Source of the DNA: Bacteroidota bacterium | GTDB taxonomy: Bacteria > Bacteroidota > Bacteroidia > Cytophagales > Cyclobacteriaceae | Length of the DNA: 64,000 nucleotides | NCBI GenBank assembly: GCA_016866235.1 | Contig: VGMW01000004.1 | Coordinates: 124,001-188,000 of the forward strand | Direction of reading: 5' to 3' | In this document: piece after piece, positions 1 to 64,000 of the stretch | How positions within the stretch are numbered: the first letter of the stretch is position 1 | Layout of the letters: every line of letters starts with the position of its first letter | Notes under the pieces: model-generated | What the model was told of the DNA's origin: nothing | Database searches by the model: none | What the model saw: only the letters and a program-made list of their open reading frames with translations | Program-made: the position numbers and the translations under genes

Positions 1-130
1 AGGTCTCACAAGCCACTTTTGATTGCGGATCGTATGCCAAAAAGGCATCGATGAGAGCATCAGAAATTTGATCGGCTACCTTATCGGGGTGACCTTCAGA
101 AACGGACTCGGAAGTGAATAAATACGGCAT
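1..130 (-). CDS. metK: S-adenosylmethionine synthetase, N-terminal part (cut by window edge)
   Basis: The first 43 codons of methionine adenosyltransferase, which makes S-adenosylmethionine from methionine and ATP in the cytosol. Reading leftward from the ATG at 128-130 gives a start typical of Met[21 protein letters not shown] lies within the first 25 residues, including the conserved ATP-site His of GHPDK. The rest of the gene lies beyond position 1. A strong Bacteroidota-type promoter lies 51-80 nt upstream, leaving a leader of only about 45 nt, so there is no room for a SAM riboswitch. Identification is secure despite the short piece. Confidence 0.95.
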
Positions 131-180
131 GTGGTGTTAGATATAAATGAATAATTGTTTTAGAACCTAAGAACAAGCGG

Positions 181-210
181 CAAATATAATTGGATTGATT
201 AACAGCCAAA
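181..210 (-). promoter_or_regulatory. Bacteroidota-type promoter for metK
   Basis: On the minus strand TTTG (210-207) is followed after 18 nt by TATATTTG (188-181). This fits the -33 TTTG / -7 TAnnTTTG consensus of the Bacteroidota housekeeping sigma factor. Transcription would start near 174, about 45 nt before the metK ATG. The -33 element overlaps the 3' end of the upstream methyltransferase gene. Confidence 0.7.
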
Positions 211-900
211 TAAAAAAAGACAAGGCTTCTTTGGCAGTTCCAATTCAGGCCATTGGTCCAACCTCTTGGACAAAATTTTCTCATCGGGCCCCGACAAATC
301 CAATGCAACGCACAAACGTGTAGAGGAACTAAGTGTCTTTTTAAGTGTTTGCAACAAACGATTGTTGCGGTGTGGACTTTCAATAAAAATTTGTGTTGTG
401 CCCTTCGACTTGGATTCAGCCTCCAGTCGCTTGATCGCATTGGTTAAGTCGTGTTGATCTACCGGCAAATAGCCATGGAAGGAAAAGTTTTGTCCATTCA
501 ATCCGGATGCCATGAGTGCAAGGATTATGGATGATGGCCCAATAAGTGGCACAACCCGGATCCCAGCGTCATGCGCTAAGGCAACGACTCCCGCACCCGG
601 ATCAGCAACACCTGGACAACCAGCCTCCGACAACAGACCTACATCAATACCTTCTTTGAGTGGTTTAATTAATGCACTCATTTGTGCCTCGGGTGTATTT
701 ACATTCAAAACGCTGAAGGCCAGTTCTTCAATTGCGGGAAAAACTTTCAAGGACGATAGAAAACGTCTTGCGCTTCTGACATCCTCAGCAATGAAATGTC
801 TGATGTGGCTAATGTCTGATTTCCAGACCGCAGAAAATATTTTGTCAGGATCGCCCTCAGCAATAGGGCTTGGAATAAGAAAAAGTTTTCCGACAGCCAT
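199..900 (-). CDS. SAM-dependent methyltransferase, tetrapyrrole methylase/RsmI-like family
   Basis: A 233-residue protein of the fold shared by RsmI (16S rRNA 2'-O-methyltransferase for C1402) and the corrin/porphyrin methylases. It shows the family's SEAGCPGVADPG segment around residues 92-103 and the GPSS segment around 120, which shape the SAM pocket. It is shorter than classical RsmI (about 280 residues) and lacks the extended C-terminal domain, so it is probably the second RsmI-like paralogue common in Bacteroidota; its substrate is unknown. Its ATG overlaps the stop of the upstream esterase gene (TGATG at 902-898), so the two are likely translationally coupled. Confidence 0.82.
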   Translation of the reverse strand: MAVGKLFLIPSPIAEGDPDKIFSAVWKSDISHIRHFIAEDVRSARRFLSSLKVFPAIEELAFSVLNVNTPEAQMSALIKPLKEGIDVGLLSEAGCPGVADPGAGVVALAHDAGIRVVPLIGPSSIILALMASGLNGQNFSFHGYLPVDQHDLTNAIKRLEAESKSKGTTQIFIESPHRNNRLLQTLKKTLSSSTRLCVALDLSGPDEKILSKRLDQWPELELPKKPCLFLFGC

Positions 901-1658
901 CAGTTTAAAAATGTTTTAACCCGCGCAACAAATGCTTCTGGCTTTTCCGCCTGTACCCAGTGCCCCGTTTCCAAAAAATCGATTTCAGCTTCCGGGAAAA
1001 AACTCCGGATGATTTCTTCATCTCCTTTTTTATAGTATTCAGACCTCGATCCAAAAAGAAAAAATGAAGGCCCCAAAAACATCTTCCCCGAAAGGGGGTT
1101 TCCCAATACTTCATCCATACTTTCAGCCAATACAGCCAGGTTGATCTTCCAGGAAAAACCTGATTGAGCATCCCGGTTCAGATTCTTCAATAAAAACTGC
1201 CGAACCCCTGCATCCTTTACATAGTTGGATAAAAATAAATCTGCTTCCTGTCGGGATGAAAGGGTGGATAAGGGCATCGCCTTCAAGCCCTGAATGATTT
1301 GATCGTGGTGCGGCGCATATCGCTTAGGAACAATGTCAACCACCACCAACTTTTCTACCAATTCCGGATGGCTACAAGCCAAAAGCATTGCAACCTTTCC
1401 ACCCATGGAATGGCCGATTAAAACTACCGGACCTATGGCCTGACTTAGGACAAACATTCTCACGTCCTCCGCCATTTTTTCATACGTATGAATCGGATCA
1501 TGTGGTGATAAACCGTGATTCCGAAGATCAAGCGTATACACAGAAAAATTTTCGGATAACATTCTTGCCTGGGTCATCCAATTGTCGCTACTACCAAACA
1601 GTCCGTGGAGGATTACCATCGGTTTTCCGGATCCATATTGGCGATGAAAAAGCTTCAT
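900..1658 (-). CDS. alpha/beta-fold hydrolase, YbfF-like esterase
   Basis: A 252-residue cytosolic alpha/beta hydrolase. Motifs seen are the oxyanion-hole stretch LHGLFGSSDNW near residue 20, the nucleophile elbow GHSMGGK near residue 82, and a late GHWVQAEKP with the catalytic His. These match the YbfF/short-chain acyl esterase group. I start it at the ATG at 1658: the longer open frame to 1784 would run into lysA on the other strand, and the family begins close to the LHG motif. It forms a two-gene unit with the methyltransferase downstream and is divergent from lysA with 36 bp between starts. The natural ester is unknown. Confidence 0.8.
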   Translation of the reverse strand: MKLFHRQYGSGKPMVILHGLFGSSDNWMTQARMLSENFSVYTLDLRNHGLSPHDPIHTYEKMAEDVRMFVLSQAIGPVVLIGHSMGGKVAMLLACSHPELVEKLVVVDIVPKRYAPHHDQIIQGLKAMPLSTLSSRQEADLFLSNYVKDAGVRQFLLKNLNRDAQSGFSWKINLAVLAESMDEVLGNPLSGKMFLGPSFFLFGSRSEYYKKGDEEIIRSFFPEAEIDFLETGHWVQAEKPEAFVARVKTFLN

Positions 1659-1694
1659 GCCCAAAAGTACAATTTCGCATACTATCTTTCGGCC

Positions 1695-2921
1695 ATGAAA
1701 AACACATCGGACGTGTTCAGGATCGGAGGGGTATCGGTCAAACAACTCGCGGATGAATTCGGCACCCCGCTTTACGTCTACCATGCCGAAAAAATTTCTG
1801 AGCAGATTATTAAACTCAGATCAGCATTCCCTGAAAAGACCTCCATTCGATTTGCAGCGAAAGCATTGACCAGCCTTGCCATCCTGGATTTAATGAAGAA
1901 AGAGGATGTGGGTCTGGACTGTGTTTCAATTCAGGAAGTAAAGCTTGGTTTACATGCGGGTTTCAAACCGACTTCTATTACCTATACGCCCAACAATGTC
2001 AGCATTACAGAAGTAGAGGAAGCCGTAGCGCTCGGAGCAGAGATCACGCTGGATAACCTACCGATCCTTAAAAAATTCGGAAGGCTATTCGGAAACAAAG
2101 TTCCCGCAGGCATACGCCTGAATCCAAACATCATGGCTGGAGGAAATCTTAAAATTTCTACCGGTCACAGTCATTCAAAATTTGGAATCTCCATTCATCA
2201 ACTGGAGGAGATTCGCTCCATTGTTGCAGAACACCACATCAGTATCAATGGTCTTCACATCCATACAGGCTCTGAATTAAAAGACCATGAGGTCTTCATG
2301 AACATGGCCAATATTCTGTTCGAGGCTGCTCCGCTCTTCCCCAACTTAAAATTCCTCGACTTCGGCGGTGGCTTCAAGGTGGCTTATCGGGAAAACGATG
2401 GAGTTACCGATGTGGTAAAAGTCGGAACACTGTTGGGAGATCGATTGAAAGAATTCAATATTAAAAACTCAACATCCATTGAGCTCCGAATAGAGCCTGG
2501 TAAATTCCTGGTGAGTGAAGCGGGATTTCTGATCACAGAAGTCACCGTTGTCAAAGAAACGCCTTCAGTCACATTTGTGGGTGTAAACACAGGGCTAAAT
2601 CATCTAATCCGGCCAATGATGTACGATGCCTGGCATGAAATTGTTAACGGCACCAATCCGATGGGTGAAACCAAAACCTATACCGTCACAGGAAACATTT
2701 GTGAGACCGACACCTTTGGAAAAGACCGGTTGTTGCCGGAAGTCAAAGAGGGTGATCTACTGGTGATGTTGAATGCCGGTGCATACGGTTATTCCATGGC
2801 GTCAAATTATAATTCAAGATTCAGGCCAGCTGAAGTATTGATCAAAAACGGAAAACCTTACTTAATCAGAAAAAGAGATACGTTCGAGGATTTGCTCCGT
2901 GGACAGGTTGTCCCTTCGTGA
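1695..2921 (+). CDS. lysA: diaminopimelate decarboxylase
   Basis: A 408-residue PLP enzyme that decarboxylates meso-diaminopimelate to L-lysine, the last step of lysine synthesis. It has the fold type III barrel with the PLP lysine in RFAAKA (Lys56), HIHTGSEL around residue 195, DFGGGF near 220, the EPGKF stretch, and the C-terminal CETDTFGKDR and AGAYGYSMASNYNSR motifs. I chose the ATG at 1695 because FRIGGVSVKQLADEFGTPLYV then falls at the expected N-terminus; the open frame upstream overlaps the divergent esterase. It converges on the PAP2 gene. Confidence 0.95.
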   Translation: MKNTSDVFRIGGVSVKQLADEFGTPLYVYHAEKISEQIIKLRSAFPEKTSIRFAAKALTSLAILDLMKKEDVGLDCVSIQEVKLGLHAGFKPTSITYTPNNVSITEVEEAVALGAEITLDNLPILKKFGRLFGNKVPAGIRLNPNIMAGGNLKISTGHSHSKFGISIHQLEEIRSIVAEHHISINGLHIHTGSELKDHEVFMNMANILFEAAPLFPNLKFLDFGGGFKVAYRENDGVTDVVKVGTLLGDRLKEFNIKNSTSIELRIEPGKFLVSEAGFLITEVTVVKETPSVTFVGVNTGLNHLIRPMMYDAWHEIVNGTNPMGETKTYTVTGNICETDTFGKDRLLPEVKEGDLLVMLNAGAYGYSMASNYNSRFRPAEVLIKNGKPYLIRKRDTFEDLLRGQVVPS

Positions 2922-2928
2922 TGGATGA

Positions 2929-3696
2929 TCAGAACTTAGCAGAGAACAATAGTCCTGGACCGCCCAGGTAAACTGGCGTCATAGAAACCTTCCTGAGTTT
3001 CTTTTCCGCAAGCTCTCCCAACCAATAGGTTGTGTTGACAGCCAGAATTCCGAATGCTGCTCCTGCCAAAACATCCGACAACCAATGCTCATTGTTAAGA
3101 ATTCTTAATGCGCCTGTCGTAGCCGCCATCGAAAATGCTCCAATGCTGTACCATTTACTCAGGTGCCCGAACTCTTTGTGCATATAAGTTGCCGCAACAA
3201 AAGCAGTCGCAGTATGACCAGACGGAAACGATCTGAACCCTGCTCCATTCGGTCTTTCAACATTAGAAATTGCTTTTAAGGGGTAGACCACCGTAGACAT
3301 CAGTGCCTGTGAACCGGCAAGAAGAAGAGTCTGTTTTAAAATTTTATTTTTTGCTTTCAGACCGAATGCATCCAACGCATACACAGCAACTGCGGGAGCG
3401 TACTGAATGTAATTGTCAACGCGGGTTTTAAAATCAGGGTAGTTGTTCATGCGCCACTCCTGAATTGCGCCACGACTAAACAAACCCTCATCTCTCCAGG
3501 TTATGGCGGATGAAATGCCAAGAGCAACGGGCGCTGCGACTATCCGAAATGCGCCGACAGTTTTCCGTTTTGGAAGTGAGTCCAATCTGAAAATACCTGA
3601 ATCCAGAGGTTGCGGCGCAACCAATTCCGCCGACACCAGGCGAATGCCCGAGACGAAAAAAAAGAGGATTATAAAATATCGACTGAGGATGGGCAT
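2929..3696 (-). CDS. PAP2-family membrane phosphatase
   Basis: A 255-residue membrane protein with an N-terminal signal/anchor (PILSRYFIILFFFVSGIRLV) and the three PAP2 phosphatase motifs: K-x6-RP as KAISNVERP, PSGHTATAF, and a third motif with the catalytic His in NNEHWLSDVLAG. Such enzymes dephosphorylate lipid phosphates such as undecaprenyl or phosphatidylglycerol phosphate at the outer face of the inner membrane. The open frame continues to 3849 only because it reads through the tRNA-Phe gene; the ATG at 3696 gives a proper signal sequence. The exact substrate cannot be told from sequence. Confidence 0.85.
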   Translation of the reverse strand: MPILSRYFIILFFFVSGIRLVSAELVAPQPLDSGIFRLDSLPKRKTVGAFRIVAAPVALGISSAITWRDEGLFSRGAIQEWRMNNYPDFKTRVDNYIQYAPAVAVYALDAFGLKAKNKILKQTLLLAGSQALMSTVVYPLKAISNVERPNGAGFRSFPSGHTATAFVAATYMHKEFGHLSKWYSIGAFSMAATTGALRILNNEHWLSDVLAGAAFGILAVNTTYWLGELAEKKLRKVSMTPVYLGGPGLLFSAKF

Positions 3697-3700
3697 CAAT

Positions 3701-3727
3701 AAAAAAAGCCGCAGTGGGGCGGCTTTT
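3701..3727 (-). terminator. Rho-independent terminator after tRNA-Phe
   Basis: A perfect inverted repeat: AAAAGCCGC (3704-3712) and GCGGCTTTT (3719-3727) flank a 6-nt loop. On the minus strand the stem is followed by a run of seven Ts (3707-3701). It lies 5 nt below the tRNA-Phe 3' end and just before the PAP2 start. Confidence 0.8.
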
Positions 3728-3731
3728 GCTG

Positions 3732-3804
3732 TGGTGACGGAGGGAATTGAACCCCCGACACAAGGATTTTCAGTCCTTTGCTCTACCAACTGAGCTACGT
3801 CACC
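3732..3804 (-). tRNA. tRNA-Phe (GAA anticodon)
   Basis: A 73-nt tRNA on the minus strand. The acceptor arms GGTGACG (3804-3798) and CGTCACC (3739-3733) pair fully, the discriminator is A, and the D-arm (AGCTCAGTTGGTAGAGC) and T-loop (GGTTCAATTCC) are standard. The anticodon loop CTGAAAA gives GAA. CCA is not encoded. It is flanked by its own promoter and terminator, so it is probably a single-gene transcript. Confidence 0.96.
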
Positions 3805-3814
3805 GGAAGGGGCA

Positions 3815-3845
3815 CAAAAGTAGATAAAAATGACACTTTCGCAAA
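3815..3845 (-). promoter_or_regulatory. Promoter of tRNA-Phe
   Basis: On the minus strand TTTG (3845-3842) and TACTTTTG (3822-3815) are separated by 19 nt, fitting the Bacteroidota -33/-7 consensus. The expected transcription start is near 3808, a few bases before the mature tRNA 5' end at 3804. Confidence 0.7.
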
Positions 3846-3955
3846 TCATAAGGCCGTCGGAAGTCGGTTAAAGCGTCCATTTTAAAAGCTTCCTGTTTAA
3901 TAAGTGTAGGGTTGTAGGTCGTTGGTTTAGTTTTGGGAAAATTATTCATCCAGGC

Positions 3956-5263
3956 ATGCTTCAGCAGATCCTTTTTCTGTCAACTCTGGTGGTTGCGACA
4001 TATTTTATAAGGAGGCGAATCAATTTTATTGCCGGCGCCATTCGACTTGGAAAAAAGACAGTCGTCGACAGCGATCCGCGTCGAATCAGAAATCTTTTGT
4101 TGGTAGCCTTTGGTCAACGTAAAATGTTTGTCAAACCAATAGCAGCGTTCATGCACCTCCTTATTTATGCCGGCTTCATCCTGATCAACATTGAAGTTTT
4201 AGAGTTCATCATCGATGGTTTGCTCGGCACCCATCGGGTATTTGCGCCGGTACTGGGCCAAGCCTACCCTATCCTAATGAATATGTTTGAGTGGCTGGCC
4301 CTGGGTGTTCTCATTTCATGTTTTGTTTTTCTGGCGCGCAGGCACCTGATCAAACTTCCACGGTTGAACAGTCCGGAGCTTACGCGTTGGCCGCGAATGG
4401 ATGCCAATCTTATCCTGGTCAGTGAAATCATTTTAATGCTGGCCATCTTCACGATGAATGCTGCAGACCAGATCCTGCAAGGTCGCGATAGCCACTATAC
4501 GGCCTCAGGCAGTCTTGTCCTCAGCAGTTTGCTTATTCCCTTCCTGGAAAACTTTTCAACCACTTCGCTCGTGGTCATCGAACGCTCGGCCTGGTGGTTC
4601 CACATTCTCGGTATCCTTGGCTTCGCAGTCTATGTTACCTACTCCAAGCATCTGCACATCTTCCTGGCCTTTCCCAACACCTATTTCGGAAAACTAGAAC
4701 CTAAGGGTCAGATGACGGGCATGCCTGTTGTTACCGCTGAAGTAAAATCGATGCTTGGCCTGGAGCCTGTCGTTGCACAGCCGCCTTCTGAGCCCGGACG
4801 ATTCGGCGCAAAAGATGTAATCGACCTCAGTCAACAACAAATTTTGTCAGCGTTTGCATGTACTGAATGTGGACGTTGTACCGCTGAGTGCCCCGCAAAT
4901 CTTACCGGTAAAAAATTATCGCCTAGAAAAATTATGATGGACGTGAGGGATCGTGCAGAGGAAGTCCAGCAAGGAAAATCAATTGGCTCCACTGCTTATG
5001 AAACTAAGTCGCTCCTTGGAGATTATATTACCAAGGAAGAAATTAATGCCTGCACAAGTTGCAATGCATGCGTTGAAGCATGTCCTGTCCTGATCAATCC
5101 TCTGGATATTATCCTCGAGCTTCGACGATACGTGTCTATGGAGGAGTCGGGCGCACCAGCCTCATGGAATGCGATGTACCAAAATCTTGAGACCAGTTTT
5201 TCTCCGTGGAAATTTTCTCCGACGGATCGTTTCAACTGGAATGAAAACCAGAACAAATCATGA
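3956..5263 (+). CDS. membrane-bound [4Fe-4S] electron-transfer protein
   Basis: A 435-residue protein with about five or six membrane helices in its first 240 residues, resembling the NarI/HdrE-type cytochrome-like domain. A soluble part follows with two ferredoxin clusters: CTECGRCTAECP near residue 300 and CTSCNACVEACP near residue 365. This architecture is that of the membrane partner in quinone-linked iron-sulfur oxidoreductases. The stop overlaps the start of the next gene by 4 bp (ATGA), and that gene encodes the matching cysteine-rich subunit, so the two likely form one complex passing electrons to the quinone pool. A TAGTTTTG box at 3928-3935 may be the promoter. The electron donor is not shown by the sequence. 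Confidence 0.85.
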   Translation: MLQQILFLSTLVVATYFIRRRINFIAGAIRLGKKTVVDSDPRRIRNLLLVAFGQRKMFVKPIAAFMHLLIYAGFILINIEVLEFIIDGLLGTHRVFAPVLGQAYPILMNMFEWLALGVLISCFVFLARRHLIKLPRLNSPELTRWPRMDANLILVSEIILMLAIFTMNAADQILQGRDSHYTASGSLVLSSLLIPFLENFSTTSLVVIERSAWWFHILGILGFAVYVTYSKHLHIFLAFPNTYFGKLEPKGQMTGMPVVTAEVKSMLGLEPVVAQPPSEPGRFGAKDVIDLSQQQILSAFACTECGRCTAECPANLTGKKLSPRKIMMDVRDRAEEVQQGKSIGSTAYETKSLLGDYITKEEINACTSCNACVEACPVLINPLDIILELRRYVSMEESGAPASWNAMYQNLETSFSPWKFSPTDRFNWNENQNKS

Positions 5264-6048
5264 AAAGCGTTTCTACACTCGCTGAATTTGCCGCACGTGG
5301 TGAGCAGGCGGAATTGTTGTTCTGGGTTGGATGTGCAGGCTCATTCGATGACCGTGCAAGGAAAGTCACCAAAGCCATTACGCTGATTCTTGATGCTGCT
5401 GGCATCCGGTATGGTGTTCTTGGAACCGAGGAGAACTGCACCGGCGATCCTGCCCGAAGGGCCGGAAATGAATTTCTGTTTCAGATGCAGGCCGTCAACA
5501 ACATTCAGGTTCTTAATGGCTATGGTGTAAAAAAAATTGTTACCGCCTGTCCACATTGCTTTAATACCCTTAGAAACGAATACCCGGAATTGGGCGGACA
5601 GTATGATGTGATTCATCATTCAACCCTGCTGCAGCAGCTTATTGATGAAGGTAAAATCAGGCTTCAGGAAGGGGGTACCTTCAAAGGAAAAAAAATTACT
5701 TACCACGATTCCTGTTATCTGGGTAGAGCGAATAGTATTTATGAAGCACCACGGGCAGTGCTTCAGGCACTCGATGCAGAACTTTTTGAAATGAAGAGAA
5801 GTCGGGCAAAGGGATTATGCTGCGGGGCAGGCGGTGCGCAAATGTTCAAGGAGCCTGAAAAAGGAAACAAAGACATCAATCTGGAGAGAACGGAAGAAGC
5901 GCTCGCTACAGGTTCCGGGACCATAGCGGTTGCTTGTCCTTTTTGTATGACCATGCTTAGGGATGGGGTTAAAGCGAAAGAAAAGGAGCAGGAAGTTCAG
6001 GTTGTTGATATCGCCGAGCTCGTGGCTGCAAGCCTTAAAGCTTCATAG
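5260..6048 (+). CDS. CCG-domain (HdrB/GlpC/LutA-like) iron-sulfur protein
   Basis: A 262-residue cytosolic protein with two cysteine-rich (CCG) repeats: TACPHCFNT near residue 94 with HDSCYLGR near 148, and LCCGAGGAQMF near 186 with ACPFCMTM near 227. In heterodisulfide reductase B, glycolate oxidase and lactate-utilization proteins such repeats bind an unusual iron-sulfur cofactor at the catalytic site. It overlaps the membrane ferredoxin gene by 4 bp and is surely its partner. It converges on the ABC permease gene, overlapping it by 14 bp at the 3' ends. The substrate is unknown. Confidence 0.85.
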   Translation: MKSVSTLAEFAARGEQAELLFWVGCAGSFDDRARKVTKAITLILDAAGIRYGVLGTEENCTGDPARRAGNEFLFQMQAVNNIQVLNGYGVKKIVTACPHCFNTLRNEYPELGGQYDVIHHSTLLQQLIDEGKIRLQEGGTFKGKKITYHDSCYLGRANSIYEAPRAVLQALDAELFEMKRSRAKGLCCGAGGAQMFKEPEKGNKDINLERTEEALATGSGTIAVACPFCMTMLRDGVKAKEKEQEVQVVDIAELVAASLKAS

Positions 6049-7363
6049 TCGCCCATTTATATAAGGTGCGCCAATTGACCTTGGTGCCGGTCATCAAAAT
6101 ACCCACGCGGTAAATTCTGCCCGCCACCCAAGTCATTCCAAGAAATCCACCTACCAGCAGAAGCATAGACAACCCCAGCTCCCAAGCCGGTACACCAAAA
6201 GCCACTCGACCAACCATGGCCACCGGTGAAGTGAATGGGATTATGGACAACCAGAAACTTATAGAGCTGTGTGGATCACGAAGAATGAAAGTAAACAGCC
6301 CGAGGTAACCAATAAAAAGCGGAACCGTGACCGGAAACTGAAATTGCTGGGCCTCCTGTACTGAATCTACTGATGAACCTACAGCGGCGAAAAGTGCGCC
6401 ATACATCAGGTATCCTCCTAAAAAGTAAAAAAGAAAAACAACCGTTAACGAAACTACCGGCAGGTTCTCAAAATCCTGGATTAGCTTAACCGCGTCCTCA
6501 TTTTTTAAACCATTTTCACCGGCATCAGCCAACGCGCTGGCGCCTGGAGCCATCGTTTGTATTTGTGCTGGCTTAACCGACGCCACGCCAAAGTAATCCG
6601 TTACCATTGAACTCAACGAAACAATCAAAACAATCCAAATTAAAAACTGTAACAATCCAACCGATGCGATGCCAATGATTTTACCAAGCATCAACTGAAA
6701 TGGCCGCACAGTAGACACCAGCACCTCAATTACCTTCGAGGATTTTTCTTCGATTACACCATGCATGATTTGAGCGCCATAAAGGAAGACCATCATATAA
6801 ATAAGAATCCCCATCACCATTCCCACCGCGTTCAGAATGCCATTGTTGCTTCGCTCTTCCTCTCCGTCTTCAAGAATTTTGATGACCTCCAGCTCTACCT
6901 TCTTTTTTGATGACTCCAGAACAGCCGGATCAATTTGAAGGCTCCGAAGCTTTATATCACGAATCTGTTCAGAAAGTAAGTTTCGGAGCTCACCGGTTTT
7001 TTCGATGCCAAGATTTTTTTCAGTGTACAACTGAAATCCTTCGGGATTTTCCTCTTTAAAATCCGGCACATACAGAAGACCTTCGCTTTCGGAAGCCTTG
7101 TACACCTGTTTGGCTTCTTCCAGCGTGCCGGTCAATGCCGTAAACTGTATTTGTTCATTGGACTTTAATTGGATTTTACCGCTTTCATCCAATACAAAAA
7201 CTGAACTGGGCCCTGACGCTTTCTCCTCCTCCATCATCAGGTAAAACATTCCTCCAATGATGGCTGGGAATATTAATGGAACAAGAATGGTTGCAATCAG
7301 AAAAGTTCGTTTCTGCACACGATTCAAAAATTCTTGCCGGATGATGATCCAAACCTTATTCAT
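6035..7363 (-). CDS. ABC-type export permease (NatB-like, ABC-2 family)
   Basis: A 442-residue membrane subunit: one N-terminal helix (LIATILVPLIFPAIIGGMFY), a periplasmic domain of about 150 residues, then five or six helices towards the C-terminus. This layout matches the NatB family, which exports Na+ or other small cations or peptides with a NatA ATPase. The ATPase gene lies 6 bp upstream in the same direction. The transported compound is not evident. The last 14 bp overlap the convergent CCG-domain gene. Confidence 0.82.
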   Translation of the reverse strand: MNKVWIIIRQEFLNRVQKRTFLIATILVPLIFPAIIGGMFYLMMEEEKASGPSSVFVLDESGKIQLKSNEQIQFTALTGTLEEAKQVYKASESEGLLYVPDFKEENPEGFQLYTEKNLGIEKTGELRNLLSEQIRDIKLRSLQIDPAVLESSKKKVELEVIKILEDGEEERSNNGILNAVGMVMGILIYMMVFLYGAQIMHGVIEEKSSKVIEVLVSTVRPFQLMLGKIIGIASVGLLQFLIWIVLIVSLSSMVTDYFGVASVKPAQIQTMAPGASALADAGENGLKNEDAVKLIQDFENLPVVSLTVVFLFYFLGGYLMYGALFAAVGSSVDSVQEAQQFQFPVTVPLFIGYLGLFTFILRDPHSSISFWLSIIPFTSPVAMVGRVAFGVPAWELGLSMLLLVGGFLGMTWVAGRIYRVGILMTGTKVNWRTLYKWATMKL

Positions 7364-7369
7364 GGTTGC

Positions 7370-8296
7370 TTAACGTTTAGGTTGGTTTGAAGATCCATTG
7401 ACCAGCTGAATGAAAATATCGCCCATCGACGGAATCTGCTCACGGAAGGAAACAACTTCAGTCTGATCGATGAGTGTTCTCAACAATTCATTTTGGTGGC
7501 TGCCATCAAGAATGCGCACCCGCGATCTGATCTTTCCGCCCTCGATTGGCGTACTTTCCAGCAGCTCATACCGACCAGCCGGCTGCATGGTCAGAGGCTG
7601 ACGGTGCTCGATCTCTGCGGTGTGCGTTCGAAACTGATCCTGAATTTGAAAACGAGTGCCGTCCAGAATTTTTTGCGCGCGATTGATCAAGACCACATCA
7701 TCACACAAAGATTCCACCGTCTCCATTCGGTGCGTTGAAAACAAAATGGTAACGCCTGATTTTTTCAGATCAAGAATAATATCGGTGATGAGCTTGGCAT
7801 TCAGTGGATCAAATCCTGAAAATGGCTCGTCTAAAATCAAAAACCTGGGTTCGTGAAGTATGGTGCTGATAAACTGAATTTTTTGCGCCATGCCTTTAGA
7901 CAAATCCTCAATCCGCTTTCCCCACCAGTCTTTTAGATCCAGTCTTTCGAACCAGTAACGGATTTTTTGCATGGCGTCTTTCTTGGACATGCCACGAAGC
8001 TGCGCGATGTACAAAAGTTGTTCACCTACCCTTAGCTTTTTATACAGACCCCGTTCTTCCGGCAGGTAGCCAATTAATGCAACATGTTGCGGCCTCAATG
8101 GCTCGCCAAATAATTCAATGCGACCTGAGTCTGGCTGAATGATCTGATTGATGATTCGGATCAGTGTGGTTTTGCCGGCGCCGTTTGGACCCAATAATCC
8201 ACAAATCGTGCCCTGCTGAACATCAAGACTTACTTCATCCAAAGCAAGGTGTTCAGCATACCTTTTGGTAATGCGGTCGGTATGCAGTGCAATCAT
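7370..8296 (-). CDS. ABC transporter ATP-binding protein (NatA-like)
   Basis: A 308-residue ATPase with Walker A GPNGAGKTT near residue 38, the signature LSKGMAQK near 138, Walker B FLILDEPFSGFD near 158 and the H-loop STHRME near 192. The C-terminal ~80-residue extension is typical of drug/sodium-exporter ATPases (DrrA/NatA type). It is the second gene of a three-gene unit between an exported beta-rich protein (18 bp upstream) and its permease (6 bp downstream). Confidence 0.88.
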   Translation of the reverse strand: MIALHTDRITKRYAEHLALDEVSLDVQQGTICGLLGPNGAGKTTLIRIINQIIQPDSGRIELFGEPLRPQHVALIGYLPEERGLYKKLRVGEQLLYIAQLRGMSKKDAMQKIRYWFERLDLKDWWGKRIEDLSKGMAQKIQFISTILHEPRFLILDEPFSGFDPLNAKLITDIILDLKKSGVTILFSTHRMETVESLCDDVVLINRAQKILDGTRFQIQDQFRTHTAEIEHRQPLTMQPAGRYELLESTPIEGGKIRSRVRILDGSHQNELLRTLIDQTEVVSFREQIPSMGDIFIQLVNGSSNQPKR

Positions 8297-8314
8297 TAAA
8301 TTTTATTGCTGGTT

Positions 8315-9196
8315 TTAATCCCGCTCGCGAAGAATAATTCTTCCCATCGCAACATCAAGATTAAATAAGATGGTGCGCGCTTTCCCCTTACTGTAGGCAG
8401 GGTTAGCAAAAACGTGGTCACCAATTGGCCTGAAAGAATCAGGGATAATCACGCTGGACAGCCATGAATCATTGACACGGACAATAACAGGAACATCATG
8501 AGCAGGGAGCTGAATGATCATATTTCCTGCGCCAACCATTCCATGCACTTCTGTATCAACCAATGGCCTATCACTGAAATCAAGCATTAGTTTACCGAAT
8601 CCAACCTCTGCATCAATAAATCGGCTGCGGGCCTGAGCAATATGCTTTACGATCAATGAACCCAAATCGACGTTTACATGAAATGTGTCCATGACCAACT
8701 TGTTCGGTTCATGGTTGTAGGAGATTTCTACGTCGGCACTACCGGTATTCACATTTAAGTTTTCAATTGCGAGACCGGATAAATCAAGGCTTGCATTACC
8801 CACAGCATAATCCAAATCAAGACGGTATGGTTTTTTTTCTGTGAGGTATACCTTCCAAAAGCAATCCTCTTTTTCAGCATCGCCCAATACCTGCCGGGAA
8901 ATGGATCTGGTTAACCCACGCTCTTCCTCGGCAAATAGTTCAAGACCAATTTTCTGTATCTCACCAATCAGCCTCTCTTCCAGCTGATAATTTCCCTCTC
9001 CATGAATTTCATTGCTGTATACATTTATCAGATCCGCACTTTTGCTTGGCTGAATAATATAATTGCCCGCCTTAGCCCCTACGGTGAGATGAACCTTTGA
9101 GCATGCCTCGTTGGACTCCACGGCAAAATACTTTTTAGGCTGGGCAGCAACCGTAAAAGCAATGACGAGCGTCAAAAGTGAAAGAATCCTGGACAT
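8315..9196 (-). CDS. exported protein with LiaF/toast-rack-like beta domain
   Basis: A 293-residue protein with a cleavable signal peptide (LSLLTLVIAFTVAAQP). Its C-terminal half has regular short beta strands (for example NASLDLSGLAIENLNVNTGS and GSLIVKHI) like the beta-helical DUF4097/toast-rack domains of envelope-stress sensors. No catalytic motif is visible. It is the first gene of an apparent operon with the NatA/NatB-like exporter, so it may sense or serve that exporter at the periplasmic side. Its function is inferred only from context. Confidence 0.6.
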   Translation of the reverse strand: MSRILSLLTLVIAFTVAAQPKKYFAVESNEACSKVHLTVGAKAGNYIIQPSKSADLINVYSNEIHGEGNYQLEERLIGEIQKIGLELFAEEERGLTRSISRQVLGDAEKEDCFWKVYLTEKKPYRLDLDYAVGNASLDLSGLAIENLNVNTGSADVEISYNHEPNKLVMDTFHVNVDLGSLIVKHIAQARSRFIDAEVGFGKLMLDFSDRPLVDTEVHGMVGAGNMIIQLPAHDVPVIVRVNDSWLSSVIIPDSFRPIGDHVFANPAYSKGKARTILFNLDVAMGRIILRERD

Positions 9197-9208
9197 GTAA
9201 GGGTGTTT

Positions 9209-9240
9209 CTACGCATAACAACGCTACAGGTTTTGCGTAG
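9209..9240. repeat. Inverted repeat in leader of the ABC operon
   Basis: CTACGCA (9209-9215) and TGCGTAG (9234-9240) form a perfect 7-bp inverted repeat around 18 nt, starting 13 nt upstream of the ATG of the exported-protein gene. It could be an operator or an RNA hairpin in the leader. Nothing else between 9197 and 9310 looks functional apart from AT-rich sequence. Confidence 0.3.
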
Positions 9241-9310
9241 AGGATTAAATATTTCAAAAAATATTCAGAAAAACCCTTTTTTGGAGAAAAAACAATGAAT
9301 TCCAGAGAAA

Positions 9311-10429
9311 CTAGCCCCCGAAATATTCTTTCATTCTTTCAAAAAATCCCTTCTCATCGGCATCGGGCTGGGGCTGAAAGTTTGGTGAATCCTTCAACGT
9401 CATCAGTTTAGCCTTCTCCTCTGAGGATAATTTTTTGGGCGTCCAGACATTAATGTGGATGAGCTGATCGCCTGTTCCATAACCATTAATGTCTTTCAAG
9501 CCCTTCCCACGAAGGCGTAAAATTTTTCCACTTTGGGTTCCGGGATCAATTTTGATACGAACCCTGCCACCAATGGCCGGAACTTCAACGCTGGTTCCCA
9601 TCGCTGCATCAATAAAGCTGATGTGCAAATCGTAAAAAACGTTAGACCCATCTCGTTTAAGAAATTTGTCTTCCTGCTCTTCGATTAATATCAATAAATC
9701 ACCGGGCACTCCGCCACCTGGAGCTTCGTTTCCTTTACCACCCATCGACAATTGCATGCCGTCAGAAACACCAGCCGGAACTTTTATGGTGATCAAATCT
9801 TCCTTCGACACCAATCCTGAACTGTCCACACCGGGCGGACGGTGATCGAGCACCTGACCACTTCCACCACAATTGGCACAGGTAGTGGCCGACACCATTT
9901 GACCAAGCATTGTGTTAACCACTTTTCTCACCTGACCACTTCCACCGCAAGACACACAATTTTTAAAGGTTACTCCCTCCGCTCTGATCAGTCGGTTTAC
10001 TTTTATCTTTTTCTCAACTCCATTGGCGATTTCATCGAGACTCAACTTCATTTTGATCCTGAGGTTGGATCCTTTCCTTCTGGCAGACCTTCCTCCTCCC
10101 CCACCGCCTCCAAAAAAACTTTCGAACGGACTACCGCCACCAAAGATGTCGCCGAACTGACTGAAGATGTCTTCCATGTTCATTCCCTGACCACGGAATC
10201 CACCACCAGGGCTTGCATGTCCAAACCGATCGTATTGTGATTTTTTATCCTGATCACTTAGAACCTCGTAGGCTTCTGCAGCCTCCTTAAATTTTTCTTC
10301 AGCTTGTTTATCGCCTGGATTGCGATCGGGATGGTACTTCATGGCTACCTGACGGTAAGCCTTCTTGATCTCTTCTGCAGAGGCCGACTTTCCGACGCCA
10401 AGAATTTCGTAATAATCTCTTTTAGCCAT
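9311..10429 (-). CDS. dnaJ: chaperone DnaJ with a reduced zinc-finger domain
   Basis: The 372-residue Hsp40 co-chaperone that delivers substrates to DnaK and stimulates its ATPase. Domains in order: J-domain (1-70, HPD at 33-35), Gly/Phe-rich linker (73-120) and client-binding beta domains (from about 123). The cysteine-rich domain is unusual: classical DnaJ has four CxxCxGxG motifs, but only two are present, at residues 158-165 and 184-191. The 26-residue spacing between them equals that of motifs II and III, so zinc centre II is kept and centre I (motifs I and IV) is absent. It lies 30 bp after grpE. dnaK lies 15 kb away. Confidence 0.93.
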
Positions 10430-10459
10430 GGGTACTGAAATAATTCTTTGCTCTGTCGA

Positions 10460-11020
10460 TTAACTTCCCACCACAACCTTGGCGTGACGGATAACTTTAT
10501 CGTTCAGTAAATATCCTTTTTCAACGACATCAATAATTTTCCCGATTCGGTCCGGGGCTGGCACCTGAGTAATGGCCTCATGCAAATCAGCATCAAATGA
10601 ACCATCGCCCATATCCATGGCCTTCAAACCATTTTGTTCCAAGGTTTTTTTGAATTTATTCAGGATGAGAAAAAATCCTTCTGCCTCTTTTCCTGCCAGG
10701 TCTTTAAAAGATTTTTCTGCCCGGTCAAAGTCATCGGAAACCTGAAGCAGCGCTTTCATCAGTTGCTCGTTGGCGGTTTGAATTAAATCCAACCGCTCTT
10801 TGGCTGTTCTGCGTCGGTGGTTTTCGAACTCAGCATAGAGTCGTAGATATTTATCCTTTGCTTCTGCCAATTCGTCTTTCAATTTTTTAATGTCCTCGAC
10901 TGCCACATCAGTCTCAGGCTTCTCTGAATTCTGATTTTCTATGCTTTCGGGGTTTTTTGAGGCATTTTCAGTTGTTTTTGCCTCCTCGCCGATCTTTTCC
11001 TCTTTTTGGTCCATTGACAT
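10460..11020 (-). CDS. grpE: nucleotide exchange factor GrpE
   Basis: A 186-residue protein that releases ADP from DnaK. An acidic, disordered N-terminal 45 residues precede a long coiled coil (about 45-100, with YLRLYAEFENHRRRTAKE). The C-terminal four-helix/beta-wing domain ends with VVEKGYLLNDKVIRHAKVVVG. The ATG is at 11020, with a second ATG at 11014. It is the first gene of a grpE-dnaJ operon. A sigma-54-like element lies just upstream; no CIRCE hairpin is visible. Confidence 0.95.
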   Translation of the reverse strand: MSMDQKEEKIGEEAKTTENASKNPESIENQNSEKPETDVAVEDIKKLKDELAEAKDKYLRLYAEFENHRRRTAKERLDLIQTANEQLMKALLQVSDDFDRAEKSFKDLAGKEAEGFFLILNKFKKTLEQNGLKAMDMGDGSFDADLHEAITQVPAPDRIGKIIDVVEKGYLLNDKVIRHAKVVVGS

Positions 11021-11041
11021 TAAAATTTCGACCCTCAGTGG

Positions 11042-11056
11042 TCAAGAATTTTGCCA
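11042..11056 (-). promoter_or_regulatory. Sigma-54-like element upstream of grpE-dnaJ
   Basis: On the minus strand TGGCA (11056-11052), six bases and TTGA (11045-11042) fit the -24/-12 layout (TGGCAC-N5-TTGC), except that the -12 GC reads GA. The identical TGGCA-N6-TTGA occurs before dnaK. The leader would be very short (about 10 nt), which weakens the call. Confidence 0.4.
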
Positions 11057-11122
11057 TTTGGAATCATTATGCCACAATGGCACAAAAAAACAAGCATTGG
11101 GAAAGGAAAACAGGCACTTGCT

Positions 11123-11130
11123 TACTTTTG
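11123..11130 (+). promoter_or_regulatory. TAnnTTTG -7 box before the 161-aa gene
   Basis: TACTTTTG matches the Bacteroidota -7 box exactly and would start transcription about 15 nt before the ATG at 11152. No TTTG is seen at the expected -33 distance. Confidence 0.4.
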
Positions 11131-11151
11131 AAAAGGCAAGTCAAAAAGAAA

Positions 11152-11637
11152 ATGTACACCGAAGCTCAACACCTCAACAACGACGCCCGGGCGTGGGTAT
11201 ATGCCGCAAGCCGGACGCTGTCCGGAGAAGAACAAAAAAAACTAGAAGAAAATCTTACCGCCTTTTGTGAAGGTTGGTCTTCCCATGGCGTGCCGGTGCG
11301 ATCATCATGGGTGATCAGAGAAAATCAGTTTGTCGTCCTAATGGCAGAAGAAGGGCCCAGCGGATGCTCGATCGATTCATCGGTGCGAATGTTAAAGCAG
11401 GCAGGCGCTGCGCTTGGTATTGACTTCTTTGATCGCAGGATTCCTTTTCAGACAGAAACAGGAATTTCGTTGGTCGCATTGCCTGACCTATCCTCCTTTT
11501 TAAAACAACAATCAAATGCCGGTCAGCTGATGACCATCAATACCCTGGCTGATAAAAAAACAAGCGTGGACAAAGACTGGCTTATTCCGGTTTCTAAGTC
11601 CTGGATGAGCCGATATCTGACCGAACACCGGAACTAG
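11152..11637 (+). CDS. Bacteroidota-specific protein (often misnamed 'ABC transporter ATPase')
   Basis: A 161-residue soluble protein. It matches from memory a Bacteroidota family that databases often label as an ABC transporter ATPase, but it has no Walker A, signature or Walker B motif, so that label is unsupported. Visible features are a helical start (DARAWVYAASRTLSGEEQKKLEENL) and a segment with Gly-Cys-Ser-Ile-Asp (GPSGCSIDSS, residues ~73-82) followed by alpha/beta sequence. The start at 11152 removes an upstream extension that overlaps the grpE promoter. It is followed after 27 bp by the PorE-like gene. Confidence 0.7.
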   Translation: MYTEAQHLNNDARAWVYAASRTLSGEEQKKLEENLTAFCEGWSSHGVPVRSSWVIRENQFVVLMAEEGPSGCSIDSSVRMLKQAGAALGIDFFDRRIPFQTETGISLVALPDLSSFLKQQSNAGQLMTINTLADKKTSVDKDWLIPVSKSWMSRYLTEHRN

Positions 11638-11664
11638 TTTGCTATTTTTAAGGGATAAAACTGC

Positions 11665-13713
11665 ATGAGAATTGTTTTACTGACAGCATTGACCGCCGCA
11701 ACGTTTCTTTCCTGCAGCCCGGAAAAGAAAATCAGAAAGGCATTTAACAATGGTCAGTACCAGCGGGTCATTGATTACTACGCGAATATTTTGGAGCGGG
11801 ATCCGGCGAATGGAAAGGCAAATTTTTTTATCGCTGAATCCTTCAGACTTTCAAATCGATTGCGCGAAGCCGAGAACTTCTATTCCAAGGCAAGAGGAGG
11901 CGGCATTGATCAAGACAGCGTTTTGTATTTCTATGCTCAGGCGCTCCGTGCCAACGGGAAGTACTCCGATGCCACACAGACACTCGAAAGGCTGAGAAGT
12001 CAGGGGCGTTCTGAAGAAATGAAGAAACTTGCTCAACGCCAACTCGATGGCATCGCATCTCTTGAGCGAATCTCTTCCAGGACCAATTATTATAAAATCA
12101 AATCGCTAGAAGCGCTTAACACCGTCTATGCTGAATTTTCACCTGTTTACCTGAACGGAGAATTGTATTTTACGTCATCGAGAATTGTGGCCTCCGACAA
12201 AAATTCTTCTGCTGTGTACGAGGCTTCAGGCACACCGTACACCGATCTCTTTAAGGTTGCCACCAAAGGCGCCATCGTCAGTCCGGAAACCGTTACGCGT
12301 TTGGCACCAGTAATCAACGACGAGCTCCGAAATGAGGGCTGCATAACTTTTTCACCAGATGGTAAGACCATGGTTTTTGGAAGGGGCAATTCCAAAAAGA
12401 AGAAGGGCGGCGGCGTAGATGTTGATCTCTACCTTTCGCGTTTTCGTAACGGGATCTGGTCAGAGCCTGTACTCATAAATGTGAATACACAGTTTAAAGA
12501 TGAAAACAGTGCAGAGGCTCAAAACTTCAGTTGGGATTCAACACCATTTTTCAGTCCCGACGGCAGAACGCTATACTTCGCCTCCAACAGAAAAGGAGGT
12601 TTTGGGGGCACTGATCTCTATGCTGCGCAGGTAGATAGCCGCGGTCGCTTTGGACGCATTCGCAACATGGGGCCCGACATCAATACCCCGGGTGATGAGC
12701 TCTTTCCGTACATGGCTGAAAATGGTAAATTTTATTTTGCCTCTGATGGGCATCCAGGTTTCGGGATGCTGGACTTATTCGTAGTAAACCGTGCCGAAGG
12801 AAGAACCATCGTTGAAAATCTCGGTCAACCGATGAACAGCACCTCTGATGATTTCGGTATTTACCTCTTTCAGCCTGACCGTGGATTTTTCACCTCCAAC
12901 CGTGAAGGCGGTAAGGGTGATGACGACATCTACACATTCAGAAATGAAGACCCCAACCTGAAAGTGGTTAACTATACGTTGCGCGGACAAGTCTTCACCT
13001 ATAAAAAAGACAGCACCCTGGATGTTGTTCCGGAAGCTAGGGTATCCTTATTGGATGGCAAGGGTGAAATGATGCAGGACTTTGAAACCTCGGTCGATGG
13101 TAAATTCAACTTTCGGGTTTATGAAAATGAATCCTACACCCTTGTTGGTGAGGGCGACGGATTTTTAACCGAACGACTTTCCTGGTCAATGAAGGGCAAG
13201 TCTGCAAAGCCAGAAGATCTGAAAGAGCTTGTAACCAACATCGCATTTGATACAGTGATCGTATTGCCTAAAAAATTAAAAGATGTTGCCTACCGTTTGG
13301 AGCGCATTTACTTTGGATTCGACAGTGCCAACATCCGACCTGCATCGGCAGCGGAATTAAACAAATTGGTTCAGGTGCTGGTCGATAATCCAGACATCAA
13401 AATTGAGCTCAGTGCACACACAGACAGCGTTGGAACTTTTGAAAAGAATATGAGGCTTTCTGAGCGGAGGGCGCAAGCCACGGTAGATTACCTGATCACC
13501 AAGGGAATTGCGCGCGAAAGACTGGTTGCCAAAGGCTATGGCGAAACAAGGCCAATAGCAAGAAATACGAATCCTGATGGGACAGACAATCCTGAAGGCC
13601 GGCAACGAAACCGAAGAACAGAATTCCGAATACTGGAAATAGGTATGGCCCCGGTACGCAAACCAGAAGAGGAATTGGACGATGAAGACCGATTCTTCAG
13701 AAAGAATAATTAA
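11665..13713 (+). CDS. PorE-like OmpA-family lipoprotein (TPR, beta-propeller, CRD, OmpA_C)
   Basis: A 682-residue lipoprotein (lipobox FLSC, Cys17). Domains in order: tetratricopeptide repeats (about 20-130); a beta-propeller of PD40/WD40-like blades (about 150-430; FSPDG, FFSPDGRTLYFASNR, FASDG repeated); a carboxypeptidase-regulatory-like domain (about 445-520); and an OmpA peptidoglycan-binding domain (about 540-655, with FGFDSANI, SAHTDSVG, NRRTEFRI). This is the layout of PorE, which anchors the type IX secretion system to peptidoglycan in Porphyromonas gingivalis. With gldAFG in the window, a role in secretion or gliding is likely, but OmpA/PD40 paralogues are common in this phylum. 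Confidence 0.75.
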   Translation: MRIVLLTALTAATFLSCSPEKKIRKAFNNGQYQRVIDYYANILERDPANGKANFFIAESFRLSNRLREAENFYSKARGGGIDQDSVLYFYAQALRANGKYSDATQTLERLRSQGRSEEMKKLAQRQLDGIASLERISSRTNYYKIKSLEALNTVYAEFSPVYLNGELYFTSSRIVASDKNSSAVYEASGTPYTDLFKVATKGAIVSPETVTRLAPVINDELRNEGCITFSPDGKTMVFGRGNSKKKKGGGVDVDLYLSRFRNGIWSEPVLINVNTQFKDENSAEAQNFSWDSTPFFSPDGRTLYFASNRKGGFGGTDLYAAQVDSRGRFGRIRNMGPDINTPGDELFPYMAENGKFYFASDGHPGFGMLDLFVVNRAEGRTIVENLGQPMNSTSDDFGIYLFQPDRGFFTSNREGGKGDDDIYTFRNEDPNLKVVNYTLRGQVFTYKKDSTLDVVPEARVSLLDGKGEMMQDFETSVDGKFNFRVYENESYTLVGEGDGFLTERLSWSMKGKSAKPEDLKELVTNIAFDTVIVLPKKLKDVAYRLERIYFGFDSANIRPASAAELNKLVQVLVDNPDIKIELSAHTDSVGTFEKNMRLSERRAQATVDYLITKGIARERLVAKGYGETRPIARNTNPDGTDNPEGRQRNRRTEFRILEIGMAPVRKPEEELDDEDRFFRKNN

Positions 13714-13732
13714 ATACTTAAAACATTTTTTT

Positions 13733-14443
13733 ATGAAACAGTTGATGTCGATCCTCAGCTTTTTAATGATGCTTCCGTTTCTCTGTGATGCACAACTCAA
13801 TGGAGCATGGCAATCGAGTTCAGGAACAGAAAGCATCTCAATGATTGTTTCAGGAAAGTATTTCGCTGTATCCCAGTATGATCTTAATGGTAAAAAGTTT
13901 GTGGGTACCTGGGGCGGCAAATGGACAGAGGAAAAAAATGAATTCACCATGGACTACGAATTCCATACGATCAGTCCAGAAAAAGTTGGGGCTACCGAAT
14001 CCTATTCCATTCAGAAAAAGAAAAATAAAATCACTTTAAAAAAAGGAGAACAGGTTTGGGAATTGGATCGTACAGACGATGGAAAGCCCGGTGCGTTGGA
14101 AGGCGCTTGGTTGATCACAGGCAGGATGGTTGATGGTAAGGCCACCACCAACACGCCCGGGGTTCGGCGAACCATGAAAATTCTTTCAGGAACCCGATTT
14201 CAATGGATAGCCTATAATGTTCAAACCAAAGAATTTTTCGGAACGGGCGGCGGAACCTACACCACGGTAAACGGAAAATACACCGAGCAATTAGAGTTTT
14301 TCTCCCGCGACAATTCCCGAGTCGGAAATTCCCTTCAGTTTGACTTTTCTATTGAAGAGGGCCGCTGGAGACACCGCGGCCTCAGCAGTAAAGGTGAGCC
14401 AATTGATGAATATTGGTCCAAGCGCGAGGCTATTGGGATTTGA
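13733..14443 (+). CDS. exported protein with two lipocalin-like repeats
   Basis: A 236-residue protein with a signal peptide (MSILSFLMMLPFLCDA). It consists of two similar halves of about 110 residues. Each starts with an LNGAW or LEGAW motif, followed by an aromatic beta strand and then a GTWGGKW or GTGGGTY turn. This pattern recalls small beta-barrel (lipocalin/DUF4488-like) periplasmic proteins. No catalytic residue is visible. It follows the PorE-like gene by 19 bp in the same direction and overlaps the convergent membrane protein gene by 14 bp. The function is unknown. Confidence 0.6.
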   Translation: MKQLMSILSFLMMLPFLCDAQLNGAWQSSSGTESISMIVSGKYFAVSQYDLNGKKFVGTWGGKWTEEKNEFTMDYEFHTISPEKVGATESYSIQKKKNKITLKKGEQVWELDRTDDGKPGALEGAWLITGRMVDGKATTNTPGVRRTMKILSGTRFQWIAYNVQTKEFFGTGGGTYTTVNGKYTEQLEFFSRDNSRVGNSLQFDFSIEEGRWRHRGLSSKGEPIDEYWSKREAIGI

Positions 14444-14927
14444 TCGACCAGATCTCCGAAAATTCCTTCGCCAGTTGTACCAGTGCATCGGCACCAAAAT
14501 AGACGGCCAGCGTAAGAATAAACGACCAGAAACCTGCACTCATCAACATGTAGGTAATGATTTTCTGACGCGTGCTGCCCATGCCAATGGCAACCAGCGT
14601 TCCGCCAATCGGAGTTAAAATAATCGGCGTCAGAAACGCCACGCCTGCAACACCATATCTTTTCGCCCGCTCCCGCCAGGGTGAAGGCTCACGTAGCTCT
14701 TTCTTCTGTTTTCGTTTCGAAAAAAATCGCACAAGAATTCTGCGACGGATGAAAGCACCAAAATACGCCAACACAACCACGACAGTCATCATTCCAGCAA
14801 TAGTCACCACCATGGTCACAAAAATGTTCAAGCCTGCTGCCAGTCCGCCGACAGGGCCAAAAATGAACTTCAGCATGGAGGAGAGATAAACTGAAAATAT
14901 TTTAAGAATGAGCTCCCACATAATCAT
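14430..14927 (-). CDS. small integral membrane protein (COG2426-like 'small multidrug export')
   Basis: A 165-residue protein with about four membrane helices separated by a basic cytosolic loop (RRRILVRFFSKRKQKK). The segment GVAGVAFLTPIILTPIGGTL resembles the COG2426/DedA-like small exporter group. The ATG at 14927 shares a base with the stop of upp (TGATG), so it is co-translated with uracil phosphoribosyltransferase. Nothing in the sequence shows what it transports; the exporter name is a weak family label. Confidence 0.55.
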   Translation of the reverse strand: MIMWELILKIFSVYLSSMLKFIFGPVGGLAAGLNIFVTMVVTIAGMMTVVVVLAYFGAFIRRRILVRFFSKRKQKKELREPSPWRERAKRYGVAGVAFLTPIILTPIGGTLVAIGMGSTRQKIITYMLMSAGFWSFILTLAVYFGADALVQLAKEFSEIWSIKSQ

Positions 14928-15580
14928 CAAAGCTTCTCTCCAAACGCAAGATCGCCTGCATCACCAAGCCCAGGTACGATGTAGGCCTGTTGGTTAAGTT
15001 TTTCATCAACCTGAAAAGTCCAAATCATCTGCTGCACCCCCAGTGTGTTCTCAACTTTTTGAATACCCTCCGGTGTAGCAAGCACACACGCGAGATGAAT
15101 TGACTTGGGCTTGAATCTTTTTTTAATCATCAGGATGTTGTCACAAACCGATGTGCCGGTGGCCAGCATAGGATCAATCAAAATAATATCCTTGCCATCC
15201 AGGTTTGGTGTGGCAACATAATCGGTTTGCACTGCAATGGTACCCCCGGACTCACCCAACTCCTTTCGATAGGCTCCGATAAATCCGGTTTCACTTTCCT
15301 CAAAAATTCTCTGAAAGCCATTTAAAAAAGGTAAGGCGGCCCGTAAAATGGCCAGCAATACCGGTGGCTGCGGCAACGCATATTGCTGTGAAAAACCCAA
15401 GGGGGTTCGAACACTTATTTTCTCGTAAGCAAGTTTTTTGGAAAGCTCATACGCCATGATCTCACCCAGTCGCTCCAGGTTCAATCTGAATCTTAACTTG
15501 TCTTTCTGACGGTTGACGTCGCGAAGACCTGACAGAAAAAAATGTGCTGCGGACGCTTCTCCGCCCAGATGAATGACCAT
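14927..15580 (-). CDS. upp: uracil phosphoribosyltransferase
   Basis: A 217-residue salvage enzyme making UMP from uracil and PRPP. The PRPP-binding loop appears as DIILIDPMLATGTSV near residue 135, and the uracil-binding C-terminal end as YIVPGLGDAGDLAFG, both characteristic of Upp. The upstream TAATTTTG box gives a short leader. The downstream membrane-protein gene overlaps its stop codon. Confidence 0.93.
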   Translation of the reverse strand: MVIHLGGEASAAHFFLSGLRDVNRQKDKLRFRLNLERLGEIMAYELSKKLAYEKISVRTPLGFSQQYALPQPPVLLAILRAALPFLNGFQRIFEESETGFIGAYRKELGESGGTIAVQTDYVATPNLDGKDIILIDPMLATGTSVCDNILMIKKRFKPKSIHLACVLATPEGIQKVENTLGVQQMIWTFQVDEKLNQQAYIVPGLGDAGDLAFGEKL

Positions 15581-15596
15581 AGTTAAACCAAGGCGA

Positions 15597-15604
15597 CAAA
15601 ATTA
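15597..15604 (-). promoter_or_regulatory. TAnnTTTG -7 box of upp
   Basis: TAATTTTG on the minus strand, 16 nt before the upp ATG at 15580; the start site would be near 15590. No clear -33 TTTG is present. Confidence 0.4.
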
Positions 15605-15668
15605 GTTTGAATTTCGAATAAAGAAGTAAATCTGTGCATTGAAGTATTTTTGTCAGCCAGCTTTAAAC

Positions 15669-16139
15669 ATGAGAAAGATCATTGCGCTTGCCTTATTGGT
15701 TCTGCTATCGTGCGACGAAGATGAACGGATCGACCTCAAGGATTCTTCCTACATCACCTTTGGACATTTTTACGGCTTTTGCCTTGGCGAACAGTGCATT
15801 GAGATTTTCAAGCTGACCGACAATGGATTGTATGAAGATGTTCTCGACCGCTACCCAGGCTCTGATTCACCCTACCGCGGTAATTTCAAACCTATGGATG
15901 CCTACAAATTCGAATTGGTTAAACAACTAAGAAATGAATTGCCTTCCGCCTTGCTGGATATTGAAGAACGTCGAATCGGTCAGCCCGATGCAGGTGACTG
16001 GGGTGGGTATTACCTGGAAATCGTCCACCGTGGCAAAATCAGGTTTTGGCTGATGGACAAAAATGAGCTTTACCTGCCGGAAAACTTGAAGCCATTTGCT
16101 TTAAAACTCGGGGCATACATTGAAAAGATTTCAGACTAA
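15669..16139 (+). CDS. small lipoprotein of unknown function
   Basis: A 156-residue protein with a lipoprotein signal (ALALLVLLSC, Cys15) followed by a short acidic linker. The mature part has no recognised domain but ends with a beta-rich segment (GGYYLEIVHRGKIRFWLMD). The ATG at 15669 gives the proper signal peptide; a TTG further up adds only ten residues. It is divergent from upp and 12 bp ahead of the M42 peptidase gene, with which it may be co-transcribed. Confidence 0.6.
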   Translation: MRKIIALALLVLLSCDEDERIDLKDSSYITFGHFYGFCLGEQCIEIFKLTDNGLYEDVLDRYPGSDSPYRGNFKPMDAYKFELVKQLRNELPSALLDIEERRIGQPDAGDWGGYYLEIVHRGKIRFWLMDKNELYLPENLKPFALKLGAYIEKISD

Positions 16140-16151
16140 AAAAGAATTATC

Positions 16152-17099
16152 ATGGCGAAAAAACAGGGAAACCTTCCCGGAATTGATTGCGCATTATTGA
16201 AAACGCTGTGTGGAATCCACGCGCCATCTGGCGAAGAATTTCGGATGAAAGATTTTCTACTTGACTTTATTTCAAAAAATAAAAAGAAGTGGAAACATCC
16301 GGTGAAAGTTTACCACGGCGATGCCTTTCAGGATTGTGTTATTCTCTCTTTTGGAAAACCCCGAACAGCAGTGTTTGCCCACATGGACACGGTTGGATTT
16401 ACTGTTCGATATTTCAACCAGCTCGTTTCTATTGGAAGTCCTGATGCGCCCATGGGAACCAAACTTAAAGGAGAGGACCGATTGGGTCAGGTTGAGTGTC
16501 TTCTTGAATTTGATAAGGACGACCATGCATTCTACAAGTTTGGCAGAGCGATAGAACGTGGCACCTCATTGGTCTATGCATCCGATTTCAGGGAAACAGA
16601 AAACTACATTCAAAGTCCCTATCTGGACAACCGACTTGGAATACTCAACGCCCTTGAACTTTGTAAGACATTAAAAGATGGTGTAATAGTGTTCAGTTGT
16701 TGGGAAGAACATGTAGGCGGATCGGTGCCTTATCTGGCAGATTTCATTTTCCAAAAATGGAAAGTTCGGCAAGCGCTGATCTCAGACATCACGTGGATTT
16801 CTGATGGTGTTGAACCAGGAAAAGGTGTTGTTATTTCCTTGCGCGACCGAAATGTGCCCCGAAGAAAATTCATCGATAAAATTATTTCGATTTCTGATCA
16901 GTGTCGAATTCCTTACCAACTGGAAGTGGAGGCCAGCGGCTCGAGCGATGGTGGTGAATTGCAACGATCGCATTTGCCTTTTGACTGGTGCTTTATAGGG
17001 GCAGGCGAACAAGACCCGCACACCCCTCATGAAAAAGTTCACAAGAAGGATGTGCAGGCGATGTTCGGACTGTATCAGTACCTGATGAAGGAGTTATAA
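16152..17099 (+). CDS. M42-family (M20-like) metallo-aminopeptidase
   Basis: A 315-residue cytosolic di-zinc peptidase. Metal ligands and catalytic residues are all present: His77 and Asp79 (AHMDT), bridging Asp159 (YLDNRLG), catalytic Glu185/Glu186 (WEEHVGG), Asp212 (SDITW) and His293 (TPHEKVH). It is shorter than classical M42 enzymes (about 350) with a reduced lid domain. It converges on the DUF4340-type gene of the gld operon, with 1 bp between the stops. Confidence 0.82.
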   Translation: MAKKQGNLPGIDCALLKTLCGIHAPSGEEFRMKDFLLDFISKNKKKWKHPVKVYHGDAFQDCVILSFGKPRTAVFAHMDTVGFTVRYFNQLVSIGSPDAPMGTKLKGEDRLGQVECLLEFDKDDHAFYKFGRAIERGTSLVYASDFRETENYIQSPYLDNRLGILNALELCKTLKDGVIVFSCWEEHVGGSVPYLADFIFQKWKVRQALISDITWISDGVEPGKGVVISLRDRNVPRRKFIDKIISISDQCRIPYQLEVEASGSSDGGELQRSHLPFDWCFIGAGEQDPHTPHEKVHKKDVQAMFGLYQYLMKEL

Positions 17100-17100
17100 A

Positions 17101-18069
17101 TCACTTATCGTTCCGAAGAAAAGACTTTTTTCCGGCAAAAATGGCACCCATTAATCCGGAGCCGGCAGAAGTAAAGTACACGCCTGGCTGAAGAGAGCTA
17201 CTCAAAACATAGTCACTCCCAGCATTCCACGCTTTCACTGTAGCCAATTCTGAATTTTTACCCCCGATGGCCAAAGTAAATAAGGCCGGAGTGGTGGGAT
17301 CCGGATCCTCTGAAAAGTTTGTTGCGTTTTTAAACTCAAGCTGCGATAGATAATTTTTCATCGCTGCAGAGTCAGTCGCTATTTGATCGATAAACCAACG
17401 ACCATTCTTTAGGGTCGCATTAAAACTTGAATCCGGATAGCTGAAACGAAGTGATGTAATGTCTGCCTGACAAAGCCTTAGAAAAGATTTGTCACGCCAA
17501 TCATTAAACGTGCGGTTAAAAGAGGGCTCAAGAAAGCCAGATACCGTATAGACCTCCTCTTCACCTTCAAGCCTGACGTAGGTGAAAGGATTACCAAATC
17601 CACCGCCGTAAGGATTTTGAAATCCGCCGGAAGAAGGCGCTGCCGCAAAATCAGTTTTGCCGATTCTTACTTCCGCCACTACATCATCGTCTTTCATGAC
17701 AACCACCCTGGTAGAAGAATCGCCGACCTGATAACCATTCCATTTTTCCTTTTTTCGCGAAACCATTTTTTGAGGCTCCAGTCCGGCGAGGTAACCCAGC
17801 AGTCCAATGACCGAAGACTGCTCTGCAGCATAACTTCGATTGTCTTTTTTTACCACCCACTTTTTTCCCTCCCGAACCAAACTAACTTCTTGTAAACCCT
17901 CCACAACAGGATAAAGTTTAACCTGGCTGACCTCGGCACTGTCCATTTTAATAAGATTCTGTGGAAGGTTGCTTTCAAGTCGCGGCGCGCGAAGCAGGCG
18001 AGACAGGCCAAAACCTGCCAGCAACAACACCAGAATACCAATCAGGATTTTATGGTTCATCTTTTTCAT
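17101..18069 (-). CDS. DUF4340-like protein, fourth gene of the gld operon
   Basis: A 322-residue protein with one N-terminal membrane helix (ILIGILVLLLAGFGL) and a large, mostly beta-structured outer part like DUF4340 proteins, which often follow GldG-type ABC genes. It begins just after the gldG stop (ATG at 18069; alternatives at 18084 and 18060), so it is probably translated with it. DUF4340 neighbours of ABC-2/GldG systems are thought to act with them at the membrane, but no molecular role is known to me. Confidence 0.72.
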   Translation of the reverse strand: MKKMNHKILIGILVLLLAGFGLSRLLRAPRLESNLPQNLIKMDSAEVSQVKLYPVVEGLQEVSLVREGKKWVVKKDNRSYAAEQSSVIGLLGYLAGLEPQKMVSRKKEKWNGYQVGDSSTRVVVMKDDDVVAEVRIGKTDFAAAPSSGGFQNPYGGGFGNPFTYVRLEGEEEVYTVSGFLEPSFNRTFNDWRDKSFLRLCQADITSLRFSYPDSSFNATLKNGRWFIDQIATDSAAMKNYLSQLEFKNATNFSEDPDPTTPALFTLAIGGKNSELATVKAWNAGSDYVLSSSLQPGVYFTSAGSGLMGAIFAGKKSFLRNDK

Positions 18070-18076
18070 ACCCTTA

Positions 18077-19597
18077 TCAAGCATCAAAATTTTCACTCAT
18101 CCTTTTTAACTGAATGTTCTTGTTTCGCTGCATGCGATACAACCCATAGCCAATGGCCAACAATACCGGAAGTAAAAAGTTTAAATACTTCAATGTGGCC
18201 TTAAGTGAATCATCGAGTTGGCGAATGGGTCTTGAGCTTGAGCCTTTGGTGCGAAGCTCAATAAGACCAGTATCGTCTGAAAGAAATTCAACAGCATTAA
18301 CAAACAAATTGATGTTATCCGGTTGAACCCTTCTGGCTTGCTGCGCTGGACCATTAACCGGGAAATCACCATCGGCAATGACCACCATTGTTGACTTGGC
18401 AGAGGCACTGCTGCCCAACTTTCCCTCAAGTACCGCTGCTACCGGTAAATTTTGTTGTGTAAAATCCTCCTCCGTCCATTCTTTCGCTGGATCAAAAAAG
18501 ACCGGAGATTTTTGGGTTGAAGACTTTTCAGAGGTGAATGCAATGGGAATAAAACGCTTGGTGGTGTCGCCGGTATATCGAATGGTGCTGGCAAATTGCA
18601 TCACAACGGTTTCAAGTCCACCAGTAATGGGGTGATCCAGAAAAGCTGATATCACCGGCAAATACGGAAACTGAAGTTGTTGTGCAATGATGCCGAAATT
18701 GGTTTGCTGCTGATAAGTAATGGCTGCGCATTGGGCATCGAGGACAAAATTATCTTCTACTTCCAGTCCTTTGTTTTGCAGCCATGCTTCCAGTCCGGTG
18801 TTCAGGGATTTCCCTGAAGCATTCTGAAGGTCACCGTCGACTCGATTCATGGCCACCAGCAACCGGCCACCGCGGGAAAGAAATTCATCGATTTTGGACA
18901 GATGTGCGGCGGGTATTGAATCGGTGGGCCTAACTATTGCCAGTGTGCTTATCTCACTGCCAATGGATGTCGAGTCACTCAGGCTAACTTCCTGCGCGGT
19001 GAACAGTACATCAAGATTTTCCCTGACCTCAATCAGCTCACCCAGAGGCGCCTCACCATGTCCTTGAAGAAAGCCTATTACGGGCTTATCGGTTACAGAA
19101 AGTTTTTTGATCGCTTTTGAAAGTGCGAACTCAGTTGCAGACCCGGGCTGAATAAAGGGAATCACTTCGGTCTTTTCTCCAAGTGAAATAACAGCGCCCA
19201 TATAGGCTTTCTGTTGTTTCATCTGATCCTTCTCACGTACGTTGATCATGAGCGGTTGTACACCGGCTTTTACAGCCTCTTCTTCCTGTGCATCGGATGC
19301 ATTTGGATTGATGAACTCATATACGATTTTTCCCTCGGAGCGATCTGCGTACTCCAGCAGTGTTTCTTGAAAACCCTGACTCACCGGAGCATATTGCGGG
19401 GGAAGATTCTCAGAAAAATAGGCCTTGATTGTTATCGCATCTTCCAGATCGTCAATGATGTCCAGCGTGGCCTTACTCAAGGTGTACTCACGGTCTTCGG
19501 TAAGATCCAATCTGAAATGAAATTCATGACTAAACAAATTGGCAGCAACTATGATGGCAATGATTAATGCTGCGCTGATGGTTACATTTTTGTTCAT
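18077..19597 (-). CDS. gldG: gliding-motility ABC transporter auxiliary protein GldG
   Basis: A 506-residue membrane protein: one N-terminal helix (SAALIIAIIVAANLFS), a large periplasmic domain of the GldG/ABC-type uncharacterised family, and a C-terminal helix (FLLPVLLAIGYGLYRM) with a basic tail. It partners GldF and GldA in an ABC transporter needed for gliding in Flavobacterium johnsoniae. Start chosen at the ATG at 19597, 13 bp after gldF; a TTG at 19618 would add seven residues. The periplasmic part contains the GxxQGHGE segment (GFLQGHGEAPLGEL) typical of the family. Confidence 0.88.
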   Translation of the reverse strand: MNKNVTISAALIIAIIVAANLFSHEFHFRLDLTEDREYTLSKATLDIIDDLEDAITIKAYFSENLPPQYAPVSQGFQETLLEYADRSEGKIVYEFINPNASDAQEEEAVKAGVQPLMINVREKDQMKQQKAYMGAVISLGEKTEVIPFIQPGSATEFALSKAIKKLSVTDKPVIGFLQGHGEAPLGELIEVRENLDVLFTAQEVSLSDSTSIGSEISTLAIVRPTDSIPAAHLSKIDEFLSRGGRLLVAMNRVDGDLQNASGKSLNTGLEAWLQNKGLEVEDNFVLDAQCAAITYQQQTNFGIIAQQLQFPYLPVISAFLDHPITGGLETVVMQFASTIRYTGDTTKRFIPIAFTSEKSSTQKSPVFFDPAKEWTEEDFTQQNLPVAAVLEGKLGSSASAKSTMVVIADGDFPVNGPAQQARRVQPDNINLFVNAVEFLSDDTGLIELRTKGSSSRPIRQLDDSLKATLKYLNFLLPVLLAIGYGLYRMQRNKNIQLKRMSENFDA

Positions 19598-19610
19598 GGC
19601 TAAATGTTTT

Positions 19611-20333
19611 TCAGGCAACGTTTCTTTTTGTCAGGGAAAGTTCAGCAAGCAACAATCCGACGATCATGATGGAGGCGAAATAAATCAGGTCGCGGCTGTC
19701 TAAAACGCCTCGCGAAATGCTGTCATAGTGCGAGGATAGGCTTAACATGGAGAAGAGGGCACCGAGCCATCCGGAGAAATTGCTGGCCAGCACTTCGAAA
19801 ATGAGGTGGAAAAACAAGCCAATAAATATGGCGGTCAAAAAAGCAACAATCTGGTTGTTGGTGATGCTGCTGGTGAACAAGCCGATACTGGTGTATGCAC
19901 CGCTCATGAGCAACAGCGCAAAATATCCGCAGAGGATTTCGCCCTGATCGAGATTCCCAATGTTGGCAAGGGTGATCACATAAGGCGCCGTAAACAGGAG
20001 AGCAATAGAGACCAAGGCAAGCGTGCCGAGAAATTTTCCAAGGACCACCTGTCGGTCAGAAACAGCTTTGGTGAGCAAAAGCTCTATGGTGCCAGTCTTT
20101 TTTTCTTCGGCAAGCAACCGCATGGTTAGCGCAGGGATGAAGAAAAACAGTGACCAGTAAGCAACCGAGAAAAATCCTCTGAGGGTTGTTTGTCCCACGA
20201 GAAATATATCAGATCCATACATCCAGGTAAAAAATCCGCTGAAGCCAAGAAACAGGACCAGCAGGATGTAGGCGATCAGTGAATCAAAAAATGATCGCAA
20301 TTCTTTTCGGCAGATGATCAATACTTCGCGCAT
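19611..20333 (-). CDS. gldF: gliding-motility ABC transporter permease GldF
   Basis: A 240-residue ABC-2 type permease with six membrane helices. The motif RLLAEEKKTGTIELLLTKAVSD (cytosolic, residues ~70-91) is the hallmark of the GldF/CcmB-like permeases. The ATG at 20333 lies 2 bp after the gldA stop; the longer open frame starting at 20408 would overlap gldA. Together with GldA and GldG it forms the gliding-associated transporter; the substrate is unknown. Confidence 0.88.
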   Translation of the reverse strand: MREVLIICRKELRSFFDSLIAYILLVLFLGFSGFFTWMYGSDIFLVGQTTLRGFFSVAYWSLFFFIPALTMRLLAEEKKTGTIELLLTKAVSDRQVVLGKFLGTLALVSIALLFTAPYVITLANIGNLDQGEILCGYFALLLMSGAYTSIGLFTSSITNNQIVAFLTAIFIGLFFHLIFEVLASNFSGWLGALFSMLSLSSHYDSISRGVLDSRDLIYFASIMIVGLLLAELSLTKRNVA

Positions 20334-20335
20334 AA

Positions 20336-21265
20336 TTAATTCATCGTTAAGTTTCTGAAGATGTCTTCCAATCTGGTTTCCAGTGCTGTCATTTCCGTAA
20401 GCACCCAACCTTTTTCAGTGCACATTTTAAAAATATCGCGACGAAGAGAGGCGCCGGGTTGAGACTGAACTTCAAATCGGTTCATGGCTGCATCGAGTAG
20501 GTCAACCTGCGAAGCGCCGGCAAGTTGACGCAATGCAAATTGAATATCGCCATGGCTTCCGTCCTCGATTCGGACCTTAATGATCTCGCTGCCCGACGCC
20601 TGCTTGCGTAAAGTCTCAGATGTTCCGTCGGCAACAATTTTACCCTTATTGATAATTAAAATCCTGTCGCACGTGGCTTCGACTTCAGGCAGGATGTGGG
20701 TACTTAAAATGACTGTTTTCTCTTTCCCGATCTCACGGATCAGTTTTCTGATTTCAACAATTTGATTTGGATCAAGGCCTGTGGTGGGTTCATCCAGGAT
20801 AAGAATTTCCGGATCGTGGATCATGGCCTGCGCCAATCCAACCCGCTGTCGGTAACCCTTAGAAAGCTCTCCGATTTTTTTATGCTTTTCCTTGTTGAGG
20901 CCAGTCACACGAATCATTTCTCGAACCCTCACAGGAATTTTATCGTCTGCTACGCCCTGCAAGGCAGCGCAGAAGGCGAGGTAATCCATCACCGGCATGT
21001 CCAGGTATAATGGATTGTTTTCTGGCAAGTAGCCAATGTGTCTTCGGATTCCATCACCGGCATCGGAAACGGCATCGCCCCCGATTTTAATGTTGCCGTC
21101 ACCTATGGCCAGGTACCCGGTAATCATTTTCATGGTAGTGCTTTTCCCTGCACCATTGGGACCGAGGAATCCTAGAATTTCTCCGGTACGGACTTTGAAA
21201 GAGATGTTATCAACTGCTTTCTGAGTACCGTAACGTTTGGAAAGATTTTCAATTTCTATATCCAT
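20336..21265 (-). CDS. gldA: gliding-motility ABC transporter ATPase GldA
   Basis: A 309-residue ATPase with Walker A GPNGAGKSTT near residue 35, signature LSKGYRQRVG near 134, Walker B ILILDEPTTGLDP near 154 and an H-loop STHILPEVE near 190. The C-terminal extension of about 90 residues fits GldA. It heads the operon gldA-gldF-gldG-DUF4340, which has its own promoter. In F. johnsoniae gldA, gldF and gldG are all required for gliding. Confidence 0.88.
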   Translation of the reverse strand: MDIEIENLSKRYGTQKAVDNISFKVRTGEILGFLGPNGAGKSTTMKMITGYLAIGDGNIKIGGDAVSDAGDGIRRHIGYLPENNPLYLDMPVMDYLAFCAALQGVADDKIPVRVREMIRVTGLNKEKHKKIGELSKGYRQRVGLAQAMIHDPEILILDEPTTGLDPNQIVEIRKLIREIGKEKTVILSTHILPEVEATCDRILIINKGKIVADGTSETLRKQASGSEIIKVRIEDGSHGDIQFALRQLAGASQVDLLDAAMNRFEVQSQPGASLRRDIFKMCTEKGWVLTEMTALETRLEDIFRNLTMN

Positions 21266-21297
21266 AGAATTTCAGTTAACGGTTAAAAATCAGGGTG

Positions 21298-21327
21298 CAA
21301 AAATAAATTTTCCCCGAAAAATCAAAA
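21298..21327 (-). promoter_or_regulatory. Promoter of the gldA operon
   Basis: On the minus strand TTTTG (21327-21323), 17 nt, then TATTTTTG (21305-21298) fits the Bacteroidota promoter consensus. Transcription would start near 21291, about 26 nt upstream of the gldA ATG. Confidence 0.65.
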
Positions 21328-21344
21328 GACCCGGACCGCGGGGA

Positions 21345-21653
21345 TTATTGCTGCTGTCTGGGACCGCCGGTGATGCGGGACAGCAGTCTTTTTTCAAAAG
21401 CCCAGAAAAAACTAAACTGACCAAATAGAAATCCAAAGGCCAGTAAAAAAACATTGTAAACAGGAAGGATCACAATATAATAGAGTACTCGGCCCCACCA
21501 GGGGGGCGGGCCGCCATCAAAGACCATTTGCAACAATGGCTTGCTGATGTAAACCACTGTCGTTCCCGTACAGGCAAAAGTGAGCAGGATTAGCAGCACC
21601 TGAGTTACGGAGCCAACTTTCCATCTGGCCTGAAGCTTTTTAAGGATTGACAT
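21345..21653 (-). CDS. small membrane protein (DUF6787-like)
   Basis: A 102-residue protein with two long membrane helices (VGSVTQVLLILLTFACTGTT and VLYYIVILPVYNVFLLAFGF) around a Pro/Trp-rich loop (GGPPPWWGR), ending in a basic tail. It resembles a small Bacteroidota-specific membrane family that I recall as DUF6787; function unknown. The ATG at 21653 follows the pseudouridine synthase stop by 14 bp, so the two are co-transcribed. Confidence 0.6.
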   Translation of the reverse strand: MSILKKLQARWKVGSVTQVLLILLTFACTGTTVVYISKPLLQMVFDGGPPPWWGRVLYYIVILPVYNVFLLAFGFLFGQFSFFWAFEKRLLSRITGGPRQQQ

Positions 21654-21667
21654 GAGCGCGAAGTTAT

Positions 21668-22348
21668 CTAGCTGGTATAGGGTTGCCAAATTAAGGTGTC
21701 AGGGAGTGGAGCCGACAGGGTTATTGTTTCCCTGGAAACGGGGTGTTCAAAAATCAACTTCGCTGAATGAAGGGCAATACTCTTTTCTTCTGAAGACACT
21801 GATGAACCGTACTTAACATCACCAGCGATGGGATGACCCATCGCAGCCAGTTGCGCGCGAATCTGATGCGACCTTCCGGTCAGTGGGTGAACTTCAAGCA
21901 ATGTCTGTTTTCCAAAAACGCCGATTACCTTATAATCCAATTCACACCTCGATGCGCCATCAGTTTCTCTTGGAAAAACCGTAACACGATTTAAGCTTTC
22001 GTTTTTGGTAAGCCAGTGCACCAAAGTGTCTTCCTTTTTCCTGGGCACTCCTTCTACTCCGGCGAGATAAATTTTTTGAACTGACCGGTTTCTGAATGCT
22101 TCATTCATCCGCGATAAACCTTTTGAAGTCCGAGCCATTAAAACAGCACCGCTCACAGGACGATCAATTCGATGAATAACACCAAGAAAAACAGCACCGG
22201 GCTTTTGGTATTTGTGCTTTATGTATTCCTTGGTGAGATCAGACAAAGTCTCATCGCCGGTTTCATCACCTTGAACCAGCAATCCTGAAGGTTTGTTCAC
22301 AGCAATCAGGTGGTTGTCTTCAAACAATATTTTCAATTCCCTGCGCAT
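21668..22348 (-). CDS. RluA-family pseudouridine synthase
   Basis: A 226-residue RNA-modifying enzyme converting uridine to pseudouridine in rRNA or tRNA. It contains the RluA catalytic motif HRIDRPVSGAVLMAR (catalytic Asp near residue 63) and the C-terminal HPLTGRSHQIRAQLAAMGHPI motif. There is no S4 RNA-binding domain, as in the short RluA/TruC-like members. The target uridine cannot be predicted. A TATCTTTG box lies just upstream, back to back with one for the divergent beta-lactamase gene. Confidence 0.88.
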   Translation of the reverse strand: MRRELKILFEDNHLIAVNKPSGLLVQGDETGDETLSDLTKEYIKHKYQKPGAVFLGVIHRIDRPVSGAVLMARTSKGLSRMNEAFRNRSVQKIYLAGVEGVPRKKEDTLVHWLTKNESLNRVTVFPRETDGASRCELDYKVIGVFGKQTLLEVHPLTGRSHQIRAQLAAMGHPIAGDVKYGSSVSSEEKSIALHSAKLIFEHPVSRETITLSAPLPDTLIWQPYTS

Positions 22349-22355
22349 AGCGTAT

Positions 22356-22385
22356 CAAAGATACACTCCCTCAACGCTAACTTTG
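22356..22385. promoter_or_regulatory. Back-to-back -7 boxes in the rluA/beta-lactamase gap
   Basis: Within the 54-bp divergent gap, TATCTTTG lies on the minus strand (22363-22356) and TAACTTTG on the plus strand (22378-22385). Both match TAnnTTTG. The plus-strand box gives a leader of about 11 nt; the minus-strand one would be nearly leaderless. Neither has a clear -33 TTTG. Confidence 0.4.
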
Positions 22386-22402
22386 ATGAACAACAATTTT
22401 AT

Positions 22403-23293
22403 ATGAAGCAACTTCAGCTCGTCTTTTTGATCGTTTCTCTAATAGCCTCGTCTTGTTCTGACAAGCCGTCGCTTGAACAAGAGGTGCGCGAGGCATTAAA
22501 TAAAATAGAAGGCAGGTTTGCAGTCGCCTTCAAAGATTTATCCTCCGGCGAAACTCTATACATTAATGCAGACTCCGTTTTTCATGCGGCAAGCACCATG
22601 AAAACACCGGTTATGGCTGAGTTGTTCAGACAAGCGGGAGAAGGTAAATTTTCACTCGATGATTCACTGGTGATCAAAAATGAATTCAAGAGCATTGTCG
22701 ATGGCAGTCCTTATTTATTAACGCGAAGCGACGACAGCGATACATTAATTTACGAACGTATCGGCACGAAAGAAAGCATTCGTAAGCTCATGACCGATAT
22801 GATTATCGTGAGCAGCAATCTTGCCACAAACTTGTTAATTGATCTCGTCGGTGCCAAAAAGGTTGACTCTTTGCTCAGCAGCATCGGGGCACCAAATATG
22901 CACGTACTACGCGGCGTTGAAGACACCAAAGCATTTGAGGCCGGACTCAACAATACCACCTCTGCACGCGGACAACTTCTACTTTATGAACGCATTGCCA
23001 CCAACCAATTGGTCAATGAAAGTTCGTCCATCGAAATGATCAGGATTCTCAGCGACCAGCAGTTTGGTGAAATCATCCCAGCCAAACTTCCTTCCGATGT
23101 TATCGTCGCCCATAAAACAGGATCCATTACCGGGGTTCAACACGATGGCGGGATCGTTATGCTTCCCGATGGCCGTAAGTATATTTTGGTGCTACTTTCT
23201 TCCAACCTCAAAGACCGCAACCAGGGGATTGAAGTGTTGGCTAATGTTTCAGAATTGATCTATCGTCATGTTGCGCAGACCGGCAAATTATAA
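22403..23293 (+). CDS. class A beta-lactamase-like serine hydrolase (lipoprotein)
   Basis: A 296-residue lipoprotein (lipobox IASSC, Cys18) of the class A beta-lactamase fold. All four class A signatures are visible: SxxK as S64-TM-K67, an SDN-like SSN at 137-139, the omega-loop ExxLN as E179-AGLN, and KTG at 238-240. The deacylating Glu argues for a true hydrolase rather than a penicillin-binding protein. Whether it attacks beta-lactams or another substrate cannot be told; it is placed at the outer face of the inner membrane or in the outer membrane. The ATG at 22403 gives the signal peptide. It converges on prfC. Confidence 0.82.
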   Translation: MKQLQLVFLIVSLIASSCSDKPSLEQEVREALNKIEGRFAVAFKDLSSGETLYINADSVFHAASTMKTPVMAELFRQAGEGKFSLDDSLVIKNEFKSIVDGSPYLLTRSDDSDTLIYERIGTKESIRKLMTDMIIVSSNLATNLLIDLVGAKKVDSLLSSIGAPNMHVLRGVEDTKAFEAGLNNTTSARGQLLLYERIATNQLVNESSSIEMIRILSDQQFGEIIPAKLPSDVIVAHKTGSITGVQHDGGIVMLPDGRKYILVLLSSNLKDRNQGIEVLANVSELIYRHVAQTGKL

Positions 23294-23360
23294 TACTTAG
23301 GATTTATCCCGATTGGCCGGGTCGAGTGATTAGCCCTTAAAATTGACTATCTGCCTGGGA

Positions 23361-24938
23361 TTAAAATTCTGAGGTGAAATGGAATTCGATCTCAGGAAAA
23401 TTTTCCTGTACCATCTGTAGCCATGCCCTGGATTCAGCCATGAAAACCAATTTTCCATCTTTATCCTGTGCAATGTGACGTTGCTTGGAATCTACAAACT
23501 CAGCCAGCTTCGTTGGATTTTTACTGGTTATCCAGCAGGCCTTGTAAATGTTTTGACCAACGAATTCAACTGTTGCGTTGTACTCCTGCTTCAAACGAAA
23601 TTGAATGACTTCAAATTGCAAGGCGCCTACCGTGCCCACTACTTTACGCTTTCCTAATGTGTAGGTGAACATCTGAGCAACACCCTCTTCCATCAGCTGC
23701 AACAAACCCTTTTCAAGTTGCTTGGTCTTCATAGCATCCTTGTTTATCACCTCCTTAAAAATTTCAGGTGAAAAACTTGGGATACCGGTATACGTCATCT
23801 CCTCCCCTGTTGTAAGCGTGTCTCCAATCTTCAGGTTACCTGTATCATAAATTCCGACTATATCGCCAGGCCATGCCTCGTCGACTGTTTCTCTGTCCTG
23901 CGCCATAAAGGCAGTAGCATTTGAGAACCGTAGGTCTTTGTGGTGGCGAACATGAAAATAGTTGCTGCCACGCTCAAACTTTCCGGAACAAACCCGAAGA
24001 AAGGCAATTCGATTCCGATGTTTGGGATCCATGTTCGCGTGAATCTTAAAAATGAATCCGGTGAATTTATTCTCCTCTGGCTTAACAATTCGGGCGGTGG
24101 TAACCCTTGGTTCCGGCGGCGGTGCAATATTGATGAACGTGTCCAATAATTCCTTTACACCAAAATTGTTTACCGCACTACCAAAGAAAACAGGCGCTAC
24201 CTTTCCATCCAGATATTCCTGTACACTAAACTCCGGATACACACCTTCAATTAGCTCAACATCGGTTCGCAGTTGACGGGCATTGTTTTCACCGACCAGC
24301 TTATCCAATTCCTCACTATTGATGTCCTTGATTTGAATACCTGCCTCAATAGTAATTTTACTTGGTGTAAAAAGATGGATGCTCTTTTCAAAAAGACTGT
24401 AAACACCTTTAAATCCTTTACCCATGCTGATGGGCCAACTCAACGGACGGACCTTGATGCCAAGTTTCTCCTCGATTTCATCCAATAGATCAAAAGGATC
24501 ACGGCCTTCACGATCAAGCTTATTGATAAAGCAGAGCACCGGTGTGTTTCTCATCCTACACACCTCCATCAACTTCTCAGTTTGTGTCTCAACACCCTTC
24601 ACACAATCGATCACCATAATAACGCTATCTACCGCCGTTAGCGTCCGGTAAGTGTCCTCCGCAAAATCCTGGTGACCAGGGGTATCGAGCAAATTGATTT
24701 TTATTCCGTTGTAATGGAATCCCATCACCGATGTTGCCACTGAAATTCCCCTCTGCTTTTCAATTTCCATCCAGTCGCTTCGGGCATGATCCTTAATTTT
24801 CGAAGACTTCACCGCACCCGCTTTTTGAATAGCACCACCAAAAAGCAACAGCTTTTCAGTAAGTGTGGTCTTTCCAGCATCAGGGTGACTGATGATTCCA
24901 AAGGTTCGTCTTTTGTTGATCTCTTCCCTGATGTTCAT
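23361..24938 (-). CDS. prfC: peptide chain release factor 3
   Basis: A 525-residue GTPase that removes RF1/RF2 from the ribosome after termination. G1 is [16 protein letters not shown]3 DTPGHQDF, G4 NKLDRE; domains II and III follow, with the RF3-type ending ([22 protein letters not shown]). The ATG at 24938 leaves [19 protein letters not shown] at the N-terminus, as in the family; the longer open frame upstream runs into the promoter. Confidence 0.95.
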
Positions 24939-24954
24939 ATACAACTGAAGGCGG

Positions 24955-24962
24955 CAAAAATA
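24955..24962 (-). promoter_or_regulatory. TAnnTTTG -7 box of prfC
   Basis: TATTTTTG on the minus strand, 17 nt before the prfC ATG; the start would be near 24948. No good -33 TTTG is present. Confidence 0.4.
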
Positions 24963-25042
24963 AGTCTTTGAAACGTTACGACCGAAATCCACTTGCAGCA
25001 GTTGAAATGGAGCCTTAAGTTTGTCAACCTTACCTTTATCTC

Positions 25043-26014
25043 ATGCAATACAGACGCTTTGGCAGAACAGACAGACCAGTCAGTGAAATCGGTTACGGAA
25101 TGTGGGGACTTGCGGGCTGGACTGGAAACGATGAACAGGAAATTCAACGATCGCTTGATCGTTCAGTTGAATTGGGATGTGCCTTTTTCGATACCGCATG
25201 GGGATATGGAAAAGGAAAGAGTGAAGAAATTCTCGGCGCACTGGTCAAGCGACATCCTTCAAAGCCACTATACGTAGCAACCAAAATCCCACCAAAAAAT
25301 TTTATCTGGCCCTCCAGGAAAGGTTTTCTGTTGCGCGATTGTTTCCCTGCCGCACACATCATTGAATACACCGAAAAAAGCCTGACCAATCTAAAAACCG
25401 ATTGCATCGACCTTCAACAATTTCACGTCTGGGAAGATGATTGGGCTAATGAGGACGACTGGAAAAATGCCGTTGAAAAACTTCGTCGTGACGGAAAGGT
25501 CCGGCATTTTGGAATTAGTGTGAACCGATGGGAGCCAAACAATGTGCTCCAATCCCTGAAAACTGGTCTTATCGATGCCGTACAGGTCATTTACAACATC
25601 TTCGATCAAAGTCCCGAAGACAAATTATTTCCACTTTGTCGGGAATTGGATATCGCTGTTATCGCTCGTGTGCCCTTTGATGAAGGGACACTCACCGGAA
25701 CGCTTACCAAAGACACCGTATTTCCAAAAGACGACTGGCGATCTACATACTTTGTTCCTGAAAATCTGAATTCCAGCGTTGACCATGCCGATGCGCTCAA
25801 ACCGTTAATTCCGTCCGGAATGACCATGGCCGAAATGGCGCTGCGATTTATTCTCTGCAACAACGATGTTCATACCATCATCCCCGGCATGCGAAAGGTT
25901 CGCCACGTTGAAGCAAACCTTGCCGCCAGCGATGGCAAAGCCCTGTCGTCGGATCTTCTCAACAATCTTCGCAAGCACCGGTGGGATCGTCAGCCTACCG
26001 ATTGGTCTCAATAG
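25043..26014 (+). CDS. aldo/keto reductase
   Basis: A 323-residue NADPH-dependent oxidoreductase of the aldo/keto reductase superfamily. It has the N-terminal RRFGRTDRPVSEIGYGMWGL, the catalytic Asp and Tyr in FFDTAWGYGKGKSEE (about residues 50-64), the catalytic Lys in ATKIP near 80, and the cofactor-site stretch near the C-terminus (HTIIPGMRKVRHVEANL). The closest types are the YhdN/IolS-like bacterial enzymes; the substrate is unknown. It is monocistronic and divergent from prfC. Confidence 0.88.
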   Translation: MQYRRFGRTDRPVSEIGYGMWGLAGWTGNDEQEIQRSLDRSVELGCAFFDTAWGYGKGKSEEILGALVKRHPSKPLYVATKIPPKNFIWPSRKGFLLRDCFPAAHIIEYTEKSLTNLKTDCIDLQQFHVWEDDWANEDDWKNAVEKLRRDGKVRHFGISVNRWEPNNVLQSLKTGLIDAVQVIYNIFDQSPEDKLFPLCRELDIAVIARVPFDEGTLTGTLTKDTVFPKDDWRSTYFVPENLNSSVDHADALKPLIPSGMTMAEMALRFILCNNDVHTIIPGMRKVRHVEANLAASDGKALSSDLLNNLRKHRWDRQPTDWSQ

Positions 26015-26097
26015 GTCAACACTTCTCCAAAAAGCACCTTTCAAATAGCCAAAATGCTCTTTTAAGGGATTTTTACTGCCACTCTGTCATCATTTAA

Positions 26098-26109
26098 GGT
26101 CATTTGACC
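26098..26109. repeat. 12-bp palindrome before the dnaK promoter
   Basis: GGTCATTTGACC is a perfect inverted repeat (GGTCA-TT-TGACC) ending 4 bp upstream of the sigma-54-like element of dnaK. It could be a binding site for a regulator. It is not a CIRCE element (TTAGCACTC-N9-GAGTGCTAA). Confidence 0.35.
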
Positions 26110-26112
26110 CCT

Positions 26113-26127
26113 TGGCACAAGGCTTGA
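26113..26127 (+). promoter_or_regulatory. Sigma-54-like element upstream of dnaK
   Basis: TGGCA (26113-26117), six bases, TTGA (26124-26127) on the plus strand resembles the -24/-12 consensus TGGCAC-N5-TTGC, reading TGGCAC at the -24 side. It shares TGGCA-N6-TTGA with the grpE upstream region. The start would be near 26138, leaving a leader of about 68 nt. No TAnnTTTG box was found between 26015 and 26205. Confidence 0.45.
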
Positions 26128-26205
26128 GTATGCGGACGAGCCGTCTGAGCTTATTTAAAAAGCACACCCGGTAAGTCAACACGAAAACAGAGACAAACAT
26201 TTTTT

Positions 26206-28134
26206 ATGGGAAAGATTATAGGAATTGACCTCGGTACCACCAACTCATGCGTGGCGGTCATGGAAGGAAACGAGCCGGTAGTTATCGCGAACAGCGAAGG
26301 ACGGAGAACCACGCCTTCTATTGTTGGTTTTCTCGACAATGGAAAAGGTGAAAGAAAAGTTGGTGACCCCGCCAAGCGTCAGGCGATCACCAATCCAAAA
26401 AATACGATTCAGTCCATCAAGCGCTTCATGGGCAAAAAGTTCAAGGAGGTAGATGGTGAAATGAAAATGGTTACGTACTCCGTTGAAAGCGGAAACAACG
26501 ATACAGTGAGGGTACGAATCGGCGACAGGCTTTATACACCGCAGGAAATTTCTGCGATCATTCTTCAAAAAATGAAGAGCACGGCCGAAGATTACCTGGG
26601 CACCACAGTAACAGAGGCAGTGGTTACGGTTCCGGCTTACTTCAACGATGCTGAACGTCAGGCGACCAAGGAAGCAGGACAGATTGCAGGTCTGGATGTA
26701 AAGCGTATCATCAACGAGCCAACTGCCGCTGCACTTGCTTACGGCCTTGATAAGAAGAATAAGGACATGAAGATCGCCGTCTATGACCTTGGTGGTGGAA
26801 CCTTCGATATTTCTATTCTGGAACTTGGTGATGGTGTTTTTGAAGTAAAGTCAACCAACGGTGACGTACACCTCGGTGGTGATGACTTCGACATGCGCAT
26901 TATGAATTGGCTTGCAGATGAATTTAAGTCGGAGCGCAATGTTGATTTGCGCAAAGACCCGATGGCGCTTCAACGCCTCAAGGAAGCTGCTGAAAAAGCT
27001 AAGATTGAATTATCGAGCTCACAAGAGACAGAAATCAATCTTCCTTACATTACGTCCATCGACGGAGTGCCTGAACACCTTGTTCGGAAACTTACCCGTT
27101 CCAGATTTGAACAGCTCGCTGATGATCTGATCCGCAGAACGCTTGACCCCTGCCGCAAGGCCATTGAAGACGCCGGCGTTTCCGTAAGCCAGATCGACGA
27201 AGTTATTCTTGTAGGTGGTTCTACCAGGATCCCCAGAATTCAGGAAGAAGTAGAAAAATTCTTTGGCAAAAAGCCATCTAAGGGCGTAAACCCAGATGAA
27301 GTAGTTGCCGTTGGAGCCGCAATTCAGGGCGGTGTACTCACCGGAGAGGTTAAAGATGTTTTGTTGCTCGACGTAACACCGCTTTCCCTTGGTATTGAAA
27401 CCCTCGGTGGCGTGATGACCCGATTGATTGAATCCAACACAACGATTCCTTCGAAAAAATCTGAAACGTTCTCAACCGCAGCCGACAATCAGCCTTCCGT
27501 AGAGATTCATGTGCTGCAAGGTGAGCGTCCAATGGCCAAAGACAACCGTACGATTGGAAAATTCCACCTCGATGGTATTCCTCCCGCACCACGCGGTACG
27601 CCACAGATTGAGGTGACTTTCGACATCGACGCAAACGGTATCCTACATGTTTCGGCCAAGGACAAAGGAACTGGTAAGGAACAGAAGATACGTATTGAAG
27701 CTTCCAGCGGCTTAACCGATGATGAAATTCAAAAAATGAAGCGGGAGGCAGAAGCCAACGCAGAAAGCGACAAGCGCGTGAAAGAAGAAGCGGAGAAAGT
27801 CAATCAGGCTGACTCCCTCATTTTCCAAACCGAAAAACAACTGAAAGAATTTGGTGACAAGCTTTCTGAAGGAAATAAAACAGCCATCAACAGTGCACTT
27901 GAAAACCTTAAGGAAGCACATAAAAACAAAAACCTCTCAGGTATTGAAACTGCTATGGCGTCTTTAAATGCAGCATGGCAGGCTGCCTCTCAAGAGATGT
28001 ATGCAGCCTCCGGTGCACAGGGCACTGGTCCTGACCAGAGCGCTGGCGGATCGGCTGGTGGCTCATCTTCGGCTGGCGCATCATCGGCAGGTTCAGACGC
28101 ACAGGATGTTGAGTTTGAGGAAGTGAAAAAATAA
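26206..28134 (+). CDS. dnaK: molecular chaperone DnaK (Hsp70)
   Basis: The 642-residue Hsp70 chaperone. The nucleotide-binding domain begins [15 protein letters not shown] and holds [10 protein letters not shown], the [13 protein letters not shown] phosphate loop and GGSTRIP. The substrate-binding domain starts near residue 395 ([17 protein letters not shown]), with the helical lid after residue 510. The tail is Gly/Ser/Ala-rich and ends DVEFEEVKK, as in cytosolic DnaK. It stands alone, with a strong terminator downstream; its partners grpE and dnaJ are 15 kb to the left. Confidence 0.98.
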
Positions 28135-28155
28135 TTTTTGATCCACCATTAACGA

Positions 28156-28189
28156 AGAGGCTGCCCGAACGGACAGCCTCTGCTTTTTT
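28156..28189 (+). terminator. Rho-independent terminator of dnaK
   Basis: AGAGGCTG (28156-28163) and CAGCCTCT (28174-28181) form a perfect 8-bp stem with a 10-nt loop. A T-rich tract follows (CTTTTTT, 28183-28189), ending 3 bp before the next ATG. Confidence 0.85.
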
Positions 28190-28192
28190 ACC

Positions 28193-28783
28193 ATGACATC
28201 ACCCACCGAAAAATCTGACAAAATTCATTATCCGGTTTTCCCGTTGATCGCCGACCGACGAAGCATTCGCGCATATGATTCACGGCCGGTAGAAAAAGAA
28301 AAAATTCATTCACTCTTTGAAGCAGTTCGTTGGGCCCCTTCCAGCAGCAACGAGCAACCATGGATCTATCTCTACGCCACCGCTGAGCAACCAGAGCTTT
28401 GGAATAAAATGTTTGGCGCGCTCGAAGATGGAAATAAACTCTGGGCACAGCATGCACCTTTACTCATTCTTGCCTTGGCCAGAAAAACTTTCAGAAGAAA
28501 TGGAAAAGAAAATCGATATGCGCTGTATGACATCGGTGGCGCCAATTCTTTTCTGGCCTTACAGGCAGTTCATCTTGGACTGCAGGTCCGGCAAATGGCA
28601 GGTTTCAAAACAGATGTTGCCACACAAAATCTGAACATCCCGGAAGACTTGGTCCCTGCTGTTTTTATTGCTGTTGGTTATCCTGGTGAAATTGCAGTAC
28701 TACCTGAAACACTTCAGGTAAGAGAAACTGCTCCACGAGAGAGGATTCTCCAGCAGGAGTTTGTACGAAACGTAACTTTTTAA
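28193..28783 (+). CDS. nitroreductase-family FMN oxidoreductase
   Basis: A 196-residue flavoprotein of the nitroreductase fold. It has the FMN-binding RRSIRAYDSRPVEKEKI at residues 20-36, the RWAPSSSNEQPW stretch near 46 and a GYPGE segment near the C-terminus. These enzymes reduce nitro compounds or quinones with NAD(P)H; the physiological substrate is unknown. The start lies only 3 bp after the dnaK terminator tract, so either it depends on read-through or its promoter lies inside the end of dnaK. Confidence 0.87.
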   Translation: MTSPTEKSDKIHYPVFPLIADRRSIRAYDSRPVEKEKIHSLFEAVRWAPSSSNEQPWIYLYATAEQPELWNKMFGALEDGNKLWAQHAPLLILALARKTFRRNGKENRYALYDIGGANSFLALQAVHLGLQVRQMAGFKTDVATQNLNIPEDLVPAVFIAVGYPGEIAVLPETLQVRETAPRERILQQEFVRNVTF

Positions 28784-28792
28784 GAAGTCGCT

Positions 28793-28987
28793 TTAGTTGC
28801 CTGAGCCGGAAGCTTTGGCCTTGGCGTCGAAGTATTTGCGCATGGCTTCCCTCCATTCATTCCGGGCTTCAGCCAGCTGTTCGAGATTGGAGAATTTCCT
28901 GGCTTTTTCTTCCAGTAATTTTGCCTCCTCTTCGGTGAGCGCGTGGCGCGTCATCTTCTCGAGTAAAATATCCAGGCTGGTTTCCAT
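28793..28987 (-). CDS. small helical acidic/basic protein (64 aa)
   Basis: A 64-residue open frame whose product is predicted almost wholly helical, with dense Glu/Lys/Arg heptad-like spacing (LTEEEAKLLEEKARKFSNLE). A TAnnTTTG box lies about 60 nt upstream at 29046-29053, and the frame fills the gap between the nitroreductase and recG genes on the opposite strand. I do not recognise the family. A frame in the other direction (28797-29021) overlaps it, but has low-complexity Ser-rich content typical of an antisense shadow. Confidence 0.45.
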   Translation of the reverse strand: METSLDILLEKMTRHALTEEEAKLLEEKARKFSNLEQLAEARNEWREAMRKYFDAKAKASGSGN

Positions 28988-29045
28988 GTTGCTTTGTCTG
29001 ATTTCTTTGCTTTGCGGTTAGGCGTTGCAGACATTAATTTCGGTT

Positions 29046-29053
29046 CAAATTTA
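29046..29053 (-). promoter_or_regulatory. TAnnTTTG -7 box before the 64-aa gene
   Basis: TAAATTTG on the minus strand, with TTTG elements 11 and 22 nt further up. Transcription would start near 29039 and run into the 64-residue frame beginning at 28987. Confidence 0.35.
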
Positions 29054-29060
29054 GCGGTCT

Positions 29061-31154
29061 ATTTCAAATCTGTTTCAAACCCCGATCGAATTTCTTAAGG
29101 GTGTCGGCCCTCAAAAGTCGGCCCTGCTTCAGAAAGAATTGGGAATTTTCACGTTTGGCGACCTTTTAGCCCACTATCCATTCCGTTACGAGGATCGAAC
29201 TAAGTTTTATTTTATCCGTGAGGTGGATGAAAATCTTCCCTCTATCCAGGTAAAAGGGCGCCTGGGAAACTTCTCAATGACCGGGACAGGCCCACGCAAA
29301 CGACTCGTTGCCTCTTTTCAGGACGACACAGGAACATTAGAATTGGTTTGGTTTCAGGGGATTCGCTGGGTGACCACGAGATTAAAACCAGGAAGTGACT
29401 ATGTGCTGTTTGGAAAGCCAGCGAGGTTCGGATCCAAATTCAGTGTCGCTCATCCGGAGCTTGAGCCCGTTGGGGAAAATCAGACCAAAGGTGCTTTTCT
29501 TCAACCAGTATATTCCGTTACCGAAAGACTGCGAAATAGTTTCGTCGACAGTAAGTTCATTTCTAAACTCGAGCGGGAAATTCTGCGTCAGGCGACAGGA
29601 AAAATTCCGGAGAACCTCCCTGACAGCATCCTTCAAAAATTTAAACTGATCTCCAAACAAGAGGCGCTTCAACAAATACATTTTCCATCCACTGCAGACC
29701 AGCTGCATCAAGCTCAAAGAAGACTGAAGTTTGAAGAATTGTTTTTTGTTCAGCTTGAATTGCTCAGGCTTAAGGTGGTCAGACAAGATCAGCAGAAAGG
29801 CATGCCATTCACCAACGCATCACTGCTCACAACCTTTTATGAAAAGCATCTTCCTTTTCAATTGACCGAAGCGCAGAAAAAAGTAATCAGGGAAATATAT
29901 GCCGACATGCGGTCTGGCAAACAAATGAACCGGCTGCTTCAAGGCGATGTGGGAAGTGGAAAAACCATCGTCGGATTTATATCGATGCTCATAGCCATTG
30001 GTGGTGGGGCGCAGGCGGCACTAATGGCCCCAACAGAAATTCTAGCCCAGCAACATTACCGCGGACTTAAAGTATTTGCTGATGCAATGCAGGTGCCCAT
30101 TGCCATACTTACCGGATCAACTAAAAAAAGTGAGCGCAAAATCATTCATGATGGGCTCCTCAATGGTTCTTTAAAAATTTTGGCTGGCACGCATGCCTTG
30201 TTGGAGGAGGAGGTTCGATTTAATAAACTTGGTCTGGCAGTCATTGATGAGCAACACCGATTTGGCGTCGCTCAACGATCGAAGCTCTGGAAAAAAAATA
30301 CTGAAGTTTTCCCACATGTTCTGGTAATGACCGCCACGCCCATTCCCCGAACGCTGGCGATGACGCTCTATGGAGACCTTGATGTTTCGGTTATCAGTGA
30401 ATTGCCAAAAGGGAGGAAGCCCATCATCACCCGCCATCAAACCGATACCCATCGGTTGCAGGTTAATGCCTTCATCCGGAAAGAGGTAGGAGCCGGAAGA
30501 CAAGTTTATATTGTCTATCCGCTAATCGATGAGTCGGAAAAATTAGACCTCAAGGACCTGATGGACGGCTATGAAAGCATCACACGTGCTTTTCCAGATC
30601 TCGCGATCAGCATTCTTCATGGAAAAATGGATTCGGAGGCCAAAGATTTTGAAATGGCCCGTTTCAAAAAAGGTGAAACCTCTATTATGGTAGCCACCAC
30701 CGTGATTGAGGTTGGGGTTGATGTTCCCAATGCAACGGTGATGATCATTGAAAACGCCGAGCGCTTTGGTTTATCTCAACTGCACCAGTTGCGCGGTCGC
30801 GTTGGTAGAGGCGGGGAGCAATCCTATTGTATTCTGATGACCAAAGATCGTCTTGGGCAGGATTCGAAAACCAGAATAGCAACCATGGTGCGCACCAACA
30901 ATGGATTTGAGATTGCTGAAACAGATCTCCAACTCAGGGGACCGGGCGATCTCATGGGTACTCAGCAAAGTGGAGCACTTGATTTACGCATTGCGAATTT
31001 GGGAACCGACGGAGAAATTCTTCAGGCCGCCCGCGATGCGGCAAAGGTTTTATTGGAAAGCGACCCTGAGATTTCCGCCGGTGTGCATGCCATGGTGCGG
31101 CACCACCTTAGTGCTCAGGGCAAGAACAAAACCAACTGGAGCCGCATCAGTTGA
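29061..31154 (+). CDS. recG: ATP-dependent DNA helicase RecG (apparent ATT start)
   Basis: The helicase that reverses stalled replication forks and branch-migrates Holliday junctions. The N-terminal wedge (OB) domain covers about residues 60-160, Walker A is GDVGSGKT, the DExH box is VIDEQHRFG, and the C-terminal helicase half holds QLRGRVGRG. The family N-terminus (SNLFQTPIEFLKGVGPQ) is encoded from 29064, but no ATG, GTG or TTG precedes it: an in-frame TAG lies at 29052-29054 and ATT at 29061 stands where homologues have Met. With this start it has 697 residues, the usual length. The first conventional start, TTG at 29139, would remove 26 conserved residues. Confidence 0.9.
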   Translation: MSNLFQTPIEFLKGVGPQKSALLQKELGIFTFGDLLAHYPFRYEDRTKFYFIREVDENLPSIQVKGRLGNFSMTGTGPRKRLVASFQDDTGTLELVWFQGIRWVTTRLKPGSDYVLFGKPARFGSKFSVAHPELEPVGENQTKGAFLQPVYSVTERLRNSFVDSKFISKLEREILRQATGKIPENLPDSILQKFKLISKQEALQQIHFPSTADQLHQAQRRLKFEELFFVQLELLRLKVVRQDQQKGMPFTNASLLTTFYEKHLPFQLTEAQKKVIREIYADMRSGKQMNRLLQGDVGSGKTIVGFISMLIAIGGGAQAALMAPTEILAQQHYRGLKVFADAMQVPIAILTGSTKKSERKIIHDGLLNGSLKILAGTHALLEEEVRFNKLGLAVIDEQHRFGVAQRSKLWKKNTEVFPHVLVMTATPIPRTLAMTLYGDLDVSVISELPKGRKPIITRHQTDTHRLQVNAFIRKEVGAGRQVYIVYPLIDESEKLDLKDLMDGYESITRAFPDLAISILHGKMDSEAKDFEMARFKKGETSIMVATTVIEVGVDVPNATVMIIENAERFGLSQLHQLRGRVGRGGEQSYCILMTKDRLGQDSKTRIATMVRTNNGFEIAETDLQLRGPGDLMGTQQSGALDLRIANLGTDGEILQAARDAAKVLLESDPEISAGVHAMVRHHLSAQGKNKTNWSRIS

Positions 31155-31201
31155 TCCGCTGGCTTTTTGGTAAATTGAAACCTTAATCGTAACGCACCAC
31201 C

Positions 31202-31717
31202 ATGTTTTTAAATCTGGACAACATCCCGTCGTATTATAAAAACTATGTAAAGCAGGTGGATAATACCGACCTGTTGACTGCTCTTCGGATTTCAGGATTC
31301 AGAAGCCTGGAGGTTATTCATGGCATTCCTGAAAACCAGGGGGACCACCGCTATGCTCCGGGAAAGTGGACCATCAAAGAGCTGGTTGCGCACATTATTG
31401 ATGCAGAGCGAATTTTTTGTTACCGCGCGCTGCGCTTCGCACGAAAAGACAAAACGGTTCTTTCTCCATTTGATGAAAATAGCTACGCACCCAACGCCAA
31501 TGCACAGGGTAGAACTTTAAAAAAGCTTGCCGACGAATTACACCACGTTCGACTGTCCAGCATAGACCTATTCGAAGGTTTCAACGAAGAAATGATGAGC
31601 CAAAAAGGTTTGGTCGGTCAAAATGAAGTCTCTGTTCTTGCATTGGGGTTCATCATTGCAGGGCATGAAACCCATCACCGTAACATATTGCGCGAGCGCT
31701 ACCTGAATAAATCCTGA
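31202..31717 (+). CDS. DinB-family metal-binding protein
   Basis: A 171-residue four-helix-bundle protein of the DinB/YfiT type, with the expected metal-ligand histidines in HIIDAERIFCYR (near residue 62) and AGHETHHRNIL (near 156). Members include thiol S-transferases and proteins of unknown function. A KWTIKELVAHI start to the second helix is typical. It lies 47 bp after recG and 31 bp before the GH3 gene, all on the plus strand. Confidence 0.8.
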   Translation: MFLNLDNIPSYYKNYVKQVDNTDLLTALRISGFRSLEVIHGIPENQGDHRYAPGKWTIKELVAHIIDAERIFCYRALRFARKDKTVLSPFDENSYAPNANAQGRTLKKLADELHHVRLSSIDLFEGFNEEMMSQKGLVGQNEVSVLALGFIIAGHETHHRNILRERYLNKS

Positions 31718-31748
31718 TCGGTCGTCTGACAATTTTATCTTCCATCCC

Positions 31749-32915
31749 ATGAAGCATTTTATTTTTCCTGCCTCCCTGTTGGTTTGCTTTTCGCTGGTTT
31801 TCTTCAACAGCTCCTGCGCACAGCAAGACAGCCTTGATTTCAAAATCGGTCAGATGATTATGATCGGATTCCCGAAGGCTGAAGTTGATTCAGCAGTATT
31901 GGCTGAAGTAGCAGCGGGCAAAGTTGGCGCTGTCATCTTTTTTGAAAAAAATATTCCAAAGTCAAACTCATTTGCAGGACTTAAAAAAATAGCCTGGACT
32001 TACCAGAAGGCGGCTCCGGTTCCCATATTAATTGGTATTGATCAGGAGGGGGGAAGGGTAAACCGTTTGAAGGAAAAGTATGGTTTTACCAGATCGGTTA
32101 CTGCGGGTTACATCGGAAAAACCGGATCGCTCGATACCGCAAGATTTTATGCTGATGCAACAGCCGCTACACTTTCAGGTTTGGGAATCAATGTGAATTT
32201 TGCACCATGTGTAGATCTGGCGGTGAATCCATCCAATACCGTTATCGTTAAAGTTGAACGCTCCTATTCTAAAAACGCTGACAGCGTAACGCGGTTCGCG
32301 CGCGAAGTCATTCTTCAACATAGAAAACACAATGTCCTCACCACGCTGAAACATTTCCCTGGGCATGGAAGCTCCAAAGAAGATACCCATTTTGGTGTGG
32401 CCGATGTTACCGACACCTGGTCGGAAGAGGAAATCAAGCCTTACCGTGATTTACTGGCCAGCGGTCATGTAGACGCTGTGATGACTTCTCACATTGTTAA
32501 TAAAAAACTTGATCCAAAAGGCTTGCCCGGAACACTTTCAGCGCGGGTTATCGATAGCCTCCTTCGTAAAAAAATTGGTTTCAACGGCGTAGTTTTCACC
32601 GATGATATGCAAATGCATGCCATCACCAAATATTTCGGTACACCAGAGGCAATCAGATTATCCATTCTGGCGGGTGTTGACATCATGTGTTTCTCAAACA
32701 ACATTCAGGGCTCTGAAGAACGAACCGCCGACAAGGTGCACCAGATCATCCGACAGTATGTCGATCAGGGAATTATAACCCGTGAGCGAATTGAGGAATC
32801 CTATCGGAGAATAACTGCACTGAAAAAGAAATTAACAAGCAACGATACGATGCGGCTGGAAAATAAACCGGCACCTCCTGCTCAGCAGAGCAAATCCCAG
32901 AAAAGAAAATCATGA
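31749..32915 (+). CDS. glycoside hydrolase family 3 beta-N-acetylglucosaminidase-like lipoprotein
   Basis: A 388-residue GH3 enzyme with a lipoprotein signal (FFNSSC, Cys23). It has the NagZ-type signatures: IDQEGGRVNRL near residue 98, KHFPGHGSSKEDTH near 201 with the catalytic His/Asp loop, and the nucleophile Asp in VFTDDMQMHAI near 283. This type removes beta-linked N-acetylglucosamine from peptidoglycan fragments; here it acts outside the cytosol. Its stop overlaps the next ATG by 4 bp. The C-terminus is basic and low-complexity (KSQKRKS). Confidence 0.85.
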   Translation: MKHFIFPASLLVCFSLVFFNSSCAQQDSLDFKIGQMIMIGFPKAEVDSAVLAEVAAGKVGAVIFFEKNIPKSNSFAGLKKIAWTYQKAAPVPILIGIDQEGGRVNRLKEKYGFTRSVTAGYIGKTGSLDTARFYADATAATLSGLGINVNFAPCVDLAVNPSNTVIVKVERSYSKNADSVTRFAREVILQHRKHNVLTTLKHFPGHGSSKEDTHFGVADVTDTWSEEEIKPYRDLLASGHVDAVMTSHIVNKKLDPKGLPGTLSARVIDSLLRKKIGFNGVVFTDDMQMHAITKYFGTPEAIRLSILAGVDIMCFSNNIQGSEERTADKVHQIIRQYVDQGIITRERIEESYRRITALKKKLTSNDTMRLENKPAPPAQQSKSQKRKS

Positions 32916-33715
32916 ACTATCGACTTGAGGTACCTGCTGGGGAACGTGTACCCATCCTGCTCAGCGTGCCCCACTGCGGAAGTTTTGTTCCGGATGAATT
33001 AAGATCAGCATTTGAACCGCAGGCACTCCAGCAACTCGACGATACCGATTGGTTTGTAGATCGGCTCTACGGATTCGCGGCCTCCATGGGAATTACCATG
33101 TTGTCTGCAACCATCAGCCGATGGGTCATCGACTTGAACAGAGATCCCCTTGATAAACCACTCTACTCAGACGGACGCGTGATCACCGGCCTTTGCCCTG
33201 TGACTGATTTTTTAGGCACATCCATCTATAAAGACAACCGCAAGTCCGTCGAAATACAGGAAATAGCGCGACGAAAGGAATTATACTACAAACCTTACCA
33301 TGATGCCCTGCAAAGCCAGTTGGATCAACTGGTCAATGAATTTGGAAAAGTATTGCTTTGGGAATGTCACTCTATTCGAAAAGTGGTTCCTTCCATTTAT
33401 TCCAAACCCTTTCCGGATTTAATAGTTGGCGATGCAGGTGGTACCTCAGCATCTCCTGGATTAATTGAATCTGCCTTGTCAAACCTTGATCATGGCGATT
33501 ATTCCGTTTCACACAACCATCCATTTATGGGTGGATACATCACACGGCACTATGGCAATCCTTCCGTTAACCGCCATGCCATCCAACTCGAGATGGCCAA
33601 GGTTAATTACATGGATGACTCGGAACGGAACTGGGATGAGCCACGTGCGCTAAAAATGCAGTCGTTACTCAAAAAAACTCTCGAAGGTCAAATCGCTATG
33701 CTTACCGGGTCGTAA
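32912..33715 (+). CDS. N-formylglutamate amidohydrolase family protein
   Basis: A 267-residue metal-dependent hydrolase of the N-formylglutamate amidohydrolase (HutG) family. It shows LSVPHCGSFVP near residue 18, DLNRDP near 75 and LWECHSIRK near 150, the family's metal and substrate motifs. In histidine breakdown such an enzyme releases glutamate and formate from N-formylglutamate; the preceding enzyme HutF is encoded at 48,230-49,582. The 4-bp overlap with the GH3 gene shows co-translation with a cell-wall enzyme, so a different amide substrate is possible. Confidence 0.8.
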   Translation: MNYRLEVPAGERVPILLSVPHCGSFVPDELRSAFEPQALQQLDDTDWFVDRLYGFAASMGITMLSATISRWVIDLNRDPLDKPLYSDGRVITGLCPVTDFLGTSIYKDNRKSVEIQEIARRKELYYKPYHDALQSQLDQLVNEFGKVLLWECHSIRKVVPSIYSKPFPDLIVGDAGGTSASPGLIESALSNLDHGDYSVSHNHPFMGGYITRHYGNPSVNRHAIQLEMAKVNYMDDSERNWDEPRALKMQSLLKKTLEGQIAMLTGS

Positions 33716-33772
33716 GACAACTCCGCCGGTCATCGAATTTTGGTATTATTGCGGGCTTTTGATTGACAGATC

Positions 33773-34747
33773 ATGGAACAAAACACAGGAATTCACCAGG
33801 AAAAAATCAGAAAGGTTTACAGTGAAGTAGCCAAGGTGGTGGTTGGCCAGGAGTATATGGTCAACCGTCTGATGATTGGCCTGTTTACCAATGGACATAT
33901 TCTACTCGAGGGTGTACCCGGCCTTGCTAAAACGCTTACGATAAGCACACTGGCAAGAGTACTGCACCTTGATTTCGCCCGAATTCAATTTACGCCAGAT
34001 CTTCTTCCGGCAGATTTGGTTGGAACCATGATCTACAACCAAAAGGATGGAAAGTTCGAGGTTAAGAAAGGTCCGATCTTCGCCAATATTGTTCTGGCTG
34101 ATGAGATCAACCGTTCTCCCGCCAAGGTGCAGTCGGCATTGCTGGAGGCCATGCAGGAAAAACAAGTGACCATTGGTGAAACGACCTTCCAACTCGACAA
34201 ACCATTTCTGGTAATGGCCACCCAGAATCCGGTCGAAAACGAAGGAACCTATCCACTTCCTGAAGCACAGGTAGATCGCTTCATGATGAAGGTATTTGTT
34301 GACTATCCTTCCAAAGACCAGGAGCTGGAAATCATGAGAAGGATTTCCAATATGCAATTCGATTTCACCGTAACACCAGTGCTGACGAAGGAAGATATTT
34401 TTGGGATTCGTCAGGAAGTAAACAAGGTGACAATTTCTGAATCGTTGGAGCGATACATCATTGAACTGGTCACTGCTTCAAGAAAACCACTTGAGTACAA
34501 ATTGAATGAGGAAGCCAAATACATTCAGTTTGGTGCCTCACCCCGCGCCAGTATTAATTTGAACTTAACTGCCAAAGCAGCAGCCTATCTTGAAGGAAGA
34601 GATTTTGTTTTGCCGGAGGACATCAAAGGTGTGGCTATGGATGTGATGAACCACCGAATTCTGCTCAACTACGAAGCGGAGGCTGACAATGTAAAAACTA
34701 CAGACATCATTAAAGCCATATTGAATCGGGTGCCGATCGGAAAATAA
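33773..34747 (+). CDS. MoxR-family AAA+ ATPase
   Basis: A 324-residue AAA+ chaperone-like ATPase. Walker A is GVPGLAKT near residue 46, Walker B LADEINRSPAKVQ near 107, sensor ATQNPVENEGTYPLPEAQ near 150, and the C-terminal lid domain has FGASPRASINL. MoxR proteins usually sit beside DUF58 and von Willebrand (Bat) genes and help mature metal-containing complexes. Here the next gene is on the opposite strand, so no Bat genes follow in this window. Confidence 0.92.
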   Translation: MEQNTGIHQEKIRKVYSEVAKVVVGQEYMVNRLMIGLFTNGHILLEGVPGLAKTLTISTLARVLHLDFARIQFTPDLLPADLVGTMIYNQKDGKFEVKKGPIFANIVLADEINRSPAKVQSALLEAMQEKQVTIGETTFQLDKPFLVMATQNPVENEGTYPLPEAQVDRFMMKVFVDYPSKDQELEIMRRISNMQFDFTVTPVLTKEDIFGIRQEVNKVTISESLERYIIELVTASRKPLEYKLNEEAKYIQFGASPRASINLNLTAKAAAYLEGRDFVLPEDIKGVAMDVMNHRILLNYEAEADNVKTTDIIKAILNRVPIGK

Positions 34748-34748
34748 T

Positions 34749-35465
34749 TCAGTTGACTTTCAACTGTTTTTCCTTTTGAGCATCCAGGACTTTTCGAATC
34801 TGGGCTGAAGCGTTGGTTACAGAGTCCTGAGCTTTTTTATTCATATCGATTTTACGCAACAATGTTTCATGATCAACAGCATTTTGCTGTAGTGCTTTTT
34901 CCAGGCGGATTTTATCCTGCTCATTGCTGACCAGCTTCTCGTTGAAATCCCTGTTCTCTGCTGAAAGCTTTTGCAATCGACGTTCAGTGGCATCAATTGC
35001 CTTTTGTGTTTCATCGATTTGTAGCTGAATCTGATCGCGGTAAAATTTAATGCCGAATCGATGGGCGAGATCTTTGATGCCCGCAGTGAGGGAGAGCGAG
35101 TCAACACCTGACCACTCAGCGGCTATTTTACCAATCCAGACCACTGACTTCAGCGGCTGACCTTCTGCCTGTTTTTCAGCAGGAGCAGCAGATCCATAAA
35201 TAGCATATTTAGGAAATTCAGAACCGCCAATTACAGGATTGGTGACTGTGATGAGTCCGTCTGAAATTTTCAATTTACCTGACTCACGTAAAAACCTTTC
35301 AAAAGAAGGCCGAACCTGTTCAATAGGTCCGGTGATTTCCACCTGAAATCCATCAGCGTTGGCGTTTTTAATTGACCTCGAGGCAACTTCTGGCTTCACC
35401 GTCTGGGCAACAATGGCAAAGACCGGTAAACAGATCAGGGTAAGAACAAGTTTGTTCATGCTCAT
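34749..35465 (-). CDS. periplasmic protein with C-terminal coiled coil
   Basis: A 238-residue protein with a signal peptide (KLVLTLICLPVFAIVA). The mature N-terminal half is a small alpha/beta domain with no recognised motif. The C-terminal 100 residues form a long coiled coil (DETQKAIDATERRLQKLSAENRDFNEKL). A second ATG at 35459 could be the start. It converges on moxR with 1 bp between stops. The family and role are unknown. Confidence 0.6.
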   Translation of the reverse strand: MSMNKLVLTLICLPVFAIVAQTVKPEVASRSIKNANADGFQVEITGPIEQVRPSFERFLRESGKLKISDGLITVTNPVIGGSEFPKYAIYGSAAPAEKQAEGQPLKSVVWIGKIAAEWSGVDSLSLTAGIKDLAHRFGIKFYRDQIQLQIDETQKAIDATERRLQKLSAENRDFNEKLVSNEQDKIRLEKALQQNAVDHETLLRKIDMNKKAQDSVTNASAQIRKVLDAQKEKQLKVN

Positions 35466-35556
35466 TTGATTTTTATTGAAGCCTTATCAATTCCCGTGCC
35501 TTTCTCACAACGAAAGTTAAAGGTATTTTGCGGCATAAATAAATGCGTCCGCGGCT

Positions 35557-36483
35557 ATGACCCAGACTTCAGACAACATTCATACCATATTGATCACCGG
35601 CGGAAGCGGACTCATTGGGCGGAGACTTACCAAAGCACTAACGGATCAGGGTTATGTTGTTCACTGGTTAACGCGCGATCCGGAACAAGCTCCCGTTAAA
35701 GCATTTAGATGGGCGGTGGATGAACAATACATCGATCCAGAAGCCCTCCGTGATGTCGATGCCATTGTGCACCTGGCTGGAGAAAATGTTGGAGGTGGTC
35801 GCTGGACCTCAGCTCGGCGTAAAAAAATTCTCAACAGCCGAGTTGAAAGTTGTGCCCTCCTTTGTCGTGCGCTTGCTGAAACTGATCATAAGGTGAAAGT
35901 AGTCGTAGCCGCATCGGCAACAGGATTTTATGGAATCCATCCAAAAGGAATTCAGGAAGAAGACGCAACTCCTGGTCGCGACTTTCTTGCCTCTGTCACT
36001 GAGGAGTGGGAAAAAGCTCAACAGACGTTTGCGGTGTTAACACCACGACTGGTCACCATCCGAATTGGAATTGTCCTTTCTCCTGCAGGTGGCGCATTGG
36101 AAAAACTGGTTAAGCCAATTCAATATTATATTGGTGCGGTTCTCGGAAATGGTAAACAAATGATGGGCTGGATTCACCTCGAAGATGTATGCAGCATTTT
36201 TCAACAAGCAATTTTTTCGACAGCGATGTCTGGCACTTACAATGCTGTTGCACCTGAAAACGTCTCCAACAAACACTTTACCGAGCAGCTCGCCAAGGAA
36301 TTGGGCCGACCGTTGTGGCTGCCCCCGGTACCTGGCTTTGTGTTAAAACTATTGCTTGGAAGAATGTCAGATATGGTGCTCGGCGGTGCTGAGATTTCTT
36401 GTCAAAAACTTTTGAACACCGGATTCCAGTTCAAATTCAAAACGCTTGAATCGGCATTGCAAGACCTCCTTAAAAAGGACTAA
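35557..36483 (+). CDS. TIGR01777-type NAD(P)-binding epimerase-like protein (YfcH family)
   Basis: A 308-residue Rossmann protein of the extended short-chain dehydrogenase type, with TGGSGLIGRRL (residues ~12-22) for the dinucleotide, the family's HLAGENVGGGRW near 76, and ASATGFYG near 120. The C-terminal domain contains GRPLWLPPVPGFVLKLLLG, typical of TIGR01777 (YfcH/SulA-like). Its reaction is unknown; related human and E. coli members are also uncharacterised. Confidence 0.85.
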   Translation: MTQTSDNIHTILITGGSGLIGRRLTKALTDQGYVVHWLTRDPEQAPVKAFRWAVDEQYIDPEALRDVDAIVHLAGENVGGGRWTSARRKKILNSRVESCALLCRALAETDHKVKVVVAASATGFYGIHPKGIQEEDATPGRDFLASVTEEWEKAQQTFAVLTPRLVTIRIGIVLSPAGGALEKLVKPIQYYIGAVLGNGKQMMGWIHLEDVCSIFQQAIFSTAMSGTYNAVAPENVSNKHFTEQLAKELGRPLWLPPVPGFVLKLLLGRMSDMVLGGAEISCQKLLNTGFQFKFKTLESALQDLLKKD

Positions 36484-36541
36484 TTCCGTCCCTATACCTA
36501 TATTGCGTTGTTTATATTGATTCTAAATAAGAAGTAGGCCT

Positions 36542-36766
36542 TTGGAAAGAACTTTAGCCCAAATGAAACCAGGAGAAACGGCCGTTGTAGCCGGATTTTC
36601 CAGCCCAGAGTTGTCTCCAAAACTGCTGGAGATGGGATTCCTTCCAGGCACTGTAATCCGTTTCAACTTCAAAGCCCCATTGGGAGATCCGATTTGTGTG
36701 ACCGTAGGAAATTATGATCTGGCCATACGTTTGAACGAGGCATCCACCATCCAAGTCCTAAGCTGA
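36542..36766 (+). CDS. feoA: ferrous iron transport protein A
   Basis: A 74-residue SH3-like FeoA protein with LAQMKPGETAVVAGF at the start, KLLEMGFLPGTVIRF and GNYDLAIRLNEASTI at the end. The start is a TTG at 36542, with an AGTAGG-like ribosome binding site just upstream; the first ATG (36563) would cut the first strand. FeoA works with FeoB in Fe2+ uptake. The stop overlaps the feoB ATG (TGATG). Confidence 0.85.
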   Translation: MERTLAQMKPGETAVVAGFSSPELSPKLLEMGFLPGTVIRFNFKAPLGDPICVTVGNYDLAIRLNEASTIQVLS

Positions 36767-38865
36767 TGGCCATGAAAATTAAAGTTGCTTTGGCCGGTAA
36801 GCCCAACACCGGTAAATCTTCACTCTTCAATTTACTCACAGGATTAAATCAGCAGACAGGAAATTTCCCAGGCGTAACAGTTGACAAACGTACCGGTCTT
36901 TGCACCCTAACGCCAAGTGTAGTTGCAGAGATCATCGATATGCCGGGCACCTACAGTCTGTATCCAAGAACGGTGGATGAGCAGATTGTAACTGAAACAT
37001 TTGCAAACAGCCGAAATGAAAATTATCCGGATAAGGTTGTCCTGATTGCCGACGCCACCAATCTTAAGAACTGTCTGCTGCTTTTATCACAGTTGATGGA
37101 CCTTGGATTCCCAATCGTGTTGGCAGTGAACATGATTGATCTTGCGGCAACGGCAGGATTCAGCATAGACATCAAAAGACTGGCCAAGGAGCTGAACATG
37201 CCCGTGATCATGATTAACGGAAGAACAGGCCAAGGCATTGAAGACCTGAAAAAAGCACTCGCTGAACCTACCGTTAAGTCATCTAAAACTGTTTTTCGTC
37301 CAGATCCGGAACTGATGGCGCCGGTGGAAAAAATCAAAACGAGATTTGAATTGGGTACAGACTATGATGCGTACCAGTACCTTCAATTGTATCAGCAACT
37401 GAAATTTCTATCAGAAAACGATCGGAATTTTATACAACAGGTTGCCCAGGAGCATCAATTTTTTCCTGCAAAGTTTCAGGGCGCCGAAACGATCCAGCGC
37501 TATGAATTCATTCAGGACATTTTAAATAAGGTCATTGTACGACATCCGGATCAGGATTGGAAAAGAAGAACTTATGCGCTCGACCGGATTTTGACCCATA
37601 AAGTTTTCGGTTACCTGATTTTCTTTGGCGTTTTGTTCCTGATTTTTCAGGCCATTTTCGCCTGGGCAACGGTGCCCATGGACTTTATCGATCATGGCTT
37701 TGCCTCGCTGAGTTTTTACCTGAGCAATCTGTTGCCAGCAGGTCCGCTGTTTGATCTCATAACACAAGGCTTGGTGCCCGGTATTGGTGGCATCATCATT
37801 TTTGTTCCACAAATCGCGATTTTATTTGGATTCATTGCCGTCCTCGAGGAAACCGGATACATGTCGCGCGCAGTATTTCTGATGGACAAGATCATGCGGA
37901 AGTTCGGGCTTAACGGAAAAAGTATTGTTCCGCTGATGTCAGGGGTTGCTTGTGCGATTCCAGCCATCATGGCTACGCGCACCATCGACAACTGGAAAGA
38001 GCGTCTGATCACCATTTTGGTGACACCACTCATGAGTTGCAGCGCACGTCTTCCAGTATTCACCATCCTGGTTGCACTTATCATTCCAGAGGAAACAGCC
38101 TTTGGATTCTTTAATCTTCAAGGTCTTGCCTTAATGGGGCTCTACCTGCTCGGCTTCCTGGCTGCCCTGCTCAGTGCATTGGTTATGAAGTTGATTATTC
38201 ATACGGAGGAAAAAAGTTATCTCATTCTTGAAATGCCCACCTACCGTTCACCAAAATGGTCTAACGTGGGGTACACCATTCTCGAAAAAACAAAAGCCTT
38301 TGTTTTTGGTGCGGGTAAAATCATTTTGGCAATTTCTGTAGTGCTGTGGGTTCTTGCGAGTTATGGACCCGGCGACCAGATGGATCAGGCGGCGAATGCC
38401 GTTGCCGCACAACATTTTGATTCGGAAGTTGAAAAAGAAAACAAGGTAGCAGCAGCAAGACTGGAGTACTCCTTTGCCGGCAAACTCGGAAAGTGGATGG
38501 AGCCTGTTATTGAGCCCTTGGGTTACGATTGGAAAATCGGAATTGCGCTCATCACCTCGTTTGCAGCACGCGAAGTTTTTGTAAGTACGGCGGCAACCAT
38601 CTACAGCCTTGGTAGCACCGAAGATGAGGCAACCATTAAGGAACGCCTCAAAAATGAGATTAATCCGTTAACCGGCGGCCCGCGGTTCACCCCTGCGGTA
38701 GGAATTTCTCTTTTGTTGTTCTACACGTTTGCCATGCAGTGCATGAGCACGCTCGCAGTGGTTTACCGTGAGACGAAAGGCTGGAAATGGCCAGCGATAC
38801 AAATGGCTTACATGACTGCTCTGGCCTATCTGAGTGCGCTGGCAGCATTTCACTTCCTGAATTAA
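36766..38865 (+). CDS. feoB: ferrous iron transporter B
   Basis: The 699-residue Fe2+ permease of the inner membrane. The N-terminal G domain holds GKPNTGKSSLFN near residue 11, the G3 DMPGTYSL near 60 and G4 NMID near 123; Gate and FeoB-C motifs and about eleven membrane helices follow. Paired Cys motifs are present (SGVACAIPAIMATR and PLMSCSARLPVF). It forms an operon with feoA by a TGATG overlap. No Fur box was recognised. A weak hairpin (GCTCT-CTTA-AGAGC at 38873-38886) follows the stop. Confidence 0.95.
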   Translation: MAMKIKVALAGKPNTGKSSLFNLLTGLNQQTGNFPGVTVDKRTGLCTLTPSVVAEIIDMPGTYSLYPRTVDEQIVTETFANSRNENYPDKVVLIADATNLKNCLLLLSQLMDLGFPIVLAVNMIDLAATAGFSIDIKRLAKELNMPVIMINGRTGQGIEDLKKALAEPTVKSSKTVFRPDPELMAPVEKIKTRFELGTDYDAYQYLQLYQQLKFLSENDRNFIQQVAQEHQFFPAKFQGAETIQRYEFIQDILNKVIVRHPDQDWKRRTYALDRILTHKVFGYLIFFGVLFLIFQAIFAWATVPMDFIDHGFASLSFYLSNLLPAGPLFDLITQGLVPGIGGIIIFVPQIAILFGFIAVLEETGYMSRAVFLMDKIMRKFGLNGKSIVPLMSGVACAIPAIMATRTIDNWKERLITILVTPLMSCSARLPVFTILVALIIPEETAFGFFNLQGLALMGLYLLGFLAALLSALVMKLIIHTEEKSYLILEMPTYRSPKWSNVGYTILEKTKAFVFGAGKIILAISVVLWVLASYGPGDQMDQAANAVAAQHFDSEVEKENKVAAARLEYSFAGKLGKWMEPVIEPLGYDWKIGIALITSFAAREVFVSTAATIYSLGSTEDEATIKERLKNEINPLTGGPRFTPAVGISLLLFYTFAMQCMSTLAVVYRETKGWKWPAIQMAYMTALAYLSALAAFHFLN

Positions 38866-39017
38866 TTCCCGCGCTCTCTTAAGAGCCGATAACTTTTAAG
38901 TTTTTATAAAACCGTAAGATTTTCGGCTGTTGTTTACATGCCTTCAAAATCCGAAATTCGATTCCCGGGTTTCCGATTTAAAGAGCGGTGACCCGGCCCA
39001 AAACCTAACCCCCGCAT

Positions 39018-40262
39018 ATGAATTCCTTCAACCAAATCAGGCTATCCATCATGATGTTCCTTCAGTTTTTTGTCTGGGGCGCATGGTACGGTCAGCTGGG
39101 AAAGTACATGACAGAAACCCTGGGTGCCAGTGGTGAACAAGTAGGTAACGCCTATGCGGCCTTTTCAATTTCAATGATTGCTGCACCATTTTTTGTTGGC
39201 ATGCTTGCCGATCGCTATTTCTCTGCGCAAAAAGTTCTCGGTGTTCTGAACTTGCTTGGTGCCGTGATCCTCTATTTTCTTCAGGATGTCAGAGAACCTG
39301 GAAACTTTTTTTGGATGATTCTATTGTACTGTCTCACGTTCGCACCAACCATTGCCTTAACCAGCTCCATCGCACTGCGTCATATAGCAAACCCAGAAAA
39401 ACAATTTCCCGCTATAAGGGTATTCGGGACTTTAAGTTGGATTGCAGTGGTTAATCTGGTCGGCTGGATGGGTGTGGGGGCTGAGTCTACCATATTTCAG
39501 ATTTCAGCCATCACTGCTGCCATTCTTGGCGTCCTCTCTTTTGCACTACCCGATACGCCGCCTGCAGCGAAGGGACCTGCCAGCTTTGCACAGATCATCG
39601 GTAAGGACGCCTTCGTATTGTTTAAGGATCGCTCCTTCGCCATTTTCTTCATCGCGTCTATTCTGGTTTGTATACCGTTATCCTTTTATTACACGTGGGC
39701 CAATTCGTCATTGACCGATGCGTATAAAATTGCGTTTCCAGGCGTCGACGCCGCCACCTTCAACATTGAAAATAAAATGTCCTTGGGCCAGGCGTCAGAG
39801 GTAATATTTATGTTGTTGCTGACCATTGCCTACAGAAGACTCGGTGTAAAAAATATTCTGATCATCGGGCTGGCAGCATGGATCATACGGTTCTTATGCT
39901 TCGGATATGGCACTGCAGATGAAGGCAGCTGGATGCTTTACCTTGCCATTTTACTCCATGGTGTTTGTTTTGATTTCTTTTTCGTGACCGGATTTATCTA
40001 CACAGATTTCAAAGCGGGCGAAAAAATAAAATCACAGGCACAGGGTCTGATTACATTGGCCACCTATGGTATCGGTATGTTTATAGGTTCTGTGGTTGCC
40101 GGTAAGGTTAAAGATGAATACACCGATACAGCAACTTCACTTACCAACTGGACCGGAGTATGGCTGGTTCCCGCAGCGATTGCCGTGATCGTTTTGATTT
40201 TATTCATCATCTTCTTTCGAGAGCAACCGGCATCTGCTGGAAGCAATCGTCAAGACCAATAA
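39018..40262 (+). CDS. MFS transporter, nucleoside:H+ symporter (NupG)-like
   Basis: A 414-residue major facilitator protein with twelve membrane helices. It begins [21 protein letters not shown], the signature start of the NupG/XapB nucleoside symporters; a long cytosolic loop joins the two six-helix halves. In Bacteroidota such carriers often sit with Gfo/Idh/MocA oxidoreductases in sugar-derivative catabolic clusters, as here (next gene 32 bp on), so the substrate may be a glycoside rather than a nucleoside. The 38,866-39,017 gap holds nothing but the weak hairpin. Confidence 0.8.
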
Positions 40263-40294
40263 TTTTTAAAACAAAAAATCTGAAAATAAGCAGT

Positions 40295-41482
40295 ATGAAA
40301 ATTTCAATGTTGGGCGGAGGATTTATCGGCCGGTTTTACGCAGATGCTTTGCATGGTCACCGAAGTAAAGATCAAATTGTCAGCATTTACTCCAGACGGA
40401 AGGAAAGCGTTGACCGATTCATGGGCGATTACAAAGTTGGTCACGGAACAACCGTAATGGAGGAATCCATTGCCCATCCCGAAGTGGAGGTCGTTTGCAT
40501 TGCCTTACCGAACAACCTTCATGAAGAAGCGGTTCAATTATGTTGCAAGCATAAAAAAGCGGTGATCTGCACCAAGCCATTGGCTAGAAATGCAGATGAG
40601 GCCAAACGAATGCTGGAGGCTGTTGAGAAAGCTGGGCTTTTTGCCGGCTACCTTGAAGATCTGGTCTACACACCAAAATTCATCAAGGCCTACGACAGTG
40701 TAAAATCCGGTGCATTGGGCAGAGTATTGTGGGCGAAGTCAAGAGAAACACATCCTGGTCCACACTCCGAATGGTTTTGGAACCTGGAAGAAGCCGGCGG
40801 CGGTTGTATTCTTGATCTGGGTTGTCACTGCGTGGAAATTGCGCGCAGTTATATCGGAAAAGATATCCGTCCGGTTGAAGTTATGTGTTGGGCCGACACC
40901 CAGGTTAAACCAATCGATGCTGAGGATCACGCCATTGGTTTGGTCAAATATGAAAATGGCGCTATTGGTCAATTTGAAGTGAGTTGGACTTTCCGAGGAG
41001 GCATGGACTTAAGGGATGAAGTTATGGGAACGGAAGGCACGATTTGGGTGAACAGTTTTTTAAGAACAGGATTTGAAATGTTCACGACCGGAAAAGGCGG
41101 AGATTATGTTGCAGAGAAAGCTGAAAGCAATTCAGGTTGGCTTTTCCCTGTTGGTGATGAAATCAACGAGCTGGGTTATTACCATATGTTTACTGAGATG
41201 TTCCGATGCATGGAGAATGGCACCCAACCCAGAGAAACTTTTTACGATGGCTATGTTGTGAATGCGGTGCTGGACGCTGCCTACCGCTCTGCTAAAACCA
41301 AACAGTGGGAACCCGTTAAACTTGACGTCTGGCGAGGACGTACTGGTGTGAGCAAAGACAGCCACCTGGTTGAATTCGATGCCGACCATTATCTGGTAAA
41401 GGAAGAAGTGACCCACTACGGGGCCAAAAAGGTGATTCTTAAAAACAAGAAAACCGGCAAAATTTCAGAACGGGTAAGCTGA
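40295..41482 (+). CDS. Gfo/Idh/MocA-family oxidoreductase
   Basis: A 395-residue NAD(P)-dependent sugar dehydrogenase-like protein. A Rossmann fold starts at the N-terminus with LGGGFIG, the catalytic-lysine motif is CTKPLA near residue 96 (the usual EKP replaced by TKP), and the second domain has [11 protein letters not shown] near 180 with a His as the likely catalytic base. The start at 40295 avoids the end of the MFS gene. It likely oxidises or epimerises the compound imported by the adjacent carrier. Confidence 0.85.
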
Positions 41483-41489
41483 TCCTGAA

Positions 41490-42482
41490 CTATTGATGTA
41501 ACGCCTTCCAGATGGCATCCTTCAATTCAGGAATGCCGAAGCCTGTTACGCCCGATATAAAGACGGTCTGAGTGCTATCGGGTAATTCTTTTTTCATTTC
41601 ATCCAAGAGCTCACCATCCAGCAGATCTGATTTCGAAACTGCCAGAATTCTTTTTTTATCGAGCATCTCCGGATTGTATTGCCGGAGTTCGTTCAGAAGA
41701 ATCTGATAGTCGGTGCGTATGTCTTTGCTGTCAGCAGGAACCATAAAAAGCAGAACAGCATTTCTTTCGATGTGTCTTAAAAATCTTAGACCAAGGCCTT
41801 TGCCCTCAGAAGCTCCTTCGATAATACCGGGAATATCTGCCATCACAAAAGATTGGTTTTCGCGGTAAGCCACCACACCAAGATTGGGTGTGAGTGTCGT
41901 GAAAGCATAGTCGGCGATTTTTGGTCGCGCCGCAGAGACTGCCGAAAGCAAAGTTGATTTGCCTGCGTTTGGAAATCCTACCAATCCAACATCGGCCAAT
42001 AGTTTAAGTTCCAGAATCACCCAATGTTCCATTCCTGGTTCTCCAGGCTGTGAAATTTGCGGGGCCTGATTGGTGGGTGTGGCGAAATGGGCATTCCCTT
42101 TTCCTCCCCTGCCACCAGGGGTGAGGACAAATTCCTGACCATCTTGGTTGATTTCACAAAGAAAGGCTTCGGTCTCTGCATCGCGGGCTACAGTGCCCAA
42201 TGGCACCTCAATTATTTCATCTTTACCATCAGCACCGGTTCGGTTCTGACCTTCACCACCTGAACCATTTTCTGCTGCGATGTGCTTGCGGTATTTAAGG
42301 TGTAGCAACGTCCAGAGCTGCGCGTTTCCCCGAAGGATGACACTACCTCCTTTACCGCCATCACCGCCATCGGGGCCGCCCTTGGGAACAAACTTTTCCC
42401 GATGGAAATGAAGGCAACCGGCGCCACCCTTTCCGGAGCGGGAATGAAATTTCACATAGTCAATGAAGTTAGGAGAGGACAT
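41490..42482 (-). CDS. obgE: Obg GTPase
   Basis: A 330-residue ribosome-associated GTPase needed for 50S maturation. The glycine-rich Obg domain (1-158; [27 protein letters not shown]) is followed by the G domain with G1 [11 protein letters not shown] near 167, G2/G3 FTTLTPN and DIPGIIEGA, and G4 SKSD near 285. It lacks the C-terminal OCT domain, as is usual in Bacteroidota. It lies downstream of hpt and adk in the conserved order hpt-adk-obgE. Confidence 0.95.
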
Positions 42483-42503
42483 TGGTCGGCCAGATCGTGG
42501 CGC

Positions 42504-43070
42504 TCAATTTTCGAGAATGGTACAAATTGCCTTGAAGATATTTTCAATCTCCCCTATGCCGTTAACAGTCTTTAAACGCCCTTGCTTTTCATAAAAAGGA
42601 AGTACATGGACAGTTTTAGTGAAATACTCATTGACGCGTTTGTTAAGCTTCTCTTCCTCATCGTCCGGCCGATTCGATTCATTGCGGCGTTTGGCAATAC
42701 GTGCTCTCAATTCAGCTTCGCTCACATCGAGTGCAATAACATAATGAATGGCTGTTCCATTTTTTTTCATGAAGGCATCGAGCGCTTCAGCCTGCGGTAC
42801 GGTTCTTGGAAAACCATCGAAAAGAAAACCCGTTGCATCGGGATTTTTACTGACTTCTTCCTGAAGCATGGAAATCGTGATCTCATCTGGTACCAATGCA
42901 CCACTGTTCATGATTTCCTTTACTTTTTTCCCGAGGGGCGTATCGTTTTTGGTATGCCAACGAAAAAGATCTCCCGTAGAAATGTGAACAAAGCCATACT
43001 TGGCGATCAATTTTTCACTTTGGGTACCCTTTCCGGCACCGGGAGGGCCAAACAGAACAAGATTTCGCAT
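42504..43070 (-). CDS. adk: adenylate kinase
   Basis: A 188-residue enzyme interconverting ATP, AMP and ADP. It has P-loop GPPGAGKGTQ at residues 8-17, the AMP-site HISTGDLFR near 30, GFPRTV near 86 and RRNESNRPDDEE. It is the short form with a reduced LID domain and no zinc cysteines. It lies between hpt (57 bp up) and obgE (21 bp down), on the same strand. Confidence 0.96.
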   Translation of the reverse strand: MRNLVLFGPPGAGKGTQSEKLIAKYGFVHISTGDLFRWHTKNDTPLGKKVKEIMNSGALVPDEITISMLQEEVSKNPDATGFLFDGFPRTVPQAEALDAFMKKNGTAIHYVIALDVSEAELRARIAKRRNESNRPDDEEEKLNKRVNEYFTKTVHVLPFYEKQGRLKTVNGIGEIENIFKAICTILEN

Positions 43071-43126
43071 GAATCAGGTTTTAGGGACGTGCAAAGTAGT
43101 TATCCAAACCGAATGCTGCAAAGCAA

Positions 43127-43666
43127 TCAGGCGGCAGACTGATCGCTGGTGTACCAAAGGTCACGGAAATGCCTACCATGGCCATCGTAATCCAGGCCAT
43201 AGCCAACCACAAAATGGTCGGGAATTTCAAAGCCGATGTATTTCGGCTTATAGGCTGGCGGCGATGCTTTCTTTTTAAACAACAGGGCAGCAACTTCAAC
43301 CGATCGGGTTCCCAAAGCCACCATTTCCTCAATCACCTTTTGTACGGTAAGACCCGTATCAACAATGTCTTCAAGAATTATGACATCTTGATTGAATAGG
43401 CTTTCCTGCAAGCCGATTAGTGATTTTAATTGGCCGCCAGAAACAGTGCCCGAGTAAGACGCATGTTTAACAAATGAAACCTTGGGGTCCAGCTTCAGGT
43501 CACGGATCAAATCGGCGGCAAAAATGAATGAGCCATTCAATACCGGCAGTAGCAATGGTTGCTTCCCTTTATAATCCTGAGTGATTTCCTTCGCAAGCAC
43601 CTGAGTCTGCTTTAGCAACTCCTTTTCAGTAAATAACTTTTTGAATTCTAAATCTTTGATCTTCAT
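43127..43666 (-). CDS. hpt: hypoxanthine phosphoribosyltransferase
   Basis: A 179-residue purine-salvage enzyme making IMP or GMP. The PRPP loop is VIILEDIVDTGLTV near residue 95; VLNGSFIFAADL near 42 and FVVGYGLDYDGHGRHF near the C-terminus also fit. It heads the hpt-adk-obgE unit. Confidence 0.95.
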   Translation of the reverse strand: MKIKDLEFKKLFTEKELLKQTQVLAKEITQDYKGKQPLLLPVLNGSFIFAADLIRDLKLDPKVSFVKHASYSGTVSGGQLKSLIGLQESLFNQDVIILEDIVDTGLTVQKVIEEMVALGTRSVEVAALLFKKKASPPAYKPKYIGFEIPDHFVVGYGLDYDGHGRHFRDLWYTSDQSAA

Positions 43667-43749
43667 TTAATCCGCAAAGAATAAAACTACCCTCTCCTTA
43701 CCAGAGAGATTATTAAAAATTGATTAGAGATGCTTAGCTTCTGATTGGA

Positions 43750-45105
43750 TCAATAGCTGTCGTCGATCGCAAAATCATTTTTGCGATACATCCATTTGCC
43801 GCTCGTGAAATCAGGAAAGTCAACCGTTTCCCCACCCATAGATATGGAAGTCTCTGATAATGGTGTAATGGCGCTCCAGGTAACTGCATCATATACATCC
43901 TGTGGGGTGTTGGTTTTTCTTTTAACCGATTCAATAAACGCATTCAACACGAACCAATCCATTCCACCGTGTCCTGCGCCCTCTGCAGAGGAAGCATACT
44001 TTTTCCAAAGAGGATGATCATACTTTTCCAACCACGGCTTGGCTTCTTCCCAGCTGTGCGGCTTGGATTGCCCTTCGATGTACAATGATTTGTTGAGATC
44101 CATCCAAATTCCTTTTGTGCCCTGGACACGGAATCCGAGTGAGTATGGCCTAGGCAGATTGGTGTCGTGTTGCAACAAAACTGTTTCATCGTTCACCGTT
44201 GAAACCATGGTGGTGACCACATCACCCAATTTAAATTGAACGGAGGCATTGGGGTGTTGGGCACCGCCTTTTTGCACGATATAATCGTGGAGCCCCCTCG
44301 ATTTGGTGCTATAGGATGTAAGCCTCGTGAAACGATTGCCGCGGTTGATGCCCAACATGGTGGCCAGCGGGCCAACACCATGGGTCGGATAAAGGTCTCC
44401 ATTGCGGTTCACCGAATGAAGTGTCCTCCATTGCGCTTCAGAAAAACCTTTCTCTCCGAACTCAACTCCACCACCGTAAGCATCCTTGCCATTGTTGAAT
44501 TTGACTTCACGCAAGTCGTGTTGATAGCCTCCCTGCAGATGGACCAGTTCACCAAAAAGATTTTGACGAACCATATTCAGGATTGCCATAACATCCCTGC
44601 GGTAACAAACATTTTCCAACATCATCAAAGGCATACCTGTTTGCTCGGAGGTGTGTACGAGTTGCCAACACTCATCTACCGTCATGCCTGTCATCACCTC
44701 ACAGCCCACATACTTACCAGCTTTCATGGAATCCATACACTGAATAGTATGCCACTCCCATGGTGTGGCAATGATTACCGCATCGATGTCCTTGTTTTCA
44801 AGTAACTTTTTATAACCATAAGGACCATCCATGATCACCTGTGGTTTTGGTTTATTCATTTTAGCGATCATGGAAAGCGTCCGATCGACCATTACCTGCT
44901 GAATGTCGCAGATGGCAACCACTTCAGTATCCTGACGGTAAAGGGCTTGCTCAACATGGCCTTGTCCACGCAGCCCCACCCCGATAAATCCAAGTCTTAC
45001 TTTGGCTTCTTTGTCTTTAGAAAAAAGTGTGCCGCCAGGAATTATGGTTAATCCGGCGCCAGCCACAGAAACTTTTTTAACAAAATCTCTTCTTGAATTA
45101 TTCAT
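43750..45105 (-). CDS. Tat-exported Gfo/Idh/MocA protein, GH109-like glycosidase
   Basis: A 451-residue protein with a twin-arginine signal (NNSRRDFVKKVSVAGAGLTI). The body is a Gfo/Idh/MocA fold with the GVGLRGQGH dinucleotide loop and AICDIQ. It carries the features of glycoside hydrolase family 109: GPYGYKKLLENKDIDAVIIA, CEVMTGMTVDECW and YPTHGVGPLATMLGINRGNRF. GH109 enzymes use tightly bound NAD+ to cleave alpha-N-acetylgalactosaminides; related Tat proteins in Bacteroidota act on other glycosides. It stands alone, with no operon partner. Confidence 0.82.
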   Translation of the reverse strand: MNNSRRDFVKKVSVAGAGLTIIPGGTLFSKDKEAKVRLGFIGVGLRGQGHVEQALYRQDTEVVAICDIQQVMVDRTLSMIAKMNKPKPQVIMDGPYGYKKLLENKDIDAVIIATPWEWHTIQCMDSMKAGKYVGCEVMTGMTVDECWQLVHTSEQTGMPLMMLENVCYRRDVMAILNMVRQNLFGELVHLQGGYQHDLREVKFNNGKDAYGGGVEFGEKGFSEAQWRTLHSVNRNGDLYPTHGVGPLATMLGINRGNRFTRLTSYSTKSRGLHDYIVQKGGAQHPNASVQFKLGDVVTTMVSTVNDETVLLQHDTNLPRPYSLGFRVQGTKGIWMDLNKSLYIEGQSKPHSWEEAKPWLEKYDHPLWKKYASSAEGAGHGGMDWFVLNAFIESVKRKTNTPQDVYDAVTWSAITPLSETSISMGGETVDFPDFTSGKWMYRKNDFAIDDSY

Positions 45106-45179
45106 GTTGGTAACGATTATCCTTCAAGATAAAATATTATTCCCAAGTGTGCACGCGGCGTTCGCTATTCGCAGGCAGG

Positions 45180-45887
45180 CTACTGATACTCAGCCTGAAA
45201 AACTGAAGCAAAATTTCTTTTGAACGAATCCAATACGGCGTCGAAGTCAGGAGCAGTGCCGAGCTCTTTTTCCATAGAGGTCACCGCCTTGTCGGTTATG
45301 CCGCATGGAACGATATAATTAAAATAGTTGAGGTCTGTAGACACATTCAGTGCAAGTCCATGCATGGTTACCCACCGGCTGGATTTAACGCCCATGGCGC
45401 AGATCTTTCTCGCTTTGACAGGATTTTCAGGATCGAGCCAGACACCGGTAAGTCCGGCAAGTCTACCCGCCTCTAACCCAAAGTCTTTTAAAGTCAGGAT
45501 AACCGCTTCTTCCATAGACCGCATATACAAATGAATGTCTGTGAAAAAATTCTCCAGGTCAAGAATTGGATACGCAACCAACTGACCGGGTCCGTGGTAA
45601 GTGATGTCGCCCCCTCGGTTTATTTGGTGAAAGGTAGCCTGGATGGATGGCAATTGTTCGCGGGAAATAACCAGATTTTTTTCGTCTCCGCTTTTGCCAA
45701 GCGTGAAGACATGTGGATGTTGGCATACCACCAGAAAATTTTCGGTAGCGACCGGTTCGCCATCACGGTTTGCGATTTTTTGATCAACAATGGATTGATG
45801 GCACCTGGTCTGGTAATCCCAGGCTTGTTGGTAATCAGCGAGCCCTAGGTTTATAAACCGGATAGACCGGTTGATAACAGCATTCAC
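45180..45887 (-). CDS. lipB: lipoyl(octanoyl) transferase LipB
   Basis: A 235-residue enzyme that moves octanoyl groups from acyl carrier protein to lipoyl domains. The RGGDITYHGPGQLVAYPILDL motif lies near residue 90, the catalytic Lys in GVKSSRW near 163 and the catalytic Cys in VPCGITDKAVTS near 193. The start is a GTG at 45887, directly after the stop of the upstream isomerase gene (TGAGTG), so the two are translationally coupled. Confidence 0.92.
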   Translation of the reverse strand: MNAVINRSIRFINLGLADYQQAWDYQTRCHQSIVDQKIANRDGEPVATENFLVVCQHPHVFTLGKSGDEKNLVISREQLPSIQATFHQINRGGDITYHGPGQLVAYPILDLENFFTDIHLYMRSMEEAVILTLKDFGLEAGRLAGLTGVWLDPENPVKARKICAMGVKSSRWVTMHGLALNVSTDLNYFNYIVPCGITDKAVTSMEKELGTAPDFDAVLDSFKRNFASVFQAEYQ

Positions 45888-46892
45888 TCAGGAAGGCTTA
45901 AGCTTGGATAATTCTTCCCTGAGAAACCCAATCACCTCCACTGGATCAGGGTCGATTTGATTTTCCCGGGCAACGTAATAGGTAATCCAATCTGTAAGAT
46001 GGATCAGATAATAATATTGTTCCAGGAGAGACGCACCTTCGGCCACGATGTCGATGACGTGTCTGGACATTTTTTCAAAAACGGGCCTGCAAATTTCCAT
46101 CCGCTCATTGACACGCTTGTGGTCATGATCGGAATACAGGTATACCACTTGTGATTGCTGAAGAATTGATTCCGGGAATTTCCAACCCGCGAGCTCGTTG
46201 TGGTTCATTTCCGGGAAAGTGTTCACGTGCGCCAGCTGCTTGGCATTCATATTCAACTGCTGTTGAAAGCGTACGGCCATCGACTTCAAACGTTCATCAC
46301 AATAAATTACGGCCAAACGGCCCTTCAATTGTTTGGCGATGAGTTGTGCTTCGGCCTGGATGGCGCGTTCGCCGCGGTCCAGGTATTCCACTGCATTCTC
46401 TGTTTCCTTTATAAAAGCAGCGCCAATCAGGTTGGTGTGGTACAGTGCATACAAAAGAGAAACAATCATAGATCCGAGCATTGATCTGCCCGATTCAATA
46501 CCCGCCGGAAGCTGAATAAAATAAAGATTGTATTCCTTCGCCAGCTCCAAAATCCTCCCACCCGAACAGATGCATATTATATGTGCCCGCTTCAACATGG
46601 CCTTCTGAATGGCTGCCACGGTTTCCTCTGTTTCTCCGGTATAGGAACAGGCAATAAACAGGGTGTTTTGACTAACAAATTGAGGTATGTTGTAACCCTT
46701 GCTGACTGTAACCGGAATTGGAATTCGGCCGAAGGTTAATGACTCTACCAGGTTAGCGGCTGTTCCGCTCATACCCATTCCGGTGATGAGCACATTACGG
46801 ATGTCGCTTCCGGGTCGCACCAGATCGACCGATTGACCAATTCGTAGCGCTTCGGTCAGTTGTCTGGTAAATCCTTCGATCAGTTTAATCAT
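45888..46892 (-). CDS. SIS-domain sugar-phosphate isomerase (bifunctional phosphoglucose/phosphomannose type)
   Basis: A 334-residue protein with a double SIS domain: GMGMSGTAANLVESL near residue 34 and CSYTGETEETV near 77 bind the sugar phosphate. Length and the C-terminal PDPVEVIGFLREEL fit the bifunctional phosphoglucose/phosphomannose isomerase family. It starts MIKLIEGFTRQL at the ATG at 46892; the longer frame from TTG 46952 adds 20 residues without family similarity. The pair isomerase-lipB is divergent from yraN. Confidence 0.82.
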   Translation of the reverse strand: MIKLIEGFTRQLTEALRIGQSVDLVRPGSDIRNVLITGMGMSGTAANLVESLTFGRIPIPVTVSKGYNIPQFVSQNTLFIACSYTGETEETVAAIQKAMLKRAHIICICSGGRILELAKEYNLYFIQLPAGIESGRSMLGSMIVSLLYALYHTNLIGAAFIKETENAVEYLDRGERAIQAEAQLIAKQLKGRLAVIYCDERLKSMAVRFQQQLNMNAKQLAHVNTFPEMNHNELAGWKFPESILQQSQVVYLYSDHDHKRVNERMEICRPVFEKMSRHVIDIVAEGASLLEQYYYLIHLTDWITYYVARENQIDPDPVEVIGFLREELSKLKPS

Positions 46893-46966
46893 TTCACGTC
46901 GTGAATTTCTTCCGGCTGGCAGGTTTAAATCACCTTTTAATATAGACCGCAACCAGAAATATTTGC

Positions 46967-46974
46967 CAAAAGTA
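46967..46974 (-). promoter_or_regulatory. TAnnTTTG -7 box of the isomerase-lipB operon
   Basis: TACTTTTG on the minus strand in the divergent gap with yraN. Transcription would start near 46960, leaving about 68 nt of leader to the ATG at 46892. Confidence 0.4.
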
Positions 46975-46979
46975 TAGGC

Positions 46980-47333
46980 ATGACGGAAAAAAACAAAAAA
47001 GGAAAAGACGGAGAAGAGGAGGCGGCATCATTCCTCACCTCCAAAGGTTATTCAGTGGTAGAGACCAACTTTCGATACCAGCATTGTGAAATTGATTTGG
47101 TGGTGAAGAAAAACGGTTGGTTGATTTTTGTGGAAGTAAAAATGCGGACCGGCACTGCATTCGGACCTCCGGAAATTTTTGTAACACGCCAGCAACGCAG
47201 AAACATCCGATGGGCCGCCAGACATTACCTTTTTTCAAAGGGCTGGCAGGGCAATGTACGGTTCGATGTTATTGCCATTCTTCGCTCAGACCTAAATAAT
47301 GAGATCACCCACTTTGAGGATGCCTTTCACTAA
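46980..47333 (+). CDS. YraN-family (UPF0102) endonuclease-like protein
   Basis: A 117-residue protein of the restriction-endonuclease-like fold: GEEEAASFLTSKGY at the start, then CEIDLVVKKNGWLIFVEVKMR (split metal-binding D...EVK core, residues 37-57). Biological function is not established. The core catalytic residues Asp39 and E52-x-K54 are retained. It is divergent from the isomerase gene and converges on the MORN-like gene with a 4-bp gap. Confidence 0.88.
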   Translation: MTEKNKKGKDGEEEAASFLTSKGYSVVETNFRYQHCEIDLVVKKNGWLIFVEVKMRTGTAFGPPEIFVTRQQRRNIRWAARHYLFSKGWQGNVRFDVIAILRSDLNNEITHFEDAFH

Positions 47334-47337
47334 AGGC

Positions 47338-48168
47338 CTATCGGATCGGTGAGGAGTAAGTTTCGCGTCCGCTCTCGTCCCACTCTCTTTTTACATAGGG
47401 TTTAGTGCCGCGTACAAAAGGATCCTTATTGTAGGAGATAATTTTTTTTCGTTTTCCACTTGAATAATTTTCAATCCACTCTCCTACCCGTTCATTAAAC
47501 CGGTATTCACCCTGCACAGCCAGTGTGCCATTTTCATGAAACATAAAATAATTCCCTTCGCGCTCTCCATATTCCACCGGAATTAGTTCTTTAACTTTTT
47601 TTCGCTCCGGGTCATAATAACTGACAAGCGATTCCTTGGGCCATCCTTTATAGTATTTCTCCTTATCCTCGAGCAGATCATCCTTGGAGTATTTCATCCA
47701 GCGGCCATGCTTTGAACCCTTGTAAAAAATCCCTTCCTCCAATACTACCTGACCTTGCATTTTTTTGTAAGGCCCGTGGACCAGCACACCGCGTGCAGGA
47801 TCAAATTTTTCGGTCTTACGAATTTCTTTTCTCTTAAAATCGTACCAATAAATATCCTTGACATAGAGTGGTGGAGGCTCGTGCTTTTTTAACACATAAA
47901 AAATTTCAATCAGCACCTTATCCCCCTTGCCTTTTCTGGTAAAGCGCTTCTTTGTTTTGATGCCGTAGTAATATTTCTTTTTTGGCTTGTTCTTTTTGGT
48001 TACTACGGGCTCGTCGGTTTTTTCATCAAGCTCCAACAACTTATATGGTCGCTCCGTTTCAAACGTAAACTGGCCTTCAACTCCAAATGGTTCCTCTTTT
48101 TCCTGAGCAAAGGAGCTTCCGGAAAATACCAGGGTGAGCAACGATATGATTGCTAAACGCAAAGCCAT
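47338..48168 (-). CDS. exported MORN-variant repeat protein
   Basis: A 276-residue protein with a signal peptide (ISLLTLVFSGSSFA). It contains several MORN-variant units, for example GSKHGRWMKYSKD, EREGNYFMFHENGTLAVQG and ERVGEWIENYSSGK, in its C-terminal half. The middle is Lys/Tyr-rich (KKNKPKKKYYYGIKTKKRF). Bacteroidota carry many such exported MORN proteins, of unknown role. It has no clear partner gene. Confidence 0.65.
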   Translation of the reverse strand: MALRLAIISLLTLVFSGSSFAQEKEEPFGVEGQFTFETERPYKLLELDEKTDEPVVTKKNKPKKKYYYGIKTKKRFTRKGKGDKVLIEIFYVLKKHEPPPLYVKDIYWYDFKRKEIRKTEKFDPARGVLVHGPYKKMQGQVVLEEGIFYKGSKHGRWMKYSKDDLLEDKEKYYKGWPKESLVSYYDPERKKVKELIPVEYGEREGNYFMFHENGTLAVQGEYRFNERVGEWIENYSSGKRKKIISYNKDPFVRGTKPYVKREWDESGRETYSSPIR

Positions 48169-48229
48169 TTGTGAATACGAAGTTACTGAACGAAGCAGGA
48201 AATTCGATTATTGTTTTTGGGTGTTCCTT

Positions 48230-49582
48230 TTACCATTTGAGTTTGCTTACCGCCTTGCGGTATTGATTGGCAATTTCTGCCTGGTGACAGTGCTCCCCAT
48301 TTTTAACCACCCACCGACCGCGAACCAAAGTGCCCATCGGCATAGCGCCTGTATACATCAATGCGGCAAGGCGATACGCGGGACCTGCGTTTTGCAATAC
48401 CGGAAGCTGCGCATCATAGGCGACGGCATCAAAATAAGTTCCGACTTTAAAAAATCCTTCCTGGTGCTCACCCATGGCTCGTTTACCTGATAAGTAGGCT
48501 TCTCTGAACATGTAAAGGGCTGGGTCGCCTGGAAAAGTGTCACGCCTGTTGGTGGACAGCCGTTGCCGGTAATCGATCATCCTGAATTCAGCCATTGGAT
48601 CCAGTGATATGTGGCTGTCGGTTCCAATGCACCAGTTCCCACCACTCCTTGAAAATTCTGTCATGCGAAAAAACCCATCCCCTAAATTTCCCTCCGTGCC
48701 CGGACAAAGTACAACCGTAGCCTCAGAACCTGCCAATTGTAAAACCTCCTGATCGTCGAGGTGCGTAGCATGAACTATAAAAACATTTTTAAGCGACGGC
48801 AGCTCTTCCAGCAACCATTGCACCGGCCTTTTCTGAGTCCAGGCCAGACAATCCTGTACTTCCTTTTTCTGTTCTGCAGCGTGGATGTGAAAAGGAACGG
48901 AGGAAGAAAATTGAGGATAAATATTTTTTAATGCTGTTGGATCCACAGCCCGCAATGAATGAGCAGACCAACCAATTTGTACGTCAACCTGATTCAGTGC
49001 ATACGCAGATGTCGCTTCATACAGCCGGATAAAATCATCGGTGGAAGAACAAATGAACCTTCTCTGCAAATCATAAGGGGGTTGTCCGAATCCACCTTGC
49101 TGATATAAAACAGGAATGATGGTGATACGTATTCCCGCTCTTTCAGCCGCGCGAACCATTCGGATGCCGGTCTCAGCAATGTTCTGATAAAAATTTCCTT
49201 TCCCATCATGGTGTACATAATGGAACTCAGCTACCTGCGTGAATCCTCTTCTCAACATTTCCGTGTACACCATCGTTGCGACAGCCTCCAGTTGATCAGG
49301 ATCAAGGGAACCGGCGCATCGGTACATGGCTTCGCGCCACGTCCAAAAATCATCGGGTTGACCAGCAGGAAAAATTTCAGCCTTTCCAGCCATCGCATAT
49401 TGAAAAGCATGGGAGTGTGCATTAAGTGCACCTGGTAGAATCCACGCATCTATGGATTCATAGGCTGCATCGGGTTCAGGAGTGGAGCCGGTTGAAATTA
49501 TCTTTCCGAGAATGTCGGTTTGAACAAAGGCAGGCTCAAGCCAGCCGTGGTCTACCAACATTCCCCTGAAACGGAAGTACAT
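48230..49582 (-). CDS. hutF: formimidoylglutamate deiminase HutF
   Basis: A 450-residue amidohydrolase-superfamily enzyme that deaminates N-formimino-L-glutamate to N-formyl-L-glutamate in histidine degradation. Zinc ligands are in LNAHSHAFQYAMAG near residue 56, FHIHAAEQ near 233 and VHATHLDD near 268; the catalytic Asp is in GTDSHISLDP near 320. The FWTWREAMY segment near 85 is diagnostic of HutF. The SemiSWEET gene ends 1 bp upstream, so the genes are co-transcribed. No other hut gene adjoins; an N-formylglutamate amidohydrolase lies 15 kb to the left. Confidence 0.88.
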   Translation of the reverse strand: MYFRFRGMLVDHGWLEPAFVQTDILGKIISTGSTPEPDAAYESIDAWILPGALNAHSHAFQYAMAGKAEIFPAGQPDDFWTWREAMYRCAGSLDPDQLEAVATMVYTEMLRRGFTQVAEFHYVHHDGKGNFYQNIAETGIRMVRAAERAGIRITIIPVLYQQGGFGQPPYDLQRRFICSSTDDFIRLYEATSAYALNQVDVQIGWSAHSLRAVDPTALKNIYPQFSSSVPFHIHAAEQKKEVQDCLAWTQKRPVQWLLEELPSLKNVFIVHATHLDDQEVLQLAGSEATVVLCPGTEGNLGDGFFRMTEFSRSGGNWCIGTDSHISLDPMAEFRMIDYRQRLSTNRRDTFPGDPALYMFREAYLSGKRAMGEHQEGFFKVGTYFDAVAYDAQLPVLQNAGPAYRLAALMYTGAMPMGTLVRGRWVVKNGEHCHQAEIANQYRKAVSKLKW

Positions 49583-49583
49583 C

Positions 49584-49841
49584 TTAATTCTTGAAAGTCA
49601 GTTTGAAGACGATAAGCATGATGCTCAGTACAAAAACAATGCTGTTGGCAATGATGACCGGCCACAACATGAGGCTGAAGGCGTAGACCAGCCACACGAC
49701 AGTGCTGAGTACCACAATCATCATCATGGTCAGGCTAAGGTCGGCAGCACGCCGAGACTTCCAAGTTTTATAAACCTGCGGGATGAAGGTGACGCCGGTG
49801 AGGAACGCACCAAAATGTCCCATGGCTTCTGTCCAATTCAT
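49584..49841 (-). CDS. SemiSWEET (PQ-loop) sugar transporter
   Basis: An 85-residue protein with three membrane helices and the PQ-loop motif FIPQVYKTWKSRRAADLS at the end of helix 1. This is the bacterial half-size SWEET, which dimerises to move sugars along their gradient. It lies between the exonuclease gene (32 bp upstream) and hutF (1 bp downstream). Confidence 0.88.
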   Translation of the reverse strand: MNWTEAMGHFGAFLTGVTFIPQVYKTWKSRRAADLSLTMMMIVVLSTVVWLVYAFSLMLWPVIIANSIVFVLSIMLIVFKLTFKN

Positions 49842-49873
49842 AAAATATTTTTTTTAAAGTTAGCCAAGCAATT

Positions 49874-51244
49874 TCAATCAAAATAGATTTTTCCGGAGGA
49901 TGGATTTTCAGCCCAGTTGCGAACAAGCTGATCGGCAATTCGGTTTTCCCGTGCAGGGCTCACCAATTGCTTTGCACCCGAAACACCGGAGATTTTTGCA
50001 CGTGAAGACACGAATCCAAAGCCGAAATATTTTCCGTTGTCAAATACCACCAGCGATCGCTCGCCTCGCTTACGTCCTTTGTCCACGATAAAAAAACTTT
50101 CACGATTTTCTGAAAACGACTCAATGGCCATTTTCATGCGCGCATTGTATTGATCTGTTTGCTCTTTCCCGGTACAAGCACCATGGCATTCGCCCGAGGC
50201 AACATTGGAACAGGCACCAGTGGTCTTCTGCAATCCCGACAACCTTGGGCATAATTCAAATTCCCTCACCTTCTCCCACATCAGATTCCATGCTTCACCC
50301 TTGCTTGTGGTGCAAGCATGTGGTTCCGATCCCTTCTTTGTTGTACCAACCGTAAACCGAAGAAAGCCATTGCGGTCTTCGTAGGAATGAATCCCCCAAA
50401 CCTCAAACAACTCTTTTTGTGCAAGGTTGTATCGTGGCCAAAGGCGTCGGATTTCCTGTGCTTCATGAACCAAAGCGATAAGCTCAGTACCGGTCAGCTC
50501 GCAGGTAATGTTGTGGATTTCATTCCGGACTTTGGTGCGGTTCCATTCGGAAGCAGTGCCGGAGAAATGACCATAAATTCTTTTCCGGATGCTTTTTGCT
50601 TTGCCTACGTAAATGATTTTTCCGTGGTGGTCATGAAAATAATAGACCCCTGTCTCATCAGGCAATTCTTCCACCACCGACCGATCCAGGTGAGGCGGGA
50701 GGACCATTTCACCTGAATTTCGTTTCAGGGATTTTTCGATTTCACCGGTTTGATCGCGCCTCAACAGGGAAGAGAATATTTTCGCCGTAGCCACAGCGTC
50801 GCCAATGGCACGATGCCTGTTCTCAATACCTATGCCGAGGTGCTGAGCAAGGATTCCGAGGCTATAGGATTTTAGTCCCGGCACTATTCGACGCCCAAGC
50901 CTTACGGTACACAATCGCTTCGGTGTCCAGGCGATACCACATCCCTCAAATTCCCTTTTCAAAAAGCCAAAATCGAACTGCGCATTGTGTGCAACAAAAA
51001 TTTTTCCTTCGAGATGACTTAAAATTTCGTCGGCGACTTCCTCAAAGAGCGGAGCATCCGATACCATCTCGTTGGTGATCCCGGTGAGGTTGGTGATGAA
51101 AGACGGGATATTTCGGGCAGGATTAATCAGCGTCTGATATTCGCCGGTTATGGAGGTGCCGTCGTGGTGCACAATAGCAATTTCTGTTATGCGGTGGTTA
51201 CCAGCATGACCTCCAGTGGTCTCAATATCAACAACAGCGTACAT
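49874..51244 (-). CDS. exonuclease (DnaQ-like) fused to GIY-YIG (UvrC N-like) endonuclease
   Basis: A 456-residue fusion. The N-terminal DEDDh exonuclease (1-165) shows VDIETTGG, AHNAQFDFGFL and HRAIGDAVATAKIF. The GIY-YIG nuclease follows near residues 195-280, with TGVYYFHDHHGKIIYVGKAKSIRKR. A C-terminal UvrC/Cho-like region ends with a Cys cluster (ACSNVASGECHGAC). This layout is like Bacteroidota and Actinobacteria DnaQ-Cho fusions, with a probable role in DNA repair. An upstream TAATTTTG box gives a short leader. Confidence 0.85.
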   Translation of the reverse strand: MYAVVDIETTGGHAGNHRITEIAIVHHDGTSITGEYQTLINPARNIPSFITNLTGITNEMVSDAPLFEEVADEILSHLEGKIFVAHNAQFDFGFLKREFEGCGIAWTPKRLCTVRLGRRIVPGLKSYSLGILAQHLGIGIENRHRAIGDAVATAKIFSSLLRRDQTGEIEKSLKRNSGEMVLPPHLDRSVVEELPDETGVYYFHDHHGKIIYVGKAKSIRKRIYGHFSGTASEWNRTKVRNEIHNITCELTGTELIALVHEAQEIRRLWPRYNLAQKELFEVWGIHSYEDRNGFLRFTVGTTKKGSEPHACTTSKGEAWNLMWEKVREFELCPRLSGLQKTTGACSNVASGECHGACTGKEQTDQYNARMKMAIESFSENRESFFIVDKGRKRGERSLVVFDNGKYFGFGFVSSRAKISGVSGAKQLVSPARENRIADQLVRNWAENPSSGKIYFD

Positions 51245-51260
51245 AAGCGGAAGGGGGACA

Positions 51261-51268
51261 CAAAATTA
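51261..51268 (-). promoter_or_regulatory. TAnnTTTG -7 box of the exonuclease-SemiSWEET-hutF operon
   Basis: TAATTTTG on the minus strand, 16 nt before the ATG at 51244; expected start near 51254. No -33 TTTG at the right distance. Confidence 0.4.
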
Positions 51269-51334
51269 GTCTGCTGCGTTTATCTTACCGCAGTTTTTTG
51301 AAACGAGTCTTGCTTGCTTCATATTTGGACATAA

Positions 51335-51673
51335 ATGATCCGGTTCTTATTAAATGGTGTCCTGGTAATGTTGTGTGCCTACCTGCTTCCCGGTGTGCAC
51401 GTCGAACATTACGGCTATGCGTTACTGGCTGCCTTGGTGCTATCGGGTGCCAACTTAATCATTAGACCACTGCTCATTTTACTGACGCTTCCGGTTACGC
51501 TGATTACTTTCGGCATATTCCTTCTGGTGATCAATGCCGTGGTTATCATGATTGTCTCTGCAGTTTCTCCTGGTTTTAGTGTAGACGGATTCTGGTGGGC
51601 ACTATTGTTTAGCCTGCTGCTTTCGGTGTTCAACAGTATGATAAAGGATTTGTCGCCCAAGCAAAATGACTAA
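51335..51673 (+). CDS. small membrane protein, YvlD/phage-holin-4 (DUF360) family
   Basis: A 112-residue protein of four membrane helices with a NLIIRPLLILLTLPVTLITFG segment, typical of the YvlD (mycobacterial holin-like) family. Function unknown; some members are linked to envelope stress. It overlaps the HAD gene by 8 bp, so they are co-translated. Confidence 0.8.
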   Translation: MIRFLLNGVLVMLCAYLLPGVHVEHYGYALLAALVLSGANLIIRPLLILLTLPVTLITFGIFLLVINAVVIMIVSAVSPGFSVDGFWWALLFSLLLSVFNSMIKDLSPKQND

Positions 51674-52376
51674 ACCCGGATCTGATCTTAAAGTCATTGC
51701 CTTCGACGCCGACGACACCCTGTGGGTGAATGAGCCCTATTTTGCTGAAACAGAGCAGGCTTTCATGGCTTTAATGGAGGATTTTCTTCCCAGACATACC
51801 ACCGCAAGGGAATTGCTCAAAACAGAAATTGAAAATTTGCCCTTGTATGGATATGGAATAAAGGCTTTCATGCTTTCCATGATTGAAACCGCGATCCGCA
51901 TTTCTGATAAAAAAATTCCGCCGGCAGCCATTGAAAGAATTATCGGGCTAGGAAGGACCATGCTGGATAAACCCGTAGTCCTGATCGAAGGCGTAACAGA
52001 GGTTTTAAAAAGCCTTCAGGGAAAATATAAACTGGTGATGGCCACCAAAGGTGATCTGCTGGATCAGGAACGTAAGCTTTCGAAATCAGCACTCTCCGGC
52101 TACTTTCACCACATCGAAATCATGTCTGAAAAAAAGGAAGCCGATTACGAAAAACTAATCCGGCACCTCGACATCCCGGCATCATCATTTATGATGATCG
52201 GTAATTCACTCAAATCGGATGTGTTGCCTGTTTTAAATCTCGGTGGATATGGTGTTCATGTTCCTTACCACGTCACGTGGGAACATGAAAAAGTTGAAGT
52301 TGAAATAAAAAATGAAAGATTTTTTGCCGTTGATCGAATTGCTCAACTATCTGAAATTTTAGACCAGACCTATTAA
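51666..52376 (+). CDS. HAD-superfamily hydrolase
   Basis: A 236-residue haloacid-dehalogenase-like phosphatase. Motif I is AFDADDTLW (both Asp present, residues ~13-21), motif II VMATKG near 119, motif III Lys near 149-160, and motif IV MIGNSLKSDV near 177. It has a helical cap. It is co-translated with the upstream membrane protein and followed by a DUF4286 gene 6 bp later. Confidence 0.87.
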   Translation: MTKPGSDLKVIAFDADDTLWVNEPYFAETEQAFMALMEDFLPRHTTARELLKTEIENLPLYGYGIKAFMLSMIETAIRISDKKIPPAAIERIIGLGRTMLDKPVVLIEGVTEVLKSLQGKYKLVMATKGDLLDQERKLSKSALSGYFHHIEIMSEKKEADYEKLIRHLDIPASSFMMIGNSLKSDVLPVLNLGGYGVHVPYHVTWEHEKVEVEIKNERFFAVDRIAQLSEILDQTY

Positions 52377-52382
52377 CCGAAT

Positions 52383-52685
52383 ATGCTTCTTTACAACATC
52401 ACGGTTGCTATCGACGTTGAAGTAGAACAGCGATGGGTACAATGGATGAAAGGCGACTTGATTCCCTTAATGGTTGGGGCGGGGCTTCTCTCGGATAGCA
52501 GACTATACAAAGTGGTCACACACGACGATCCACACACTTCATCCTACTGTATCCAATATTTTTTTGAGTCCTCCGAAAACCTGAACCGATATGTATCGGA
52601 GTATGCTCCGGTCTTCATTCAACAGCTCCAATCAAATTTTCCCAACCAACACGCGGTTTTTCAAACCCTGCTCGAAGAGGTTTAG
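52383..52685 (+). CDS. DUF4286-family protein
   Basis: A 100-residue cytosolic alpha/beta (ferredoxin-like) protein matching the Bacteroidota DUF4286 family. Its start is YNITVAIDVEVEQRWVQWMKG and it ends in a region of amphipathic helices. No catalytic motif. It lies in an apparent three-gene unit with the membrane protein and the HAD hydrolase, and converges on the GNAT gene 4 bp away. Confidence 0.75.
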   Translation: MLLYNITVAIDVEVEQRWVQWMKGDLIPLMVGAGLLSDSRLYKVVTHDDPHTSSYCIQYFFESSENLNRYVSEYAPVFIQQLQSNFPNQHAVFQTLLEEV

Positions 52686-52689
52686 GACA

Positions 52690-53175
52690 TTAGATTTTCT
52701 TTTTCAAATGTTCCTCTATCTGTGAACGGTCCAAGTGGCAATTGATCCATTCGGGATCAAGCTTTGATCCATACCGTTTATAAAATTCGATCGATGGTTC
52801 ATTCCAATCCAGAACCTGCCACATCATACCAGTACAATTTTCCTGAATCGATTTTTTCATAACTGCATCGAACAGGTTTTTTCCAATACCTTTTCCGCGG
52901 AAGGGTTCCGAGACGATGATGTCTTCCAGCCACAAACGTTTACCCTTCCAGGTGCTGAACCGAAAATACCAGACAGCCATTCCGACAATCCGCTCATCGA
53001 CTTCGGCCACGAAAAATCCAAAGACAGGTTTTTCTCCAAAACCATCGGATGTCATTTGAGCTACGGTGTTGCTTACTTCCTGTTCAGCTTTTTCGTAGAT
53101 GGCCAACTCTCGAACCAGATTCAACAGTGCAGGCAGATCGCTTTGTTTTCCTTCACGAACCAACGTCATTTCCAT
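52690..53175 (-). CDS. GNAT-family N-acetyltransferase
   Basis: A 161-residue GNAT acetyltransferase. The acetyl-CoA-binding loop is EPFRGKGIGKNLFDAV near residue 90, with the preceding beta strand IVGMAVWYFRFSTWKGKRLWLEDIIV. It resembles the diamine/spermidine N-acetyltransferase (SSAT-like) group by its GKRLWLEDIIV core and C-terminal FYKRYG. The acceptor amine is unknown. It directly abuts the PH-like gene. Confidence 0.87.
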   Translation of the reverse strand: MEMTLVREGKQSDLPALLNLVRELAIYEKAEQEVSNTVAQMTSDGFGEKPVFGFFVAEVDERIVGMAVWYFRFSTWKGKRLWLEDIIVSEPFRGKGIGKNLFDAVMKKSIQENCTGMMWQVLDWNEPSIEFYKRYGSKLDPEWINCHLDRSQIEEHLKKKI

Positions 53176-53694
53176 TTAAACAGATGGGTTAGATTTTTTA
53201 AGCAGATCGGCCACGGATGGCTCGTCTGGTGAAATAAGGATGATGGCGTTATTGTTCATCCGCAGAAGGATCAATCGGTCTCTTCTGGTAACATACCAGG
53301 TCATGGTTCCATATTTAGCATTGAAGAATTTTCCATAGTAGCCGAAGATTCCGCCGTTACCAAAACCTCGCACCGTCCCTTTCATTTCTTTTTTATCAAT
53401 TAGCCCGGCCTCCCGTATATCGGTCAGCAATATTTTTTTTGGTCCAATGGGGCGTTCGATCCATAAAAACTTTTCATCGATTGAAAGCCCTGTTACGCTG
53501 TATACATAGGCAACCAATAAAATAAACCAAGGCAACAGCACTATCATGAATCTGAAGAATAGCGGAACACCAATTGCTGTCTTGTTAAAGAGAACGGTGG
53601 ACAAGAAAACTCCTTCTGCTATAAATAAAATTATTACCGCAAATGTTACGGTCCGGGACGTATCGTCCTTGGTGCAGGAGTAGCGTTTGACCAT
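53176..53694 (-). CDS. membrane protein with PH-like domain
   Basis: A 172-residue protein with two N-terminal membrane helices (TFAVIILFIAEGVFLSTVLF and FFRFMIVLLPWFILLVAYVY) and a C-terminal beta-rich domain like the bacterial PH-like fold (ILLTDIREAGLID). The sequence GFGNGGIFGYYGKFFNAKYG is typical of that fold in Bacteroidota. Function unknown. It sits between UbiA (4 bp upstream) and the GNAT gene. Confidence 0.65.
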   Translation of the reverse strand: MVKRYSCTKDDTSRTVTFAVIILFIAEGVFLSTVLFNKTAIGVPLFFRFMIVLLPWFILLVAYVYSVTGLSIDEKFLWIERPIGPKKILLTDIREAGLIDKKEMKGTVRGFGNGGIFGYYGKFFNAKYGTMTWYVTRRDRLILLRMNNNAIILISPDEPSVADLLKKSNPSV

Positions 53695-53697
53695 AAA

Positions 53698-54543
53698 TTA
53701 AATTGCCGCCATGCTCACGATGCCGAGCATCAGGATAATTTTTGATAAGAGACTAAGCTCATTAAATTCTTTAACCGTATCGGCCCGAACAAGCCGAAAA
53801 GAAAATATTCCCAACGGCAAGAATACCAGCGGCAGAAAATATAAAACCGGCAAGGGATAGAAAAATCGATGAACCACAAAAATGAAGGTCAGCAAAATAG
53901 CTATCCAGCCAGCTGTGTACATTTTGGTTTTGTACAATCCCCAAATGATGGGTAAGGTTTCACACCCGAATGTTTTATCTCCCTTAACGTCTTCCATGTC
54001 CTTTACTGCTTCTCTCACCATGGTCATCGCAAAAGCAAATCCTGCATAGAACCAAATCAGTGGATCCTTTGAAGGGAATGCCAGATAGATGACGACCACT
54101 GAGGCGAATGTAAGTAGTGCGATGGACAGGTTGCCAAAAAAAGGCCCGCGTTTAAGTCGAGCAGAATACAACCATAACAAAAGCGCTGAAGCAATGTTTA
54201 ATCCTGCTACCTTCCAATTAACAGCCCATCCGGCTAAAACTCCGGCTAAGGAAAGAACCACGTGTAAAAAAATGGCGCTGCGTCTGGACATGGTTGTTCC
54301 CACCACCACGCGGTCCGGACGATTGATCAGGTCAATTTTAATATCAAAATAATCGTTGATAATGTATCCCGCAGCAGCAATCAATCCGGTCGACAGCGAC
54401 AATAAAAACAGTTTCGTCGTTGCTACCACCGACGGATCGAGTAAGAACCAGGCTGCAGCGTACTGGGCAATGACAATAATGAGAATGTTCCAGGCCCTGG
54501 TGAGGCGCAACACCGGCTTCAACGGAAATCGATGAGAGGACAA
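53698..54543 (-). CDS. UbiA-family prenyltransferase
   Basis: A 281-residue membrane enzyme with about eight helices. Both Asp-rich motifs are present: NDYFDIKIDLINRPDR (residues ~64-79) and DMEDVKGDKTFGCETLP near 183. This is the geranylgeranylglycerol-phosphate / heme A / menaquinone-type prenyltransferase family. The start is a TTG at 54543; the open frame has no upstream ATG. The substrate is not told by sequence. Confidence 0.83.
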   Translation of the reverse strand: MSSHRFPLKPVLRLTRAWNILIIVIAQYAAAWFLLDPSVVATTKLFLLSLSTGLIAAAGYIINDYFDIKIDLINRPDRVVVGTTMSRRSAIFLHVVLSLAGVLAGWAVNWKVAGLNIASALLLWLYSARLKRGPFFGNLSIALLTFASVVVIYLAFPSKDPLIWFYAGFAFAMTMVREAVKDMEDVKGDKTFGCETLPIIWGLYKTKMYTAGWIAILLTFIFVVHRFFYPLPVLYFLPLVFLPLGIFSFRLVRADTVKEFNELSLLSKIILMLGIVSMAAI

Positions 54544-54592
54544 GTTTTTTCGGTGATGATTCCTGCGAAGGTAGGAAAAGACTCAGTATTAA

Positions 54593-55297
54593 TCAGTGGC
54601 AGTCAGGTACGGCAGTAACTGCGTTGGACTGGAAATCCTTTTCTGATTCAAAGACTCTAATGCTTTTGCCGATTAGAAAAACTCCGGCAACCAATAGCAT
54701 AATGGTCGTGACCCGACCAGGGCGCAACCATGGTGATTTGGATCGCAGACCGCTTAAAAAATTTCCTGCAAAACCAACGGTTAACTGCATGGTCAGAAGG
54801 GTGCCCATACCAAAAGACAGCATGTATAATGATCCTTGCCATGCTTGACCGAAGGTCATCGCAGTAACCACTGCAGCGTATGAAAGTCCACATGGAATCA
54901 TCCCGTTTACCATTCCTAGCGCTACAACAGATAAATCAGTCTTCTTTACAATTAACGGCTGAAAAAGGGAGCGCATCCAGCCAGAAGCTTTCAATAGTAA
55001 TGGCTCAAAAGTGGAAATTTTTAATAAACCAGTACCAGACAATGCGGTCGCCAACAAAACAATTCCGGCCAGAAGGGTAATGTATTTTCCAAAACCAAGC
55101 CATTCAAATGCATTGCCCAGGGAAGCCGCAGCAAAACCAAGCACTCCATACATTAACAATCGCCCAAGATTATAAATCAACTTTCGTTTCCATGCCGAAC
55201 GACCTGAGGTTACCGCTAGTATTAATGGACTGCACATGCCAAGACAGTGTAAACTGCCCGCTGCCCCAACCATCAGTCCTGTCAAAATAGGATTCAT
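54593..55297 (-). CDS. TauE/SafE-like (UreH_2) membrane protein of the cbb3 locus
   Basis: A 234-residue protein with six membrane helices. It has two symmetric Cys motifs, GSLHCLGMC near residue 15 and GMIPCG near 136, as in the UreH/CcoS-linked 'sulfite exporter' proteins that usually end cbb3 oxidase operons and may help copper delivery. Its start overlaps the fixH stop by 4 bp (ATGA). Since fixH is broken, its expression may also be reduced. Confidence 0.8.
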   Translation of the reverse strand: MNPILTGLMVGAAGSLHCLGMCSPLILAVTSGRSAWKRKLIYNLGRLLMYGVLGFAAASLGNAFEWLGFGKYITLLAGIVLLATALSGTGLLKISTFEPLLLKASGWMRSLFQPLIVKKTDLSVVALGMVNGMIPCGLSYAAVVTAMTFGQAWQGSLYMLSFGMGTLLTMQLTVGFAGNFLSGLRSKSPWLRPGRVTTIMLLVAGVFLIGKSIRVFESEKDFQSNAVTAVPDCH

Positions 55298-55719
55298 TTT
55301 ACCAGAACGGTTTCAATGAGATAGTTTTCTCCATTCATTTCCCAGGTAAGTGTAGCTCGGTATAGCCCGGTGGACAAATCCTTAGAACTCAAAATGGTTC
55401 TTCCTCCTGAAGGGTTGGCGTCAAAGTTTCGATCCAATTTTCCATCGGAGGGGCGTAGCAAATTCAACCTTGCATTTTCGACATCAACAACGCCTCTCCA
55501 TAAAACTTCAATATCATTATTTTGAATAAAAATAAGTGGCGAGGTCTTTAGATGCTTTGCCTTACTCATCGCTGTCATTTTTTCACCATGGTTCAACTAG
55601 CGGTAATAGTAGTCCGGGTACACCAAATTAATTTCCTGCTTCATACAAACTGTTACCAATACGGCGATGAGCGTGCCGAACACAACAAAAGAAAACACAA
55701 TTCCTTTTTGAAAACTCAT
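55294..55719 (-). pseudogene. fixH: fixH/ccoH interrupted by an in-frame amber stop
   Basis: FixH (CcoH) is the single-helix assembly factor of cbb3 oxidase. The ATG at 55719 overlaps the ccoG stop (ATGA) and begins a helix (GIVFSFVVFGTLIAVLVTV) followed by a family-like DYYYR. Codon 41 (55599-55597) is TAG where homologues typically have Glu, one base from GAG. After it the same frame continues without a break for 100 codons (LNHGEKMTAMSKAKHL to TVLVK), ending in the FixH-like domain with LRPSDGKLDRNF and STGLYRATLTWEMNG. Joined, 142 codons give the usual length. Translation from the TTG just after the stop would produce a protein without its anchor. Confidence 0.85.
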
Positions 55720-57149
55720 GATGCTTCGCGTTTTATTTTTATTGGACCTATAAACCTCGCTTCAACTGTTTCTATCCTCTTCTCTCCAGAAAAAATTCCT
55801 AATCTGATTTTCATTTTGACCGATGAGAGTTTCTCCGGCGGGATTTTTACGATAATCATTCGCTTTAAAAGCCCTTCCCCCTTTACTAGTATATCCTGAT
55901 CACCCACCAACCGTATTTCAGTATCTTCAGGGGACTCAGACTTAATTTTTAATGCTATGTCGTGGAATGTTTTGTTGACAAATTCAATGTTGTATACATT
56001 GGTGATCTGACCGTCGTCGGAAGTGGTGTACAATGTTCCCGGCGCCTTCAGGATGGTGGTTTCAATGTCGGAGCGTGTGAAAATAAAATACCCAGAAACA
56101 GAAAGTAAGGCGAAGAGCACACCGGCATAGGCGATGGTTCGGAAATTTAATACCCGGTTTACGCCTTGCTTAATGCTGTTGTGCGAGGCATAGCGGATGA
56201 GGCCGGTGGACTTACCTATTTTTTGCATGACATCATCACAGGAATCCATGCAAGCAGTGCAATTCACACATTCCAGTTGCGTTCCGTTGCGAATGTCTAT
56301 TCCGGTTGGACAAACGTGTACGCAAAGCTTACAATCAATACAATCACCCTTGGCTTCCTGCACCACGAAGCTCTTCTTAAGTTTGGTCCGTGGCTCTCCA
56401 CGCAGCCAATCGTAAGCCACCACGATTGAATCTTTTGTGAGCAGCACCCCTTGTAACCTGCCGTAAGGGCAAACTGCAATGCAGGCTTGCTCCCTAAACC
56501 AGGCAAAGACACCGTAGAAAACAGCGGTGAACCCTAACAACCCTAGAAAACCCGTTGGATGTTCCGCCGGTGACTGCCGAACTATTTCAGCTACCCGACC
56601 AATGCCAATTAAATAGGCCATGGCAACGTGTGCGATGAGGATGGAAATGCTCAAAAAAATAATTTGCTTGGCTCCCTTTCGAAGAATTTTTTCAAATGTC
56701 CATGGGGCCGCATTTAGTCGGCGCTGTTGTGGCGCGTCGCCTTCCAGCAAATACTCAATCTTCCGAAAAACCATCTCCATGAAAAGGGTCTGAGGGCATG
56801 CCCAGCCACACCAAAGACGACCGAAAGAGACGGTAAATAAGATCACAAAAACAAAAAATGTAATCAGCGTAAGGGCAAGCAGAAAAAAATCCTGGGGCCA
56901 AAAAACCTGGCCAAACAAAATAAAGCGACGCTCAAAAATATTGAACAATAAAAAGGGCTGATCATCAATCCTAATAAATGGGCCTATGAAAAAAAGTGAC
57001 AAAAGCACTATGGCAACCACGATGCGGAGCCGGTGATACCATCCCGACGGTTTCTTAGGATAAACCCAAACCCTTTTGCCTTCCTCGTCTACCGTTGCAA
57101 TGGTATTCCGGTACTCCTCATCGAATGCGTAAAAATTTTCGTTCGCCAT
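55716..57149 (-). CDS. ccoG: cbb3 oxidase assembly iron-sulfur protein CcoG
   Basis: A 477-residue membrane protein with four or five helices; the CcoG/RdxA-like polyferredoxin helps cbb3 oxidase maturation by reducing copper. It has CGWACPQTLF near residue 105, CPYGRLQG near 227 and the two [4Fe-4S] motifs CIDCKLCVHVCP and CVNCTACMDSC near 270-300. A C-terminal immunoglobulin-like FixG domain follows. The start is the ATG at 57149 (GTG at 57152 is less likely). The stop overlaps the fixH ATG. Confidence 0.93.
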   Translation of the reverse strand: MANENFYAFDEEYRNTIATVDEEGKRVWVYPKKPSGWYHRLRIVVAIVLLSLFFIGPFIRIDDQPFLLFNIFERRFILFGQVFWPQDFFLLALTLITFFVFVILFTVSFGRLWCGWACPQTLFMEMVFRKIEYLLEGDAPQQRRLNAAPWTFEKILRKGAKQIIFLSISILIAHVAMAYLIGIGRVAEIVRQSPAEHPTGFLGLLGFTAVFYGVFAWFREQACIAVCPYGRLQGVLLTKDSIVVAYDWLRGEPRTKLKKSFVVQEAKGDCIDCKLCVHVCPTGIDIRNGTQLECVNCTACMDSCDDVMQKIGKSTGLIRYASHNSIKQGVNRVLNFRTIAYAGVLFALLSVSGYFIFTRSDIETTILKAPGTLYTTSDDGQITNVYNIEFVNKTFHDIALKIKSESPEDTEIRLVGDQDILVKGEGLLKRMIIVKIPPEKLSSVKMKIRLGIFSGEKRIETVEARFIGPIKIKREAS

Positions 57150-57189
57150 CACCTTCTCCCCGGATTGTCTGATTAAACCATCCTATGGA

Positions 57190-58080
57190 TCAGGGCACGA
57201 CAGTCTTAACCGCTCCACTGTCTTGTGCAGCTTGTGGTTTAAACAATTCACCCTCGGGCTTTTTAGCATTTGGTGGATTGGTACCACGCAGTGAAAACAG
57301 GTAGCTTGAAACATTCCTGATTTTTTCAGGACTTAAGGAAGTTCCCCAGGCAATCATATTGGTACCGGTTACACCTTTTGAAACCACCGCATAAACAGAA
57401 CGAATATCTCCGCCATGCTTCCAATAGTCGTCGGTTAGGTTAGGGCCAATGTCGCCACCTCCATCCATCCTATGACAAGAAGAGCAAATACTGGTGTAAG
57501 TACTTTTTCCGTCAGCGAGCGCGACAGGATCACTGGTTTGTTCAACATTGGTTTCATCTATTACCGGACCGGTAATAGAAGCCTTCAATAATTTTTGTTG
57601 TGCGTCGGCCAGAGAAACTTCCTGCTCATACTCCGCCGTCTGCAGCGGTAACGTGTCGGTGAGGTGATAAGCCGCCAGATAAACTCCGCCCCAGATTATG
57701 GTTGCATAAAAAAGCCACTTCCACCATGGTGGTAGGAAATTATCCAGTTCCCGAATTCCATCATAGTTATGGTCGAGCATTACGGTCTCTTCCTTCTCGA
57801 GAGGAACAGAGCGGTTGCTCCATTCCATCAGCTTCGACCATAGACTGGGCTCTTCCTTCCATTCAACACCTTTTTGACGAGCAGCCTCGATGGAAGCCTC
57901 TTTGGTGAGTTGACGGAGAACCTGAAGCAGAAAACTGGCAACTACCAGAATTAGGACTGCTGATATGAAAATGAAACCAACAACCGTATAAAAAAGTACC
58001 ATCGGATCATCCCAAATGGAAGTAGAGGGAATTTGAAGGTTGATGGAGATGGTGTTCAAAATGAAAACGAGCTGATTCAT
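57190..58080 (-). CDS. ccoP: cbb3 oxidase subunit CcoP (monoheme)
   Basis: A 296-residue c-type cytochrome subunit of the cbb3 oxidase. It has an N-terminal helix (LFYTVVGFIFISAVLILVV), the CcoP-typical LDHNYDGIRELDNFLPPWW (about 102-120), a second helix, and one heme c site C199SSCH203 with MIAW as a possible Met ligand. Classical CcoP has two heme sites; only one is present here. Its ATG overlaps the ccoQ stop by 4 bp. Confidence 0.92.
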   Translation of the reverse strand: MNQLVFILNTISINLQIPSTSIWDDPMVLFYTVVGFIFISAVLILVVASFLLQVLRQLTKEASIEAARQKGVEWKEEPSLWSKLMEWSNRSVPLEKEETVMLDHNYDGIRELDNFLPPWWKWLFYATIIWGGVYLAAYHLTDTLPLQTAEYEQEVSLADAQQKLLKASITGPVIDETNVEQTSDPVALADGKSTYTSICSSCHRMDGGGDIGPNLTDDYWKHGGDIRSVYAVVSKGVTGTNMIAWGTSLSPEKIRNVSSYLFSLRGTNPPNAKKPEGELFKPQAAQDSGAVKTVVP

Positions 58081-58268
58081 GACGGATTGGATTTTTGTTC
58101 AAGGGACTGGTCATCCAGCGGCAGGCCACTCATCTCAGAGATATATTTCCGGTCGGCAGTAAATGCCCACCATAGCAAGACGACAAAAAATGAAAAGAAA
58201 ATGACAAAGGAAATGACAGGCCAAATGGCAACGTTTTGAATTCCCTGTAAGACTTCTTTGTAGATCAT
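58077..58268 (-). CDS. ccoQ: cbb3 oxidase subunit CcoQ
   Basis: A 63-residue single-helix protein (AIWPVISFVIFFSFFVVLLW) ending in a short cytosolic tail. Size and position between ccoO and ccoP, with ATGA overlap to ccoP, identify it as CcoQ, which stabilises the oxidase. Confidence 0.85.
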   Translation of the reverse strand: MIYKEVLQGIQNVAIWPVISFVIFFSFFVVLLWWAFTADRKYISEMSGLPLDDQSLEQKSNPS

Positions 58269-58279
58269 TGCTCAGTGAT

Positions 58280-59164
58280 TTACTGTTCCTTCAACTTTAT
58301 ATCCTGACCCAAACGTTGCAGGTAAGCGATCAGGGCAACAATCTCTGCATCTGCTACCGTTTCGTACTGTTCTGCTTTTAGTCTGTTGACAATACCATTG
58401 GCTTGTTGCTCGTAATCTATCAGCGCCTGTTTTTCATAGTCATCAGGATAGGGAACGCCGATTTTTCTGAGTGCAGCTATTTTAGAAGGTAGTGTGGACT
58501 TGTCCACTGTAGCTTCATACAACCAGGGATAGGCTGGCATGATTGATCCATTGGAAACTTCCGCTGGTGTGAGCATGTGGCGGAAATGCCAACTGTCGGC
58601 ATACTTTCCTCCCACACGGTGAAGGTCAGGCCCCGTTCTTTTGGATCCCCACAAAAACGGATGGTCATAAATATACTCGCCAGCTTTAGAGTACTCTCCT
58701 CCGGAGGGATCGTAACGCTGAACCTCGGAGCGGAACGGGCGCACCATTTGGGAATGGCAACCCACACAGCCTTCACGAATGTAAATATCCCTGCCCTCCA
58801 GCTCCAGTGGAGTGTATGGCTTGACACTTGCAATGGTTGGCACATTCGATCGAATCAGAAATGTTGGAACCATTTCAATCACACCACCGATCAGGATAGC
58901 CACCAGTGCGAGCGCTGTGAACAGCACCGGCTTGCTCTCCAGGGTATGATGCCAGCCACCAGATGATGCTGATTTAATCATCGGCGCAACCTCTACCGCT
59001 TCATCACTTTCAAAACTTCCCTGCTTTGCTGTTTTCAAGAGGTTATAAATCATTACAAAAACACCGATCAGATAGAATGAGCCACCAACGGCCCGAAGCA
59101 CATGCATCGGCAGGATTTGAGCAGTGGTTTCAAGAAAATTCTGATAGCGAAGGAAGCCATCGAC
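58280..59164 (-). pseudogene. ccoNO fusion gene, truncated: CcoN tail plus CcoO
   Basis: Reading leftward from about 59,164: the last ~60 residues of CcoN (DGFLRYQNFLE, LPMHVLRAVGGSFYLIG and a helix ending VMIYNLLKTA), a ~20-residue linker, then CcoO with its N-terminal helix, the heme c site CVGCHSQMVRPF and the Met-ligand region IMPAYPWL. The CcoN catalytic subunit normally has twelve helices and six His ligands for heme b, heme b3 and CuB; all are missing. Right of ~59,165 the reading frame continues for 35 codons of unrelated sequence that on the plus strand encodes the end of a histidine kinase. No functional oxidase can be made from this gene. Confidence 0.88.
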
Positions 59165-59272
59165 CGTATGTACATCGTGAGCCGTTACGTAGAGCTGGCA
59201 CATGGCAGCATCGATTTTGTAAGTAAGGCAGGCGAAGGAACAGAATTCACCATTTCTCTTCCCTGCCACTAA
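59165..59272 (+). pseudogene. histidine kinase C-terminal fragment, 5' truncated
   Basis: Plus-strand codons from 59,168 to the TAA at 59,270-59,272 read MYIVSRYVELAHGSIDF then SKAGEGTEFTISLP. This is the end of the ATPase domain of a sensor kinase (GLYIVxxYVELHGGxI ... GEGTxFTIxLP). The dimerisation domain, H-box, N-box and G1 box are absent: to the left the frame runs into the minus-strand ccoNO sequence. A response regulator starts 38 bp downstream, so this was its cognate kinase. The lost parts of both genes lay between here and ccoNO. Confidence 0.85.
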
Positions 59273-59309
59273 AGCAGCAAAACATACTTCAGATTAAACA
59301 AATACATTC

Positions 59310-60368
59310 ATGAGTAAACTTCTTCTAATCGAGGACAACGCGGAGGTCAGAGAAAATACCGCTGAAATTCTTCAGTTGGCCCGCTACGATGTGCTTACCG
59401 CTGAAAATGGAAAGGTCGGCGTCGAGCTTGCCCTTCAGGAAAAACCTGATCTGATTATTTGTGACATTATGATGCCTCTGTTAGACGGTTATGGGGTTTT
59501 ACACATGTTGAGTAAGAATCCCGAAACCTCCTTTATTCCATTTATTTTTCTGACGGCCAAATCGGAAAATTCAGACTATCGGAAAGGAATGGAATTGGGC
59601 GCCGACGATTACATCACCAAGCCCTTCGAGGAAACGGCATTATTGAATGCCATTGAGGTGCGGCTCAAAAAAGCTGATAAACTCAGAAAAAATTTCACCC
59701 AGGATCTTTCTGGTGTAAATGAGTTTTTTGACTCGGCCGCTCAGCACATCAATTTAAAATTGACAGAGAAAGCAAGAGAAGTTCAGAAGTACAGGAAAAA
59801 ATCAGTTCTCTTTCAGGAAGGTCACCGGCCGCTTTTTCTATACTTCCTGGTGAGCGGAAAAGTGAAGGCCTATCGTTCCAATGAGGATGGAAAAGAATTG
59901 ATTACCCACATCCACATCCCTGGTGATTTTATCGGCTACACTCCAATACTGGAAGAAACCTCTTACAAAGACAGTGCAGATATTTTAGAAGATGCGGAAG
60001 TAATGCTGATTCCGCGTGAAGAATTTTTGAGACTACTAAGCTCAGACAATCTGGTGGCCCGTCAGTTCATTCGGATGTTAACCAAAAATGTGGTAGTCCA
60101 TGAAGACAAACTCATCAATCTTGCATACAATTCCGTTCGTAAAAGAGTAGCCAATGGATTATTGGAGGTGCTGCAAAAGTTTAAGTCCAATGGAGTCGAT
60201 AATCCCCCTCTTACCATTTCCAGAGAAGACCTCGCTCAGGTAGTAGGAACTGCAACTGAGTCACTCATTCGGACGCTAAGTGAATTCAAAACAGACAAAC
60301 TAATTGACATCAACGGTGGCAAAATCACCGTATTGCAAGAGAGTAAACTTAAAAATCTGATTTACTGA
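59310..60368 (+). CDS. response regulator with Crp/Fnr-type DNA-binding domain
   Basis: A 352-residue regulator. The receiver domain (1-120) has phospho-acceptor Asp52 in CDIMMP and Lys104 in TKPF. A cNMP-binding-like barrel (about 150-265) and an HTH_Crp domain (about 275-340; TISREDLAQVVGTATESLIRTLSEF) follow. The recognition helix keeps Glu and Arg at the FNR positions, but has Ile where FNR has Ser. No Cys cluster is present, so it senses through its kinase rather than by an Fe-S cluster. It likely controls the adjacent cbb3 genes; its kinase is lost here. Confidence 0.9.
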   Translation: MSKLLLIEDNAEVRENTAEILQLARYDVLTAENGKVGVELALQEKPDLIICDIMMPLLDGYGVLHMLSKNPETSFIPFIFLTAKSENSDYRKGMELGADDYITKPFEETALLNAIEVRLKKADKLRKNFTQDLSGVNEFFDSAAQHINLKLTEKAREVQKYRKKSVLFQEGHRPLFLYFLVSGKVKAYRSNEDGKELITHIHIPGDFIGYTPILEETSYKDSADILEDAEVMLIPREEFLRLLSSDNLVARQFIRMLTKNVVVHEDKLINLAYNSVRKRVANGLLEVLQKFKSNGVDNPPLTISREDLAQVVGTATESLIRTLSEFKTDKLIDINGGKITVLQESKLKNLIY

Positions 60369-60730
60369 GTTTGCTCAATTAGCTTGCCCTCTGCATTCTG
60401 GCGCTCCAACGACCAGTCATCTGTAAGAGAGGTTTCGATCCAAACATTTCCAGATTTACGAAATACCCGCGCGATTAATCCTGTGGCCCGCTGAAAATCA
60501 GCTTTAATTTGTTCCACGGTACGAAAGTGACTAAGATCTATTGATGGCATAGCTGCCTTGGGCAACAGGGAGTGGTTTTCTATTTTTTTTGTGATACGAA
60601 TTCCGTTGAGTTCGAGCGTTTTGTAAAACTCGATTTTCAAGAAATTATAAGTCCCGCTGAAAAATTGCTGGATCTCCGCTACCGTCAGCTTTTCAGAAAT
60701 CGAAAGGTTTATCGGTTGAAGTGTTGACAC
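60362..60730 (-). CDS. conserved hypothetical protein (122 aa)
   Basis: A 122-residue cytosolic protein of unknown family, mixed alpha/beta with no recognised motif. Its start is a GTG at 60730: an upstream in-frame stop (TAA near 60,751) leaves no ATG. The 3' end overlaps the response regulator gene by 7 bp. An FNR-like site lies about 70 nt upstream, so it may be under oxygen-linked control. Confidence 0.5.
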   Translation of the reverse strand: MSTLQPINLSISEKLTVAEIQQFFSGTYNFLKIEFYKTLELNGIRITKKIENHSLLPKAAMPSIDLSHFRTVEQIKADFQRATGLIARVFRKSGNVWIETSLTDDWSLERQNAEGKLIEQTQ

Positions 60731-60796
60731 GCAATAAAAAATGTTAGGTTATAAATATGGGAGGTTAAAAATAGGGACTTAGTGCAGCTATCAAAC

Positions 60797-60810
60797 ATGA
60801 TTTTTATCAA
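60797..60810. promoter_or_regulatory. FNR/Crp-like box
   Basis: ATGATTTTTATCAA matches the FNR consensus TTGAT-N4-ATCAA at nine of ten defined bases. It lies in the 186-bp gap between the 122-residue gene and the GH13-like gene, next to the gene of a Crp/Fnr-type response regulator. Function is inferred; the rest of 60,731-60,916 shows only AT-rich sequence with short repeats. Confidence 0.4.
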
Positions 60811-60916
60811 GAATTTTCATGATCAAAAGGGGATAACCGATCACGGTCATAAAATTTACCGGTCAATCGCTGAAATTAACGGTTTGCTACCGGCCATCGT
60901 CAAGATTTTATGACTT

Positions 60917-62596
60917 TCATTCAAGCCTGGGTACCAGTTTAAGGATCAAAGACTGAAACGGAGCAACCTCTGCGGCTGGAATAAACCCTGAAAAGGAACC
61001 ACCCTGGTTTACCCTTAAAATGGAAGACGCCTTTCCAGATTGAAGTTCTGTTGTTTCATAGGCACCCACACCCAGTGAACCATCTGTAATCGAAAGTACT
61101 GGCTCGCGAATGGATGCACCCGAAAGATTTTGAATCACCAGCAATGATTCTTTATTGCCTGTTCTTAAAAATGCAAACAAAGCGGGACTGTTCGTATTCA
61201 CAGGCTCATAATTTCCATTCTGGAACGCTGAAAAAGAATTTCTAAAACCAATAAGCCTGCGGTAATGTTCAAGCATGGAAGTACTGTCGCCGGTTTGTGA
61301 CCTTACGTTAACGATTCCAAAATCGGACTTCACCGGTAACCAAGGCGCGGCTGAAGAAAACCCGGCATTGATGTCTGAATTCCATTGCATGGGTGAGCGG
61401 ACATCCTCTTCACGAGCTCCTCCCTTCATGTCAATCTCTTCGCCATAATACAAGTGCGGAATTCCGGGAAGTGTAAGCATCAGCGTTGCCGCAGCTTTAC
61501 TTTTCCTTTTGTCGCCATCGAAAACTGTTGCTGCCCGCTGTCGGTTGTGGTCAGACAGTAAAACACCAAACTGCTGATTGGGGAGTGTGTTTACTGTTTC
61601 CGTCAACTTTCGCCGAATGGACGCATTATTACCTGTTTCAATGGCTTCGGTAATAATTTCGGCAAGACTATACTCCATGCAGTAATCAAGCTTATCGCCG
61701 GTGAAAGAAACTAGCCCCGTTGTCGCTGAGAATATTTCACCAATCGTCAAAAGCGCTGGATCGACGTTACGCTGAAATGGATAAAACTTTCGCCACCACT
61801 CCAAAGTCGATTTGGTTTGAGCTAAATTTTTATCCTCTTCAATCAACAATCCAGCCGAACCCATTCTGAATCCATCCACATCTGTTTTATCGTGCCAATA
61901 AGAAACAGCATCTTTCATTTCCGCTGTAACAGCGTCTTCTCGGAAATTTAAATCAGGTTTTTCCGGTCCATAGTAACCATAATAGAAACCAAACTCAGAA
62001 GGATGCCAAACCGTGCGACCAAAGGAATCGGTAAAACCCGGATTGGTGTTGCTCCAGACATACCATTTCCTTTTTGGTGAATCGGCCGATGAGGCGGACT
62101 CCTTAAACCATGGATGTTTTGCGGAGGTGTGATTAATTTCTAATCCTACCACCACCTTCATTCCCCGAAGGTGTGCGGCAGCTATCAGATCATTCAAATC
62201 GTCTGCGGTTCCTAAGTCAGGATGAATTTTTCGATAATCATCCACATCTGAGCCATCGTATTTCACCGATGAAAAAACAGGGAGTAACATGAGAGCGGTA
62301 ACCCCCAGATCTGAATTGGTCGATGGATTTCCATCGTTGAGATAATCCAATTTCTCTTTTACCCCTCTAAGGTCTCCTATTCCATCGCCATTGCTGTCGT
62401 AAAAGCTTCTGACAAAAACTGTGTAAAATGTTTTACCAGTCCACCAATTTTCAGTTTTTGGGTAATCCTCGGTCTTAGCTTCATCATCACCTGATATACC
62501 CAGGTTGCATGCAGATAATGTGATCATCGTCCACCACAAACCGAAGTACAATACACTCTTCCGAATCAGATCAAAAATTTTAAGCTCCATCTTCAT
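60917..62596 (-). CDS. GH13 alpha-amylase-like lipoprotein with degenerate catalytic site
   Basis: A 559-residue lipoprotein (lipobox LSAC, Cys30) with the GH13 (beta/alpha)8 barrel: FYTVFVRSFYDSNGDGIGDLRG, conserved region I (GLEINHTS, 152-159), region II GFRMGSAGLL (242-251), region III TIGEIF (acid/base Glu287) and region IV LLSDHNRQR (346-354). In active members region II reads GFRxD with the nucleophile; here the residue is Gly246. Region IV normally has NHD; here it is DHN (349-351), so the transition-state Asp is Asn351. Two of the three catalytic carboxylates are gone, so it is probably not a hydrolase. Alpha-1,4-glucan binding or a regulatory role is possible. Confidence 0.85.
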   Translation of the reverse strand: MKMELKIFDLIRKSVLYFGLWWTMITLSACNLGISGDDEAKTEDYPKTENWWTGKTFYTVFVRSFYDSNGDGIGDLRGVKEKLDYLNDGNPSTNSDLGVTALMLLPVFSSVKYDGSDVDDYRKIHPDLGTADDLNDLIAAAHLRGMKVVVGLEINHTSAKHPWFKESASSADSPKRKWYVWSNTNPGFTDSFGRTVWHPSEFGFYYGYYGPEKPDLNFREDAVTAEMKDAVSYWHDKTDVDGFRMGSAGLLIEEDKNLAQTKSTLEWWRKFYPFQRNVDPALLTIGEIFSATTGLVSFTGDKLDYCMEYSLAEIITEAIETGNNASIRRKLTETVNTLPNQQFGVLLSDHNRQRAATVFDGDKRKSKAAATLMLTLPGIPHLYYGEEIDMKGGAREEDVRSPMQWNSDINAGFSSAAPWLPVKSDFGIVNVRSQTGDSTSMLEHYRRLIGFRNSFSAFQNGNYEPVNTNSPALFAFLRTGNKESLLVIQNLSGASIREPVLSITDGSLGVGAYETTELQSGKASSILRVNQGGSFSGFIPAAEVAPFQSLILKLVPRLE

Positions 62597-62606
62597 TACA
62601 TCATCG

Positions 62607-63374
62607 CTACCAAATCATCACCAAAGCCGAAACCGCAGTCATTGCAATGATGAACCAGCGGTATGCCCGATCACTGAATTTTTTCACGATCACAATCCCA
62701 ATCCAGGCCCCGACCAGGATCAGCGGAATAAGAAAAAGATCTGCTACCACAGTTCCTACATCAATCGTCTTCCAAACCCAAACATGAAATGGAACTTTAA
62801 ACCAGTTCAGAACAAGAAAAAACCAGGCGGTGGTTCCGATAAAAATATTTTTGGGTAACCGCACCGACAAAAAATAAACAGCCATTACACTGTTGGCCAG
62901 ATTTCCAACCATGGAGGTAAACCCACCGGCAACTCCCGATGCCCCGGCAAATCCCGGCGTATCCGGAACACGGTCGGCATTTTTTTCTAACCAAAGCATG
63001 ATGCCTAGACTAACATAAATAATGGAGGCCATGAGAATTCTGAAAAGAGCATCATCGATAAATTGTCCGGTAAGTGTACCGATCACTACTCCGGCTGCTG
63101 CCCACGGAAAAAGTCTTTTCAAGTGCTTCCAGGAGGCATGTCGGTGATAGTACCAAACGCCAATCAGGTCTGCCATCACTAAAATCGGCAACATGATGCC
63201 ACTGGAAAGCTGACCGCCAAAGACATTGGCGAGAACCGGGATCGACATCATGCCAGCGCCATGTACCCCGGTTTTTGCCATACCAATGAACAACGCCACC
63301 ATTCCCAGAATGGCCCATTCACCTGGTTGAATTTCCTGTGGAATCAGGCAAAAAATGGTAATGGTCAATGGCAT
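62607..63374 (-). CDS. TSUP (TauE/SafE) family membrane carrier
   Basis: A 255-residue protein with eight or nine helices of the TSUP family, which moves sulfite, sulfoacetate or other organic sulfonates. It has the repeated signature GMAKTGVHGAGMMSIPVLAN near residue 31 and ASGVAGGFTSMVGNLANSV near 144. The GH13-like gene starts 11 bp downstream on the same strand. The substrate is unknown. The gap 63,375-63,577 carries a -7 box only. Confidence 0.83.
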   Translation of the reverse strand: MPLTITIFCLIPQEIQPGEWAILGMVALFIGMAKTGVHGAGMMSIPVLANVFGGQLSSGIMLPILVMADLIGVWYYHRHASWKHLKRLFPWAAAGVVIGTLTGQFIDDALFRILMASIIYVSLGIMLWLEKNADRVPDTPGFAGASGVAGGFTSMVGNLANSVMAVYFLSVRLPKNIFIGTTAWFFLVLNWFKVPFHVWVWKTIDVGTVVADLFLIPLILVGAWIGIVIVKKFSDRAYRWFIIAMTAVSALVMIW

Positions 63375-63552
63375 CTTTTGGTTTGTTCAAAAATCCCAAT
63401 AAAGTCGAAAAGGGCCTCATTTATTCTATAATTTAGAAGGTCGGGCTCTTATTTAAATTCAGCCCGATACCACAACCGATCAGGCCAATAAAGATGAACA
63501 GTTCATTCCTTTAAAAATGAGGTTTGTCATGCTCGTCCATAAAGGCCATCGA

Positions 63553-63560
63553 TAAATTTG
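63553..63560 (+). promoter_or_regulatory. TAnnTTTG -7 box of the 3-hydroxyacyl-CoA dehydrogenase gene
   Basis: TAAATTTG, 18 nt before the ATG at 63578; the start would be near 63567. A TTTG lies 26 nt further up, longer than the usual spacing. Confidence 0.35.
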
Positions 63561-63577
63561 ATTTAAATCTCCCACGT

Positions 63578-64000
63578 ATGACTCGAACCATCCGTAAAGT
63601 CGCCGTACTCGGATCAGGTGTAATGGGTTCCGCCATCGCCTGTCACTTCGCCAACATTGGCTGCAGTGTTTTGCTGTTGGATGTAGCGCCCGATGCGCTC
63701 ACCGATGAAGAAAAACAAAAAGGCCTCGCACTGGATAATCCGTTGGTGAAAAACCGAATCGTGAGAGGCTCATTTGAAAAATGTCTTAAGTCAAGTCCAG
63801 GACCGCTTTACAATAAAAAATTTTCTTCCAGGGTAACCCTGGGAAATTTTGATGATGATTTTAAAAAAATCAGCGATTACGATTGGGTATTAGAGGCTGT
63901 CGTAGAAAATCTGGAGATCAAGAAAAAAGTTTATCAAAAAGTTGAGCAATACCGTAAACCTGGCACACTGGTTACTTCCAATACCTCAGGCATTCCAATT
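63578..64000 (+). CDS. 3-hydroxyacyl-CoA dehydrogenase, N-terminal part (cut by window edge)
   Basis: The first 141 codons of a fatty-acid oxidation enzyme that oxidises 3-hydroxyacyl-CoA with NAD+. The Rossmann loop is LGSGVMGSAIACHFANIG near residue 11, and the NAD-domain motif VLEAVVENLEIKKKVY near 105 and TSNTSGIPI at the cut are typical. The long insertion after the second strand suggests the FadN/fused 3-hydroxyacyl-CoA dehydrogenase type found next to acetyl-CoA acetyltransferase genes. The rest lies beyond the window. Confidence 0.9.
   Translation, partial: MTRTIRKVAVLGSGVMGSAIACHFANIGCSVLLLDVAPDALTDEEKQKGLALDNPLVKNRIVRGSFEKCLKSSPGPLYNKKFSSRVTLGNFDDDFKKISDYDWVLEAVVENLEIKKKVYQKVEQYRKPGTLVTSNTSGIPI

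Follow-up and report, generated by a model that had tools for sequence, protein, structure and literature searches.

The window, a stretch of 64,000 nucleotides from a Bacteroidota bacterium of the family Cyclobacteriaceae, corresponds to positions 124001–188000 of contig C4 (221,650 bases), and mechanically listed reading frames of at least 60 amino acids span 96% of it. Towards its right end, the remainder of a cbb3 oxidase (cco) operon on the minus strand meets, head to head, the remainder of a histidine kinase gene on the plus strand, which is followed by an intact response regulator gene. The features of this locus, in window positions, are the following.

54593–55297, minus strand: DsbD_2/SafE-type membrane protein (PF13386, 126 bits), found in the same place in the cco operons of relatives
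55294–55719, minus strand: ccoH/fixH, interrupted by an in-frame TAG (tblastn to the FixH of relatives)
55716–57152, minus strand: ccoG/fixG, open frame (TIGR02745, 420.8 bits, over the cut-off)
57190–58080, minus strand: ccoP, open frame (FixP_N and Cytochrome_CBB3 over the cut-off)
58077–58268, minus strand: CcoQ-like frame of 63 amino acids, assigned from its position and by eye, resembling part of the small ORF beside ccoNO in locus L199
58280–59167, minus strand: remnant of a fused ccoNO, with the last 55–60 CcoN residues, the complete CcoO and the stop codon (PRK14485, FixO, P0121)
59167–59168, no strand: junction at which CcoN homology (minus strand) abuts histidine kinase homology (plus strand), from the alignments to P0121 and P0234
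59168–59272, plus strand: histidine kinase remnant, the last 34 residues and the stop codon, 85% identical to residues 418–451 of P0234
59310–60368, plus strand: response regulator, intact (Response_reg, cNMP_binding and HTH_Crp_2 over the cut-off)
60362–60730, minus strand: protein of 122 amino acids, convergent with the regulator and used as a synteny marker, with no Pfam or NCBIfam match

The junction can be placed to within a few bases. On the minus side, residue 412 of P0121, the nearest intact CcoNO found (83% identical to the window over residues 411–703), starts at 59167, and the CcoN/CcoO homology runs leftward from about 59167–59170; on the plus side, residue 418 of P0234 starts at 59168, and the kinase homology continues to the stop codon at 59270–59272. 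The two homologies meet without filler, and the search alignments overlap by 0–3 bases. The initial annotation had read the end of CcoN followed by CcoO on the minus strand left of about 59,165 and the end of a sensor kinase, with its stop, on the plus strand to the right, and both assignments are borne out by these alignments. Its sharp change of coding strand is also there, with the figure of about 10 bases being too loose, and the order of a truncated ccoN and CcoO is as described, except that ccoN and ccoO are fused into a single gene. A palindrome of 8 bases occupies 59168–59175, at the join. A repeat-mediated misjoin is rejected because the genome contains no further copy of the 601 bases that surround the junction, the only match being one of 37 bases at 84%.

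The ccoNO remnant, a reading frame of 337 amino acids in the survey of same-genus CcoNO proteins, covers positions 413–707 of 716 in PRK14485 and positions 415–471 of 474 in the ccoN model. The CcoO portion is complete over its Pfam model (FixO, 1–219 of 219) and includes the CxxCH heme site (CVGCH in the translation). About 410 N-terminal residues of CcoN are missing and, with them, the conserved histidine motifs, which are contained within residues 56–348 of P0121 in the alignment to 9g6b_A; the window starts at residue 411–412. In cbb3 structures, these motifs supply the ligands that bind the hemes and CuB. Because the six metal-holding histidines of CcoN are gone, no cbb3 oxidase could presumably be made, and the remnant is predicted from its sequence to have lost this function. 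Across the junction, only the equivalent of residues 418–451 of P0234 is left of the kinase, and both the phospho-accepting histidine and the ATPase domain are gone. The protein search with the kinase remnant matched this single protein, at 85%, and no same-species full-length kinase. The regulator retains its receiver, cNMP-binding and Crp-type HTH domains, and stands without its neighbour kinase.

The genes to the left of the remnant are mostly open. CcoO, CcoP and CcoG carry no frameshift. CcoP scores under the cut-off of its TIGRFAM model (110.9 against 179.95 bits for TIGR00782). In ccoH, a TAG codon at 55597–55599 interrupts the frame after 40 codons and the downstream part of 100 codons is open; its score against the Pfam FixH model is 19.6 bits, under the cut-off of 23. 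Unless it is a sequencing error, this stop codon is a second lesion in the operon. Ranked by mean distance to the outgroups, CcoP is 19th of 22 and CcoG 11th of 21, both inside the range of the genus, the regulator is 11th of 18, and the CcoNO remnant, among 24 in-genus rows, has the greatest distance by a very narrow margin. A fast decay of the leftover genes is thus rejected: CcoG and CcoP lie within the genus range and the CcoNO remnant is only marginally the highest. Open CcoO, CcoP and CcoG frames that are not clearly faster evolving, together with the stop in ccoH, fit a recent loss, and the distances of the leftover genes and of the regulator are compatible either with an event of recent date or with a different use of what is left. 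Such a use, with the CcoN tail and CcoO, CcoP and CcoG working elsewhere as membrane c-type cytochromes and the regulator driven by another kinase, would agree with the open frames, with the unexceptional distances of CcoP and CcoG and with the CcoO that is complete over the Pfam model. The interrupted ccoH and the loss of the conserved histidine motifs from the CcoN remnant count against it, and we regard it as very improbable.

The genome that contains the window amounts to 2.77 Mb in 12 contigs and is 95% complete and unclosed. It is the smallest among the listed same-genus genomes that are at least 90% complete, the others having at least 3.3 Mb (rounded). Elsewhere in the window, a recG-like frame (29139–31154, plus strand; named by eye) seemed truncated at its beginning but extends upstream in frame without an ATG, GTG or TTG, so that a rarer start codon is likely; given that the frame extends upstream of the first of these codons, it was not counted as a second broken gene.

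The DNA missing from the locus was sought in the rest of this genome. For ccoN, the PF00115 search gives one match, a CtaD-like gene on contig C3, and the full-length P0121 query matched the window, over residues 411–703 only, and gave in addition just a weak match to the same CtaD-like gene. A full ccoN elsewhere in the genome is therefore rejected, the sole PF00115 match being this gene, which stands beside a CtaC-like gene (names from translations) and represents one other heme-copper oxidase that the genome has retained. A bd oxidase was not found in this genome in a search whose control was positive in 10 of 14. For the 5′ part of the kinase, two full-length kinase queries retrieve from this genome nothing closer than distant kinases, at 35% and 33% for the best, apart from the remnant itself in the case of P0234. 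An orthologous ccoI was not found in the genome either: the CcoI query gives only two weak pieces of one frame of 841 amino acids, and matches in-genus CcoI proteins at 41–46%. There is no PF03597 (ccoS) match in the genome, with a model of just 44 positions whose control matched 2 of 14 genomes and was over the cut-off in 1. The missing segment is thus absent from the rest of the genome as far as these searches reach, with 95% of an unclosed genome covered. The initial annotation had pointed to the rest of the assembly as the place to look for the N-terminal part of CcoN, for CcoI and for the kinase parts, and none of these turned up beyond the window. It had also called ccoI and ccoS absent, which holds for ccoI by the genome query and, for ccoS, comes down to the lack of a PF03597 match; its view of ccoI beside ccoNO as the usual layout does not hold for this genus. 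Among 14 in-genus loci, ccoI adjoins ccoNO in 2, with at least 4 of the other 12 cut by contig ends; in a separate set of loci, the two genes adjoin in L199 and L205 but not in L206. Since adjacency of ccoI and ccoNO is not general in the genus, the absence of ccoI from this locus tells us little by itself.

The same-genus set consists of 62 genomes, that of the window included. A CcoNO frame of at least 700 amino acids is present in 46 of these, a shorter or different match in 11, and no match in 5. The 11 are the window genome; G004, G006, G020 and G021 (contig end); G057, with ccoNO as two frames that overlap on a single contig; G044, with ccoNO split over two contigs; G005, where the match is a different protein of 348 amino acids; and G043, G048 and G072. 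The genomes with no CcoNO match include G013, G064 (locus L201) and G069, which are 92–100% complete, so that loss of the cbb3 oxidase may recur in the genus. The kinase–regulator pair of G064 is very similar to that of G061, a genome that has ccoNO.

The regulator gives a second view of the ancestral arrangement. A match at E ≤ 1e-75 exists in 34 of the 62 same-genus genomes, some of these matches being paralogues near 50% identity; the best in-genus orthologues, at 72%, belong to G061, G064, G024 and G010. A second regulator with receiver, cNMP-binding and Crp-type domains, 44% identical to that of the window, is encoded in the same genome (G000:C8:46871–47902; L046, 2871–3905). The convergent 122-amino-acid neighbour follows the regulator within less than 100 bases in L032–L034, L117, L118, L120, L121, L168, L171 and L200–L204, a count in which L117 and L201, and likewise L118 and L204, look like the same contigs from their lengths; the neighbour and the regulator are possibly linked in function. 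In 80 loci around regulator relatives, taken from public genomes, ccoNO is located upstream in divergent orientation in 11 (L120 among them), and only ccoI occupies that place in 2. It is located downstream and convergent in 8, downstream in the same direction in 3 and upstream in the same direction in 1; in the remaining 55, many of them cut by contig ends, neither ccoNO nor ccoI passes the thresholds applied, L186, with ccoG at the contig end, being one of these. Outside the 80, the divergent order is found in G033 (L035) and in the same-genus genome G059 (L199). In G059, a usp gene (by eye), ccoI, ccoNO and ccoP run leftward in this order, and the kinase and the regulator run rightward. In L120, the divergent order comes together with the same small neighbour gene, which converges on the regulator from its downstream side. 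The distance between the points equivalent to the two sides of the breakpoint is 5,252–9,794 bases (5,499 in L120 and 6,590 in L199) in those 11 of 13 divergent loci that allowed both points to be placed. The unbroken divergent order in G059/L199 and L120 upholds the proposal of the initial annotation that the removed segment comprised the greater part of both ccoN and the kinase, together with the DNA between them.

That the two units were adjacent in the direct line of this genome has to be inferred from these loci. No cco gene was found near the regulator orthologues of G061, G064, G024 and G010 within 4.2–18 kb upstream and 0.9–6.3 kb downstream, some of these stretches being limited by contig ends; ccoNO is on another contig in G024, G010 and G061 and is unmatched in G064. 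The regulator of the window groups with these same four (96% SH-aLRT) in what, as with the other trees here, is a quick tree with weak deep support. Taken together, these two observations would suit a larger rearrangement, in which the direct ancestor had the kinase–regulator pair and the cco genes without linkage, and an inversion or large deletion brought them together, the other products being lost later. We nevertheless consider it quite unlikely, given that the divergent linkage of these units exists within the genus (G059) and in L120, which also shares the downstream neighbour, and that the quick tree of the CcoNO remnant puts the window, weakly, with G059 and G007. A deletion within a divergent locus remains the preferred reading.

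The initial annotation had left the choice between a genomic deletion and an assembly joining error undecided. In the latter case, two genuine places would have been joined by a chimeric read or an incorrect path through the graph, in the assembly or already in the library, and the intervening stretch would be missing from the assembly. The genome is indeed unclosed and in 12 contigs, the missing genes are those expected in the lost stretch, and most of the cco genes that are left have open frames, all of which is compatible with such an artefact. The same junction is found, however, in a second protein. Among the matches listed in the protein search with the frame that spans the junction (best 120 of 8000), P0001, of 307 amino acids, begins on the strand antisense to the kinase remnant, reads through the junction and is identical to the window at 306 of 307 positions. 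The sole difference, Ile to Gly, needs at least two base changes. P0001 is listed with two member sequences and one contig, the longest being 3,723 bp, and thus on a contig different from that of the window; we read it as a second assembly holding the same junction, which may, however, derive from the sample or library of the first. In a search confined to proteins of about 383–1218 amino acids, no intact same-species ccoNO is present among the best 120 of 8000 matches, none of which exceeds 83% identity to the CcoNO remnant. Nor is there a same-species full-length kinase among the matches listed, and the join occurs without a repeat. Because P0001 spans the same junction and ccoH carries its own, separate in-frame stop, a real loss is favoured over an assembly error. 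The evidence leans to a deletion, and the artefact, which we judge unlikely, keeps a share.

The locus is thus probably the product of a short, real chromosomal deletion that inactivated the cbb3 operon and orphaned the regulator. The ancestor would most likely have carried a divergent pair, with ccoNO and its downstream genes running leftward and the kinase and regulator running rightward, and ccoI, whose position we infer, and perhaps ccoS would have lain between ccoNO and the kinase. A blunt deletion of about 5–7 kb, a length suggested by L120 and L199, would then, as a single event, have taken the first ~410 residues of CcoN, the intervening DNA and all of the kinase except its last 34 codons. 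After such a deletion, no cbb3 oxidase would be possible and the regulator would be without its kinase. We see only a slim chance that the deletion has become fixed in the species with the CcoN tail, CcoO, CcoP and CcoG kept as an oxidase-free membrane cytochrome module and the regulator rewired to another kinase.

Compared with cbb3 operons with a fused ccoNO (NF011053/PRK14485; solved oxidases 3mk7 and 9g6b), the window encodes the CcoN tail and CcoO within a single frame, and the order of the CcoO, CcoP, CcoG, CcoH and SafE-like genes is as in relatives; it differs in the ~410 CcoN residues that are missing, in the ccoI orthologue and ccoS that were not found and in the interruption of ccoH. 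Compared with the Bacteroidota kinase and receiver–cNMP–Crp regulator pairs beside cco (L035, L120, L199), the regulator is complete, has the same domains, follows a kinase tail and diverges from ccoNO, but the kinase is cut to its last 34 residues. Pseudogenes that arise by deletion between neighbouring genes consist of two truncated genes joined together. The window likewise contains two joined truncated genes, the missing pieces of which were not found, with the difference that no fusion protein is formed because these genes are head to head. No literature on this locus was found in the titles and abstract openings covered.

In kind, this is ordinary gene loss and not a new kind of system. 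The search with the junction protein illustrates that other assemblies can provide an argument against an assembly error without recourse to reads. If the deletion is real, as is probable, the locus would offer a clean example of one deletion that takes a high-affinity oxidase and the input of its regulator together.
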